From contig CAJNOJ010000434.1 of NCBI GenBank assembly GCA_905250025.1, positions 1-64,000 of the forward strand: DNA of 64,000 nucleotides. The letters run 5' to 3'. Each line of letters begins with the position of its first letter. The first letter of the stretch is position 1. The DNA is from Adineta ricciae (Eukaryota; Rotifera; Eurotatoria; Adinetida; Adinetidae). The notes below the pieces were generated by a model, which saw nothing but the letters and a program-made list of their open reading frames with translations, was not told the origin of the DNA and did no database searches. The position numbers were made by a program, and so were the translations under genes. This document shows, in pieces, positions 1 to 64,000 of the stretch.

Positions 1-164
1 AGAAGATATCGACCGGCGCTTGTCGAACTTGACAAATAAAGGTTAAAAAATAGAAAGAGACAAGAAGCTGAGCGGCGGGCGATACTTTGTATCTGGATGT
101 ACGCAATAAAAACGTTTTTTTCTCTTTTTTAAAAAAGAAACAAAGATTTCGTCATTTCATCGTT

Positions 165-1623
165 TTAATAAAGTCCACTGGCACGAAGATTATTCGTTAT
201 GATAACATCAGTAACAGCATCACTAAAAAAAATCAACAATAATAATAGTTTTCTACTCGAAATCTTCTCCTTACAAGACAAATTGCACGTTCTGAGTATC
301 TGTGGCACAGGTTAAATGACAATAAATCTCCTAAATAACAAAGAATGTTTGAATCGATGAAGGATTGGTTTTTTTTTTTGAAAAGACAAACTTTTTGTTC
401 GCTCTTGTTTTGTGCAACAAATTGAGCTTGAATATATTCGCTCGCTTCAGTATATTCATCTTTGCCTTGATATTCAGGGAAACATTTTCTAAAAGAAAAG
501 TGAAAAATTGTGCTTCTTTTTTTATCAAAGAAAAATCGTTTCTTTACTTACACCAGACTTGATCGAGGGATTTTTTCAGCAAATAAATCTTTTTTATTCA
601 AAAAGAGAATGATTGAGGTGTTAACAAACCATTTGTTATTACAAATTGAATCGAATAGACGAAGAGATTCGTGCATACGATTAGTTGTTTCATCTTCGAC
701 AAGAACCTGGTCAAATCGAAGAGAATTACCTGAGGAATTCAGTTCATCTCGCAACTTACTTGATCATATTCACTCAGAGCCACAATAAAGATAATTGCTG
801 TGACATCTTCGAAACAATGAATCCATTTCTTTCGTTCAGATCGTTGACCACCGACATCAAATACTCGAAAGTTCAAATCTAAACAAGAAATTTTAGTTTT
901 TCTTCTAAGAAAATCCTTTTTTTGTACCTTTGAAAGTGAAATTAATTTCAACAATACCAGTTGTTTTAACTCGAGTACGAAGAATATCTTGTGTACTTGG
1001 TAAATAATTCGGTGAACCGATTTCATCTAGTTTATCCAAGAAATATTTCGCTGAATCATTCAATTGATATTCATTTGAACGATTAAAACACGTTTGAACA
1101 CCATTGTCATTCCATAATTTCTTCATTGCATCAAGTAATTCACTTTCAAACGGTTCCGTATCGGCCATACGAGATATTTTATCCAAAACTAAAAAAGCAA
1201 TGTTCAGAAAAACAACAACAACAACAAATGTTCAATATTTACCCATGGCGGCGTCTCGTTCCCGATCAGTCGAACCAAATTGAATATTTAATGTTTCCAT
1301 GGCACGAATAATTGTCGCTAAAGATTGAATCGTGTTTGAATAAACAACTTCACGGTATTGTTCGAAATCTTCTTTGGAATATCCATCCATATGAATAATT
1401 TTCATTTGTTTTAAGATTGTTGATTTACCAGATTCACCAGCACCTGAACAAAATTCATCGAATTCGAGAAATAACAGAAAAATTCATCGTTCTTACCGAG
1501 CAGTAGTAATTTAACATCTTTGGCCGCTCGTTCCGCATCTTCTTTTAATTGTTTATCTAAGGCTTTACTTCGTTCCATGGCTTCCCGCTCTTCCGAGCTC
1601 ATGCCGGACGCACAAAGGCCCAT
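165..1623 (-). CDS. Heterotrimeric G protein alpha subunit, Gi/o class
   Basis: Spliced gene read on the minus strand. Exon 1 (1497-1623) begins MGLCASG with the Gly2/Cys context for N-myristoylation and palmitoylation and ends in KLLLLG. The next exon supplies the P-loop GAGESGKST, followed by the helical domain ([19 protein letters not shown]), switch I (RTRVKTTGI), switch II ([12 protein letters not shown]), the guanine-specificity motif (FLNKKDLF) and the TCAT loop in the exon near 300-345. Phase is kept across about seven short introns, down to a TAA at 165-167. The family couples membrane receptors to effectors with beta-gamma partners. Gi/o class follows from the N terminus, the switch sequences and the NNLR.xGLY tail. 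The tail reads NNLRASGLY, so the cysteine usual four residues from the end is serine. Intact as far as can be seen; subtype within Gi/o uncertain. Confidence 0.9.
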
Positions 1624-4600
1624 TTTTGATGGAAGTAATTTTTTACGCAACTGAAACAAAACGTCAAGTAGAAATTTGAAGTTCTTTTTCACGCGAATCA
1701 AATGGGATAGGAACAAATATTCTATCTTGACAGATGATTTTATTGTATTCTGTACGTAGCAGCACGTCTTAGTAAAGAGAATTAGAAAGAAAAACGGATC
1801 CGGATAGCAATTAACGGCCTCGGAACTCGAACAAGCTACGTTTCCGGAGAAAAATTTTCGGCTAAAGAAATATTAGATCAGAGTCTAAAGGGAACAAATC
1901 GAAAAAAAAAGCTTTTTTCTTTTCTCTCTAGTAGATATGTCACACATCGATCTCTTATATCCACATTGAAATCATGACTTCAACCAGAAAATAAATAATA
2001 ACATCTGAGCAGAACTTTTTCTTTTCTCTATCTCTTCGAAATAAAATATTTCTCATGATATGAACTATTTTTAATAGAAAAAAGAATCAGAGAAGCGTAT
2101 GCATACATTGTATATATATATATATTATTTGACAGATATGTTGAGCAAGAACAGAAACATTTTCTTTATCTGTTCTTCTGTTTTCTTTACTCACCATATT
2201 CAGTTGTTCTGTTGATAGGATAATTTTGAATACGAACAGAGAAAAAAACTCGTACACGGTGTAAAAGCGTTCTCGTATAGTTAACTCATTTTCTTGAAAT
2301 GCTTCCGTTATGTGTTAACCCGATGGAACATTCCCGTTTTTTACCCTTCAAACAAGCGCGCATTCAGTTTTTTCTCTTCTTCTTCTTCTTCTTCTCGTCA
2401 TTTCGCCTGCTCGAGTTCTTGCCGTTTTTTCTGTTCTTTTTTATTATTTACTGTCGGACAAATTCCGCACTCAGCGTTTTCTTCTCTTCTGCAGCTATCA
2501 TTGTTCCATGAAGAAAAAACAAGACTAGATCTACTATGGAAACTCCAAACATAAAAAAAAAACATCATTTAATACTAATTAATTTCGCTGAGTCTGATCA
2601 GTGAGATATATGGGGAAATGATTTACTGGAAACAAAAGAAAAAATGAACTCAAAAGAACCATTATTTGCTGAATAATTGATCGATTTTTACTGAGTAACG
2701 TGAAGGGATACGAGTTCATTTGATGATTTTCATCAGAAAGAAATGAATTACCTGGATTAAGAAATGATTGAATTAAAGAAATATAGATGATTGCTTGACG
2801 ATAAAATTAGACTAGATTAATTGCTATTGAATACTAGACATATAATAGAACAAATAAATAGAAACAAAAACGAAGAATTAACGAGTTTGCTCTTACCGAC
2901 AGTTTTCACATGAGGAAAACATGATTTGTTGGGTTTATCTTCAATAAAATTCTTCTCTGAAAAAATCCAACGTAAAATCTCAATTTTCTGATAATGAACT
3001 AAATATATTGTTGATGCTTTTTAATCAAAGAATGGAAAAAGAGACGAAGAGAGAAAAGAGAGAGAGAGAAAAGGGAATTACTCTTGCCCCTTTTTTGTTA
3101 GCAGTCATAGAAGAACTAATATTGTTGTTGTTATTGTGTTGTGCGTCGTCGCCTACTCCTATTCTATGCATTCTACAACGATAGATAGATAGAGAAAGAG
3201 AGAGAGGGGAAAGAATAGCCTTCTTTAGTACTGGTGAAGCGTTTTTTTTTGCGGAAAATTCTTTCTTTCTTTGGACTCCACCAATAAGCAATGCTTTTTC
3301 TATGAACTGTTCGTGTTCGCCCGTTTGCTTGTGGCAATTTTTTTCCTATTCTTCTTTTTTTTTCTTCGTTGGATGTGTAATAGAGTAGATAGTAGTTCAC
3401 ATTGGTCGTCGGTCGAGTAACAGCTGCCGACGAGCTATCCTCGCTTCTTCTCTTTCTCCCGCAGACACCGCTTTGATACCGTCTATCTGCATTTTTTCCT
3501 TTCTTCGCGTTTTTTCTTGTCAGCAAGCAATGAAAGCGGACGAACGGATGGGCGGGTAGCACTAGTACGATGATAGAATTTCTTCTTCATTAATGTGATT
3601 AGCCTGCTACTGCTCGTCGACACACGGCGTTCCCTCCGACTACTATCGTCGAACAGGCAACGCGCTCGAAGATAAGAGAGATGATGATGATGATGCCAAA
3701 GAGAATATCATTGGCATCAATAGTGAATAAAAACTAATAGACGAAGACGAAGAGGAAGAGGAAAAAAAGCGAGGAAGAAACATGCACTTACAGACGGATA
3801 GACATGTAGTCAATGCAACCCAAGAAGATACTGAAATAAACACTGAGGAGAAGAAGAAAAATCAAGATTATCTGAGCGAGGAGATTTGTTATTGGTGAAT
3901 ACGAACGAATAATATCCTAAAAATCAGTCAATTCACTTTTCAATTCATTGCTTTAATCCTAAAAGACAAACTTCTTGTTCATTTTTATTCCACTCAATGA
4001 AAAAAGGCTCGACAAGTCGAACCGTTAACAACGAACCTAATTCAACAAATGAAAAAAAAATTCAATCTCATGGTTAGATACGTACATTATGGGAGTTGGA
4101 AGCAGATGTTCGATTTCATCTGATACTCTTAAAGAGAAAAAGAAAAAAGATATCTCCTTCATGATTAATTCTATTTGAAACACAAAGCAAAGATTTTCTT
4201 ATGTTCTTCTTCAAGATTTCATCTAATCTTTCATACCCGAAAGAAACATTGTCATCAACATTATTCGTCAATCCAACAAGTTCCTCACACGTACTTTCGT
4301 CCAAGATGAATATTGACATGCTTTAAGGACAAATTAGTTTAGGTTTTTTCTCTTTCTTATGAATATCAATGATGAGATTGACATGCATCAATGATAAACA
4401 TTATTTTAATTCAATTGAGTATCTTGTTTTCGATGTTCTTGAAAAACAATCAATCTTGACAAGATTTCTACGTCGGAAAAATGTCTTTAGACACGAATAT
4501 AAATAGATCTGTGAGGAAACATTAGAGATTATTCAACACGAACAGTTTTCAATCATAGAAATACCTCTGCTTTTCCCTCTCTTCAAAACACGCGAGATTT

Positions 4601-4806
4601 TCCACCCACAGGTTGATGAAATTTCCTTCTAATCAAACTTTTCACCTTGTAATTAAACGTACCAACTAGTGATATGATTTGCAAGGTGTAACTGATAGTT
4701 AACAGAACACAAGAGAACAAATTTCAGATTGCTTTTCAATGCGAGATGGGAGTTTTTTTTTGAAGTCAATAAATAAAAGAAGCGCGAATATAAAAAAAGA
4801 AAGTTT
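1624..4806. other. Long stretch without a recognised gene
   Basis: Upstream of the G alpha start and downstream of the next minus-strand gene. It is AT-rich and full of simple sequence: a TA run at 2111-2125, CTT/TTC runs near 2378-2400, GATA/GAGA runs at 3180-3207 and a GATGAT run near 3681-3695. Open frames here are low-complexity translations of these runs or have no flanking splice logic. It may hold untranslated exons and regulatory sequence for G alpha, but nothing specific is visible. Confidence 0.5.
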
Positions 4807-6899
4807 TCAACGTTGTCGAGTTGCTTTAACAACTTTCCATTTGTTATTTTTCACTGGTTTGATCGCAAATTCATGTGTAGTATTGAGAAGATGTACCATA
4901 GTGTCGTAAGCACGTCGTTTGGCATCGTTTTTCTTGGAATCCCAAACGTAGGCTAACATTAAATGGCCATCGAGTAAAAGTGAGAAGTACCATTGTTTTT
5001 TCGTTCCAATTTTCCGTTCTCGAGCTGTTTCCGTTATGGAAATTAAGGGAGGAATATTTAAAATCGAGGTTATTCGAGAATATTCTTCACCGACACGGAT
5101 GCCATACGAATAAAAACGATGTTGAAGTGTACGAATTTGCGTATGAAATGGACGTTGATCGACACGCCAAGCCGCGCTAAATGAGAATTAGAAGCAAAAA
5201 AGCTTGTTTGTTTTTCGAAATTCTGCACTTTTACCTTTCTTCTTCGTCTGTAACATCGGATATCGCTCCTAATTGTGATGCATGGTCAACGGGTGCACGA
5301 CGTTGACGAGCTTCGTGTGGATAATCATCGATACCCGTAGTTGTCCCTGTCGGACTGACGGCTTCAGTACTGCTGGATAAATAGCGTTGATTTAATCGAC
5401 ATTCATCAAGTCTCATTTGATCAAATGTATTCTAGAAGAGAATTTCAACAATAGAATAAAGAAGTTTCATTGAATTTACTGTAAGGTTGTGTGTAATAGA
5501 TGTTGAAGGATATTGACGAGTCATGGCTGCATGACTCACTGATGGTGTTGATTCTAAAATGGAAAAAAAATGAAAATGAAAACAGATCAGCAGTTGATTT
5601 ACGTATTGAACTTTGTCCAAATGATGCTGGTGCAACTGATTGAAGGATATCGTTGAGATTTAATGGATCATCACAGATCGGTGCAGCTAGATATTTAAAA
5701 AAAAAAGAGAATACTGAAAGAGATACAGAAATAAACATTCTCACCATCAGACAAGGACATTGTGTCCCATTTATTATTGATATTTTGTGTTAGTGTTGGT
5801 AAAAGAAGACGTGCATCATTCAATGCAGGTGGTTGAACTAGTCGAGGTGGTGTTCCAATGGTTGGTGACATATCTAAATCTAGAAGATTTGTTTGAAAAC
5901 AAATCAATACTGTTGAAATCTACTTTGATGTAAAATAAGGTTTACATGATACATTTCGCATTGAGTCACAGCCGACATCATCGATTTTTGCATGTAAGTT
6001 GCAGCGAGATGACGGATTATTGGTGATTCATGTCTAAATTTCGAACAAAAATAGAAGATTTTGAAACTCTAAAAATCTTACGTTATGGAAACGGTTAATT
6101 TCGACGATAATTTCACCACCGGTGATTCGCATGAAAGTGTGACCATACATCGATATTGATGACGAAGACATCGAATAAAATAAGCCTAAAATTCATCAAC
6201 AGAAATTGATTTAACTTTCCAAATATTCTTCTTACCAAATTCTCAAAGACATAATTTGGTACATTGTATCCTTTAATTCCATCGAAAACATATCCCGTAA
6301 TAACTGTTGTTTGGTACTAAAATCAAAATTTTCACATAAAAATGATTGATGATACTTGACATCTTACTCCTTGCTCGACAATACTCCAATTTCCTTGTCC
6401 AAGATTATTTTCATCACATTCACGTTCTCTTGATAAAAATGTTGTTACACATCGTTTAAATGCTTTGAAAACAAAATATCACAAATAAAAAGGCTCTTGT
6501 TTTTTCTTCAAAATTTTACTCTCAAATGAAAATGCATCTTGAGTTGTTACATTTAAATGAAGCGGTCTTTTATGGTCAAGCAATTGCCTTAATTCAGCTG
6601 GAATATAAATTCCATCAAGACGAATCGATACGGCACAATGCTGATCAATCTAAAAACAAATAAACAAACTTTCAGTTTTGAAATCATTTAATCGATAATA
6701 CAAACGTAATCAAGAGCCTTGGCTGACAGTAATTTGAACTTGTCCTTGTCCGACAGACTGTTGATATCATACTGAAAAGAAAAACGAAAGTGATATTCAG
6801 GGAAAAACCTATGGGAAAAGTTACAATATGAGTTTCTCTCAATGACATCGACGACGGAATATCTCCGGATGCACGATGTGAGGAGTTTATGGAATGCAT
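4807..6899 (-). CDS. Unrecognised multi-exon protein with a possible dsRNA-binding-like C terminus
   Basis: About ten short exons connect in phase from an ATG at 6899 to a TGA at 4807-4809. Exon 1 (6825-6899) is followed by exon 2 (6706-6771, starting YDINSLSDKDKFK), then IDQHCAVSIRLDGIYIPAEL, the exon with FKRCVTTFLSRE, an exon beginning YQTTVITGYVFDG, one with AYFIRCLRHQYRC, and serine/threonine/proline-rich exons near 5750-5420. The last exon holds KKQWYFSLLLDGHLMLAY followed by SKKNDAKRRAYDTMVHLL. The pattern of two strands followed by SKK.AK..A resembles the end of a dsRNA-binding fold, but this is only a resemblance. Phase conservation across all introns makes a real gene likely. I do not recognise the family and assign no function. 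Confidence 0.65.
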
Positions 6900-7745
6900 G
6901 ACTAAAAATTCTAAAGAAAAAAGAAACCTTGATGTGGACTTCTAAACCGAAGAAAATATTTACTCTGATCGAGACTGGACTGGTGTTAAGTAAAAGGTGA
7001 AGATGTAAACAAATGTTGTTCGGGTGATTTCTCTTCAAAATCGAAGATAAACAAGAGTAGATTCTAGTTTCAATAATCATAGACAACTTGTCACTGTCAC
7101 TGGAAGTGATCGAGCGGCGAGTTAAAAGTAAAAAAATGATAAAAAAAAAACCGCAAAACAAAAAGAAAAGAGAGAAATAAAACGACCGTCCACTAACAGA
7201 ATATATGAATCATCATGGACAGAACGGTTACGATTTTCTGGGCATATATATTATCTAACTGATTCCTTTTCTGTTTGCACTCGGCTATTTGAATACGATC
7301 GAGAATATGACAACACGAGTGCAATCATCCACTGGACATATATCCAGGGTAAAATCATTTGAATTTAACGATGTGATTATACATAGATACATGCAGTAAA
7401 AAGACATTTTGATCAGAAAGAAACAGAATGGGTCGACAGGACGATTAGGCACAAATTTGAAAAAAAAAACGATTCTACAAGACAAAGTCATTTCAATTCA
7501 AAATCAACAAAATAAAAATCAATCTCGTCAAATTTTTATCGAAGATTTTTCAGGATGTGAGCCGATGGATAGATATTATTTTGTGATCATTCGACGTTTT
7601 CGAAAGTCACGCGCCACGTCCACGTTGTTTTCTTTGCAAGATTCTTATCGAATTCACTGAACATATAGATAAAACAGTATGACTCGTTTTATTCAAAAAT
7701 AATCATAAAATATCTTCGATTATTAGTCGAACGATTTTTTGAAGA
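6900..7745. other. Intergenic, nothing recognised
   Basis: Lies between the start of the unrecognised minus-strand gene and the stop codon of the ankyrin gene. Short open frames on both strands are not supported by splice sites or family resemblance. It probably includes the promoter of the gene starting at 6899. Confidence 0.4.
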
Positions 7746-8913
7746 TTATTTTATTTTTGTCGGAACAGTGAGATAATGAATTTTTGAATTTTCATGAGAT
7801 CGAGATAGAGAATGACATATTTTCAACTTTGTTCCTACACGTTTGAATGGACCTAATCCTTTTTCATGTGCAGTTATCGGTTTTGGTGGAATTGCTTTTG
7901 GTCGGGGATCTGGATCAAAAAAGTTCAGAATCAAATGAATATTGGTTTTGGAATTTTCAAATTGATCACCAGACTGTTCAATTTTAACTTTGATTTGTCT
8001 TCGTGCGATGTTTAATACTGGAAAACGTTGATTTAAATGATGAACGAGATGTGATAGATTCGACATTGAATTGTTTGTATGAAACACGAATAAAATCGAG
8101 GAACGCATTGATCCTGAATGATCATGCACAGCTTGTGGGAAAATGTTTTCGAAGAAGTTTTCGTTTAAATTCGAACGTGAAGTTTCCGGACGCGATGGGA
8201 ATGTTTGGTAAAGTCGAAGACGAAAACGAATTGATTCACGAGTTATTGGACTGGAATACGGTCGACTAGAAAATCGAAATAGATTGCATTTTTTAGATCA
8301 AAACTAGTTCACATACATTTTGTCAAGCTTCGAACTACATTTACTTTGTTTTACATCGTTTTCAATATAATCACCGATACTTCTCAATTGAATATAATCT
8401 CGAACGAATGGCGAAGCATTAGCTTTAGTTAAAAGAATTAAACCAAGATCGTATCGACCAGAATATATCGCTAAATACAACATAATAATCAACACATTGA
8501 TTTGAAATGAATATCTTACCTAACAGTAATGGTGTAAATCCAAAAGTATTTCTTTGATCGATATCAATTCGAAATTGATTCATTTTTTCGATTAATTTCT
8601 CCATTAATTCTGTATTTTCTCTTTCGCTGTATACAATGACATAATGAACAATTGTATTTCCATGTCGATCTTTTGCCCGAAGATCGATATCCATTGAAAT
8701 ATCATTTAATAACAAATCAAATAGTTTGTAACGTTGACATCGAAGTGAATACATGAGAACATTACAACCAAACTCATCGCTTCGATTAAACGCAGATTTA
8801 CAGCGAGAAGTAGCCGAGATTTTCATTGATTGATACGCAGTTTTTTCATTTGGATGAAAACATAATTGAATTGGTATCGGAAAATGCTTGACGTCCGTAT
8901 ACAATGGATTCAT
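7746..8913 (-). CDS. Ankyrin-repeat protein
   Basis: Three exons in phase: 8520-8913, about 8299-8470 and 7746-8267, stop TAA at 7746-7748. Ankyrin units are visible in exon 1, for example FGCNVLMYSLRCQRYKLFDL, DRHGNTIVHYVIVYS and RNTFGFTPLLL, and continue into exon 2 (SGRYDLGLILLTKANASPFV). The C-terminal exon is not ankyrin-like. It is rich in Arg/Pro/Ser and contains DPDPRPKAIPPKP, perhaps a flexible tail. Ankyrin repeats mediate protein contacts, so neither partner nor location can be read from this sequence. About 360 residues in all. No signal peptide or membrane segment is seen. The first ATG of the open frame was taken as the start. Confidence 0.75.
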
Positions 8914-10691
8914 TATTGGTGATTTATGATCTAATTTGTTAAAATGAAGTTCAATTGTTAGTTTATCTGAACACTATCGATATTCATTGCGATCTATTAC
9001 AAGAAAAAGACAAAAGTATATAAACTTCCTATTTCCTTCTGTTTGTCCTCGTTTGCATCGGTGTTTGTTAAAACTCGTTAAGTATTCATGAAAAAACGGC
9101 ACGCGTTGATTAATTTTTAAATATGTCAACGTATTTTTTTTCTTGGTTCTTCAAAAAAAAATCGAAGGTAAATAAAAAAATTCTTGTGTCAGTTACTTGC
9201 TATGTTTTGACAAGCAAATTAAAATGAAGAGTATAGTATTATACAATTTTAAATGGATGGAAGTCAATTCACTTGAGGGTGTTGACAGAAATGAAAAAAA
9301 GATGAAATTTTTCAGGTAATGGGTCGTTTTCAAAATAATAATATGTCATTTTAACAAACGAAAATAACTTCCAATCAATGAACACAAAATTTATCGGTTT
9401 TATCATTGTCGAATAGAAATTCTCGACGAAGAAGAGTTGTTCATTTTCATTCTCTTTGAAGGATTGCTGTCAAAATGTTGAACTGTTACAATGATGTAGG
9501 CAGAACAAAACTACAAGGAGAAGGGGGGGGGACATTGTCCCCTTACAGATGTTTTTGTTGGCGGATAAAACTACGTGAATCAAAATATGTCATTCCATAT
9601 GAATTGCTTTCCATTTTCTCAAGTTATTTTTGTGCAAAATTTTTCCCTTTTTCTTCCAGTATGATAACCGATACAATACAGAAAATGTCGATCAATATAT
9701 GTTAACTGCTAAACATTTGGTCAGAAAGAAAAAACGGATTTCTATCGAATTCTTCTTAATCGACTATCATTTATTTTATTTGGAAAAACAACAAAAATTC
9801 CAATACATTCTGATTGATAATATTTGACACAATGACTTTATTTTTATCGATATACAACAAGATTGACATTAATCATGAGTAATTGACTTTCATATAATAC
9901 AACATCTACAAATTTTCAAACTGGATTTGTCTTTAGTTTTATCCAAAACTGCTTTGTTTCTTTGATCGTGGCGACGAAAAAACGACACCATACGATTGTA
10001 TATATGAATTAATTTCAGATATTGATTGGACAATGATTCACAATCACATGATAATGATGCAACATAATCCTAAAAGAAAACTTCAATGAACAATTCTTGA
10101 CTTGAAAGAGTTTAAAAAATGTCATTCATCCTCCATTCTTTTCGTGTACATACAGGATAGAATGATCTCCATGGATACTTTGATCGAAGAACTTGCGTCT
10201 CAGAACAATATTCTTAATGCTTAATAGATTACCTATGAAAAGTTCTTTATAACATTAATGAAGAGAATTTGACGAGTTTTAGACTTTGTCTTATCGTTTC
10301 GTTCTTCGTAGTGTTGAGTTTGCCTACTAACAACACTTTCTTAACTTCGTTCTATTAGATTTCATAGAGCTTTTCAGCATAAAAATTGGCTCTATGAAGT
10401 AGTAGCACAAAGATAATTGCAATTCTTTTAAAAAGTTCAGAATTATTTCTGGATTCCAAGAAAAACTGATGAAGATCATCCATTTCGGACTTATTCTGAA
10501 ATGATCACAATTTATTCAGGCGGATAAAATTTGTTTAATAAGTGATCTCTTCCATCATTCCAATAGTTTTAGCAAGAGAAATCTGCAATGCGAACTCTTT
10601 CGTTTCATCATAAATCCGTTTGTTATTAAAGATTTTAATACACTCTAAAAAAGAATTTAAACTGAATTATAAGAGAATCTTTCATTCAGTA
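8914..10691. other. Intergenic, nothing recognised
   Basis: AT-rich, with no coding pattern that holds together. The plus-strand frames at 9475-9827 lack splice context and family resemblance. No RNA gene was recognised. Confidence 0.45.
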
Positions 10692-12151
10692 TTAAATCGT
10701 AACGGGGATGCGGTGCTTTGTATGCATTTACAATGAACAAAAAATGCATACTACGAATATATGAGCGAAATGAATAAGTAAAAACAAAAGAAATAAGAAA
10801 AGAAAATACTTTTATCTTGTTGTCAAAGATCAATCTGTCAACACTTTCTTGGAGTGTACCAGAATAGAGCTTGACCAATATTACCAACAATAGTATTAAT
10901 GCAATAATGCCGATACAACTCATACTAATACCCAATGTAACATCGCAACGGTCGTCTTCATTTGTGAGGAAACATTTCTATATAAAAGAATGTATGAAAA
11001 GAAATCAGTCATTGTTAACATCATTTTCGGATAGATTTTCTTTACATTTCTTTCATACTTTTTCGATAAATAAATTCTGAGCCGAAAAACTTTTTTAAAC
11101 ATCTGAGAGTACACTTCTTGTGACAATTGTTTTTATTACGAAAACGTTCGGTAACTTACAAATTTGAGTGTTTTGTGGGCAATATACGAAAGATACAACT
11201 TCATTAAATGTTGACTTGTTCTTTCTCGAACATATTCATATTTAAATGTAGTTTTAATCAGTAAATAAAAAAAGACTCATAAAGAAATATCTCTTTGTTA
11301 ACATAGAAATCATTCATACATACCGCTACATCAATGCTTTTTTTTAAACCGAAAAAGGATAACGCAACGAAACTGATAAGAATTCCAATGAGTGTTAGTA
11401 TATCCATATATTTACGTTGTTTTATGTATCGATATTCATCATAGATGCTTGCTTTTTCCTTTAAACAAAAAAAAAGAATCACAATTGATAGTACAGTTAC
11501 AAACAGAGTTACTCCAGTGATGTAATCTAGATCTATTCATTCAAAATTTACGTTGTGATGATAGTTGTGTCACAAAAGAGATGAGAAAGTCAATACATCA
11601 GACAGTAAAATGTTCGTTTACGAAAATATTTTTTGAAGGAATTCTAACTGTAACAATATCTATGATCATAATAATTGCATGTTTTGTACAAAGAATGCTA
11701 TTCGTACTTAAAGGAAACACGATAAGGTGTAATGTTATCAGCACAACAATTTCTTTCATGAAAGATTATCACATTAACGTACAAAATAATAAACATAAAT
11801 GAGCTATATTCTTTTTCAAATACCATCATCACAACAGATATTCCAAGAGAATTGAAATTTACCTCCACAATGTTCTAACATTGAATTCTATTTTATACCA
11901 AGAAAACTCAAATATCTTCATCTATATGAATATGACAATCATATGCACTTCTTTCATTATGAACATTATTTAACGACACATATAGCAACTTGCCTAACAA
12001 AACTCTCTCATTAAGCAACAACATTATGAAACGCTTTACTATGTCGAATTTTAATTCTACAAAGATTGTCATAAGATAATCAAACTATATATACATAGAG
12101 TAGAATTTTCAATACACTTACAGTTGTATCATATTTGCTTTGAAAAATCAT
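10692..12151 (-). CDS. Putative small two-pass membrane protein, six exons
   Basis: Exons join in phase from an ATG at 12149-12151 (MIFQSKYDTT, donor GTAAGT) to exon 2 at 11324-11458. Exon 2 holds a juxtamembrane EKASIYDEYRYIKQRKY and the hydrophobic segment DILTLIGILISFVALSFFG. It continues to a loop exon with CPQNTQI, a basic exon (LYSQMFKKVFRLRIYL), and an exon starting KCFLTNEDDRC that leads into a second hydrophobic helix (SCIGIIALILLLVILVKLY). A short last exon ends HRIPVTI. The topology suggests two membrane helices joined by a cysteine-bearing loop, about 170 residues in all. I do not recognise the family. Support comes from frame continuity over five introns; the loop exons are the least certain. 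Confidence 0.45.
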
Positions 12152-12392
12152 TATCTAATAAGAATAGGCAACTAAGATATCTGAAAAAGAAAATTCGAAA
12201 TGAAATGCTTCTATTTATTTCAAATATTCTTGTCGATATCGAAACAACTACAGTTTAACGATCACCCTTTTATTTCATGTATATGGTAGAAGAGTCATTT
12301 ATTTCCTTTTGATTAATGATTTAGAGAGCATCTCAAAACTTTGGCAGTACGGGATCGAACGGCACAGTGGCAGAAATTTTGACATACTCGGT

Positions 12393-12581
12393 TAGTATGT
12401 AGTGTGAATAGTTGTTGTTCTAAAAAGATTTTAAAATTGACGACTTTCTGTCTGATAGCAGCTTATCTAATTAAATGTTATTTTACTTTTGAGCTGAACT
12501 TAATCAAACATCAGCTATATCTTTTTGCAAACCGAAAGAAAAAAAATCTAAGGCGTGATAGACAATGCTTTACCTTGTCAT
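12393..12581. repeat. 189-bp segment repeated at 19361-19549
   Basis: Aligns without gaps and with only a few substitutions to the first 189 bases after the N at 19360. It is the left edge of homology between locus copy 1 and locus copy 2, and it ends exactly where the inverted-repeat element at 12582 begins. Confidence 0.85.
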
Positions 12582-12863
12582 CCCAGGTCGAACAATCCCA
12601 TACTCGGATCCCATCGGATCCAATATAGGATTTTATCAAATCCTACAGGAATTCGACGGATCCGATGAAATCCTGGTGACGAAATCGCATTGGATTCCGA
12701 CGGTTTCGGATCCGAAACATGGATTTCCTGAATTTTCTAAGGGTCATCATAGAACATAGCTAAAAAGATCGCTCATAAAATTTGCAACAACCGACGGGAT
12801 TTTTCTAGCCGGATTCCAATGCAATTCCGTTTCCAGGAATCTGATCGGATTTGTTGACCTGGG
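12582..12863. mobile_element. MITE-like element, copy 1
   Basis: Starts CCCAGGTCGAACAATCC and ends GGATTTGTTGACCTGGG, imperfect terminal inverted repeats of 17 bp. The interior is rich in GGATCC/TCCGAC words. No coding capacity. Same family as 14154-14408 and 28769-28925. No clear target duplication at this copy. Confidence 0.75.
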
Positions 12864-13635
12864 TAATTGTGACGAATTATGAGAGTGATTGCCTATGTCC
12901 TTCGATATGATGGTGTGTTGTGTCATTCACACACTCATAATCGTATCGTTTCTTTATTGAACACAACGTATATAGGAAACATCGCGCATAAGATAACAAC
13001 GAGAGGGTAAGGTCAATATCTATGAACAGGTCGCATAGGTGAACTATAGATATATACTGACCGTTACAGTAATATTATCACAATTAAAATGAGAGTGCAA
13101 TCAGAACGACAGTTATTTTCAAGTTACAAACGTGAGACTAGATAGTTTGAACAGGATGTAGCAACAAGAGAAACAGCAAATAATCTGAACGAAAAAGAAA
13201 AAAAAATTCTAATAAAAAAGACAATGTATATGTTTCATCCAGAAAACTTTCTGTTGATTTGTTTTATTTAGATCAAAAGACAAGAATCTTCCCTGTGAAA
13301 GTCTCCGCATTCATTTTTCTTTCATCTTTAAGTCTAGCTATCTGCAATTCTCCAAGTTCACATACGGAACATATCATTCTAACATCAGTAAAAGATCTTC
13401 GTTATGAATTTCAAATATTTTAATTTTAACTAAAGTTAACCATCTAGCTGATGGTTTGAACAAATTCTAATATTATTGAAATAGTTTTATTCGACTCGTG
13501 ATTTAATACCGGAATGCAAGTTTCAATATGTTGGAGAAACACGAGATGCAAGAACTATGATAAGTGATGAAATGCAAATGATTCAACTATTTCAGCATCC
13601 GTTATACATGTGTATTTTATTAAGTCAATTAAGTG
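12864..13635. other. Non-coding part of locus copy 1
   Basis: From 13069 to 13629 it matches 20530-21089 in copy 2. The part from 12864 to 13068 has no counterpart there. No coding frame or RNA gene is recognised. Confidence 0.5.
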
Positions 13636-14120
13636 TTAATAAAAATCAGTTGCTTCATTAGAAGTTCTCGGAAAGAAAAAACCTTTTCTTCGTGATTCAA
13701 ACATTTGAACATATGACGATTCACATTCCTCTATTGTAAAAATTCCACTGTCACTCAGCTGTACAGTCCGACGCCCATAGTATATCAACTTATTAAGGAT
13801 TGATTTTAATTGCTGTGAAATATCACACATGTTGAAAATACTCAACAGGAGAGAGAGACTTTGTTGACGTCAAGTATTATTTAAAATACTTTATTTTTGA
13901 CCTTCCGCCTTTTGTCCCTTGAAAATGCCAATAAGTATCTTACTAACCAAATAACAAATCGAATCGTGTATATCATACACACACGAATATCGATTCGAAC
14001 GTCATCTGCTTCTATTTTTTGTGGAATACAGAATGAACGAAACACTGTCCTATGATTACCAACTGTACATACGAGTGGATCTTCTTTGATTGATTTATTT
14101 ATTTTCACTTTCAATTTGTC
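13636..14120 (-). pseudogene. Unrecognised coding-like fragment, copy 1
   Basis: Minus-strand frames reading CDISQQLKSILNKLIYYG and, upstream, KIEADDVRIDIRVCMIYTI are conserved in copy 2 (27402-27900), though with indels and different ends. No start, domain or family is recognised. Possibly the remains of one small gene; weak support. Confidence 0.25.
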
Positions 14121-14153
14121 TTACTTATCGAAATGTCCGCACGTCAAGGTCTT

Positions 14154-14408
14154 CCCAAGACGATGGTTCCTGAAGCAGGATTCCATGAATTTCCGACAAA
14201 ATCCCTGAGGAAACGCCATTTCTGAGCGGAAAATGCCAGGAATCCGATGGAGAAATGCGGTAACCGTTTCCGATTACCGGTTTTGACATGTCCCTGTCGG
14301 TTCAGGCCCAAACCAGATAAATCCGACCGCCGGATCCGTTCATCTGGAATACTGCTTCCATGAAATCTCCGGAACCGACCATTTCCGTGTCGGATTGTTT
14401 GACCTGGG
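14154..14408. mobile_element. MITE-like element, copy 2, with TT target duplication
   Basis: 255 bp present here and absent from the matching site in locus copy 2 near 27925. The empty site reads ggtcttgattcc; here it is ggtc-tt-element-tt-gattcc, a 2-bp target duplication. The right end ATTGTTTGACCTGGG matches the family terminus. The left end (CCCAAGACGATGG) has diverged. Non-coding. Confidence 0.8.
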
Positions 14409-14410
14409 TT

Positions 14411-15340
14411 GATTCCAATCTCAAATCATCGAGATTTTTGTTGATAACGATGTTTGCCGTTGATTTAGGTTTTAGTGCAACATCGATTGAACCATCAACT
14501 GTTGAAAGATTAGTTGGTCCTGATCGTCCATCAGATGATGGTGAACAATGTCCCTTAGATATTGAATTTGAAACGAAATCATTAATCGTACAAATTAGTA
14601 TCGTCGAATATCTTATTTTTGTGCGTTGGTTTAGAAACTCCATCGGAACGAAGGTGTGAAGATCGTCCAGCAACATTAGAGGAAAGTTTATCTGACATTT
14701 GGGTCATCGTTCCTGAGTTCGGCGTATTAAGAGGACCACGTGTGAAGAAAGGCTTGAGAAATTTCGTTATCAAAAATCTACGGAACGCCTTTCGTACAGA
14801 AGCATTGATCAAGTTGATTGAATTGGTGACGATATGATCGCATGTTTAAAATAATAATTCGTTTTTTTTTCTTGCTTTTACAGATTACGATGGTTTTTGC
14901 AATTATCAGAGATCTTTTAATAAATGGGAAAATAAATATCTGTTCGGATACGTAAAATAAAAGTTATTTGTTGTTGTACAACATTTGTTATTTACATGGT
15001 TTGGATTGGAACGCGGACGTGCTTATTACTTCGCACTCAGGATAGATCCGTTAGGAATATGAAGTCATTCTTGGTTAAAGAATAAAAAGTACGTTTCGCA
15101 ACTGGTATGGAAACAACGAATTTGATTTTCGTAGATTTGTTCAATATTTCATCTTTGTTTGTTCTCGGTGTACGTTGCATATTTTCTTATCTGGATATTT
15201 GTAAATATATACTTATATTTATTGTAGATTGTTGAACTTCTATTGGGTGCAACATTTGTAGTTGTGTCCTACTGTATGTGGCGAGTGAAATTAAGCAATC
15301 TAGAACCAACTGTCAGGCTCATCAACAGAAACCGATGAAT
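14411..15340 (+). pseudogene. Decayed membrane-protein gene, copy 1
   Basis: Homologous to 27924-29000. Recognisable pieces are SDIWVIVPEFG near 14690 and LIFVDLFNISSLFVLG-like sequence near 15120. Compared with copy 2, the exon near 15000-15180 carries several in-frame stops, a 1-bp frame change and a 15-bp deletion between GTAT repeats. The MITE of copy 2 is absent. The ancestral protein had at least two hydrophobic helices. Its family is not recognised. Confidence 0.5.
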
Positions 15341-16013
15341 TTGTTGACTTTTTATTCGTTTAGTTTCGAAGATTTAATTGTTTAACAGTAAATAAATAAA
15401 TCTTCGTAAAAAAAGAACTGCAAATAGAGGGAGATTTGAGGAGTTCTTGACATTTGTCTTATCTCATTTGAGAAAAGCATTTTAATTGATATTCAAGTCA
15501 TTTTTTATGAAGCAAACGTTGTGTTGTGTCGTTCTCGACAATCTGATCGTTCGAATTGTTAATTTTGAAAGATAAATTCTTCGAGTAGGTTTTTACGAAA
15601 TGCTCTATCCAAGAAACGTAGCTTTTAAAATTTATGTATATATTTGACTGATGTAGAATAACGAAGAAATTCAGTTCTCATCTCGGTTAAAACAAATGAA
15701 TACTTGGCTTTTGCCTTTGATTTTCAATTTCAATGCGAAAAACATCCTATTATGATTCGAAAGTTTATTTGAAAAAATGTTTGTCTTGAAGAGTTCTTTG
15801 GAAACTGTAACAACGCATACACATGGCAAAATAGAAAGCAGAAGAGAGAATGAACGCGAAATTAAGATAAAAGGATTTGTACGTGATTGGTAGTGGAATG
15901 AAAAGAATAGGAAAAAAATGATATTATTTACAGGTAATTAATCTCTATGAGAAAGAAATCAAATTCCCAAATATAAATGAAAACAAAAAAGAAAAGAAAA
16001 ATCTGTTCATTCT
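15341..16013. other. Intergenic between decayed membrane gene and LASP copy 1
   Basis: Conserved in copy 2 with scattered substitutions. No coding pattern. Probably contains the LASP 3' untranslated region. Confidence 0.4.
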
Positions 16014-17437
16014 CATTGAATAATTTCCACATAGTTTGATGGGAGTAAACCTTGTTGACCTGTCTTGGGATTTCGACCCAACATCCAACCATCATCAATT
16101 TGTTCACATTCAATAAGTGTATCACCTTCATTAAAGCTGATTTCATCAGATTCGGCTGCTGTGTAAGAATAAAGTGCACGAACCTTCGTCTAAAATTCAA
16201 TTTTAATAGTAGAATTTATTGTCAAGAGAAGAAAACAACTCACTTGTGCTGATCGTCCATCACCATGTGAAAATTGGTTATTATTATTGTTATTATTATT
16301 GTTGTTCGATGGATTTTGCTGTTCATGTTCGTATTGATTATAAGAATGTTTATTTCCATTTGATTCGTTGTCAGATTTAGTATTCATATGAATAACATCT
16401 CGATGATTGATTTCATATTCTGAATGAAAAACCATGAAAAAAATTCTTTTTGATTTAAATCGATTTGTCTTACTAGCTGCATGCATTGCTTTTGAAGTTG
16501 GTTCGTAACCGCGTGCCAATGAACCACGATCATCGTTTATCGGATCATAATCGGCCACTACAAAATTCTCCATAAAACAATCATCTGTATTGGCAAATCA
16601 ACTTACCACGCCCTACTGCTGGTTCAGATTGATTATAAGTTCGAGTATTCATATTGATCGTATGCGATTGTTGTGGTTGATCTTGAAAAGAAATCAGGTT
16701 TTGTTCAATAAAACAAATTCGACAACAAACAAACCTGATGCGAGTAGTTGTGATGTGCTATCTTTTCGTTTGCCTGTGTATTCCGCTTGACTAACAATCC
16801 GTTGATGTTCTTTCGCTCGTGTTAGTTCGGGATTATCCGCTATGGCTGTAAATTTTCCTTTACTCTTATTGAAATCTTCATGATATTTCGCCTAAACACA
16901 ACCAAAAAATTCCTCTAACTCTCTTATGAATCTCTCATACATTGCTTTGAATGTCTGTCAGTGCACGAATACGTTGCATTTCGGGATTATCAACGACAAC
17001 AGTTGGTTTAGGTTGAGGATAATGTCTAAAAAAAGGCATTGTCTATTGTTGTAATTAGAACATCTTTCGAATACTTACACATTACAATAAGGCATTTTAT
17101 CATATCCTTTGACATTTTTCACATTAAGGGTCATCCCACATACTGTACATTTTAAACATCCTTTATGCCAAAACTAAAAGACGAAATGAATGGTTGAGAA
17201 TCGAACTTAAAGAAAATGTTCTTGGATTTTCAAAGGGAAGAAACGTCATGCGTTTTTGCGTAACACGAAAGATAAAAACGCAAAAGTTACCTTATTGACT
17301 ATTCTGTCAAAACTAAAGAATGTCAAGAGGAGAAGAAAACGACGAAATACGAGAATTACTTTATCAAGACACTTGATTTCTTCGGCTGGATACACAGTTT
17401 TTTCACATTTTCCACACTTCCTTTGTACAACTGACAT
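16014..17437 (-). CDS. LASP-type LIM and SH3 domain protein, copy 1
   Basis: Exons from 17437 down encode an N-terminal LIM domain ([19 protein letters not shown], then [16 protein letters not shown] and MPYCNVHYP), then nebulin-like repeats ([17 protein letters not shown] and neighbours), a Gln/Asn/His-rich linker with a poly-Asn run, and a C-terminal SH3 domain ([37 protein letters not shown]) ending VEIIQ-stop at 16014-16016. This order is that of LASP1/nebulette-like proteins, which bind actin through the nebulin repeats and partners through SH3 at adhesion and cortical actin sites. It starts 346 bp from the divergently transcribed DARS2 copy. Frame is open through all exons. A near-identical copy is at 29668-31098. 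Confidence 0.9.
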
Positions 17438-17719
17438 CTTGTTCTGGTTATTTCACGTTGAAAAAGAAGACGGCAAAGTAGAATCTGAAAGAGTAAAAGA
17501 GAAAAATCTTCTTTGTTGCTTCAACCAAACGATAGAGACAAATAACAGAGCAGATTAAATCTTTTTTTCGACATTCATTTGTTGAACCAATGAAAATAAA
17601 TCTTTTCTCATACTGACTAATATCTCGATTAAGTCTTTTTCTTATTCATTTCAACTAAAGAAAAATAAATAAAAATTCTTTTTTTAAATGAACTAGAAAT
17701 TACTCATAGTGTCAACAAC

Positions 17720-17747
17720 CCTATTGGCGAATGAAACATCCAATAGG
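17720..17747. promoter_or_regulatory. Inverted CCAAT pair in a divergent promoter (copy 1)
   Basis: CCTATTGG and CCAATAGG form a perfect 8-bp inverted repeat with a 12-bp spacer, between the LASP and DARS2 starts. Each arm contains a CCAAT box, the recognition core of NF-Y. Conserved in the second locus copy. Its role as a shared promoter element is inferred. Confidence 0.5.
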
Positions 17748-17782
17748 AACGTTTCGTTGATAAAATATCTTCTTCGGAATGA

Positions 17783-19359
17783 ATGAAATGTTCCAAACGT
17801 TCAAACATGTTTTCTAATATTGTCAAACGCTTTTCTTCTACTCTACGCCAATGTCGATTCTCGTCATCATTTTCAACGAAATTTTCCTATCGACAACAAT
17901 TGGTATCTGATTTATCGAACGCAAATCTCGTAGATACACCGGTATCTCTTCATGGTTGGTTACAATATCGCCGTTTGAATTCTTTCGGTGTGCTTCGTGA
18001 CCATTCGGGTTCGATACAATTTATACTTCCGCCAACAATGAAACAAGAACGACAAACATTAAAACAAACACCTGTTGAATCTTGTGTACATATCAAAGGA
18101 ATATTGAAGAAACGTCCGGACGAAGATATCAATTCTGATGTATCATTAGGTCACATCGAAGTATGTGAGACTATTTTCGAACGAAAGTGAAACAAAACAA
18201 AATCGATTTTAGGTACATGTCACTGATTTTCAAGTGATTAATTCTTGTTTACCACAATTGCCCATTGATTTGTCAAAATATCACGAGTCTGATGAAAAAG
18301 CACGTTTAATTTATCGTTATTTAGACTTTCGTCGTGATGTCATGCAAGAACGGATTCGTTTTCGTTCGTCATTCATTGCGAAAGTTCGAGATTTTTTGTT
18401 AAAACACTCCTTTGTTGACATTGAAACTCCATCGTTATTTCGACGCACACCTGGTGGTGCACGAGAATTTTTAGTTCCGACGCATTTAGAACATGGAGGA
18501 TTATTTTATGCTTTGACACAAAGCCCACAGCAGTTTAAACAATTGTTAATGATGGGAGGTTTCGATCGATACTTTCAAATCGCCAAATGCTTTCGAGATG
18601 AATCAGGTAAGATTTTTTCTTGTCGTAGATAATTCTTTTTTTAAATTGATCTTTAGGACGTCGAGATCGTCAACCTGAATTCACCCAAATCGATTTAGAA
18701 TTAAGTTTTGTTTCTCGTGAAAATATCTTTTCATTAATTGAAGAACTTCTGGCACACAGTTGGCCTGATCGACTCGATAACATTCCATTTCCTCGTTTAA
18801 CTTACGCAGAATGTATGTCACGGTATGGAACAGACAAACCAGATACACGTTTTGCATTAGAAATTGAACATTCATCGGATAAACTCTCGATCACTAGTCC
18901 CCTTTCGTTAAACAATTTGCAAGATTTCCTGACTGGTAATATTCAATATGACGAAAAGACTCGACAATTTTCGATGAATAAAAGCAACAATGAAGAAGAT
19001 GATTTAATCAAAATGGGAGATTTTCGTTTGAAATTAGCTGATATACTGGAAAGTCAATATGATATGAAATTACGACAAAAACGTCAATGGAATTTTGTTT
19101 GGGTCACTGATTTCCCTTTATTTACACCGATGACAGACGATCGTACGAAATTCGAATCAACTCATCATCCATTTACTGCACCTGTTGATGAGCATTTATC
19201 GTTGTTATCATCCAAAAAAGATTGGTCACGCATTACTGGTCAACATTATGACCTTGTTTTGAATGGTTTTGAAGTCGGTGGTGGTTCAATTCGAATTCAC
19301 AATTCGAAACTACAACGTTTCATTCTCAAGGATGTTCTTCATCTACCTGTTGAACATTT
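17783..19359 (+). CDS. DARS2: Mitochondrial aspartyl-tRNA synthetase, copy 1, cut off at its 3' end
   Basis: Three exons (17783-18160, about 18213-18606, about 18657-19359). The N terminus is rich in Ser/Arg/Lys without acids, as in a mitochondrial presequence; an internal Met at 17807 is an alternative start. The anticodon-binding OB fold contains SLHGWLQYRRL, and class II motif 2 shows FRDES then RDRQPEFTQIDLE. The enzyme charges tRNA-Asp (bacterial-type family) in mitochondria. The frame breaks at the N at 19360 after VLHLPVEH, before motif 3 (GLDRLL), so this copy as assembled lacks about 80 residues. Upstream it matches 31443-33019 with few changes. The truncation is probably an assembly join and not a biological one. 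Confidence 0.88.
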
Positions 19360-19360
19360 N
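19360..19360. other. Single-N join: DARS2 copy 1 to start of locus copy 2
   Basis: Left of the N is the DARS2 coding region. Right of it is the sequence that also opens locus copy 1 at 12393. Confidence 0.8.
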
Positions 19361-19549
19361 TAGTATGTAGTGTGAATAGTTGTTGTTCTAAAAAGATTTT
19401 AAAATTGACGACTTTCTGTCTGATAGCAGCTTATCTAATTAAATGTTATTTTACTTTTGAGCTGAACTTAATCAAACATCACCTATATCTTTTTGCAAAC
19501 TGAAAGAAAAAAAATCTAAGGCGTGATAGACAATGCTTTACCTTGTCAT

Positions 19550-21089
19550 CGTGTTTATGATACTGTTTACATTGAAAAAGGAAAGTCTATGGTGAATTGA
19601 TAGCAACAAAGAGCACAGAAACTACTTAGAAGTAAATAATATGATAAATTAAGAATGTATACATGTTGAACAAGTCAGTTGTGTTCTTCATATTCCTTAT
19701 GAGATATTCTCTATATGTATAACATTAGTCCTCGGCAGAAGTCATTGTTTTGTTGAGCCGAGAGATGATACTCATTCAATTCATTGCAAAAGAACAAAGA
19801 CAGCACAACAAATAATCTAATAGAAACAAGAAAAAGAATGATCAACAGAGAGCGCAATATGTTGGTTGCCATTCACTTGATTACGTAAAGAATTGCTTTC
19901 GTACAATCCAACGGACAAAACGGATGTACATTTAGTTCAACTAAGATAAATATTATACATATAATAACTGAGAACGTAATTTTTGCACATTTACATAAAT
20001 AAAGTTATGTTACTAAACAGAATACATCTTGAGAGCAACAATCACATGCTTTGATTCTGTACAAATACGATTATCCGTTTTCGATGCAAGTGGCAATCAT
20101 ATTTAACAAACCAGTGATATATTTATGAAAAACAGATGAATATGTAGATCTAATCACGCGAAACTCAAAAACGAGAGCTACTCACTAAATATAACATTGC
20201 GCCAAAAAGAAGAAAAAGACACGAAATTTAGTAAAAGCGTACACTTACATCTCTCATGCACATCATTTCTGAACTTGCGCTGAACTTCGCAGACCATTGA
20301 TAAAATATTCGAATCGACTTAATTATAATCTAAAACTCATAGGCGGTGGACCGATTTCAATATAGGAGTAGACTGAACATCGCAAATGATATACTTCGAA
20401 CAGTGAACTAGATGTTGATTTCAATTTTTCCACGAAACTGAGTCTACTCAGGTCTAATTACTTCACTGTCTACGTATGCAAAATGTACTGCTTGTGGAAA
20501 AGGGAGAAGTGACGAAGTAAAAGATACTGGTAATATTATCACAATTAAAGTGAGAATGTAACCAGAACGACAATTATTTTCAAGTTAGAAACGTGAGACC
20601 AGATAGTTTGAATAGGATGTAGCAAGAAGAGAAACAGCAAATAATCTGACCGAAAAACAAAAAATTTCTAATAAAAAAGACAATGTATATGTTTCATTCA
20701 GAAAAATTTCTGTTGACTTGTTTTATTTAGATCAAAAGACAAGAATCTTCCCCGTGAAAGTCTCCGCATTCATTTTTCTTTCATCTTTAAGTCTAGCTAT
20801 CTGCAATTCTCCAAGTTCATATACCGAACGTATCATTCTAACATCAGTTAAAAATCTTCCTTATGAATTTCAAATATTTTAGTTTTTAACTAAAGTTAAC
20901 CATCTTGCTGATGGTTTGAACACATTCTAATATCATTGAAATAGTTTTATTCGATCTGTGATTTAATACCGCAATGCAAGTTTCGATATGTTAGAGAAAC
21001 ACGAGATGCAAGAACTATTATAAGTGATGAAATGCAAATGATTCAACTATTTCAGCATCCGTTATACATGTGTATTTTATTAAGGCAAT
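19550..21089. other. Non-coding left part of locus copy 2
   Basis: 19550-20529 has no counterpart in copy 1 and no coding pattern. 20530-21089 matches 13069-13629. No gene recognised. Confidence 0.45.
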
Positions 21090-21284
21090 ACAATATCAAA
21101 TAATAAAATAGTAAAATAACAAACAGAACAGTATACTGAAAGAAAACTGTTCATTCATTTATTTCATAAACACGAAAAATTTGTTTTATCTCGATATGGA
21201 TCAGAAAACAGATTCCATTTAAAGACAGTTTGTTTATGAGTAAATACAATCAAAATACGTCTACAAAACTTCTAATCATTAAGT

Positions 21285-22310
21285 GTTAACAAGTAGCGCT
21301 CATCCATTGGATTCGCTGACCCTTTTCTGAAAGTATCAGAAAACTAGCAGATAAACGGTCTCACTTCGATCTCAATCTAATTGGGTTCGAATTGAAGTCA
21401 CTTTTGTGCTCATTCTTTCATTTTCTGCTTCATTCATGTCAGATTATTTTCAATTCGTTTGTCTAAAGACGTAAACAAAATGAACACCGTTTATAAAAAT
21501 TTATTCATCGACTCTCTTCGCACTACTCTGAATAAAAACTCAGTTTATTTTCACTTATTTTACTTCCTCTAAGCAATTCAAATAAAATGCCTAGTTGGTC
21601 GTCAGTCTGCCTCCGGCCGGCCACTCATCACTAGCCGTTAATGTCCAACTTTCATTCTTTCGTCCAGTTTAAAACTACCTTCAGAATGAATCAAACCGTT
21701 TCCTTCGATTCCCTGTGCTGAAAAATCACCAACTTTGCGCCGTTGTGACTGTCCAAAACAACATTTCTCAGAGCAAGTATTACTTTGAGTGGTTAGCATC
21801 AGATAAGGTTTGCGTATTATAACTATTTGTATAATCGTGATGTTATCAATGTACTGATGTGTATGAATATCCAACAATCCGATCGGATTTTAACCAGCTA
21901 TTTCATTTCAGTTCTACATATTGCTGCTTAAAACACTATCGCTTAAAAAAACTTCCTTGCAAAAAATCGACCTTTGTCTAAAAAACAGAACAGGATTTTT
22001 TATTGAGAAACTAACAACAGATTACAAATCTTGGAAACAGATTACCCTTCAGGTCAACCCTTACTCGACGACCAGGAAATTTTTCATTTCCTAATTAGCT
22101 AATTGGCATTTCCAGAAGCTAAACGCAGATTCGAGATCCTCGACCTTAATTACTTTGCAACAATAACTTCGTAAGGAACATCGTGAATTTTTCATTGATT
22201 TATGAAATTCTGCAATCTCATTGGCTTGGACAAACAAATAAACTTCAACCAATTTCAATGCGGCTACAATCCTCTCTTTCGGAAAAGGGAATATTGACAT
22301 GTTTATTTTC
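21285..22310. repeat. Left diverged direct repeat flanking the ADP-ribosyltransferase gene
   Basis: Landmarks in order are GCTCATCCATTGGATTCGCT (about 21300), CCTAGTTGGTCGTCAG (about 21590), GAGATCCTCGACC (about 22133) and TTCATTGATTTATGAAAT (about 22192). Similar landmarks recur in the same order at 25800-27405, with long unmatched stretches between them. Confidence 0.5.
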
Positions 22311-22563
22311 TTTTGTGAAGTAAAAAATTATCTTTCATTCTGTCAAAGTATACGAAGCTATCGAAAATATAACTGAAAAATGGCCTTCACGATACGAAAC
22401 AATTCTAAAAAGGACTTTCCAAATTTTTCACTCCCGCCTGATATCTTTCCCGCTGATCCACTCACATACCTTCGATTACTATAGAACTAATTTAGCGGGC
22501 GAAGCTTATTCAAGAATCCAAAACGTCTCGAAACAGGGTTCCGTCCAAAGCAGCATGCAAAAC

Positions 22564-25215
22564 TCATAATTTATGTTTCACTCTTTCCAAGTTTCTTTTA
22601 AACATTTGAAGGTGAGGATGCGTTGATGGTAACACTTCTTGAGCGATTTGAACCGCATTTGTGTAAAACAATACAGCAGTCCTTTGATCACCAATGTGAG
22701 AATACGCTGCACCGATGTTGTTGTAGGATCCAGCCACATGAGGATGATTGGGAGGAAGTGATTGTAGTTGAATTTTGAGAGCTTGTTCATATGATGAAAG
22801 TGCCTTGGGATAATCACCCATGTCAGAATACGCTGCACCGATGTTGTTGTAGGATGAAGCCACATCTGGATGATTGGGAGGAAGTGATTGTAGTTGAATT
22901 TTGAGAGCTTGTTCATATGATGAAAGTGCCTTGGGATAATCACCCATGTCAGAATAGGCATTACCGATGTTGTTGTAGGATCCAGCCACATGAGGATGAT
23001 TGGGAGGAAGTGATTGTAGTAGAATTTTGAGAGCTTGTTCATATGATGAAAGTGCCTTGGGATAATCACCCATGTCAGAATACGCTGCACCGATGTTGTT
23101 GTAGGACGAAGCCACATCTGGATGATTGGGAGGAAGTGATTGTAGTTGAATTTTGAGAGCTTGTTCATATGATGAAAGTGCCTTGGGATAATCACCCATG
23201 TGAGAATAGGCATTACCGATGTTGTTGTAGGATATAGCCACATCTGGATGATTGGGAGGAAGTGATTGTTGTCGTATTTTGAGAGCTTGTTCATATGATG
23301 AAAGTGCCTTGGGATAATCACCCATGTGAGAATACCCATTGCCGATGTTGTTGTAGGATCCAGCCACATGAGGATGATTGGGAGGAAGCGATAGTATATG
23401 AATTTTGAGAGCTTGTTCATATGATGAAAGTGCCTTGGGATAATCACCCATGTGAGAATACGCATTGCCGATGTTGTTGTAGGATGAAGCCACATGAGGA
23501 TGATTGGGAGGAAGTGATTGTAGTTGAATTTTGAGAGCTTGTTTATATGATGAAAGTGCCTTGGGATAATCACCCATGTGAGAATACGCTGCACCGATGT
23601 TGTTGTAATATGAAGCCACGTGTGGATGATTTGGAGAAGATGACATCAAGCGAAGCTCAAGAGATTTTCGAAAAAGTGTTATTGCCTCCTCATATTGCCC
23701 TTTCTGGTATTTAATCGTACCCAGGTGATTATAGACATCGATTGCAGAGTCTTCAGAAGGCGTTTCATCAATCAGAACTCGACAGATTCGTTCAGCAATG
23801 TCTGACTGTGCTATAGCAGCGAGTACTAGACTCAGTCGTGACCATCCCTCTGCATTTGGAAAGCTTTCTTTTCGAATCTGTTCAGTAAGTACCATCAATT
23901 CTTCGTCATTGTCACTCGTCAATGACAACGCCACTTCGTACACTTTCTCGTTTCCATCCATGGGCTTAACATCCCTTATGCGAAAGATACTGTGCATCGA
24001 AAATAGTACCTCTTCTTCTTCGGGAAACTGACTGATGTGACGAACCGAGGCAAATGACGTTGTTGATTGCTTTGGATCAATTGTGATCACAAATAGAACA
24101 CTGATCACATCACTGTTCTTTCGATTTCCTGCAGTAAAAATAAGAGAAACGTTGCGATTTTCACTGGTAGACAGGAAATTATTGAATGACATCAGCCCAC
24201 CCTTCGTTGCCACCAGTTGATCAAAATCTTTCTTCATTAAACCTTGACCACGGTAAACCGGAAAGCATTTAGCAGTAGATGATGCATTACCAAACTGCCA
24301 CTTGTGCAATTCTTCGATATGTCGATGAAGGTCACTGATGAAAAAGCCCATCAATGTGATCACTTCACCGTCCATCACTCGTAATGCACGATTCAGCATA
24401 CCGTATAAAAATCTTTGTGTTGTATACCACCAAATAGGCGTGTACTGATGATATTCGTCTTTCAGTTGTTTCACTTTCTTTCGATCGACTTCGGTATCAA
24501 CGAAATTATCACAACAATACTTCACGAACTGTTTGATGTGTTTATCATTAAACTGAATTGTTAACAGTATTTCTTTGATGATCTTTGTGTACATAAATGA
24601 TGGCTCTAGCCGATCTAATCGTTTACCGGATTGTACAAAACTCACAGGAATAGCAGTGAGTTCATATCGACGAATGATTTTCGTTAGTTGTTCACAAATA
24701 TGTATAATATCAATGGAAACACTCTTCACTTTGCACCAGTTTATGGCCCATTGTTCGTGTCGATTTTGGTCATCACAGAAAATGAAGATCGAATCGATGT
24801 TTGAAATATCATGTACACAAGGTACAAGACGTTGTCCAACTGATCCTGACGTGATCAAACAGACGTCTGTGTCGGTGAGAGTGAGAATAAAATCGATACA
24901 TTCATCATTATCAGTGAATGTATAAATATCATTGACAATGTGTTGAAGATGTGTGATTGCATTTTGATAATCTGGATTACTGTTGTGAATGTGAGTGTCA
25001 AGCCAAATGACAGAAACATCTTGCGTCTCTTCAATTTTTATACGATTCAATTCATTTGCTTTCTGAAAGGTGGCTAGTCTCTGCTCGAACATATCCAAAC
25101 TGCCTTGTTTCTGATTTGCCGTTGCTGTGAGATTGGATTGTTTATAAGGTAGCTGTTGTAAGATGTGAGAAATGGTTGTTTGGTAGAGAACGATAAAAGT
25201 AATGTGCTTCTTCAC
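22564..25215 (-). CDS. Arginine-type ADP-ribosyltransferase with nine tetratricopeptide repeats
   Basis: Intronless, 883 residues. Residues about 60-270 form an uncharacterised N-terminal region (SVIWLDTHIH, SIFIFCDDQN). The catalytic fold follows, with the R-S-E triad of arginine-specific ADP-ribosyltransferases: CFPVYRGQG, SFNNFLSTS and FPEEEEVLF (an ExE form). The family moves ADP-ribose from NAD to arginine side chains. The C-terminal half is nine kinesin-light-chain-like TPR units of 42 residues (YNNIG.AYS.MGDYPKALSS...LPPNHP.VA), a protein-binding scaffold. Units 2-8 are almost identical in DNA (126-bp period). No signal peptide is convincing. Such ART-TPR proteins are numerous in bdelloid rotifers. 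Lack of introns, next to heavily split neighbours, suggests a different origin, perhaps transfer or retroposition. Target unknown. Confidence 0.85.
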   Translation of the reverse strand: MKKHITFIVLYQTTISHILQQLPYKQSNLTATANQKQGSLDMFEQRLATFQKANELNRIKIEETQDVSVIWLDTHIHNSNPDYQNAITHLQHIVNDIYTFTDNDECIDFILTLTDTDVCLITSGSVGQRLVPCVHDISNIDSIFIFCDDQNRHEQWAINWCKVKSVSIDIIHICEQLTKIIRRYELTAIPVSFVQSGKRLDRLEPSFMYTKIIKEILLTIQFNDKHIKQFVKYCCDNFVDTEVDRKKVKQLKDEYHQYTPIWWYTTQRFLYGMLNRALRVMDGEVITLMGFFISDLHRHIEELHKWQFGNASSTAKCFPVYRGQGLMKKDFDQLVATKGGLMSFNNFLSTSENRNVSLIFTAGNRKNSDVISVLFVITIDPKQSTTSFASVRHISQFPEEEEVLFSMHSIFRIRDVKPMDGNEKVYEVALSLTSDNDEELMVLTEQIRKESFPNAEGWSRLSLVLAAIAQSDIAERICRVLIDETPSEDSAIDVYNHLGTIKYQKGQYEEAITLFRKSLELRLMSSSPNHPHVASYYNNIGAAYSHMGDYPKALSSYKQALKIQLQSLPPNHPHVASSYNNIGNAYSHMGDYPKALSSYEQALKIHILSLPPNHPHVAGSYNNIGNGYSHMGDYPKALSSYEQALKIRQQSLPPNHPDVAISYNNIGNAYSHMGDYPKALSSYEQALKIQLQSLPPNHPDVASSYNNIGAAYSDMGDYPKALSSYEQALKILLQSLPPNHPHVAGSYNNIGNAYSDMGDYPKALSSYEQALKIQLQSLPPNHPDVASSYNNIGAAYSDMGDYPKALSSYEQALKIQLQSLPPNHPHVAGSYNNIGAAYSHIGDQRTAVLFYTNAVQIAQEVLPSTHPHLQMFKRNLERVKHKL
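22680..23690. repeat. 126-bp tandem repeat encoding TPR units
   Basis: Eight to nine units of 126 bp with very few substitutions in the middle units, lying inside the coding region at 22564-25215. Low divergence among central units points to recent amplification or conversion. Unit number may vary between alleles and be misassembled. Confidence 0.85.
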
Positions 25216-25799
25216 GTTTTATGAAACTTGGAAAAAACATTCCTTCTTCTTCCTAGACAAACATTCTTACTCTCAAAATGAATCTCTGATGACAGCATAC
25301 GACGAAAAAGAAAAATAACGACATTTTGATTTTCAAAACTCATGAATAGAGCCCAAAGCCGCCAGAACACTGTGGTTTGATTATACAGCTTCATGCATAT
25401 AGGCAAACAAAAATCGAACATCGTACAAAATCGTTGATTTATTCCTTAAATAACTTTTCAATTTCACATCGAACAGAAGTTCTCAGCTGAATCAGCAGCT
25501 TCTCCAGTTTCAGTCGAATATAAATGCAGATTTTAAACGCAAATCGAAGTATAAAATGATTTCTGAAGGAAAACATAATTCTATACATGTACGAGATTAG
25601 AACTGCATTCAGCTCTAATACATTTTCAAGGTTCAATTCTCATCTTTCTAACCTATTCTTAAAGTTAACAAAAACATTCCAGTATTCATGTGCATTAGAA
25701 GTTATATAAGGCAGCTCATGCTCTGATCACGAATCATACGCACCAAGCTTTTCAAACTTCCGTAATTCAATAGCAAACCACACGTAAACGTAGTACTAA
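25216..25799. other. Upstream of the ADP-ribosyltransferase gene, nothing recognised
   Basis: AT-rich sequence that probably includes the promoter of the gene starting at 25215. No further coding pattern. Confidence 0.4.
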
Positions 25800-27401
25800 T
25801 TATAAACAAGTAACGCTCATCCTTTGGATTCGCTGAGCCTTTTCTGAAAGACTTTTCCGAATGCTGAACACATTCAAAGACTTCGAAAGAGAAAACACGC
25901 ACTGCGATTGCTACTAGTGCTCAACTGAATCATGGCACTATGTCACACTAGAATGAATAGGATGCAAAACTCTTTTTAGGAACCAGACCGATTAGCCATT
26001 TGTCAGTGGATATTCTCCAGCACTAACTATATTGACTGAAAAATTCATCGCTCAACGGCTAGTCAGATGGCCACTCACGGCCAACCATTGACCATTGTCC
26101 TCTGTTTTTCTATTTTCACATCACGCGCATGGAAATTTTCATAAATGCTTTAATAAGTCACTCATAGACGGACGATATACAGTAGGCTACTTGAAAAGTT
26201 TGAACATTCGCCTGTGTCTTCCAGCGATTCACCAATTCTGTTCTCTCCTGTCAACGAAATGATACCTTGTCGAATATTTTCATTGAGGAATATCCATTCA
26301 TCAAATTCCTTTCAAAATTATCTGAAGCCTGGCAAGTTTATTCTAAGCGTACACTTCAGGATTAATCTAGCATTTAAATGCCTAGTCGTTCGTCAACTTT
26401 CCTCCGTTGAGTCACTCACGGCTATAGCCGTTGCTATGCTGTCTCTGTTATTCCTTTCGCCTTTGCTCAACTTTTAAACTGAACGGTTGGGTTTTCTTTT
26501 ATTGTCGCTTCGACAGTCATGATCTCCTATTCATTCGACCACTAAAAGAAACTAGATAAGAAAATCTTATTGTATGATTTGCTTCGAAACGAACATCTTT
26601 CATAGCGCTGCATGTGTTCAGAATACTGTTTCTACAGTCCACGCGTCTGTAGTTACTAAGATGGAACTTCACCGACGGGTATATCACTTTGCGAACTACT
26701 TCTACTAAATTCCCATGAAAGGACATGATGTATGTAGGCTACAAAGCAAAGATGATACTAAGCTCATATAACTTTTTCGGATTTCTTCAATTAGAAACAT
26801 CATTATGTACAATGCATTAGATCTTCTCGTGTAAGTTCTTGAGCTACTATCTTTGTACACATGACGCCCTTGAATAGCGTTTAGCTCACCATCTTCGACA
26901 AAAGATTTCAGAATAGATGAAGACAAAATATGTCCTTTGTAAAGAGAAAGGGACAAGCCCAGGGCCAGCGAATAAGACGAAATACACCCTCAACTTCGAA
27001 TTTCCTGACGCCAGAAACACTTCGGTCTACTCTGACAATGGATGTTAATAAGTCGTGGCTAGTTAACGAAAAACTAATAATTAATTAATCAACACTAACC
27101 TCGGATTCGTGATCCTCGACCTCGATTACCCTTCGGTCGACCCTTATAAGAAAGGATTTTTTCTCAAAAAAAGTGATCCATTGCCCCAAAAAACGAAGCA
27201 AAAAGTTTTTTTGAAAAACTATCCACGGATTCGTGATCCTCGACCCCCGATGACCTGTCATCAGTCAATTTCTAATGAGGCTGGTTAAGTTTTCATTGAT
27301 TTATGAAATGCTGCAATCTGATTGAATTATGCAAACAAACAAACTTATTGCATTTTAGTGGCCTGATTTATAACGCTATAACCCTTTCTTTCAGAAAAGG
27401 G
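25800..27401. repeat. Right diverged direct repeat flanking the ADP-ribosyltransferase gene
   Basis: Shares ordered landmarks with 21285-22310 in the same orientation: about 25811-25850, 26380-26430, 27112-27130 (echoed again at 27228) and 27285-27401. Its right end coincides with the right end of the copy-2-only segment. Short open frames inside are not supported. Confidence 0.5.
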
Positions 27402-27900
27402 AATAAAAATCAGTTGCTTCATTAGAAACTTCTCGGAAACAAAAAACCTTTTCCTCGTGATTCAAACACTTGCACATATGACGATCCACATTCCTCTGTT
27501 GTAAAAATTCCACTCTCACTCAGCTGTACAGTCCGACGTCCATAGTATATCAACTTATTAAGGATTGATTTTAATTGCTGTGAAATATCACACATGTCGA
27601 AAATACTCAACAGGAGAGAGAGAGACTTTGTTGACGTCAAGTATTATTTAAAATACTTTATTTTTAACCTTCTGCCTTTTGTCCCTTGAAAATGCCAATA
27701 AGTATCTTACTAACCGAATAACAAATCGAATTGTGCTATATCATACACACACGAATATCGATTCGAACGTCATATGCTTCTATTTTTTGTGGAATACAGA
27801 ATGAACGAAACACTGTCCTATGATTACCAACTGTACATACGAGTGGATCCTCTTTGATTTATTTATTTATTTATTTTCACTTTCAATTTGTCTCACCTAT
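27402..27900 (-). pseudogene. Unrecognised coding-like fragment, copy 2
   Basis: Counterpart of 13636-14120; the conserved frame reads CDISQQLKSILNKLIYYG. Frame ends and indels differ between the copies. No family recognised. Confidence 0.25.
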
Positions 27901-27923
27901 CGAAATGTCCGCACGTCAAGGTC

Positions 27924-29000
27924 TTGATTCCAATCTCAAATAATCAAGATTTTTGTTGATAACGATGTTTGCCGTTGATTTAGGTTTTAGTGCAACATCG
28001 ATTGAACCATCAACTGTTTAAAGATTAGTTGGCCCTGAACGTCCATCAGATGATGATGAACAATGTCCCTTAGGTATTGAATTTGAAGCGAAATCATTAA
28101 TCGTACAAATTAGTATCGTTGAACGTCTTATTTTTGTATGTTGATTTAGAACCTCTATCGGAACAAAGTTGCGAAGATCGTTCAACAACATTAGAGGAAA
28201 ATTTACCTGATATTTGGGTCACCATTCCTGAGTTCGGTGCGTTAGGAGGACCAAACGTAAAGAAAGTTTTGAGAAATTTCGTTATCAAAAATCCACAGAA
28301 CGCCTTTCGTACAGAAGCATTGATCAAGTTGATTGAATTGGTGACGATATGATCGCATGTTTAAAATAATGATTCGTTTTTTTTCTTGCTTTTACAGATT
28401 GCGATGGTTAATGTAATTGCCGGAGATCTTTTAATAAATGGGAGAATAAATATATATTCGAATAAAATTAAAGTTATTTGTTGTTGCACAACATTTCTTA
28501 TTTATATGGCTTGGATTGGAATGCGGACGTACTTATTACTTCGCAATCAGGATCGATCCATCGGGAATATGAAGTCATTCTTGGTGAAGAGCAGAAATTA
28601 CGTTTCACAGTTGGTATCATTTGGATTAGTATGGGAACAACAAATTTGATTTTCGCAGATTTGTTCAATATTTCATCTTTGTTTGTTCTCGGCGTACGTC
28701 GCATATTTTCGTATATTTATTGTAGATTATTGAAATTGTATTGGGTACAACATTTATAGTTGCGTCCTTCCAGGTCAACAAATCCGACGTTGGATCCGAC
28801 ATGGGATCCGTAACCGTCGGAATCCGAAGCAATTCCGTCACCAGGAATCCTATCGGATTGTCGGATTCCGATAAGATCCGACAGAAACCGATATAGGATC
28901 CGAGTATGGGATTTGTCCACCTGGGCTACTGTATGTGGCGAGTGAAATTGGGCAATCAAGAACTAAGTGCCAGATTCATCAACAGAAACCGATGAATTTT
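27924..29000 (+). pseudogene. Decayed membrane-protein gene, copy 2, split by a MITE
   Basis: The exon near 28480-28690 is open and reads GLDWNADVLITSQSG, EYEVILGEEQKLRF and the hydrophobic IIWISMGTTNLIFADLF. A short intron follows (donor GTACGT, acceptor near 28726), then IIEIVLGTTFIVAS, which is interrupted by the element at 28769-28925. After the element the frame resumes as YCMWRVKLGNQEL and ends at RFINRNR-stop. An upstream exon has a nonsense change relative to copy 1 (ACTGTTTAA for ACTGTTGAA, about 28015). Both copies are thus broken at different places. Family not recognised. Confidence 0.5.
28769..28925. mobile_element. MITE-like element, copy 3, with CT target duplication
   Basis: 157 bp, left end CCAGGTCAACAAATCC, right end GGATTTGTCCACCTGGG. 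The empty site in locus copy 1 (about 15266) reads gtcctactg; here it is gtc-ct-element-ct-actg. It sits inside the last recognisable exon of the decayed membrane-protein gene. Confidence 0.82.
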
Positions 29001-29667
29001 TTTACTTTTTCTATTCGTTTAGTTTCGAAGATTTAATTGTTTATCAGCAAATAAATAAATCTTCGTAAAAAAGAACTGAAAATAGAGGGAGGTTTGGGGA
29101 GTTCTTGACATTTGTCTTATCTCATTTGAAAAAAGCATTTTAATTGATATTCAAGTCATTTTTTCTGAAGCAAACGTTGTGTTGTGGCGTTTTCGACAAT
29201 CTGATCGTTCGAATTGTTAATTTGAAAAATAAATTCTTCAAGTAGATTTTTACGAAATGCTCTATCCAAGAAACGTAGCTTTTAAAATTTGTGTATATAT
29301 TTGACTGATGTAGAATAATGAAGAAATTCAATTCTCATCTCGACTAAAACAAATGAATACTCGGCTTTTGCCTTTGATTTTCAATTTCAATGCGAAAAAC
29401 ATTCTGTGATTCGAAGATTTATTTGAAAAAATGTTTGTCTTGAAGAGTTCTTTGGAAACTGTAACAACGCACACACATGGCAAAATAGAAAGCAGAAGAG
29501 AGAATGAACGCGAAATTAAGATAAAAGGATTTGTACGTGATTGGTAGTGGAATGAAAAGAATAGAAAGAAAAATGATATTATTTACAGGTAATTAATCTC
29601 TATGAGAAAGAAATCAAATTCCCAAATATAAATGAAAACAAAAAAGAAAAGAAAAATCTGTTCATTC
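29001..29667. other. Intergenic before LASP copy 2
   Basis: Matches 15341-16013 in copy 1. No coding pattern. Probably includes the LASP 3' untranslated region. Confidence 0.4.
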
Positions 29668-31098
29668 TCATTGAATAATTTCCACATAGTTTGATGGGAG
29701 CAAACCTTGTTGACCTGTCTTGGGATTTCGACCCAACATCCAACCATCATCAATTTGTTCACATTCAATAAGTGTATCACCTTCATTGAAGCTGATTTCA
29801 TCCGATTCGGCTGCTGTGTAAGAATAAAGTGCACGAACTTTCGTCTAAAAATCAATTTTAATAGCTGAATTTATTGTCAAGAAAAACCAACTCACTTGTG
29901 CTGATCGTCCATCACCGTGTGAAAATTGATTATTATTATTATTGTTGTTGTTGCTGTTGTTCGTTGGAATTTGCTGTTCATGTTCGTATTGATTATAAGA
30001 ATTTTTATTTCCATTTGATTCGTTGTCAGATTTAGTATTCATATGAAGAACATCTCGATGATTGTTTTCATATTCTGAATGAAAAACCATGAAAAACAAT
30101 TCTCTTTGATTTAAATCGATTTGTCTTACTAGCTGCATGCATTGCTTTTGAAGTTGGTTCGTAACCGCGTGCCAATGAACCACGATCATCGTTTATCGGA
30201 TCATAATCGGCCACTACAAAATTTTCCATAAAACAATCATCCATATTATTGATAAATCAACTTACCACGCCCTACTGCTGGTTCAGATTGATTATAAGTT
30301 CGAGTATTCATATTGATCGTATGCGATTGTTGTGGTTGATCTTGAAAAGAAATCAGGTTTTGTTCAATAAAATAAATTCGACAAGAAGCAAACCTGGTGC
30401 GAGTATTTGCGATGTGCTATCTTTTCGTTTGCCTGTGTATTCCGCTTGACTAACAATCCGTTGATGTTCTTTCGCTCGTGTTAGTTCGGGATTATCTGCT
30501 ATGGCTGTAAATTTTCCTTTACTCTTATTGAAATCTTCATGATATTTCGCCTAAACACAACCAAAACATTCCTCTAACTCTCTTATGAATCTCTCATACA
30601 TTGCTTTGAATGTCTGTCAGTGCACGAATGCGTTGCATTTCGGGATTATCAACGACAACAGTTGGTTTAGGTTGAGGATAATGTCTAAAAAAAAGGCATT
30701 GTTTATTGTCGTAATTAGAACATCTTTCGAATACTTACACATTACAATAAGGCATTTTATCATATCCTTTAACATTTTTCACATTAAGGGTCATCCCACA
30801 TACTGTACATTTTAAACATCCTTTATGCCAAAACTAAAAAGACGAAATGAATGGTTGAGAATCGAACTTAAAGAAAATGTTTTTGGATTTTCAAAGGGGA
30901 GAAACGTCATGCGTTTTTGCGTAACACGAAAGATAAAAACGCAAAAGTTACCTTATTGACTATTCTGTCAAAACTAAAGAATGTCAAGAGGAGAAGAAAA
31001 CGACGAAATAAGAGATTTACTTTATCAAGACACTTGATTTCTTCGGCTGGATACACAGTTTTTTCACATTTTCCACACTTCCTTTGTACAACTGACAT
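29668..31098 (-). CDS. LASP-type LIM and SH3 domain protein, copy 2
   Basis: Same exon structure and domain order as the copy at 16014-17437 (LIM, nebulin-like repeats, Asn-rich linker, SH3), with all LIM cysteine and histidine ligands visible and the same VEIIQ end. Differences are mostly silent or lie in the linker, where the poly-Asn run is interrupted by Ser (NNSNNNNN). Divergent from DARS2 copy 2 across a conserved short promoter. Intact as far as can be seen. The two copies probably represent alleles or homologous chromosomes. Confidence 0.9.
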
Positions 31099-31378
31099 CT
31101 TGTTCTGGTTATTTCACGTTGAAAAAAGAGACGACGAAGAACAATCTGAAAGAGTAAAAGAGAAAAATCTTCTTTGTTGCTTCAACCAAACGATAGAGAC
31201 AAATAACAGAGCAGATTAAATCTTTTTTCGACATTCATTTGTTGAACCAATGAAAATAAACATTTTCTCATGCTGACTAATATCTCGATTAAGTCTTTTT
31301 CTTATTCATTTCAACTAAAGAAAAATAAATAAAATTCTTTTTTTAAATGAACTAGAAATTACTCATAGTGTCAACAAC

Positions 31379-31406
31379 CCTATTGGCGAGTGAAACATCC
31401 AATAGG
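31379..31406. promoter_or_regulatory. Inverted CCAAT pair in a divergent promoter (copy 2)
   Basis: Same CCTATTGG / CCAATAGG inverted repeat and 12-bp spacer as at 17720-17747, with one spacer substitution. Confidence 0.5.
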
Positions 31407-31442
31407 AACGTTTCGTTGATAAAGTATCTCTCTTCGGAATGA

Positions 31443-33246
31443 ATGAAATATTCCAAATGTTCAAGCATGTTTTCTAATCTTGTTAAACGCTTTCCTTCTA
31501 CTCTACGTCAATGTCGATTTTCGTCATCATTTTCAACGAAATTTTCCTATCGACAACAATTAGTATCTGACTTATCGAACGCAAATCTCGTAGATACACC
31601 GGTATCTCTTCATGGTTGGTTACAATATCGCCGTTTGAATTCTTTCGGTGTTCTTCGTGATCATTCGGGTTCGATACAATTTATTCTTCCATCAACAATG
31701 AAACAAGAACGACAAACATTAAAACAAACACCTGTTGAATCTTGTGTACATATCAAAGGAATATTGAAGAAACGTCCGGACAAAGATATCAATTCCGATG
31801 TATCATTAGGTCACATCGAAGTATGTGAGACTATTTTTGAACAGAACTGAAACAAAAAAAAATCGATTTTAGGTACATGTCACTGATTTCCAAGTGATAA
31901 ATTCTTGTTTACCACAATTACCCATTGATTTATCAAAATATCATGAGTCCGATGAAAAAGCACGTTTAATTTATCGCTATTTAGACTTTCGTCGTGATAT
32001 CATGCAAGAACGGATTCGTTTTCGTTCGTCATTCATTGCGAAAGTTCGAGATTTTTTGTTAAAACACTCCTTTGTTGACATTGAAACTCCATCGTTATTT
32101 CGCCGCACACCTGGTGGTGCACGGGAATTTTTAGTTCCGACGCATTTAGAACATGGAGGATTATTTTATGCTTTAACACAAAGCCCACAGCAGTTTAAAC
32201 AATTGTTAATGATGGGAGGCTTCGATCGATACTTTCAAATCGCCAAATGCTTTCGAGATGAATCAGGTAAGATTTTTTCTTGTCGTAGATAATTTTCTTT
32301 TTTTAACTGATATTTAGGACGTCGAGATCGTCAACCTGAATTCACTCAAATCGATTTAGAACTAAGTTTTGTTTCTCGTGAAAATATCTTTTCATTAATT
32401 GAAGAACTTCTGGCACACAGTTGGCCTGATCGACTCGGCAACATTCCATTTCCTCGTTTAACCTACGCAGAATGTATGTCACGGTATGGAACAGACAAAC
32501 CAGATACACGTTTTGCATTAGAAATTGAACATTCATCGGATAAAGTTTCGATCACTAGTCCCATTTCGTTAAATAATTTGCAAGATTTCTTGACTGATAA
32601 TATTCAATATGACGAAAAGACTCGACAATTTTCGGTGAATAAAAGCAACAATGAAGAAGACGATTTAATTAAAATGGGAAATTTTCGTTTGAAATTAGCT
32701 GATTTACTAGAAAGCCAATATGATATAAAATTACGACAAAAACGTCAATGGAATTTTGTTTGGATTACTGATTTCCCTTTATTTACACCGATGACAGAAG
32801 ATCGTACGAAATTCGAATCAACTCATCATCCATTTACTGCACCTGTTGATGAGCATTTATCGTTGTTATCATCCAAAAAAGATTGGTCACGCATTACTGG
32901 TCAACATTATGACCTTGTTTTGAATGGTTTTGAAGTCGGTGGTGGTTCAATTCGAATTCACAATTCGAAACTACAACGTTTCATTCTCAATGATGTTCTT
33001 CATCTACCTGTTGAACATTTAGAACATCTTCTAGAAGCTTTGGAATATGGTGCACCACCTCATGGTGGAATCGCTTTGGGATTAGATCGTTTACTTGCAT
33101 TAGTTTTAGAAACTGAACATATTCGAGATGTGATCGCATTTCCGAAAACAAGTCTAGGAAAAGATCTTATGTCTCAAGCACCAAGTGCAGTTGAACAATC
33201 AGAATTAGATTATTATTATCTAAAGATAAACAAAAAAATAGATTGA
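31443..33246 (+). CDS. DARS2: Mitochondrial aspartyl-tRNA synthetase, complete copy
   Basis: Exons 31443-31820, 31873-32266 and 32318-33246 add up to 566 residues in one frame. A presequence-like N terminus (MFSNLVKRFPSTL) precedes the OB-fold anticodon domain. Class II motif 2 is FRDES/RDRQPEFTQIDLE, and motif 3 is GIALGLDRLLALVL, which with the GAPPHGG stretch marks the bacterial/mitochondrial AspRS type. QNEFT-like substrate residues appear in FTQID. It attaches aspartate to mitochondrial tRNA-Asp. The Met at 31443 was chosen for the longest frame; the Met 24 bases further in is equally good as a targeting-peptide start. The tail LDYYYLKINKKID replaces the longer vertebrate tail. Divergent partner: LASP copy 2. 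Confidence 0.92.
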
Positions 33247-33336
33247 ATTTTCTTTTCTTTTTCAGATTTATTCCTAAACTATTGTAAACCGATGTCTGAA
33301 CGTTTTGATGCAATTATGCCGATGGTTGTCGCTCGT

Positions 33337-34153
33337 AGATTTGATCCAATTGGAGAGCTTCATCATAGCCTTTGATCCGACTTTTCTCAACTTCATTATT
33401 CAATGATTGAACATCAAGGTGAGCGAGTAATTATTTATAGGCTTTGTACAATTGTGTTAGACCTCGTAAGTTTAGGGCAATCCTATTGGTTTTCGTCACT
33501 TGACCATACGGCAGCTCTATAGCTGTTTTGTCACGCCGGCTATCACCAGCAGCCAGTTCATCCGGCGTGTACAACTGATAAATGTTGATTTTCAATATCT
33601 GCCAATGTATGAATGTCTGGTGAGATTCCACCATGCACACATGCATTATAGAGTGTTTTCAATTCATATTTCTTTTCACATTCGAGTTTGAACTGAAATG
33701 CCTTTGTTATTTGTCGTGTTTCGTGATTTCCGCGAAGAAGATTGATATTTGAGGATATTTGATCTTGAGAGCGAAGGGAAGAAACACACATTCACATTCG
33801 AACTGACCTCGATCGACATAATCACCTAAGAATAAATAACGAGTTTTCGTTGGATCCCCACCAGCGGCGAGGATTGTTAATAAATCATAGAATTGTCCAT
33901 GAATATCAGCAACGATGGTGACTGGTCGTTTGACTGTGAGAATGTTTGGTTCGCGTTCGAACACGGCTCGTGCCATTTCCACCAAGCGTAGCGCACATCT
34001 TTCATCCAAATGACCTTCTTGTTGTAAATGTTTTGTGAGTCGACTAATGGATGGCAAACCAGAAGATGAATCAAAAAGTTCCTGTTCAGTTAACAAAGTT
34101 GCACGAGGATATGGAATATCATGGATTTGACGATCAGGAGGAGGATTATCCAT
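33337..34153 (-). pseudogene. Calcineurin A pseudogene with several internal deletions
   Basis: Nearly identical to the functional gene at 35096-36541 but shortened. Retained: [44 protein letters not shown] and the tail NLRGLT. Missing blocks: about 60 bp around the FLCMHGG histidine, about 340 bp covering the region to the last metal histidine, about 170 bp with the intron and calcineurin-B-binding helix, and 36 bp of the calmodulin-binding region. A 1-bp deletion shifts frame near 33749 and stops appear near 33432. The catalytic core is destroyed. Lies between DARS2 and the intact calcineurin gene in the same orientation as the latter. Confidence 0.85.
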
Positions 34154-35095
34154 TGATGATTTAATCAGTGGAAAATATCGAAAATAGTGAGTAATAAAGT
34201 ACTCATAACCTATCGATGCATTGACTGTGATACTATAAAAAAACGTAAAACAATGACTAAGGTATATGCTTAGTCCCATGTCTACGAAGATTGTTTCGTT
34301 CGGTGTCGATAAATAAATTGGTTTTGTTGTTTACTATTTTGATCTTGGTAAAAAAAAACAGAAAAATACCCATGATTTTTTGTGTAGGTGATAAAAATGA
34401 GTGAAAAGGGAAGCGAATATGAAAGTATCCGATAACGTGTTTCTTCGGTATTGTTATGTCGAGCTACTATAATGCTAAGACAAAGACTGTTTGAAGTGGG
34501 TGCACAGCTCCTGAAACTTATTTTAAAGACGAATATAAATAAGACCTATTGATAATTGTCTTAATATCCAAATTTCTTCTAATGGCACAAGAAGGAATCG
34601 TACACACGATTTATGCGAGACATACGTGTTAGCTACTAACGTAAACTGATGTTGCTTCGAGAACGGACATATCAGGCGAGACTACATATTACTCTAAATG
34701 TTTTTGAGAACATTATTTATTTGCTCTGTTAACAAAACAAAACAATTTCGTTCCAAAGATACCATTTTATCGGTGTTTTTCTATTGACATCATGTTTGAT
34801 GACGTATATTTCCTTCGAAGACCGTATCATCGGGTGTTTCTATTACTTGGCTGGCAAAATACAGAAAAATGTGTGAGCCAGAATTCTTGTACGCTATTTC
34901 GCTGCTGAGAAACTGGAGCTACTCCAGATGCATTTTCTATCTCTGGTCCAACTCGATTTAATAACTTCTATGGACGATGATATTCAATATGATCGAAGAA
35001 CTGGATCGTTTTTAATAAATCAAAAAAATGAGAGTAAACATCAATTTCTATTTTATTGCTGAAATATTGACGAAGATAAATGAGTATTTTGTTCA
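34154..35095. other. Spacer between calcineurin pseudogene and gene
   Basis: No complete gene. A short plus-strand frame near 34966-35050 reads DDIQYDRRTGSFLINQKNE and resembles the DARS2 stretch DNIQYDEKTRQFSVNKSNN. It may be a very old DARS2 remnant. Otherwise nothing recognised. Confidence 0.35.
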
Positions 35096-36541
35096 CTAAG
35101 TAGATGGGCGTCGTTCAAATATTTGATCCAATTGGAGAGCTTGATCATAGTCTTTGATTCGACCTTTCTCAGCTTCATGTACTAACGCTTGAATATCCGG
35201 TCGAGCGAGTAATTCTTTATAGGCTTTGTACGACGGTGTTAGACCTCGTAAGTTCAGTGCGATCTTATTGGTTTTCTTCACTTGACCATACGCTTGTTCC
35301 ATTGCTTCAATCAATCGCTTCTTGTTCAACAGCTCTACAGCTGTTTTGTCACGACGACCATCATCAGCAGCCAGTTCATCCGGCGTGTACATGTTAAATA
35401 TTGACAACAGAAGCTGTGTCATGTAATACACCAGAAAACGTTCACCGAATTCAAAACCTAAAAATATCACATGACAATGATTGGATGATCATTTAGTAAA
35501 TTTACCGTTTTCGTAGTTGGGTAAAACAAAAGGATGACCATGTGCTTCGATGTGTACAACTGATAAATGTTGATTTTCACTGATTTTCAATATCGCTGCA
35601 ACATTATTGTACGTATCACAATAGTTTGGTGCAGAGAACAACGAAATCAGAACCGGAAAGTTTGTTCGAGACGACTTATGAAAAAGACGAACACCATTCT
35701 TCTGCACTTCGTGTCCACGAATGATTGACAGCAGATTATTGCGAAGTAAGAAATCACGACATGCATAGTATGAAAAGAAGTATGAACAACCACGAACATT
35801 GTTCGGCTTGAAGTTTTCTTCCTGTGCGTCGACATTATCAAATGTCTCACTTGGATCACACCATAACAAGTCACACAGTGGTCCTGAATTAGGCGTTTCT
35901 TTGAATCGATCAAGATTTTCGATATCTGCCAATGTGTGAATGTCTGGTGAGATTCCACCATGCATACATAGAAAACGTGAGTCAACCAGTGCACAAATAG
36001 GTAAAGCATCGAACGCATGCATACATGCATTATAGAGTGTTTTCGATTCATATTTCTTTTCACATTCGAGTTTGAACTGAAATGCTTTTGTCATTTGTCG
36101 TGTTTCGTGATTTCCTCGAAGAAGATTGATATTTTGAGGATATTTGATCTTGAGAGCGAAGAGAAGAAACACACATTCACATTCGAACTGACCTCGATCG
36201 ACATAATCACCTAAAAATAAATAACGAGTTTTCGTTGGATCCCCACCAGCGGCGAGAATTGTTAATAGATCATAGAATTGTCCATGAATATCAGCAACGA
36301 TGGTGACTGGTCGTTTGACTGTGAGAATGTTTGGTTCGCGTTCGAACACGGCTCGTGCCATTTCCACCAAGCGTAGCGCACATCTTTCATCCAAATGACC
36401 TTCTTGTTGTAAATGTTTTGTGAGTCGACTAATGGATGGCAAACCAGAAGATGAATCAAAAAGTTCCTGTTCAGATAACAAAGTTGCACGAGGATATGGA
36501 ATATCATGGATTTGACGATCAGGAGGAGGATTATCCATCAA
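35096..36541 (-). CDS. PPP3C-like: Calcineurin A (protein phosphatase 2B catalytic subunit)
   Basis: Two exons: about 35505-36541 and 35096-35461. Metal-site motifs are all present: DIHGQF, GDYVDRG, RGNHE, FLCMHGG and RGHE, with the calcineurin-type FSAPNYCDTYNN loop. The second exon starts in the calcineurin-B-binding helix (FLVYYMTQLLLSIFNMYTPD), followed by a basic stretch suited to calmodulin binding (LNKKRLIEAMEQAYGQVKK), then LNLRGLTP and an autoinhibitory-like segment (ALQLDQIFERRPST) at the extreme C terminus. The enzyme is a Ca2+/calmodulin-activated Ser/Thr phosphatase working with calcineurin B. About 465 residues, shorter than vertebrate forms because the tail ends right after the autoinhibitory element. 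Start: MMDNPPP; the second Met is the one shared with the pseudogene. Confidence 0.92.
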
Positions 36542-37178
36542 AGTTAAGAATCGTTTTATGCAAATGATGAATAATCAAGAATGAAATACGTTGTTATATC
36601 GTATAATAAAAGGTATACATAAAAGAGCGATTATTGCATGTAGACAGTTGTTTTTGTATTACGATTCTTTCGTTCTGTGTTGAGATGAATCGATTTTTGT
36701 TTTTTTTCGGTGTCTCTATTCTCTATTTGTTCTATTTTTGTGAATGTATGCGACAGAAAGATATTCATCTTTTCTCTTCTCTTGACGTACAGGTGGTGCA
36801 CATAATGCGACTCAATAAAAGAAGATTTATAGAGTACTCTATGATTCTATGCAAGAAAAAAACAGATCTATAACCCATGAAATTTGCCTAATGTATGAAT
36901 GACAATAATGTCTAAGTGTCTATTTAAAGAATTCAGAACCAATAAGACAAAAATAGGATTTTTTGCATAGTATCGTCAAGGAACTGCAAAGGAAAATTTA
37001 CTGACTTAACGTTATGAGTAAGTTTTGATTGAGATTTGTATAGTCTCAATGTGATATGAGAAAATATTTTTAGCCGATGGTTAAATACATTTATTTTATT
37101 GATGATTCGAAAAAGAAAAGAGATAAATATTTGATTTATCTGTTTGAAAATGATACAATTATTTTGAAGTTCAATAAG
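36542..37178. other. Intergenic, nothing recognised
   Basis: Contains the calcineurin 5' flank and the 3' flank of the first small secreted-precursor gene. The plus-strand frame at 36634-36873 is low-complexity hydrophobic and unsupported. Confidence 0.45.
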
Positions 37179-37487
37179 TTAACGTGAACGAATTAGTGCT
37201 GGAAATGCAATCGAATAAGGTGAATGAGATTGTTGAAAGAATCTTGCCCGTTTCTTCTGTTTTCCATCTCTATTAAACGATATTACATTTTCTTTATTGT
37301 AATAACCGTTCACTGGTGAATTTGATAAAAGATAATCAGAACCTATACCCAATTTTCGAAAAAACAGGGCAAATGATCGCTTTTGATCATGTTTTACCAT
37401 ATTTACCGGTATTGCGGAAAATGAATTGACTAAGTAAAAGAATATCACTATTAAAATTGTCAAATATAATCCAGTTTGTTTATACAT
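37179..37487 (-). CDS. Small secreted precursor, family member 1
   Basis: Single exon, 102 residues. Signal peptide: MYKQTG followed by a hydrophobic core (LYLTILIVIFFYLVNSFSA). A first conserved block follows (FRKLGIGSDYLL), then a variable Asn/Ser-rich spacer, a basic cluster KQKKR and a C-terminal block ending SPYSIAFPALIRSR. The same block closes the two neighbouring genes. The layout (signal peptide, spacer, basic cleavage site, short conserved C-terminal peptide) is that of a neuropeptide or peptide-hormone precursor; an antimicrobial peptide is an alternative because the end is cationic and amphipathic. I know of no named family with the IAFP core. An ATG 39 bases upstream is in frame, but the Met used gives a clean signal peptide. 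Confidence 0.7.
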   Translation of the reverse strand: MYKQTGLYLTILIVIFFYLVNSFSAIPVNMVKHDQKRSFALFFRKLGIGSDYLLSNSPVNGYYNKENVISFNRDGKQKKRARFFQQSHSPYSIAFPALIRSR

Positions 37488-37995
37488 GAGTTCAGTATAC
37501 GTTGGGGTGAGAATGCGTTTGCACATATACTATCAGTTGCTTTAAATACTATGTTGAACAATAAGAAATGTGAAGAGATAGAAAAAAAGAATCCAAAAGA
37601 TGAATGAAAGTAGATTTTGAGTATTTCCGTCGTCTGTCAAATGATTGAGTAAACTAAAAAAATCTAGTAATCATATTTTAATTTTCATTTTTTTTCAATT
37701 AGAACAGGAAGAAATAGAATTTTGTCAATGTGGGCGTTGTGGACTCGGTCGTATGCTTTTCGTGTTTTATTTTAGATATATTCTTTGAACTTGTTGTTCT
37801 CTCTGTAATCTATACCAACAATTCATTTATTGAACAAATTTCATTGACTATCAAACTGCTTTAGTCAATTTATGAGAAAATATAAGATACAATGATAAAT
37901 ATTTCATTTATTTATTTGTAATAAGCAGAAAAAGAAGAACAGAAATGCTGAATCTCGATGTCTCTACATAAGCATGACTACTGTTCTTGTTTAAT
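37488..37995. other. Upstream region of secreted-precursor gene 1
   Basis: Holds a TATTTAAA on the minus strand (37541-37548) and the shared 14-bp motif at 37626-37639. No coding pattern otherwise. Confidence 0.5.
37626..37639 (-). promoter_or_regulatory. Shared upstream motif of the secreted-precursor family (gene 1)
   Basis: Minus strand TGACAGACGACGGA. Its gene-side end is 139 bp above the start codon at 37487. The same motif at the same distance precedes gene 2 and a close version precedes gene 3. Confidence 0.6.
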
Positions 37996-38310
37996 TTATC
38001 GACGTGAACGAATTAAAGCAGGAAATGCAATAGCATATGGTGATTCAGATCCTTGGAAGAATTTGGCCCATTTTCTCTTCATAGCTCTTCGTTTTAGCAT
38101 AACAGCATGATTTTCGTGATCATCATCATTATTATTTCGATGATTTCCGGCAAGATAATCATGATCAATACCAAATCGTTCGAGTAAAGTTCCGACAGAT
38201 TGTTTGTCATCTTGTTCTTCTACATTTGTTGGTATTGCAGAAATGAAATTGAACAAAGCGAGACATGCGATCGTGAGTAACACTAAAGATGAACCAATTT
38301 TTGTGAACAT
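37996..38310 (-). CDS. Small secreted precursor, family member 2
   Basis: Single exon, 104 residues. Signal peptide with hydrophobic core (SLVLLTIACLALFNFISA), then the first conserved block (LLERFGIDHDYLAGN), an Asp/Asn/His-rich acidic spacer, the basic sites LKRR and MKRK, and the C-terminal block GSESPYAIAFPALIRSRR. Processing at the dibasic site would release a peptide of roughly 20-25 residues; the terminal RR could be trimmed by a carboxypeptidase. This is the clearest precursor of the three because dibasic sites lie on both sides of the conserved block. Function inferred only from architecture. Confidence 0.72.
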   Translation of the reverse strand: MFTKIGSSLVLLTIACLALFNFISAIPTNVEEQDDKQSVGTLLERFGIDHDYLAGNHRNNNDDDHENHAVMLKRRAMKRKWAKFFQGSESPYAIAFPALIRSRR

Positions 38311-39003
38311 TTTAAGTATTGAGATAGGTGTGATGTATGAAATGAATCAAATGCTAATGAACATTGGAGAAAAAGAAGGAATATAAATGTGAGGGAAGAC
38401 AGAGAGAGAGAAAGAGAAAATACGAGACTCAATTTATTTCAAAAAATTTCCGTCGGGTGTCAAAAGATAAAAAGACAACTAAAGATGAAGTACTCTAAAT
38501 AAAATTGGATGTGTATATGAGAGAAATGGTCTATCAACCAAATTATGCGTTGGTTTTTCTTCTACTGAATCTATTTTCGAATCGATTGTAAGGATTTTTT
38601 TGAAGCAGAAATAAAAACATTAATAAAAAATCAAATATGATGAATCAAACAGACAAGATTTTCGAGCGTGTCTCATTGTATAAGCACGATTAGCCATAAT
38701 ATGTTTGATTTCAGTGAAAACTTCCCATTGTTGGACACTCTCACGTCTCATTTCAAGGATTTCTAGATAAATCGATAGTTTACTTCATTGATAACCTTCA
38801 TCCAACGACACTTGTACTTTGAATGATGAAAAACGTTGAGGCGTTGGTGATAAATTTTGTCTGTTCAAGATGTTCTGAATGAGAATGGAAGTGAGACAAT
38901 TTTTCGAGACAACACAATTTAAATCGATTAATTTTATCAATTTGTATCTTATTTATTTGGAAAGAGAACGGAAAGAATTCTTAACAAACGAACTTTGTTA
39001 TGC
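38311..39003. other. Upstream region of secreted-precursor gene 2
   Basis: Contains TTTATAT on the minus strand (38391-38397), a GAGA run near 38401 and the shared motif at 38449-38462. No other gene seen. Confidence 0.5.
38449..38462 (-). promoter_or_regulatory. Shared upstream motif of the secreted-precursor family (gene 2)
   Basis: Minus strand TGACACCCGACGGA, again 139 bp above the start codon (38310), identical spacing to gene 1. Confidence 0.6.
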
Positions 39004-39354
39004 TTAGATATTGTTCTTCTTGATAGTCGATCGACGTGAACGTAAGAGGGAAGGAAATGCAATAGTATATTTTGGTTCAGATCTTGCAAATATATTGGCC
39101 AATTTCATTCTCAAACTTCGTTTTTCATAATTGTCTACATCATGATCATCATTATCTTCATTTTCAGCATCAACGTCTGATTGAGGGTGGACGACGAAAT
39201 AATCAGGAATAAAATCCAAATGTTCGGACAAAGCTGTATTAAATTGTTTTGGATTTTGTTTATCAACAATGATTGTTCGAGCAGAAATTGAAATAATTAA
39301 ATTGAGACAAATCATCACAAATAGAAACAAATATAAACCAAAGTATTTCGACAT
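39004..39354 (-). CDS. Small secreted precursor, family member 3
   Basis: Single exon, 116 residues. Signal peptide (YLFLFVMICLNLIISISA), the first block in diverged form (LSEHLDFIPDYF), a strongly acidic Asp/Glu/Asn spacer, cleavage site YEKR, then the C-terminal block with PKYTIAFPSLLRSRR followed by an extra tail (STIKKNNI). The most diverged of the three. It still keeps IAFP, L.RSR, the acidic spacer and the basic site, so these are probably under selection. The RSRR before the tail is a good furin-like site. Confidence 0.68.
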   Translation of the reverse strand: MSKYFGLYLFLFVMICLNLIISISARTIIVDKQNPKQFNTALSEHLDFIPDYFVVHPQSDVDAENEDNDDHDVDNYEKRSLRMKLANIFARSEPKYTIAFPSLLRSRRSTIKKNNI

Positions 39355-40639
39355 TGTTTATAAGAAATCAGCGTAGATCTCTAATGAAGAATAGGTTCAC
39401 TATTACTTCGTGATAAAATACCAAGAAATATTTACAAAGAAAGAAGACAATTGGTTTAAATATCCTCCGTCATCTGTCAGTTAAGAATAAGATAATGAGA
39501 ATATCCGAAGATACTTGAAAATTTTAATTTGATAAGAACCTCCGGCACATGTCGCAACAAATAAAAAAAAAGTACGTCGTAGGCGTTAAACAAAGTTCTT
39601 AGTAATTCTCTGGTTGATATTTATACAACTTTTACTGTCTGAAGTAGAAAATAATAGTTAATCTATTATAATACAAAAACGAGACGGTTTGTATTCCTTT
39701 CAGGTATGACAAGTGTTAATATGATAGGAAGAAATTAAATTTATATGTTTAATAGTCAGTAATATATGAATATACACTTGTCAAGAGAGAACGAATTTGT
39801 GGAAATTGAGTAGATTTTGATCAAAAACTTTCGTATTATTAAGATAATCATTATAGGGAGGAACTATGCAAATATTTGAAAAAATATTCCGATATTTCTT
39901 TTTTGATGAATCCCTTCTATTCAATTTATAGTTTATTTCACTTTATATAGATGGATCAGTATAGTTTTAGAAAATGTTGTGTTAATATTCATTGTCTAAA
40001 GAAATTGTAATGAATACATGTTTTATCAGTTCAATTACATGTGACACAAAAAATAAGTTTGTCCTACAAAGATATTGACTGAATAAGAAGGTTTCAAAAT
40101 TGCAATTTCGCGATTGAGTGAATAAATATCGAATTTATATGTAGAAGAAACGTTTTATTTCAAATAAAAAAAAGAACATTCAACGAAATTAATAAGAGCT
40201 TATGTCATGTTTATTAACAATTGACTTTACTTTAGTCACAAATCCCGTTTCGTACTAAAACATTAATTGTTTTATCATACTCATTAGTAGAATAGGTTTA
40301 CTGTGTTGGTTCTATTCCTATAAAATGCAAATAAAATCAATTAGAAATGAAATTAGAGATAAACTTAGTATGATTGATGATTACTACTTCTTTTTCAGTT
40401 ATTTTATTTCTTTAAGCAAATGGATATTTCAAAACTCAAGTGGAAATTGTCAGGAGAAAGAAAGATGAAAATATTTGTATTGTTAATAACAATAGACAGT
40501 CGAGAACATACGTCATAGTCAGGATAAAAATAGTCACGTTTTATGGAAATAATTTACTTTTCTGTTTCATACGGAATTGGGTACGTAGACAAGAGAAACA
40601 GTCTAATAGTGTCAGGTCTTTCACTATTGATGAATAATA
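39355..40639. other. Upstream region of secreted-precursor gene 3 and AT-rich spacer
   Basis: Holds the shared motif (39466-39479) and TATTTAAA on the minus strand (39455-39462). A weaker motif-like sequence is at 39542-39557 (CTCCGGCACATGTCGC on plus). The rest is AT-rich with no gene recognised. Confidence 0.45.
39466..39479 (-). promoter_or_regulatory. Shared upstream motif of the secreted-precursor family (gene 3)
   Basis: Minus strand TGACAGATGACGGA, 112 bp above the start codon (39354), immediately followed by a TATTTAAA. Confidence 0.55.
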
Positions 40640-42130
40640 ATGATATGTACTTCAAAATAATAAGGAGTCAAGTTATGTTGGTTCAACATATTGTTTTGAT
40701 ATCCTTCGTATTCATTAACAAAAGGAGGATTTTGTTGATGAATTGTTGAATTAGTCTGTTGAGTCACATAAGGTTGAATAAGGTCAGAACCACTATCATA
40801 AAATAAATCTGTTGTTGTTGCAGCAGATGATTGACTTGTTAATGAATGGTTTTCAAATGAAGGTGTTGCTACAATATTGGATGGAAATAGACATTCAATT
40901 TATTGATTACATTAAATGAAGGATTGGTCATTAATGGTATCATTTGATGACCATAATCATTCTCATTATTTCCCTGTAATATGAAATCAATGTATTCTCA
41001 AAAGAAAAGTTCTTTGAAAGTTTTATATAAAGTATTACTTTGATACAATGGGACTTATATCATATATTTAATTCTCTGATACACAGTTAACAGTCGAATT
41101 CGATGTATATTTATAATGTGTAAATGTTCTTGAACTAATTTATCAAATATTTCTTGATAATGCTGTTTTAAATATTTTAACCATTCAAATTTCTATTCTG
41201 TCAAATACATACAATCAGAACACTGATACTGATTGTTCGCTAAAAAAGAAAATTGTAACGCTTCATTCAGGAACATATCAACTTATCATTTTTTTAAAAT
41301 GTGCTGTGTAATGGAAAGAAAACAATAATTGATGATGTGACATAAACCATCTAAAATCATAAACATATTTTCTATTACTCCATTCAATCTCAACAGTTTC
41401 TTATATGATCACTATGACTGTAGAAAAACAAGTAATTGTTGTTGTAAGAAGAATCACGTAAGATAGAATGATTTAACTAAAAATGAAAATGGAACGATAT
41501 TTATCTTCTAATATGATGAAAGAGAACGGATAAAATCTCTCATATTTTGTATCGCATCTGCGAGATTACATGCAAAATTGAAGGAGTTAGTGATGTATAT
41601 CGTACGCATAAGAAATTTTCAATTATGAAAAGTGATACAAACAAATACAGTACAACAAATATTTTAACTTTTTATTCAAGAGAAAGATATAAAAGTCAAT
41701 TGAATATACGGATGCCATGAATGATTCATACTATATCAATATCTATCGATATAGAGAATTTGAAAAATGTGGTATTGTTAGAGATAATTTCACTCTTGTT
41801 TTTCTCTTGGTATATTTACTCAAAAATATTAGACGAACATGTTCTTCAGGTATTTATTTTTATATAGAAGACGAAAAAAGGAGATAAGAATAGATTTATC
41901 ACGGATGAAGTTTAATCCATTTCTCATATTGGTCTGAACGGAGATCCAGTAGTAAAATTCTTCGAAATTTGAATAAACTATCCGTATTACCTGTACGATT
42001 GAACTATTTTCATCCAAAATTGAACTTGAAGAAGTGATCGAACAAACAATTGATGACTTTTGTGAAAATAATTCACTTGAATTCCCCAGACAACGATTAT
42101 TGATCCATATAGTTACGATACCCTGTACAT
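40640..42130 (-). pseudogene. Scattered coding-like exons, possibly a decayed regulatory gene
   Basis: Minus-strand pieces with amino-acid composition typical of transcription-factor tails: SLTSQSSAATTTDLFYDSG and FVNEYEGYQNNMLNQHN near 40660-40880, GNNENDYGHQMIPLMTNPSF near 40915-40975, and a C..C-containing piece near 41130-41250 (YQCSDCMYLTE, stop, KFEWLKYFKQH). The last is reminiscent of a zinc finger but is interrupted by TAG. A further open piece near 42000-42110 precedes a donor site. No continuous model was found. Either a degraded gene or a real gene whose exons I cannot connect. Confidence 0.25.
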
Positions 42131-42365
42131 AATCTTACATAAATTGTAATCTAATGGAAATATTTTCTAAAATGGTTTCTATATAAAGTTTTTATTCAAA
42201 TATCTTTGTACTAAAACTGATATAGAAAAACATCGAATGATTGTTCTCTTCTTTTCTATTTATTCTTTCGATATCTGATAAACTAGATGAAAATCAAAAA
42301 CTGAATAAAATACATATTTCTATTTTTGCAATAAAATACAGAGAAAGATCGCTTTATGAAATAAA

Positions 42366-42732
42366 TTAACGATGTGATGTCATATGACGCGTAAGATGAT
42401 GTCGTTCACGAAATGTCTCGCAGCAAATATGACAAGTAAGACTTGTTGATGAAGAAGAATTTGTAACTGTTTTTCGTGCTGTTGATAACTCTGGAGATAA
42501 CTGATGATAATGATGATGATGATGATGATGATTACGTCGTGTTGCATGATGAACACGAATATGATGAACTAATTCACTTGTTAAACGAAATTGTATGGAA
42601 CATTTTGCACACCAATTTGATGCATTGGCTAAAGCTGCAGTGGATGATGATTGAGATAGATAATGTATAGCCATTAACCAAGGATCAGCTGTTGATAAAG
42701 ATGTTGTTTTAGGTAAATGAGAAGTTTTCGAT
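42366..42732 (-). CDS. C-terminal zinc-finger exon resembling PRDM8/ZNF488
   Basis: Open from the N at 42733 to a stop at 42366. Two C2H2 fingers are seen: NWCAKCSIQFRLTSELVHH and LTCHICCETFRERHHLTRH, separated by a poly-His linker encoded by a GAT/ATG-like run. NWCAKC..FR.TS.LV.H and FRERHHL.RHMTSH are characteristic of the C-terminal fingers of PRDM8 and ZNF488. The preceding STADPWLMAIHYLSQ also fits that exon. These proteins are nuclear transcriptional repressors. The 5' part of the gene is missing because the sequence switches to RPL31 at the N. Only this exon is available. Confidence 0.65.
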
Positions 42733-42733
42733 N
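42733..42733. other. Single-N join: zinc-finger exon to RPL31
   Basis: The reading frame of RPL31 ends abruptly here after VRVPSFK, and a zinc-finger coding exon begins on the same strand. Confidence 0.75.
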
Positions 42734-43195
42734 CTTTAAATGAAGGTACTCGAACAAATGTAACTAATGTGTAGAGTTTGTTTGGTGAATCTTCATCTTC
42801 GTTACGTTGTCGAGCTAAACGAACTCGAACACGATAAGGAACATGACTGAAAAAAGAGATACGATGAAGTTCGATTCAATCAGAAAGAGAAACTTCAACG
42901 AACTTGATTCCTTGTGACCAAATTTCTTTGTTTAATTTCGAATCAATACGAACATCAGGTGTTTTCATCATTTTTTCGGCGAATTTTTTCAATTCTTTCA
43001 CTGCACGTGGTGCTCGTTTTTTGAAGGCACTATTAAACAGAGAATCTATCAATGAAAATCAATTGCAAATAATCGAACTCACACTCCGTGTAATCGTTTA
43101 TGCAAATTGACAGTGTATTCGCGAGTAACAACTTCATTTGTTATTTGTTTTTTGTTACTGCCGCCTTCATTTTTTTTACCTTTTGTATTGGCCAT
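42734..43195 (-). CDS. RPL31: 60S ribosomal protein L31 (eL31), lacking the last residues
   Basis: Three exons from ATG 43195. [12 protein letters not shown] then [18 protein letters not shown], after an intron [18 protein letters not shown] and [15 protein letters not shown], and a last exon [20 protein letters not shown] followed by [17 protein letters not shown]. This matches eukaryotic eL31 along its length, a component near the peptide exit of the large ribosomal subunit. About 10-15 C-terminal residues and the stop are missing because of the N at 42733. Otherwise intact. Confidence 0.92.
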
Positions 43196-43413
43196 TGATG
43201 AGAAGTTTCGATGGTTTTTGTTTTGTTATAATCTAAAAAATATATCTACATTATTTTTGTCGTTTCGAACAAATTTCGTGTTAATTAAATGAAGAAAATT
43301 AAGAAATACAGAAATTATTTTTCTTGCGTAGTCAAATTATCAATTAATAAATAATTATGGTCATTGTTCACTGAATTAAATTGATTGTTACTAAAACAAA
43401 CAAAATATCAACA

Positions 43414-44869
43414 TTAATTTTTCTGTTCAAAAGCGATTTTACCTTCGATTAAATGTTGGAATTGAATTGAAGGCAGTTTGGGATGCATCAGATAATAACG
43501 AACTATTGATTTGATAATGAATTCCATCACCTCGTCTATTGAATAAGAGACAAATTGATTGGATTACAATGAAAAAGTGAACCTACGTTGTTGGAATTGG
43601 AATAAATGCTTTGAGAAGATTTATTCCAAAGATTTCTTGATAGTTTCTTTTCCATCCTAAATCAAATCCATCTTTTTCTGGACCACTTTCGAAGATCGGT
43701 GCACGATATGATTCTACTCGAGAAAATTTGCAATAGACAACCAAAAACACTGATTTTTACCTAAAGTCGTTCGATTTTTCCCCGTTAGAAACAAATGATA
43801 AAAGAATAACGATGAAACACTTATTCCAAACATAACAGCCACAAAGAAAAGAAAAAGTAGATGAAATTGTCTAGCAGTTATCGCCGATGAATCACCCGTC
43901 TTCATATTCAAAAACAATGATTCAATCATCTCTCGAAAAGATATTTTACCTTTTGAGCATTAATTGTACTCTAAAACGAAACATCAACTCTCCTCAACAA
44001 TCTATTTGCGACATTTTACCTGCCAAAATTGAATAAAATATTCTAGTGAAGTTACTGACACATAGGTACAGAAAAGTAAAGCCCAACCCAGAAATAAAAT
44101 AAAGCTTTTATAATTTCCATATGAAACACAACTATTCGTCCTGCAGAGAAATCATCCGTTGATCTTTGTTTTCAAAAAACCAAAGATTTTTACCATGGAC
44201 AATGATGATCGTATCGAAGAACACATTTTTCACATGTAGAGCAATGATGAGCACGATCGGGTTTGATGCATTGACAAACAAAACAATAACGAATACCTAA
44301 AACAAATTGGAGTTGTTCGAAAAAAAATCCAAACAAGAAATTTGCTCGTACTTCCATCGAAATGTCGTGTTAACAAAGGTAAATTCGATTGACGAGCAAA
44401 ACGAAGAAGTGCCGCACGTCGTTCTTCACTTGTTTGTGTCGCGGCGATCTGTTCACCTTCAGTTTTGCTCAAATAAAACTAAAAAACAGTATCATTTAAG
44501 CTCCTCTTTCGAGAATAAAACCTCCGTTTTACTTCGCTTGTCGGGCGAGCAGCCGGTCTGAACATTGTACAATAATAAGACCAAAGAAACAAAACCAATA
44601 ATAGATGATAAATGCACAAGTAGATCACTACACACCAAATTTGAGTATTTCGTATAAATCCAATCATGGTTTACCTTTTTGTGGAATACTGTCGACTGTA
44701 ACTAAAAGATTTCAAGGAATGAGGTGAAAGCGTCATGAAAAAAAAACTTACAAATACACATTTGAACAACGTAAGCGTAGTAAGACCAAGCAACAATTGC
44801 AAGAATGAATAGAACAGGAATCCATTTGACGGAATTATAACAGTATTGTGGAGATGCTTGGGTAGCCAT
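43414..44869 (-). CDS. DHHC palmitoyltransferase (ZDHHC2/15/20-like)
   Basis: Exons from [16 protein letters not shown] (44869) through membrane segments ([36 protein letters not shown]) and the TPaE-like cytoplasmic loop to the cysteine-rich domain: [34 protein letters not shown] and, in the next exon, [16 protein letters not shown]. The DHHC catalytic cysteine is present. Two more membrane segments follow ([20 protein letters not shown]) and a cytoplasmic tail containing [19 protein letters not shown], which resembles the conserved C-terminal signature of this subgroup. It attaches palmitate to cysteines of target proteins at endomembranes or the plasma membrane. Stop at 43414-43416. Possible upstream coding exons are listed separately. 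Confidence 0.88.
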
Positions 44870-44939
44870 TTTACAACCTCAACAAACAATTCGATTGGTT
44901 ATAACAAAGGAATTAAACAAGAATTTTTACTATGAAAGA

Positions 44940-45270
44940 GCGTAGTTTACAAGCACTTACGGAAGTTTCTTAGTCTCGAAACGAAAGCAGAGCAAATATT
45001 TCGTTGTTCATCGCTTCGCGACAGATGATTAGAAGACTAACAATTAGAATTATAGAGGAAAGGAAAGTTCAGTAGATCTCATACACATACAAAACGGATA
45101 TCTAGAAACAAAGCTTACTTCTTTATTAGTTGGATTCGATGGCAAAAGCGGTTTTAAGACAAGATTTTCATTCTGAAATCCAAATAAACGAAAATTACTT
45201 CATCTTCTTTTTTTACTCCTCATTTTACCTCTTGATGTAAATCTGTTAATGAACAAGAACGAATGCTCAT
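44940..45270 (-). other. Possible N-terminal exons of the palmitoyltransferase
   Basis: Three short pieces have good donors and acceptors and keep phase into the palmitoyltransferase start exon: MSIRSCSLTDLHQE (from 45270), NENLVLKPLLPSNPTNKE, and SSNHLSRSDEQRNICSAFVS. The join to the next exon reads ..RCKMATQ. This would add about 60 residues in front of the usual start. Untranslated exons with a chance open frame cannot be excluded. Confidence 0.35.
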
Positions 45271-45832
45271 TGAACGATTCGTTCAATCATCTTCTTCTTA
45301 CTCGTCTTGAAGAAAGTATCGAACTTAAATAAATCTGAATAAGAAAAGAGATTCGCTAGATATCCATAACTAGTGAAAAGAAAATATGTCTTCATGGATT
45401 ATTTCTTGAGTTTACCAAGCGTTACATCTGAACTTCAGATCAAATTAAATTCTGATGAAAACCATTTCACATCGAACTTCACTTTATATCTTCGAAAATC
45501 AAAATAGAAAATAGAAAAATATTTCAATTAATTACTTGGCGTGTAAAAATATTTTCCTATAGGTGTCGCTAAGAAAAGAAAAACAAGGTTTTTTCACAAC
45601 CATGACGAAACTTTGTTTTTTGCCATCATCGTCAAAAATAAATTGCATCATTTTCTCTGTCCTGTCGTCTATTTTTCATCGTCGCGTCGAACAAACCGAT
45701 ATATAGGAAGTAGTAAAGTAGTCTTTTGCAAAAAAATTCAACAACTTAGCTTTATACTTTCTTTACAGGAAACGAAGATTAAAAACTTGGCTTCGTTTTA
45801 AGTATCAAATCAAGTAAAATTTTGACTGAACA
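45271..45832. other. Intergenic between palmitoyltransferase and SKP1
   Basis: Divergent genes on both sides, so this probably contains both promoters. No specific element recognised. Confidence 0.45.
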
Positions 45833-46524
45833 ATGTCTGGTGATATAATCCGAGTAGAAACAAGTGATAATGAGATTCTGGAAGTAAAGTCAACCATCGC
45901 AAAACAGTGGGCCCCTATCAAAATGTCCGAAGGTAAAATTTCTTTGTAGAACACAATCATTGAAAATTTTTGATTATGTTTCAGTCTTGAGCGAAGACGA
46001 CACATCTGATAAACCGGTTCAACTAGCGAATGTGAATGCCGAAGTTTTGAAAAAAGTATGGGAATTTTCCATTGGAAAACTGAGGAATCGATTGAAATTT
46101 TTAGATCATAGAATGGGCGGAACACCACCAAGACGACGAGATTGAAGACGAAGACGGCCAACCAAAAGCTAAACGAGTTGTTTATCTTCAAGAGTGGGAT
46201 ATAAAATACTTTAAGATTGATCAACAGATGATTTTTGAAATAATTATGGTCTGTGAGATTGGTTAAGGAGAGAATCAGTTTTTAATTGACTAGAATTCTT
46301 TTCTTCTAGGCATCGAACTACTTAGGCATGATAAAATTACTTGATATGGCTTGTAAAACTATAGCCGATATGATTAAAGATAAAACACCCGAAGAAGTTC
46401 GACAAACGTTCAACATTCCGAATGATTTAGAAGATCCACAAGTATGTGATGATTCGTGCGTCGCTTTCTTTTGAATCGAAGTCGCCTTCTTTTTGCTTTT
46501 AGTCGGCGTGAAACCAAGAGATAG
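45833..46524 (+). CDS. SKP1: SKP1-like subunit of SCF ubiquitin ligases
   Basis: Exon 1 [18 protein letters not shown] / [14 protein letters not shown], exon 2 [20 protein letters not shown], exon 3 [18 protein letters not shown] to [13 protein letters not shown], exon 4 [20 protein letters not shown] to [19 protein letters not shown]. The BTB/POZ-like N-terminal fold and the SKP1 dimerisation-type C-terminal helices are clear. SKP1 bridges cullin-1 and F-box proteins. Odd point: the usual ending ENQWCEEK is not found. Depending on splicing, the protein ends [14 protein letters not shown], or with a last exon RRETKR (46507-46524). The coordinate end given is for the last option. SKP1 often has multiple paralogues in invertebrates, so this may be a specialised one. 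Confidence 0.85.
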
Positions 46525-47387
46525 TCCATTTCTACTATGTGCTTTTAACCTGAAAACTGTTGAAATTTTTCTTGAGTGCTTTTTCTACGGCTATTTTTAC
46601 ATATTTTGTGATTTTTTCTCTTTTCATTCAACGTTTTCAATATGGAACTTAGAAAGCTAATTTTCTAAATAAATGATGAATTAATTCATATCCGAACGAC
46701 GCATGGTATGTATCGACGACAGTTTCTCGCGACGAGAAATCTAAGAGAAAGCTCAATGAATGCTATGAAACTATTGATAATGTCACAGAATACTACGCAT
46801 AACACAAGAAGGCCAAAAATCTGCTGCTGTTCACAAAATAGCAAAGCAGTACGCATGAATAAAGACAGACAAAAAAGAATACATAAATATATACAGATTA
46901 AAACAAAATTTTCTAATTATTATCCATTAAAAGATAGATACGACATGGAATAGAGTACAAGAGTGTTTCATTTCTCAAAAAAACAATTGAATATTCACCT
47001 TCTCAAAATCGTAAGTACCACAGGTAGTTTGCTTCTCTTGAATCTCGGAAGTACAGATCCATGGTAACGATGCAATAGAACGGCAGATGTCGTTAACGAC
47101 GATTTTCTTCATGTATAATTATATTTGTTTCGTGTTTTGTAGGAAAAGATTATTTTTCAAGGTAAATTTATTTCAATAGTGAATGTTCGACAACATTCAT
47201 CTCGTTGTCAAGTCATTTTTATTTTTTGCGGATCTGATTGCTGATTGGTCGAAATCAAAAACAGATGACTGCTCTTCGTAACAAATCTGTTCGTTATTTA
47301 TTTTTGTTTCATTCTCATATCTTTGCATCTGTACTTCTTCGTCCCAACATTGAACATTTTACTAAACAATTTATTCTCAGTTATACT
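46525..47387. other. Intergenic between SKP1 and RFWD3
   Basis: AT-rich. The open frame at 46708-46953 has no support. It probably includes the SKP1 3' and RFWD3 5' untranslated regions. Confidence 0.4.
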
Positions 47388-49260
47388 ATGAGTAAGTTCA
47401 TCTTCATATCGAATTGCATTCATTTACGAAGAACATTCTAGTCACGATTGATGATGATACTGAAGATCTAAATCGAAATGCTCCTATTGAACTGATCAAT
47501 CTTGATGCGTCGATAACAACCGACGATACATCAACAAATCGTCGACGACGTTCATCATCGACGTCATCGCAAGAAACTGAAACATTACCAAGACCAATAA
47601 CGTCATCCAATAAGCGAATCAAAACTAAATTGAACGAAAGCGACGATGATAACGATGAAAAAGAAGATGCTTCGCGAACAATTATTCAAAATGATGCAGA
47701 AGTTTGTCCAATTTGTCTCGAAGAATGGACAAATTCTGGTCAACATCGTCTCGTCGCAACTGAATGTGGTCATCTATTTGGACGAATGTTCGTTTCTTTC
47801 CGAAAATCACATATAAAAGACTTCTCCTTCTTTTTTGCCTAATAGATGTATTGAAAAATGGCTCCGTACTTCGTCGAAATGTCCTCAATGTCAATCATCA
47901 GTGAAAAAGAAAGATCTGCGCCGAATTTATTGTCGAGCACTTCAAGTATTAGACACAAGTGAACGAGATAATGCTATTCGAGAAAGAGACTTAGAAAAAA
48001 AAGCAAGAAAAAAACTCGCGTACGAAAAAGCGGAATTACAATTAGCATACGATATCATCAAAGATCAATTAAAACGTTTACAAAACGAACACGATCGATT
48101 ATTAAAGTAGATACCTTCTTTTTCGAAGCACTTCGTTTTAGATTGATTTGTCTGTTTAGAATGACACAAGGTTTAACTAATCTCGGAGAAACCGCAGAAG
48201 AATCTTCGACAGATACAAATGTTGCTCCACCGCCACCACCTCCAATCAACATGCGATTAGAAACTGTTGTTAAAATACCAGAAGTAAATCGAAATCAAGA
48301 TCTTTTCTAAAATTCGAAACAACGACTTTTCTTCAGGGAATGTGTCGTGTTCTTGCCTATGCTCCATCCCATCAATGGCTTTTTGTCACTCAACCAACAA
48401 ATAATAGTTTATATCCAGGCTACGGAATCAAAAAGGTATAAAGATAAGTCAGGAATGAAATGATTTGATTTCTGTGTGCCGAAATAGATCAGTCTGATAG
48501 ATGGTGGTCGTGCGCCTGAATATACAACACTTCGTCATACGAAACCTATTCGTGATATTCAACTCCATGGTGATCTTCTACTATCTTGTGCCTGGGATAA
48601 AACAATGCGTTTATTCGATTATACAAGAAATACATTTAATCTTTTGTAAGCTGAACATCTTTTTCGGAATAATTTGACTTTCATCGGAAAATTTAGATGT
48701 GAATGTGCATCTCAAGTATGGAGTTGTGCTTGGAATCTTGATGATTCAAATATCATTTATGCTGGACTAAACAATGGTCGTGTTCAAGTTTTCGACCGAC
48801 GACAACTTCAAACAGGTGAAACAACATTATCATCAAGTGTTGAAACATTAAGTTTATCCACAACATCACCGATTGTTAGTTTACAATATATTCAACGAAG
48901 TGGCTCTTTTCAATCTAGTGGATTACTTGTTGGAAGTAATGATAAAAGTGGATTTTATGAACATGTTCCCAATAGTGAATATCGTTATCATGCTTTACCT
49001 ATCGACAGTAAATTTCATTAGTTGTTTTTTGTATGGGAGAAATGTATTCGTTTGTTTTTGGTAGAGAATTTATCTAGTCTTCATTATGATTCCACGACAA
49101 ATCGTCTATTAGCGTCATTTCGTCCTCCATCAAGTCCAGCTCGACATGAACTTTATGAATTAGTTACACGACCAGTTGAAGATTCGGATCAATCATTTAT
49201 TGTTTCTCTTCAATTAATTCAAACATTTATTGGTTCAAGTGTCAATATTGTTTTGTCTCG
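47388..49260 (+). CDS. RFWD3: E3 ubiquitin ligase RFWD3, 3' end missing
   Basis: The best start is ATG 47388: a 4-base coding exon (ATGA) with donor GTAAG, rejoined at the acceptor near 47450 to read MITIDDDTEDLNRN. A Ser/Thr/Asp-rich linker is followed by the RING finger CPICLEEWTNSGQHRL / ECGHLFG / CIEKWL / CPQC, then a coiled coil (DTSERDNAIRERDLEKKAR to LKRLQNEHDRLL) and WD40 repeats (TKPIRDIQLHGDLLLSCAWD; QVWSCAWNLDDSNIIYAG). This order and the RING wording match RFWD3, an RPA-associated ligase acting at stalled replication forks and in crosslink repair. The protein is cut by the N at 49261 in the last WD40 region, after SSVNIVLSR. Six or more short introns. Confidence 0.88.
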
Positions 49261-49261
49261 N
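49261..49261. other. Single-N join: RFWD3 to BLM copy A
   Basis: The RFWD3 WD40 region ends and the N-terminal region of a RecQ helicase begins. An apparent RFWD3-BLM fusion across this base is not to be trusted. Confidence 0.75.
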
Positions 49262-52212
<2,951 letters not shown>

Positions 52213-52683
52213 TCTTTTCATTCATATTTCTCTTCTGTGTAAATTGACAACGATTTTTTAATCTTATTTTTGATTTGTTCCATATATGTTAGAATATCTT
52301 TTTTTTTTTGTATTTGATTATTAAAATGAGAATAAATGAAATTTATTGATAGTTGATTTCAAATGAACATGAATATATGAATATCACCTCGATTCAGTCT
52401 ACATAGAAAAGATCTTTGTTTTTCTTATGATCTTTGTTTTCATCATGATTTAAGCACATTAGTTATTTCTTGTGATCGAGGTATTTCTAGGTAGTTTTGT
52501 ATATGAAAACAAAAGATTGAAGTATACATATGCGTCGATACTGCCTAAAGTACCTAATTTTATAGAGATAAACAAAGCGATAAAGATGATCGAAAGAAGC
52601 AGTAAAGAGAGAGAAAGAGAAAGATGCATGATCTTTATAAACGAAACATACATGTATACATTTCATAATCATTCTGTTTAGGC
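52213..52683. other. 3' flank of BLM copy A
   Basis: 52213-52360 recurs at 55757-55900 and is probably the BLM 3' untranslated region. The rest is AT-rich and without a gene until 52684. Confidence 0.5.
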
Positions 52684-53047
52684 ATGGAAAAGAAATCCAT
52701 CATCCAATCAATGGCTGAAGAATTCGATGGACCAAAAAGATTAAAAACTGCATTAGATTTTGTAAGTAAATGCAAATATGCTTCCCGATGAGTAGAAGAA
52801 AATTTATTTTACGTATTGTTTTATTTAATTTAGCACAAAAACTTAAACCATGTGCTGAATGGTCAACCTATCGATGAAGTTACTCATACAAATGGTCCTG
52901 GTCAGCTCATTGGTAAAGAAAAAAGACTGATTTATTTAAATTCACGTTTTCATTTAGATAATGCACAAACAAATGATTCATCTGTTCGTCGAAAATCTTC
53001 TTCAATCAACGCCTTCTTTGGATTAATTATCGTCATCATCGTTATCG
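52684..53047 (+). CDS. Small membrane protein, 5' part
   Basis: Exon 1 (52684-52761) MEKKSIIQSMAEEFDGPKRL.., intron, exon 2 from 52834 reading HKNLNHVLNGQPIDEVTHTN and SSINAFFGLIIVIIVI, cut at the N at 53048. The last 183 bases recur exactly at 55454-55636, where the frame continues to a stop. Joining the two gives a 130-residue protein with two hydrophobic segments near the C terminus. Family not recognised. Confidence 0.6.
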
Positions 53048-53048
53048 N
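53048..53048. other. Single-N join: small membrane gene to BLM copy B
   Basis: Sequence switches from the membrane-protein exon to BLM N-terminal coding sequence that is identical to copy A for about 160 bases. Confidence 0.8.
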
Positions 53049-55452
<2,404 letters not shown>

Positions 55453-55453
55453 N
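55453..55453. other. Single-N join: BLM copy B to small membrane gene
   Basis: The BLM winged-helix coding region ends here. The following 183 bases repeat 52865-53047 exactly. Confidence 0.8.
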
Positions 55454-55737
55454 AACCTATCGATGAAGTTACTCATACAAATGGTCCTGGTCAGCTCATT
55501 GGTAAAGAAAAAAGACTGATTTATTTAAATTCACGTTTTCATTTAGATAATGCACAAACAAATGATTCATCTGTTCGTCGAAAATCTTCTTCAATCAACG
55601 CCTTCTTTGGATTAATTATCGTCATCATCGTTATCGTCGTCTACTTATGGATCAATGAATTAACATTGCGTCAAATGGTACCATTTATTGCTATTACGGC
55701 CTTCTCCTCGTTGTTTAGTATTTGGTGGAACAAATAG
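55454..55737 (+). CDS. Small membrane protein, 3' part
   Basis: Continues the frame of 52684-53047: PIDEVTHTNGPGQLIGKEKR, SSINAFFGLIIVIIVIVVYL, then a second hydrophobic stretch (MVPFIAITAFSSLFSIWW) and stop TAG at 55735-55737. Two close membrane segments at the C terminus suggest a hairpin or tail-anchored protein. Family not recognised. From 55730 the sequence merges with BLM 3' sequence (the shared string CAAATAGTAATTC), so the true 3' flank of this gene is uncertain. Confidence 0.6.
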
Positions 55738-56154
55738 TAATTCGAAGAAGAACAGATGATCTTTTCATTCATATATCTCTTCGATGCAAATTGACAACGA
55801 TTTTCTTAATCTTATTTTTGATTTGTTCCATATGTTAGAATATCTTTTTTTTGTATTTGATTATTAAAATGAGAATAAATGAAATTTATTGATAGTTGGT
55901 TTAAAATGAAGATATATTTCACCTTGTTATATAGCAGAGAAGAAACTAAAAATAAACCATATGCATGATAAGTGAGTTCGAAGGGCGTATATGTCCGTTC
56001 TTCGTCTCGGTTTAAATGTAAATTTCAATAGATAAATCCTTATATTGCGACTTCTATCGATAATCCAGGCGTTTGGATAGATGCCAGATGATAAACTAAT
56101 CTGTGGTGTTTGTGATTTCTTTTCTTTTTTTTTTATCTCTTAGAAACAGCAGTA
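55738..56154. other. BLM-like 3' flank, then spacer
   Basis: 55738-55900 resembles 52193-52360, the end and 3' flank of BLM copy A. From about 55900 to 56154 nothing is recognised. Confidence 0.5.
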
Positions 56155-56279
56155 TCCGAATTCCGTGAATTACTAACTCATGAGGAATTCATGAATCCTA
56201 TTTTTCTCAAACAATTACCTTCATTCATAGGATCTTTAACAACCTTACTCTTAAACGCAATCAAGCTATTTAACAAATC

Positions 56280-56940
56280 TGCTAAATCCAAGGAACTCAA
56301 AGAATCCAAGGAACCCAAAGAACCCAAGGAAGTCAAGGAACCCAAAGAACCCAAAGAACCCAAAGAATCCACGGAACTCAAAGAATCCAAGGAACCCGAA
56401 GAACCCAATGAAGTCAAAGAATCCAAGGAATCCAAGGAACCCAAGGAAGTCAAGGAACCCATAGAAGCCTAGGAAGTCAAGGAACCCCAAGAACCCAAGG
56501 AAGTCAAGGAACCCAAGGAACCGAAAGAATCCAAGGAACTCAAAGAATCCAAGGAACCCAAAGAACCCAAGGAACGCAAGGAACCCAACGAATCCAAGGA
56601 ACTCAAAGAATCCAAGGAACCCAAAGAACCCAAGGAAGTCAAGGAACCCAAGGAACCCAAAGAACCCAAGGAAGTCAAGGAACTCAAGGAACCCCAAGAA
56701 CCCAAGGAAGTCAAGGAACCCAAAGAATCCAACGAATCCAAGGAACTCAAAGAATCCAAGGAACCCAAAGAACCCAAGGAAGTCAAGGAACCCAAAGAAC
56801 CCAAAGAAGTCAAGGAACCCAAAGAACCCAAGGAATCCAAGGAACCCAAGGAAGTCAAAGAATCCAAGGAACCCAATGAAGTCAAAGAATCCAAGGAACC
56901 CAAAGAACCGAAGGAAGTCGAGAAACCCAGGGAAGCATCT
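56280..56940. repeat. 9-bp tandem array, left arm
   Basis: Units such as AAGGAACCC, AAAGAATCC and AAGGAAGTC are repeated over 70 times without a break. The open frames over it (KEPKESKE-like on plus, SLGSLDSL- and GFLGFL-like on minus) follow from the 9-bp period. Confidence 0.85.
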
Positions 56941-57539
56941 TGAGGGTGTGGCCTGAGGGTGTAGATTCCGATGGTGACGATGAGTGTGACTGAGGGTGTG
57001 GGATGAGGGTGAAGAGCCCGATGATGACGATGAGTCTGACTGAGGGTGTGGTATGAGACTGAAATTATGAGCATGTCGAAACTGTTCGTGGCTCGAAGGC
57101 CAACTGAATCATGTGGATAGCTCTAAAGGATCAATGCCTCGCAGGACATGAATATCGTTTACATGCTTATCACCATATTGAAGTACGACGTCCGTAATAG
57201 CATTTTAAGACGGCATTCTAATTTTTCGATTCATAGGACACGCGATTTGTTCTTTGTAAGACAAACATTGAGAGTCGACAAGCACAAACAGTTTATCCGT
57301 AGACGTGTGATTTTGGAAAAAAATATCGTGAGTGACAGTCATCTTGCCCCACCTTCGTGCAAAACGTATGAGTTTTTTTCTCACAGGCTCGTGAAACCTA
57401 ATTCCCCGTCTGAATCTGCAGCATTCATTTGCTCATTCGAATTCTTTTAACTGTTTATAGGCAGAATTTCTCGCAGACGATCACCTTCGTTCTAATTTTT
57501 GAAACACTTGTCGTTCTGTCGTATTCACCCATCCCATGC

Positions 57540-57785
57540 ATCCCTTGGATTCTTCGAGTTCCTTGGATCCCGTGGATTTCTTGACTTCCTTGGATTCGTC
57601 GAGTTCCTTGGATCCCGTGGATTCCTTGGGTTCTTTGAGTTCCTTGGGTTCCATGGATTCCTTGAGTTCCATGGATTCCTTGAGTTCCTTGGGTTCCATG
57701 GATTCCTTGGATTCCATGGATTCCTTGAGTTCCTTGGGCTCCTTGACTTCCTTGGGTTCCTTGACTTCCTTGGATTCTTTGCGAT
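57540..57785. repeat. 9-bp tandem array, right arm (inverted)
   Basis: Units such as TTCCTTGGA and TTCCTTGAG, the complement of the left-arm array, about 25 copies. Confidence 0.85.
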
Positions 57786-57878
57786 GATAATGCTATGTGT
57801 TTGCTGTTATTGCATATATTTGTTAGATGAATTAGGATTCATGAATTCCTCATGAGTTAGTAATTCACGGAATTCGGA

Positions 57879-58324
57879 CAGGTCTCCTTAGAAAAGAAAT
57901 GTTTTCATGTTCGTGCGTTACAATGCTTGTTATGAATGATCTTTTTTTATTTTCATATAATAAATCCGACAAAATTCAATATCTTGTTCTTTTCTAATTC
58001 ACAAATACACAAAATTGTCGAATTATCGGTAGTTTTAACAAATATTTCAGAAGAAAGAAGTTTTTGAAAGAAAAAGTAGATGAATCGAACACCAAACAAG
58101 TATAAATGCTTTGATAATAGACATATAATTAAAAATATATTCACTATTTCAATTTGACTAATTGATAGGTTAAATTTTAAAAAAATGTAATCACTGTTTT
58201 TGTAACATTCACATATTATTCATTGTAATAAACTTGAAACTATATCTATCTTAAAGAATTTCTAAGCATAGATTTTTTTATTCAAATAGAACAAAAATAT
58301 AAGTTAAAATCAAATACAATAAGA
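57879..58324. other. Spacer between fold-back element and xanthine dehydrogenase
   Basis: AT-rich. Probably contains the 3' untranslated region of the minus-strand xanthine dehydrogenase. Nothing else seen. Confidence 0.45.
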
Positions 58325-61300
58325 TTAAAAACTACCACAAGGTTGAAATACATGATCTTTGTCTTTTGAAATAACAGAATCAACTAATTCATCTTGACAA
58401 GCCATTCTTATTCGTTCGCATGTTAATGGTACATTTAATGTAAATGGTTCTCGTTCAGTTCGATAAGCTTCAATGGCATATTTTATAGCTAAAAGTACTG
58501 TTACTGATAAGAATAGAGGTGGTTCGCCGACAGCTTTTGACGAATAACAAACAGTACGTTCATTTCCTTCATTTTCATTTAAAAGTGTAACACGAAAATC
58601 AATTGGTACATCATTTGCCATAGGTAATTTGTACTTATTTGGATCAGCATTGTGAAGAGAACCAACTTGTGAAATCCATGGATGTTGTGAATCACCCTGA
58701 ATAAGTTCTTCCATAGTAAAATATCCAACACCTTGCATAAATGCACCTGTCAAAGAAAAAAGAAAGTTCAAGAAATGAATGTTTTTCTCTAATTTATCTT
58801 ACCTTCAATTTGTCCAATATCAATAAATGGATTTAATGATTTAGCAAAGTCCATTAGAATATCCGTTCTTATAATATGAAAATCACCTGTTAAACAATCA
58901 ATTTCTACTTCACTCATTCCAACTCCTTGTGTAAAGTAAATAAAATTAATTTCATTTTTTGGATAATTAGATTTCAGAAATTTTTCTGCTACAGCATAAA
59001 AACCATAAGCAGATAATTGTACACGTTCTTGATATGCTTGTTCAATTAGTTTTTCCCATGTTAATGTTGGATGTTTATGTTTTATTGGTGCAAGATTTTT
59101 ATTTAATTGTTGACAAGCATCGATCAAAGCTGGACCATAAAGATCAGCTGATAATGATCCAACTGTTGGAGTTGTATTTGGTATTTTATCGGTTGAAGTT
59201 TCATGAAAACGAATTAAAGAAATATCAATATCAAGTTGTTCAGCAGTTATTTGAATCATTTTCATTTGAAGACCTTGACCTAATTCGATTCCTATAAAAT
59301 AATAAATGATAACTTAACTAAAAAAAAGTAAGATAAATACGTACCACCATGTGTAATTAAAATACTTCCATCTTTATAAATTGTTATTAATGCACCAGCT
59401 TGATGAAATAATAAAGCTGATGGTGCTCCAATACCAAATTTTGTTCCTGTTAAACTTAAACCACGTTTTCGAAATTGATTTTTCTCATTAAATTCTTTAA
59501 CATCTTTTAAACGTTGTTCATATTGACCTGATTCTTTTAATTTCTTCCACATTTTTGGTACAAACCAATCTTTCTTTTCAAGTTCTTGATTGAAAAATGT
59601 TCGTTCACCTGGTTTATACATATTCAATTCTCGTATAATTGATGGATCATCATTTAATTGTAAATAACTATGAATATGCTCGATAATGAATTCAGCTGAT
59701 AAAAGACCTTCTGGGCCACCAAAACCTCGCATAGCGGTGTTACTTGGTAAATTTGTTCGACAAGCTCGTCCTTTAACTCGTAGATTTTCACATTTATAAA
59801 TATTATCAACATGTGTCATTGCTCGTTCTATCATCAATAAACTTGAATCCAATGTACAACCAGCATTAGCATAAAGATTAAGATCAATAGATTTTAGTAG
59901 ACCATCTTTCATAAAACCAACTTTGTACAAGATTTTAAACGGATGACGATGACCAGTTAATTTCATATCTTCTTCACGTGTTAAACATAAACGTACTGGT
60001 TGTTGTAAATGATGAGCAGCAAGTGCAGTTGCTACACATGGAATAATATTACGTGATTCTTTACCACCAAAACCACCACCGACACGTAAAACATGACAAA
60101 TAACCTCATTTGCATTGAGACCTAATGCTTCTGCAACTGCTTCTTGTATTGAAGTTGCACCTTGTGTTGATGCATAAACATGTAATTGTGTGTAATGTCC
60201 TTCACTAACTGGTTGTACAAGATAAGCATTTGGTTCCATATAAAAATGTTCTTGTGCACCAATATAGAATGATCCTTCGATAATATGATCTGATTTATTA
60301 AAACCTTTTTCAATATTTCCAGTTTCTAAAACACTTTCTTGTTGACCAGGTGGACCTAGATAACTTTCATGTTCAATTGCTTGATCAATTGTTAAAATAA
60401 CTGGAGTTAATTCTTCGTATTCAATTCGTACTAATCGTGCAGCTTGTCTCGCATGTTCTTCTGTATCTGCAACACATAAACCAATAACCATATCCATACA
60501 ATGAACCATTTTCGAAGAAAAGATTTCTTCATCTTTTACTATTGGACCAAATTTATTCGAACCAGTTGGTGGAATATCATGATATGAATAAAATTTAATA
60601 AAACCTTCAATTGTTTGTGCTTCATCTGTATTCATTGATACAATACGTGCATGTGGTTTACTACTAAAAACAAGTGCACCATGAAGTGTATTATGTGCTG
60701 AAGGCAAATCATCAACATATTTTGCTTCACCAGTAGCATGAATGTAAGCATTATGATGAATAGTTGGTTGATGAACATATTTTGTTTGTTTTGAAGTATC
60801 AAATATTTGTTCACTTCGAGAAATAGGACGTTGTTTTTGAAAAAGTTCTTCGGATGTATTAGAAACATATAGATAAAACTTGAATAGAAATGAAATTACT
60901 AGAGCACGACTAAAACGATGCAATTAAATTAAATTTAAAAATAAATATTCATAAGAATGTATACATACCGATATTCTGGTTGACCATTTTCAGAAAATTC
61001 ATCCAACTGTATTTCTTCCAAGAGATGATTTTTCACATTTGTCATCATTTCATTTCTTGTCCATTGATGTTCATTATTATTTATATAATTTATTGTTTTT
61101 TCTGGTATTAAAATTAGACCATCACCAAAACCACCAAATGCCATATTAAATAATTGAATTTTGTTCTCTTTTACATTTAATTTCAATCGAAATGCACATG
61201 TAACAATACCAGTATCATGTTTACGTCGATGTGCTTGTTTATAAGATTGAAGATATTCATTTGTCTGTATAAATGGAATAAATATTGATACAAGTAATAA

Positions 61301-62213
61301 ATCATCTCGATTCATCGTTTTAAAATCTTTAATATCAATTTCAATTTTCTTTTTATTTAATAAATGAATAAATCGTAATTTTGTTTCACATACATACAAG
61401 ATCGGTAAAAGATCAGATGTATGTTTATGACTATGATTTAAAATATGTCCTCCAATTGTTGCTTGATTTCGTACTTGTCGACTAGCATTGAAATCAAGTT
61501 GTTCATGAAATATTCGATAGAGTTGTTGATGTTCTTGTTTTAAAGCAAAATAAAATTTTAATTGAGATAATGTTACACAAGAACCGATAGTAAGACCATT
61601 GGATTCTTCAGATAGTTTTTGTAATTCGGAAATTTGAGAAAGATGAATGAGAATTGGATAACGTTGTTGATGAAAAATATCATCAAATGTTTCTCCAGTA
61701 TTACCAGCTATAAAATGTATTTCACTTGGATTAGAACATTGTTTTCGAAAATCAAATAAATGATCAAGAGTTAATGGACGATAAAATTCAATATTTGTAC
61801 CTATAAATAAACAATTGGTAAAATAAATTCTAATATCCCAGCAGTTACCTTTGATGTAAATTGGTTTTTTCTCGCAGTCTTCTTCTAATTCTTTTGGAAA
61901 ATCGACTATTAATTGTTGTGGAATATCTTTTTCTGCAAAAGATTTCTTTGCACCATCTAAAATTGGTCGATAACCTGTACAACGACAAATATTTCCATTA
62001 AATGAATCTTCTATATCATGTAATGTTGGTTGTTTTTCTGTTGAACAATTACTCAATGTATCATAGAGTGACATACACATTCCTGGTGTACAAAATCCAC
62101 CTGAAATAATCAAAATAAATTTTTTATCAATCAAATCAGATCCTTACATTGTGAAGCATAGTTTTCAGCTAATGTTCGTTGAATTAACATTCCTTCAAGT
62201 TCTACCATTCATT
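58325..62213 (-). CDS. XDH: Xanthine dehydrogenase/oxidase, 5' end missing
   Basis: Seven visible exons in phase. Order: second [2Fe-2S] domain (SQC-GFCTPGMCMSLY and ICRCTGYRPIL), FAD domain (FIAGNTGETF, NQATIGGHILN), YRRALVISFLFKFY linker, and the molybdopterin domain with GEAKYVDDLP, GGGFGGKESR, MIERAMTHVDN, LPSNTAMRGFGGPEG, and AVGEPPLFLSVTVLLAI near the end. Glu (GGKE), Arg (MIERA), Phe (RGFGG) and Glu (VGEPP) correspond to the four bovine active-site residues 802, 880, 914 and 1261, which favours a xanthine enzyme over aldehyde oxidase. The FFxGYR motif linked to NAD use is not seen. The first ferredoxin half is lacking upstream of 62213. The enzyme oxidises hypoxanthine and xanthine to urate. 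Stop at 58325-58327. Confidence 0.9.
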
Positions 62214-62596
62214 GATATTACGATCTTCTCGTGGTTGTTCGGCTTATGGTGCAACGGAACCTCTCAATGATTCGTATTTGGTGAGTGAAAATATATGGAT
62301 GGCATCCATTCCTTGACGTCTGATCACGTCCCATGTAAAAAAAACGCGAAAAATCTGATTTTAATCGACTTCTCATCGTCTTAAAATCAATTAAAATAAG
62401 GTTTTTTCATGCTGAAAAAATCGATGAGAAGCTAAGGTCATCGCCTAAATTTGCTTAATTATCGAGTTTAAGTATAGTTAAAGATGGCGCTGTAAAAAAT
62501 AACCATTAGTTCTTGTCTAACCTATACCGGCGATTATCAAAAACTTTCGTAAAACATGTTATAACTTATCAAAAATCGATATTTTAGATGTGAACG
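62214..62596. other. Unplaced sequence between XDH exon and BLM copy C
   Basis: Should contain upstream XDH exons if contiguous, but no ferredoxin-like frame (CGEGGCGAC type) is visible. The N at 62597 ends it. Nothing recognised. Confidence 0.45.
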
Positions 62597-62597
62597 N
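62597..62597. other. Single-N join: XDH flank to BLM copy C
   Basis: Coding sequence of the RecQ core starts immediately after the N, mid-exon. Confidence 0.8.

Positions 62598-64000
<1,403 letters not shown>

Follow-up and report, generated by a model that had tools for sequence, protein, structure and literature searches.

Linear cationic antimicrobial peptides are short, basic and Trp-containing, and their genes occur in tandem. Antimicrobial and toxin families typically keep the signal and the pro-part of their precursors and vary the mature peptide. ProSAAS and 7B2 are granin-like convertase regulators, whose secreted precursors carry a conserved basic motif at the C-terminus; LLRVKR is the inhibitory motif of proSAAS, and 7B2 is the PC2 helper in mammals. 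Trimming of basic residues after cleavage is part of ordinary prohormone maturation. The precursors named for rotifers in PMC6425005 are FCAP-related, FMRFamide and RYamide. According to PMC8557429, spiralian neuropeptide research has under-sampled Syndermata and other gnathiferans, and three Rotaria species yielded very few precursors in one study.

Here we describe three tandem genes in a 64,000-nucleotide stretch of an Adineta ricciae contig (hereafter the window). They are most likely members of a bdelloid prohormone family, as judged from sequence, which we call the IAFP family after the core of its conserved C-terminal block.

Results

Three precursor genes were delimited on the minus strand of the window by open reading frames and family alignment: W1 (37179..37487, 102 aa), W2 (37996..38310, 104 aa) and W3 (39004..39354, 116 aa). 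A first-pass annotation had reported three minus-strand genes of 102, 104 and 116 residues, and all three frames were found uninterrupted; its word "intronless" is right for the coding frames and demonstrated for those only. The 102-aa frame of W1 runs from the second ATG, and an upstream ATG at 37526 gives 115 aa. All three N-termini are signal-like, reading ...NSFSA/IP in W1, ...NFISA/IP in W2 and ...ISISA/RT in W3. The frame of W1 closes with the block SPYSIAFPALIRSR and a stop, and KR is absent at the family's usual site; the part homologous to the predicted mature peptide is GKQKKRARFFQQSHSPYSIAFPALIRSR, 28 residues (37182..37265, minus strand). W2 has an LKRR site and the block SPYAIAFPALIRSRR, with the stop next; its predicted mature-peptide block is AMKRKWAKFFQGSESPYAIAFPALIRS plus a terminal RR (37999..38085, minus strand). 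W3 has an EKR site and the block YTIAFPSLLRSRR followed by the tail STIKKNNI, and its predicted mature-peptide block is SLRMKLANIFARSEPKYTIAFPSLLRS plus an RR site (39031..39117, minus strand). These three blocks were placed by family alignment.

Identity to W1 is 42% for W2 and 31% for W3. Twenty-four alignment columns are invariant in the three proteins, 13 of them within the last 24 residues of W1, and the C-terminal motif Y[SAT]IAFP[AS]L[IL]RSR noted at first reading is present in each. KKR, MKR and EKR had been proposed as the cleavage sites of W1, W2 and W3. The homologous site of the family is a KR about 18 residues before IAFP, which is EKR in W3, as proposed, and LKRR in W2. The MKR of W2 and the KKR of W1 both fall inside the predicted peptide, within its K-[KR]-K-W and K-K-K-W blocks, respectively.

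When W2 was used as a query against the 130 Mb genome, it matched W1 (37182-37487) at E 2e-16 and W3 (39031-39342) at E 9e-9. Together with the sharp profile search described below, these values show that the likeness of the blocks in the trio is not due to chance. The same query gave three further A. ricciae members, C6:887088-887303, C102:7879-8142 and C239:33911-34174. A W3 query and a query with a relative of another subtype returned the same six members, all else in the 130 Mb genome scoring E 0.25 or worse. The C6 copy, IAFPALLLSRR, has lost the near-invariant core Arg. A short degenerate genome pattern for IAFP was too loose (114+121 matches vs. 39+47 for the control); a longer one (9+14 vs. 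1+4) recovered W1, W2, W3, C102 and C239 and missed C6. Of the database proteins named A. ricciae, P0076 is identical to the C239 frame, and P0001 and P0003 are 91% identical to W2 and 87% to W1, respectively. A second gene set matching P0001 and P0003 was not found in the 130 Mb A. ricciae assembly; these two proteins may come from another strain or from an unassembled homologous copy.

Profile searches were run against 5.8 billion proteins, with a method that requires shared five-letter words. A profile of the three window sequences found 87 proteins, all at E 6e-7 or better, and nothing further up to E 10; at the sensitivity of such a word-based search the edge of the family is sharp. Three profile searches (87, 96 and 101 proteins) yielded 106 clusters in total, with the window's W3 among them. 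An organism is named for 19 of the 106 clusters, and all 19 are Adineta (ricciae 3, vaga 4, steineri 6) or Rotaria (6, from socialis, magnacalcarata, sp. Silwood1 and sp. Silwood2). We provisionally regard the family as restricted to bdelloids. The first-pass annotation had suggested a lineage-specific family of secreted peptide precursors and had named missing homologues in related rotifers as grounds for rejection. Homologues are present in Adineta vaga, A. steineri and several Rotaria, and the sequence evidence supports a family of this kind.

The A. vaga genes I4U23_031163, I4U23_031164 and I4U23_031165 have consecutive locus tags on one scaffold. In a midpoint-rooted tree (103 rows, 109 columns; 7 of 110 rows were excluded as short, extended or internally deleted), W1, W2 and W3/C6 fall into separate groups that each include A. 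vaga: its three genes belong to the W2, W3/C6 and W1 groups, respectively. The trio thus seems to predate the split of A. ricciae and A. vaga. The A. steineri proteins P0017, P0095 and P0101 are all listed with a longest contig of 567,468, suggesting that the genes are clustered in this species as well. A group of 44 rows (support 99/95) holds A. vaga, A. steineri and A. ricciae members (C102/C239) and four Rotaria proteins; outside it are the trio and two other Rotaria proteins. Since both genera occur inside and outside this group, at least one duplication probably predates the divergence of Adineta and Rotaria, although the midpoint rooting and the 109 columns for 103 rows call for caution.

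Precursor anatomy was counted over 110 sequences, the 106 clusters plus W1, W2, C6 and C102. With few exceptions, the core follows the consensus [YF]-x-I-A-F-P-[AS]-L-[ILM]-R-[ST]-R. The A, F, P and L are found in 110/110 sequences, the I, the R and the last R in 109/110, and the Y in 103/110, with F instead in 5. A KR precedes the block in 97 sequences, 63 of which have Gln directly after it. From this KR to R[ST] the span is exactly 27 residues in 85 of the 97 (26 in 3, 28 in 7 and 30 in 2). The predicted peptide has a median net charge of +4, and the spacer ahead of the site is acidic, with a median net excess of 3 acidic residues per 20. RR follows the peptide in 96/110 sequences, with a tail in 83 (R[ST]RR plus tail) and terminally in 13; nine genes end on a single terminal R (R[ST]R and stop), and the other five end as RTRQ and stop, RTRK and stop, RSRK plus tail, RSRW plus tail and RNSVTS and stop. 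Provided that cleavage is followed by trimming of basic residues, the three common kinds of gene end (105/110) would all give the identical end ...IR[ST]. Together with the length, which is fixed in most sequences, this convergence is the strongest argument from sequence for the predicted processing. Conserved mono- or dibasic sites thus flank the conserved peptide, apart from the upstream site in the W1 clade of five (W1, P0003, P0004, A. vaga P0008 and P0012). These five are among the 13/110 sequences with no KR at the site, P0008 having RR there; for W1, cleavage may take place at the KKR noted above or at another site, or there may be none.

Only two of the 110 sequences contain cysteine within the block or downstream of it, in each case in a long tail. 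There is one peptide copy per precursor and no C-terminal Gly for amidation, so that two common hallmarks, repeated copies and the amidation Gly, are missing. A crude window test detected a hydrophobic N-terminal run in 83/110 sequences; of the 27 that failed, 23 start late and come from records no longer than 98 aa. AlphaFold, run on W2 with 39 relatives, gave no confident fold (mean pLDDT 62.9, pTM 0.26) and placed helices at 2-24 (signal), 36-45 and 64-87; helices alone, in no confident fold, are as expected of a prohormone.

Segments of the precursors were compared in 11 hand-chosen pairs, some with a protein in common. Pooled identity was 84% in the mature block (260/310), 64% in the spacer (345/537), 60% in the tail and 56% in the signal (167/298), the last value being depressed by records with differing annotated starts, e.g. 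P0030/P0062. Tail aside, the block was the best-kept part in 9/11 pairs, the exceptions being W1/P0008 (signal 80%, block 79%) and P0030/P0062 (spacer 90%, block 89%). The earlier statement that spacers differ completely was too strong, as spacer identity ranges from 29 to 90% across the 11 pairs. A mid block around L.I..DYL had also been described as kept. It reads approximately FGRFGIDP.YLL across the wider family and is moderately conserved, at 1.7-2.8 bits per column, well below the 3.2-4.3 bits of the core (89 sequences).

Of the copies in the genome, C102 and C239 alone are similar enough to give a reliable dN/dS estimate. Over the whole frame dN was 0.026 and dS 0.143, with 6 nonsynonymous vs. 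9 synonymous changes (Fisher p = 0.0017), and this pair is under purifying selection. The last 30 codons contain no nonsynonymous and two synonymous changes. Nonsynonymous changes in the block vs. the rest (0/68 vs. 6/162) did not differ significantly (p = 0.18). In the 28-codon block, dN and dS were 0.20 and 0.79 for W1/W2, and 0.38 and 0.37 for W2/W3. A C-terminal dN/dS near one had been named beforehand as evidence against the family: the ratio is not near one in C102/C239, whereas dN and dS are about equal in the W2/W3 block, so that constraint is not shown for every paralogue pair.

A short element lies upstream of the genes on the minus strand. TTTGACAGACGACGGAAAT (37623..37641) starts 154 nt before the ATG of the 102-aa frame of W1 and TTTGACACCCGACGGAAAT (38446..38464) starts 154 nt before the ATG of W2, both matching TTTGACANNNGACGGAAAT exactly; a weaker copy, TGACAGATGACGGAGG (39464..39479), starts 125 nt before the ATG of W3. 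The W1 and W2 elements are alike at 17/19 positions, vs. a mean of 7.9/19 over equal offsets, and a 17/19 match at free offsets was also attained by W2 vs. C239. In the genome, TTTGACANNNGACGGAAAT is found exactly only before W1 and W2, the two copies from which the pattern itself was derived. With up to 2 mismatches it has 258 genome matches vs. 68 for the control, i.e. it is 3.8x commoner. The copy upstream of C102 is weaker and that of C239 is changed. A 15-mer common to four promoters scored 51, which equals the top of 60 shuffles and is borderline. No family relative was found within 500 nt downstream of the 13 other sites with at most one mismatch to TTTGACANNNGACGGAAAT. We therefore treat the element as a side observation. 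Rfam gave no match in the window at gathering score.

The three window proteins had no match in Pfam. With 49 relatives and E values up to 1, 17 scattered weak families appeared, 16 of them in a single member each. The best of these was ArsA_ATPase (E 0.0057, 3 members); IL2 (E 0.034) and Anophelin (E 0.48) matched one member each and were judged chance. NCBIfam gave two matches for the three proteins, far under the curated cut-offs, of which that of W2 to a bacteriocin family (E 0.084, 13 bits vs. a cut-off of 32) was also judged chance. A sequence search of the PDB gave one match at E 1 for the three-sequence profile, and none up to E 10 for the 49-sequence profile or the peptide alone. There is no credible Pfam, NCBIfam or PDB match for the family. 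Six stretches in viral contigs match IAFPALIR, and none encodes a relative.

Five core strings and the A. vaga locus tags were absent from open-licence PMC text (main texts), and no description of the IAFP family was found in our searches of open-licence PMC papers. A term search in the main text of PMC11258130, on bdelloid responses to a fungus, gave no rotifer peptide of this kind, and PMC10809525 yielded nothing relevant to the family. This is apparently an undescribed family of known kind, unless it has been described outside open-licence PMC text.

The convertase-type P-domain had 13 exon-level matches above cut-off in the genome; the domain is not convertase-specific and was also found in 1/14 control genomes, an archaeon. 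7B2 had three partial exon-level matches, and stops occur in some of the exon-level matches of the P-domain and 7B2 searches. As P-domains and 7B2 are encoded, a regulated secretory pathway in A. ricciae is plausible.

Discussion

We consider it probable that the IAFP proteins form an undescribed family of neuropeptide or hormone precursors. The precursor would be made with a signal peptide, and a proprotein convertase would cleave it at the KR that lies about 18 residues ahead of IAFP and at the RR that follows IAFPALIR[ST]; the leftover R or RR would be trimmed off. This would yield a single basic peptide of 27 residues, of the type (p)QLKKKWAKFYQGAQSPYTIAFPALIRT, free of cysteine and not amidated; where its first residue is Gln, this could cyclise to pyroglutamate. 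Such a peptide would act on a receptor via its near-invariant C-terminal Y.IAFPALIR, and the acidic spacer would be discarded. We hold more tentatively, as something quite possible but short of probable, that this is a hormone invented by and confined to bdelloids: a 27-residue pyro-Glu non-amidated peptide with a near-fixed Y.IAFPALIR[ST] end, duplicated before the Adineta/Rotaria split and having its own receptor.

The first-pass annotation left the choice between signalling and defence open. In a linear cationic antimicrobial family the basic, Trp-containing C-terminal peptide would kill microbes, and the family has traits that fit: the peptide is basic (median charge +4), there are several copies, some in tandem, and the C102 and C239 copies adjoin a gene that, judging by its sequence, may encode a peptidoglycan-recognition amidase. 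The W2 match to a bacteriocin family (E 0.084) points the same way, very weakly, and was judged chance. The conservation pattern speaks for signalling instead. When pairs are pooled the block is the most conserved part, with residues invariant in 110/110 sequences, and a mature peptide that stays constant while signal and spacer drift is the opposite of what antimicrobial and toxin families usually show; no antimicrobial family is among the Pfam matches. Because of this pattern we rate defence as unlikely and favour signalling.

A secreted protein that acts uncut, e.g. a matrix, gland or egg-coat component with a partner-binding C-terminus, would account for the partly conserved mid block and for the KR missing in 13/110 sequences, and the processing is itself predicted from sequence. 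Against it stand the distance between the basic sites (27 residues in 85/97) and the convergence of three kinds of gene end on one trimmed end (105/110), and the AlphaFold model predicts no folded domain; we consider this explanation improbable too, and marginally more so. An endogenous proprotein-convertase inhibitor in the manner of proSAAS or 7B2 is suggested by the likeness of LIR[ST]RR to LLRVKR and by the 7B2 encoded in the genome itself. In nine of the 110 sequences the gene stops after R[ST]R, and such a site would thereby be disrupted; the peak of conservation, Y.IAFPAL, lies upstream of LIR[ST]RR. The window proteins have no Pfam match, and neither granin family is among the 17 weak matches of the 49 relatives. 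We think an inhibitor of this kind very improbable.

If the family is one of prohormones, as we favour, the constancy of the peptide in Adineta and Rotaria points to a ligand-receptor pair fundamental to these bdelloids, and synthetic peptide would be at hand for a search for the receptor. In the tandem trio the upstream cleavage site has been lost in one clade and the gene ends have changed, while the peptide core is unchanged.

The IAFP family shares features with several known systems. Like linear cationic antimicrobial peptides its peptide is short, basic and Trp-containing, with tandem genes; unlike them, it keeps the mature part better than the pre-pro part when pairs are pooled. Like proSAAS and 7B2 it consists of precursors, here predicted to be secreted, whose C-terminal motif is basic and conserved, and it differs from them in that such a Pfam match is absent and conservation is centred on Y.IAFPAL. 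In general architecture it resembles single-copy neuropeptide and hormone precursors of Spiralia (PMC6425005, PMC8557429), with a signal-like N-terminus, basic convertase-like sites, an acidic spacer, and one short, strongly conserved peptide with no folded domain. Unlike them, it has no sequence match to a named family in the libraries searched, no amidation Gly and no repeats, and its named relatives are so far bdelloid only. With the Rotaria FCAP-related and the rotifer FMRFamide and RYamide precursors, as described in PMC6425005, it has in common that they are rotifer peptide precursors with basic cleavage sites. By description it is set apart from the Rotaria FCAP-related precursors, which contain 8-9 copies of an 11-residue peptide, whereas each IAFP precursor has one C-terminal peptide, about 27 residues long.

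Upstream element

A short element, TTTGACANNNGACGGAAAT, precedes two of the three tandem minus-strand peptide-precursor genes, lying on the minus strand at 37623-37641 before W1 (37179-37487) and at 38446-38464 before W2 (37996-38310), and a weaker copy stands at 39464-39479, also on the minus strand, before W3 (39004-39354). When up to two mismatches were allowed, TTTGACANNNGACGGAAAT was found 258 times genome-wide vs. 68 times for the reversed pattern. Because it is thus 3.8 times commoner than its reversed control, the element may be a wider regulatory element.

Further family members and database relatives

A sixth family member was located in contig C6 at 887088-887303. Its core reads IAFPALLLSRR, in which the near-invariant arginine is replaced, and it is possibly a decaying copy. 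The family members in contigs C102 and C239 adjoin a gene whose sequence resembles that of a peptidoglycan-recognition amidase.

The database relative P0096 lacks the segment that joins KKKWA to IAFP; the gap looks like an internal deletion within the predicted peptide. The contig given for P0029, a W2-like relative, and the one given for P0098, a very divergent W3-like relative, have the same length, 2371 bases; perhaps they are one and the same contig, in which case the two relatives would form another tandem pair.

Genomic surroundings of the array

The array is adjoined by two minus-strand Metallophos (calcineurin-like phosphoesterase) frames, one truncated (33707-34279) and one at 35489-36538, with nearly identical N-terminal parts. 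Another minus-strand frame (42366-42875) opens with a stretch that Pfam matches weakly (E = 1.1e-5) to the end of ribosomal protein L31e; past one undetermined base the frame runs on into what is presumably zinc-finger-like sequence.

Two very similar plus-strand genes, which we assume to be aspartyl-tRNA synthetase-like, lie at 17783-19363, ending abruptly at undetermined bases, and at 31443-33246. Pieces of one plus-strand gene, presumably a RecQ-like helicase, are repeated together with its neighbours at about 49218-55737 and 62594-63543 with undetermined bases in between, and this repetition may be an assembly problem. At 56266-57122 a repetitive stretch leaves several frames open on both strands, reading KEPKEPKE..., GTQGTQ..., and FLGFLGF....
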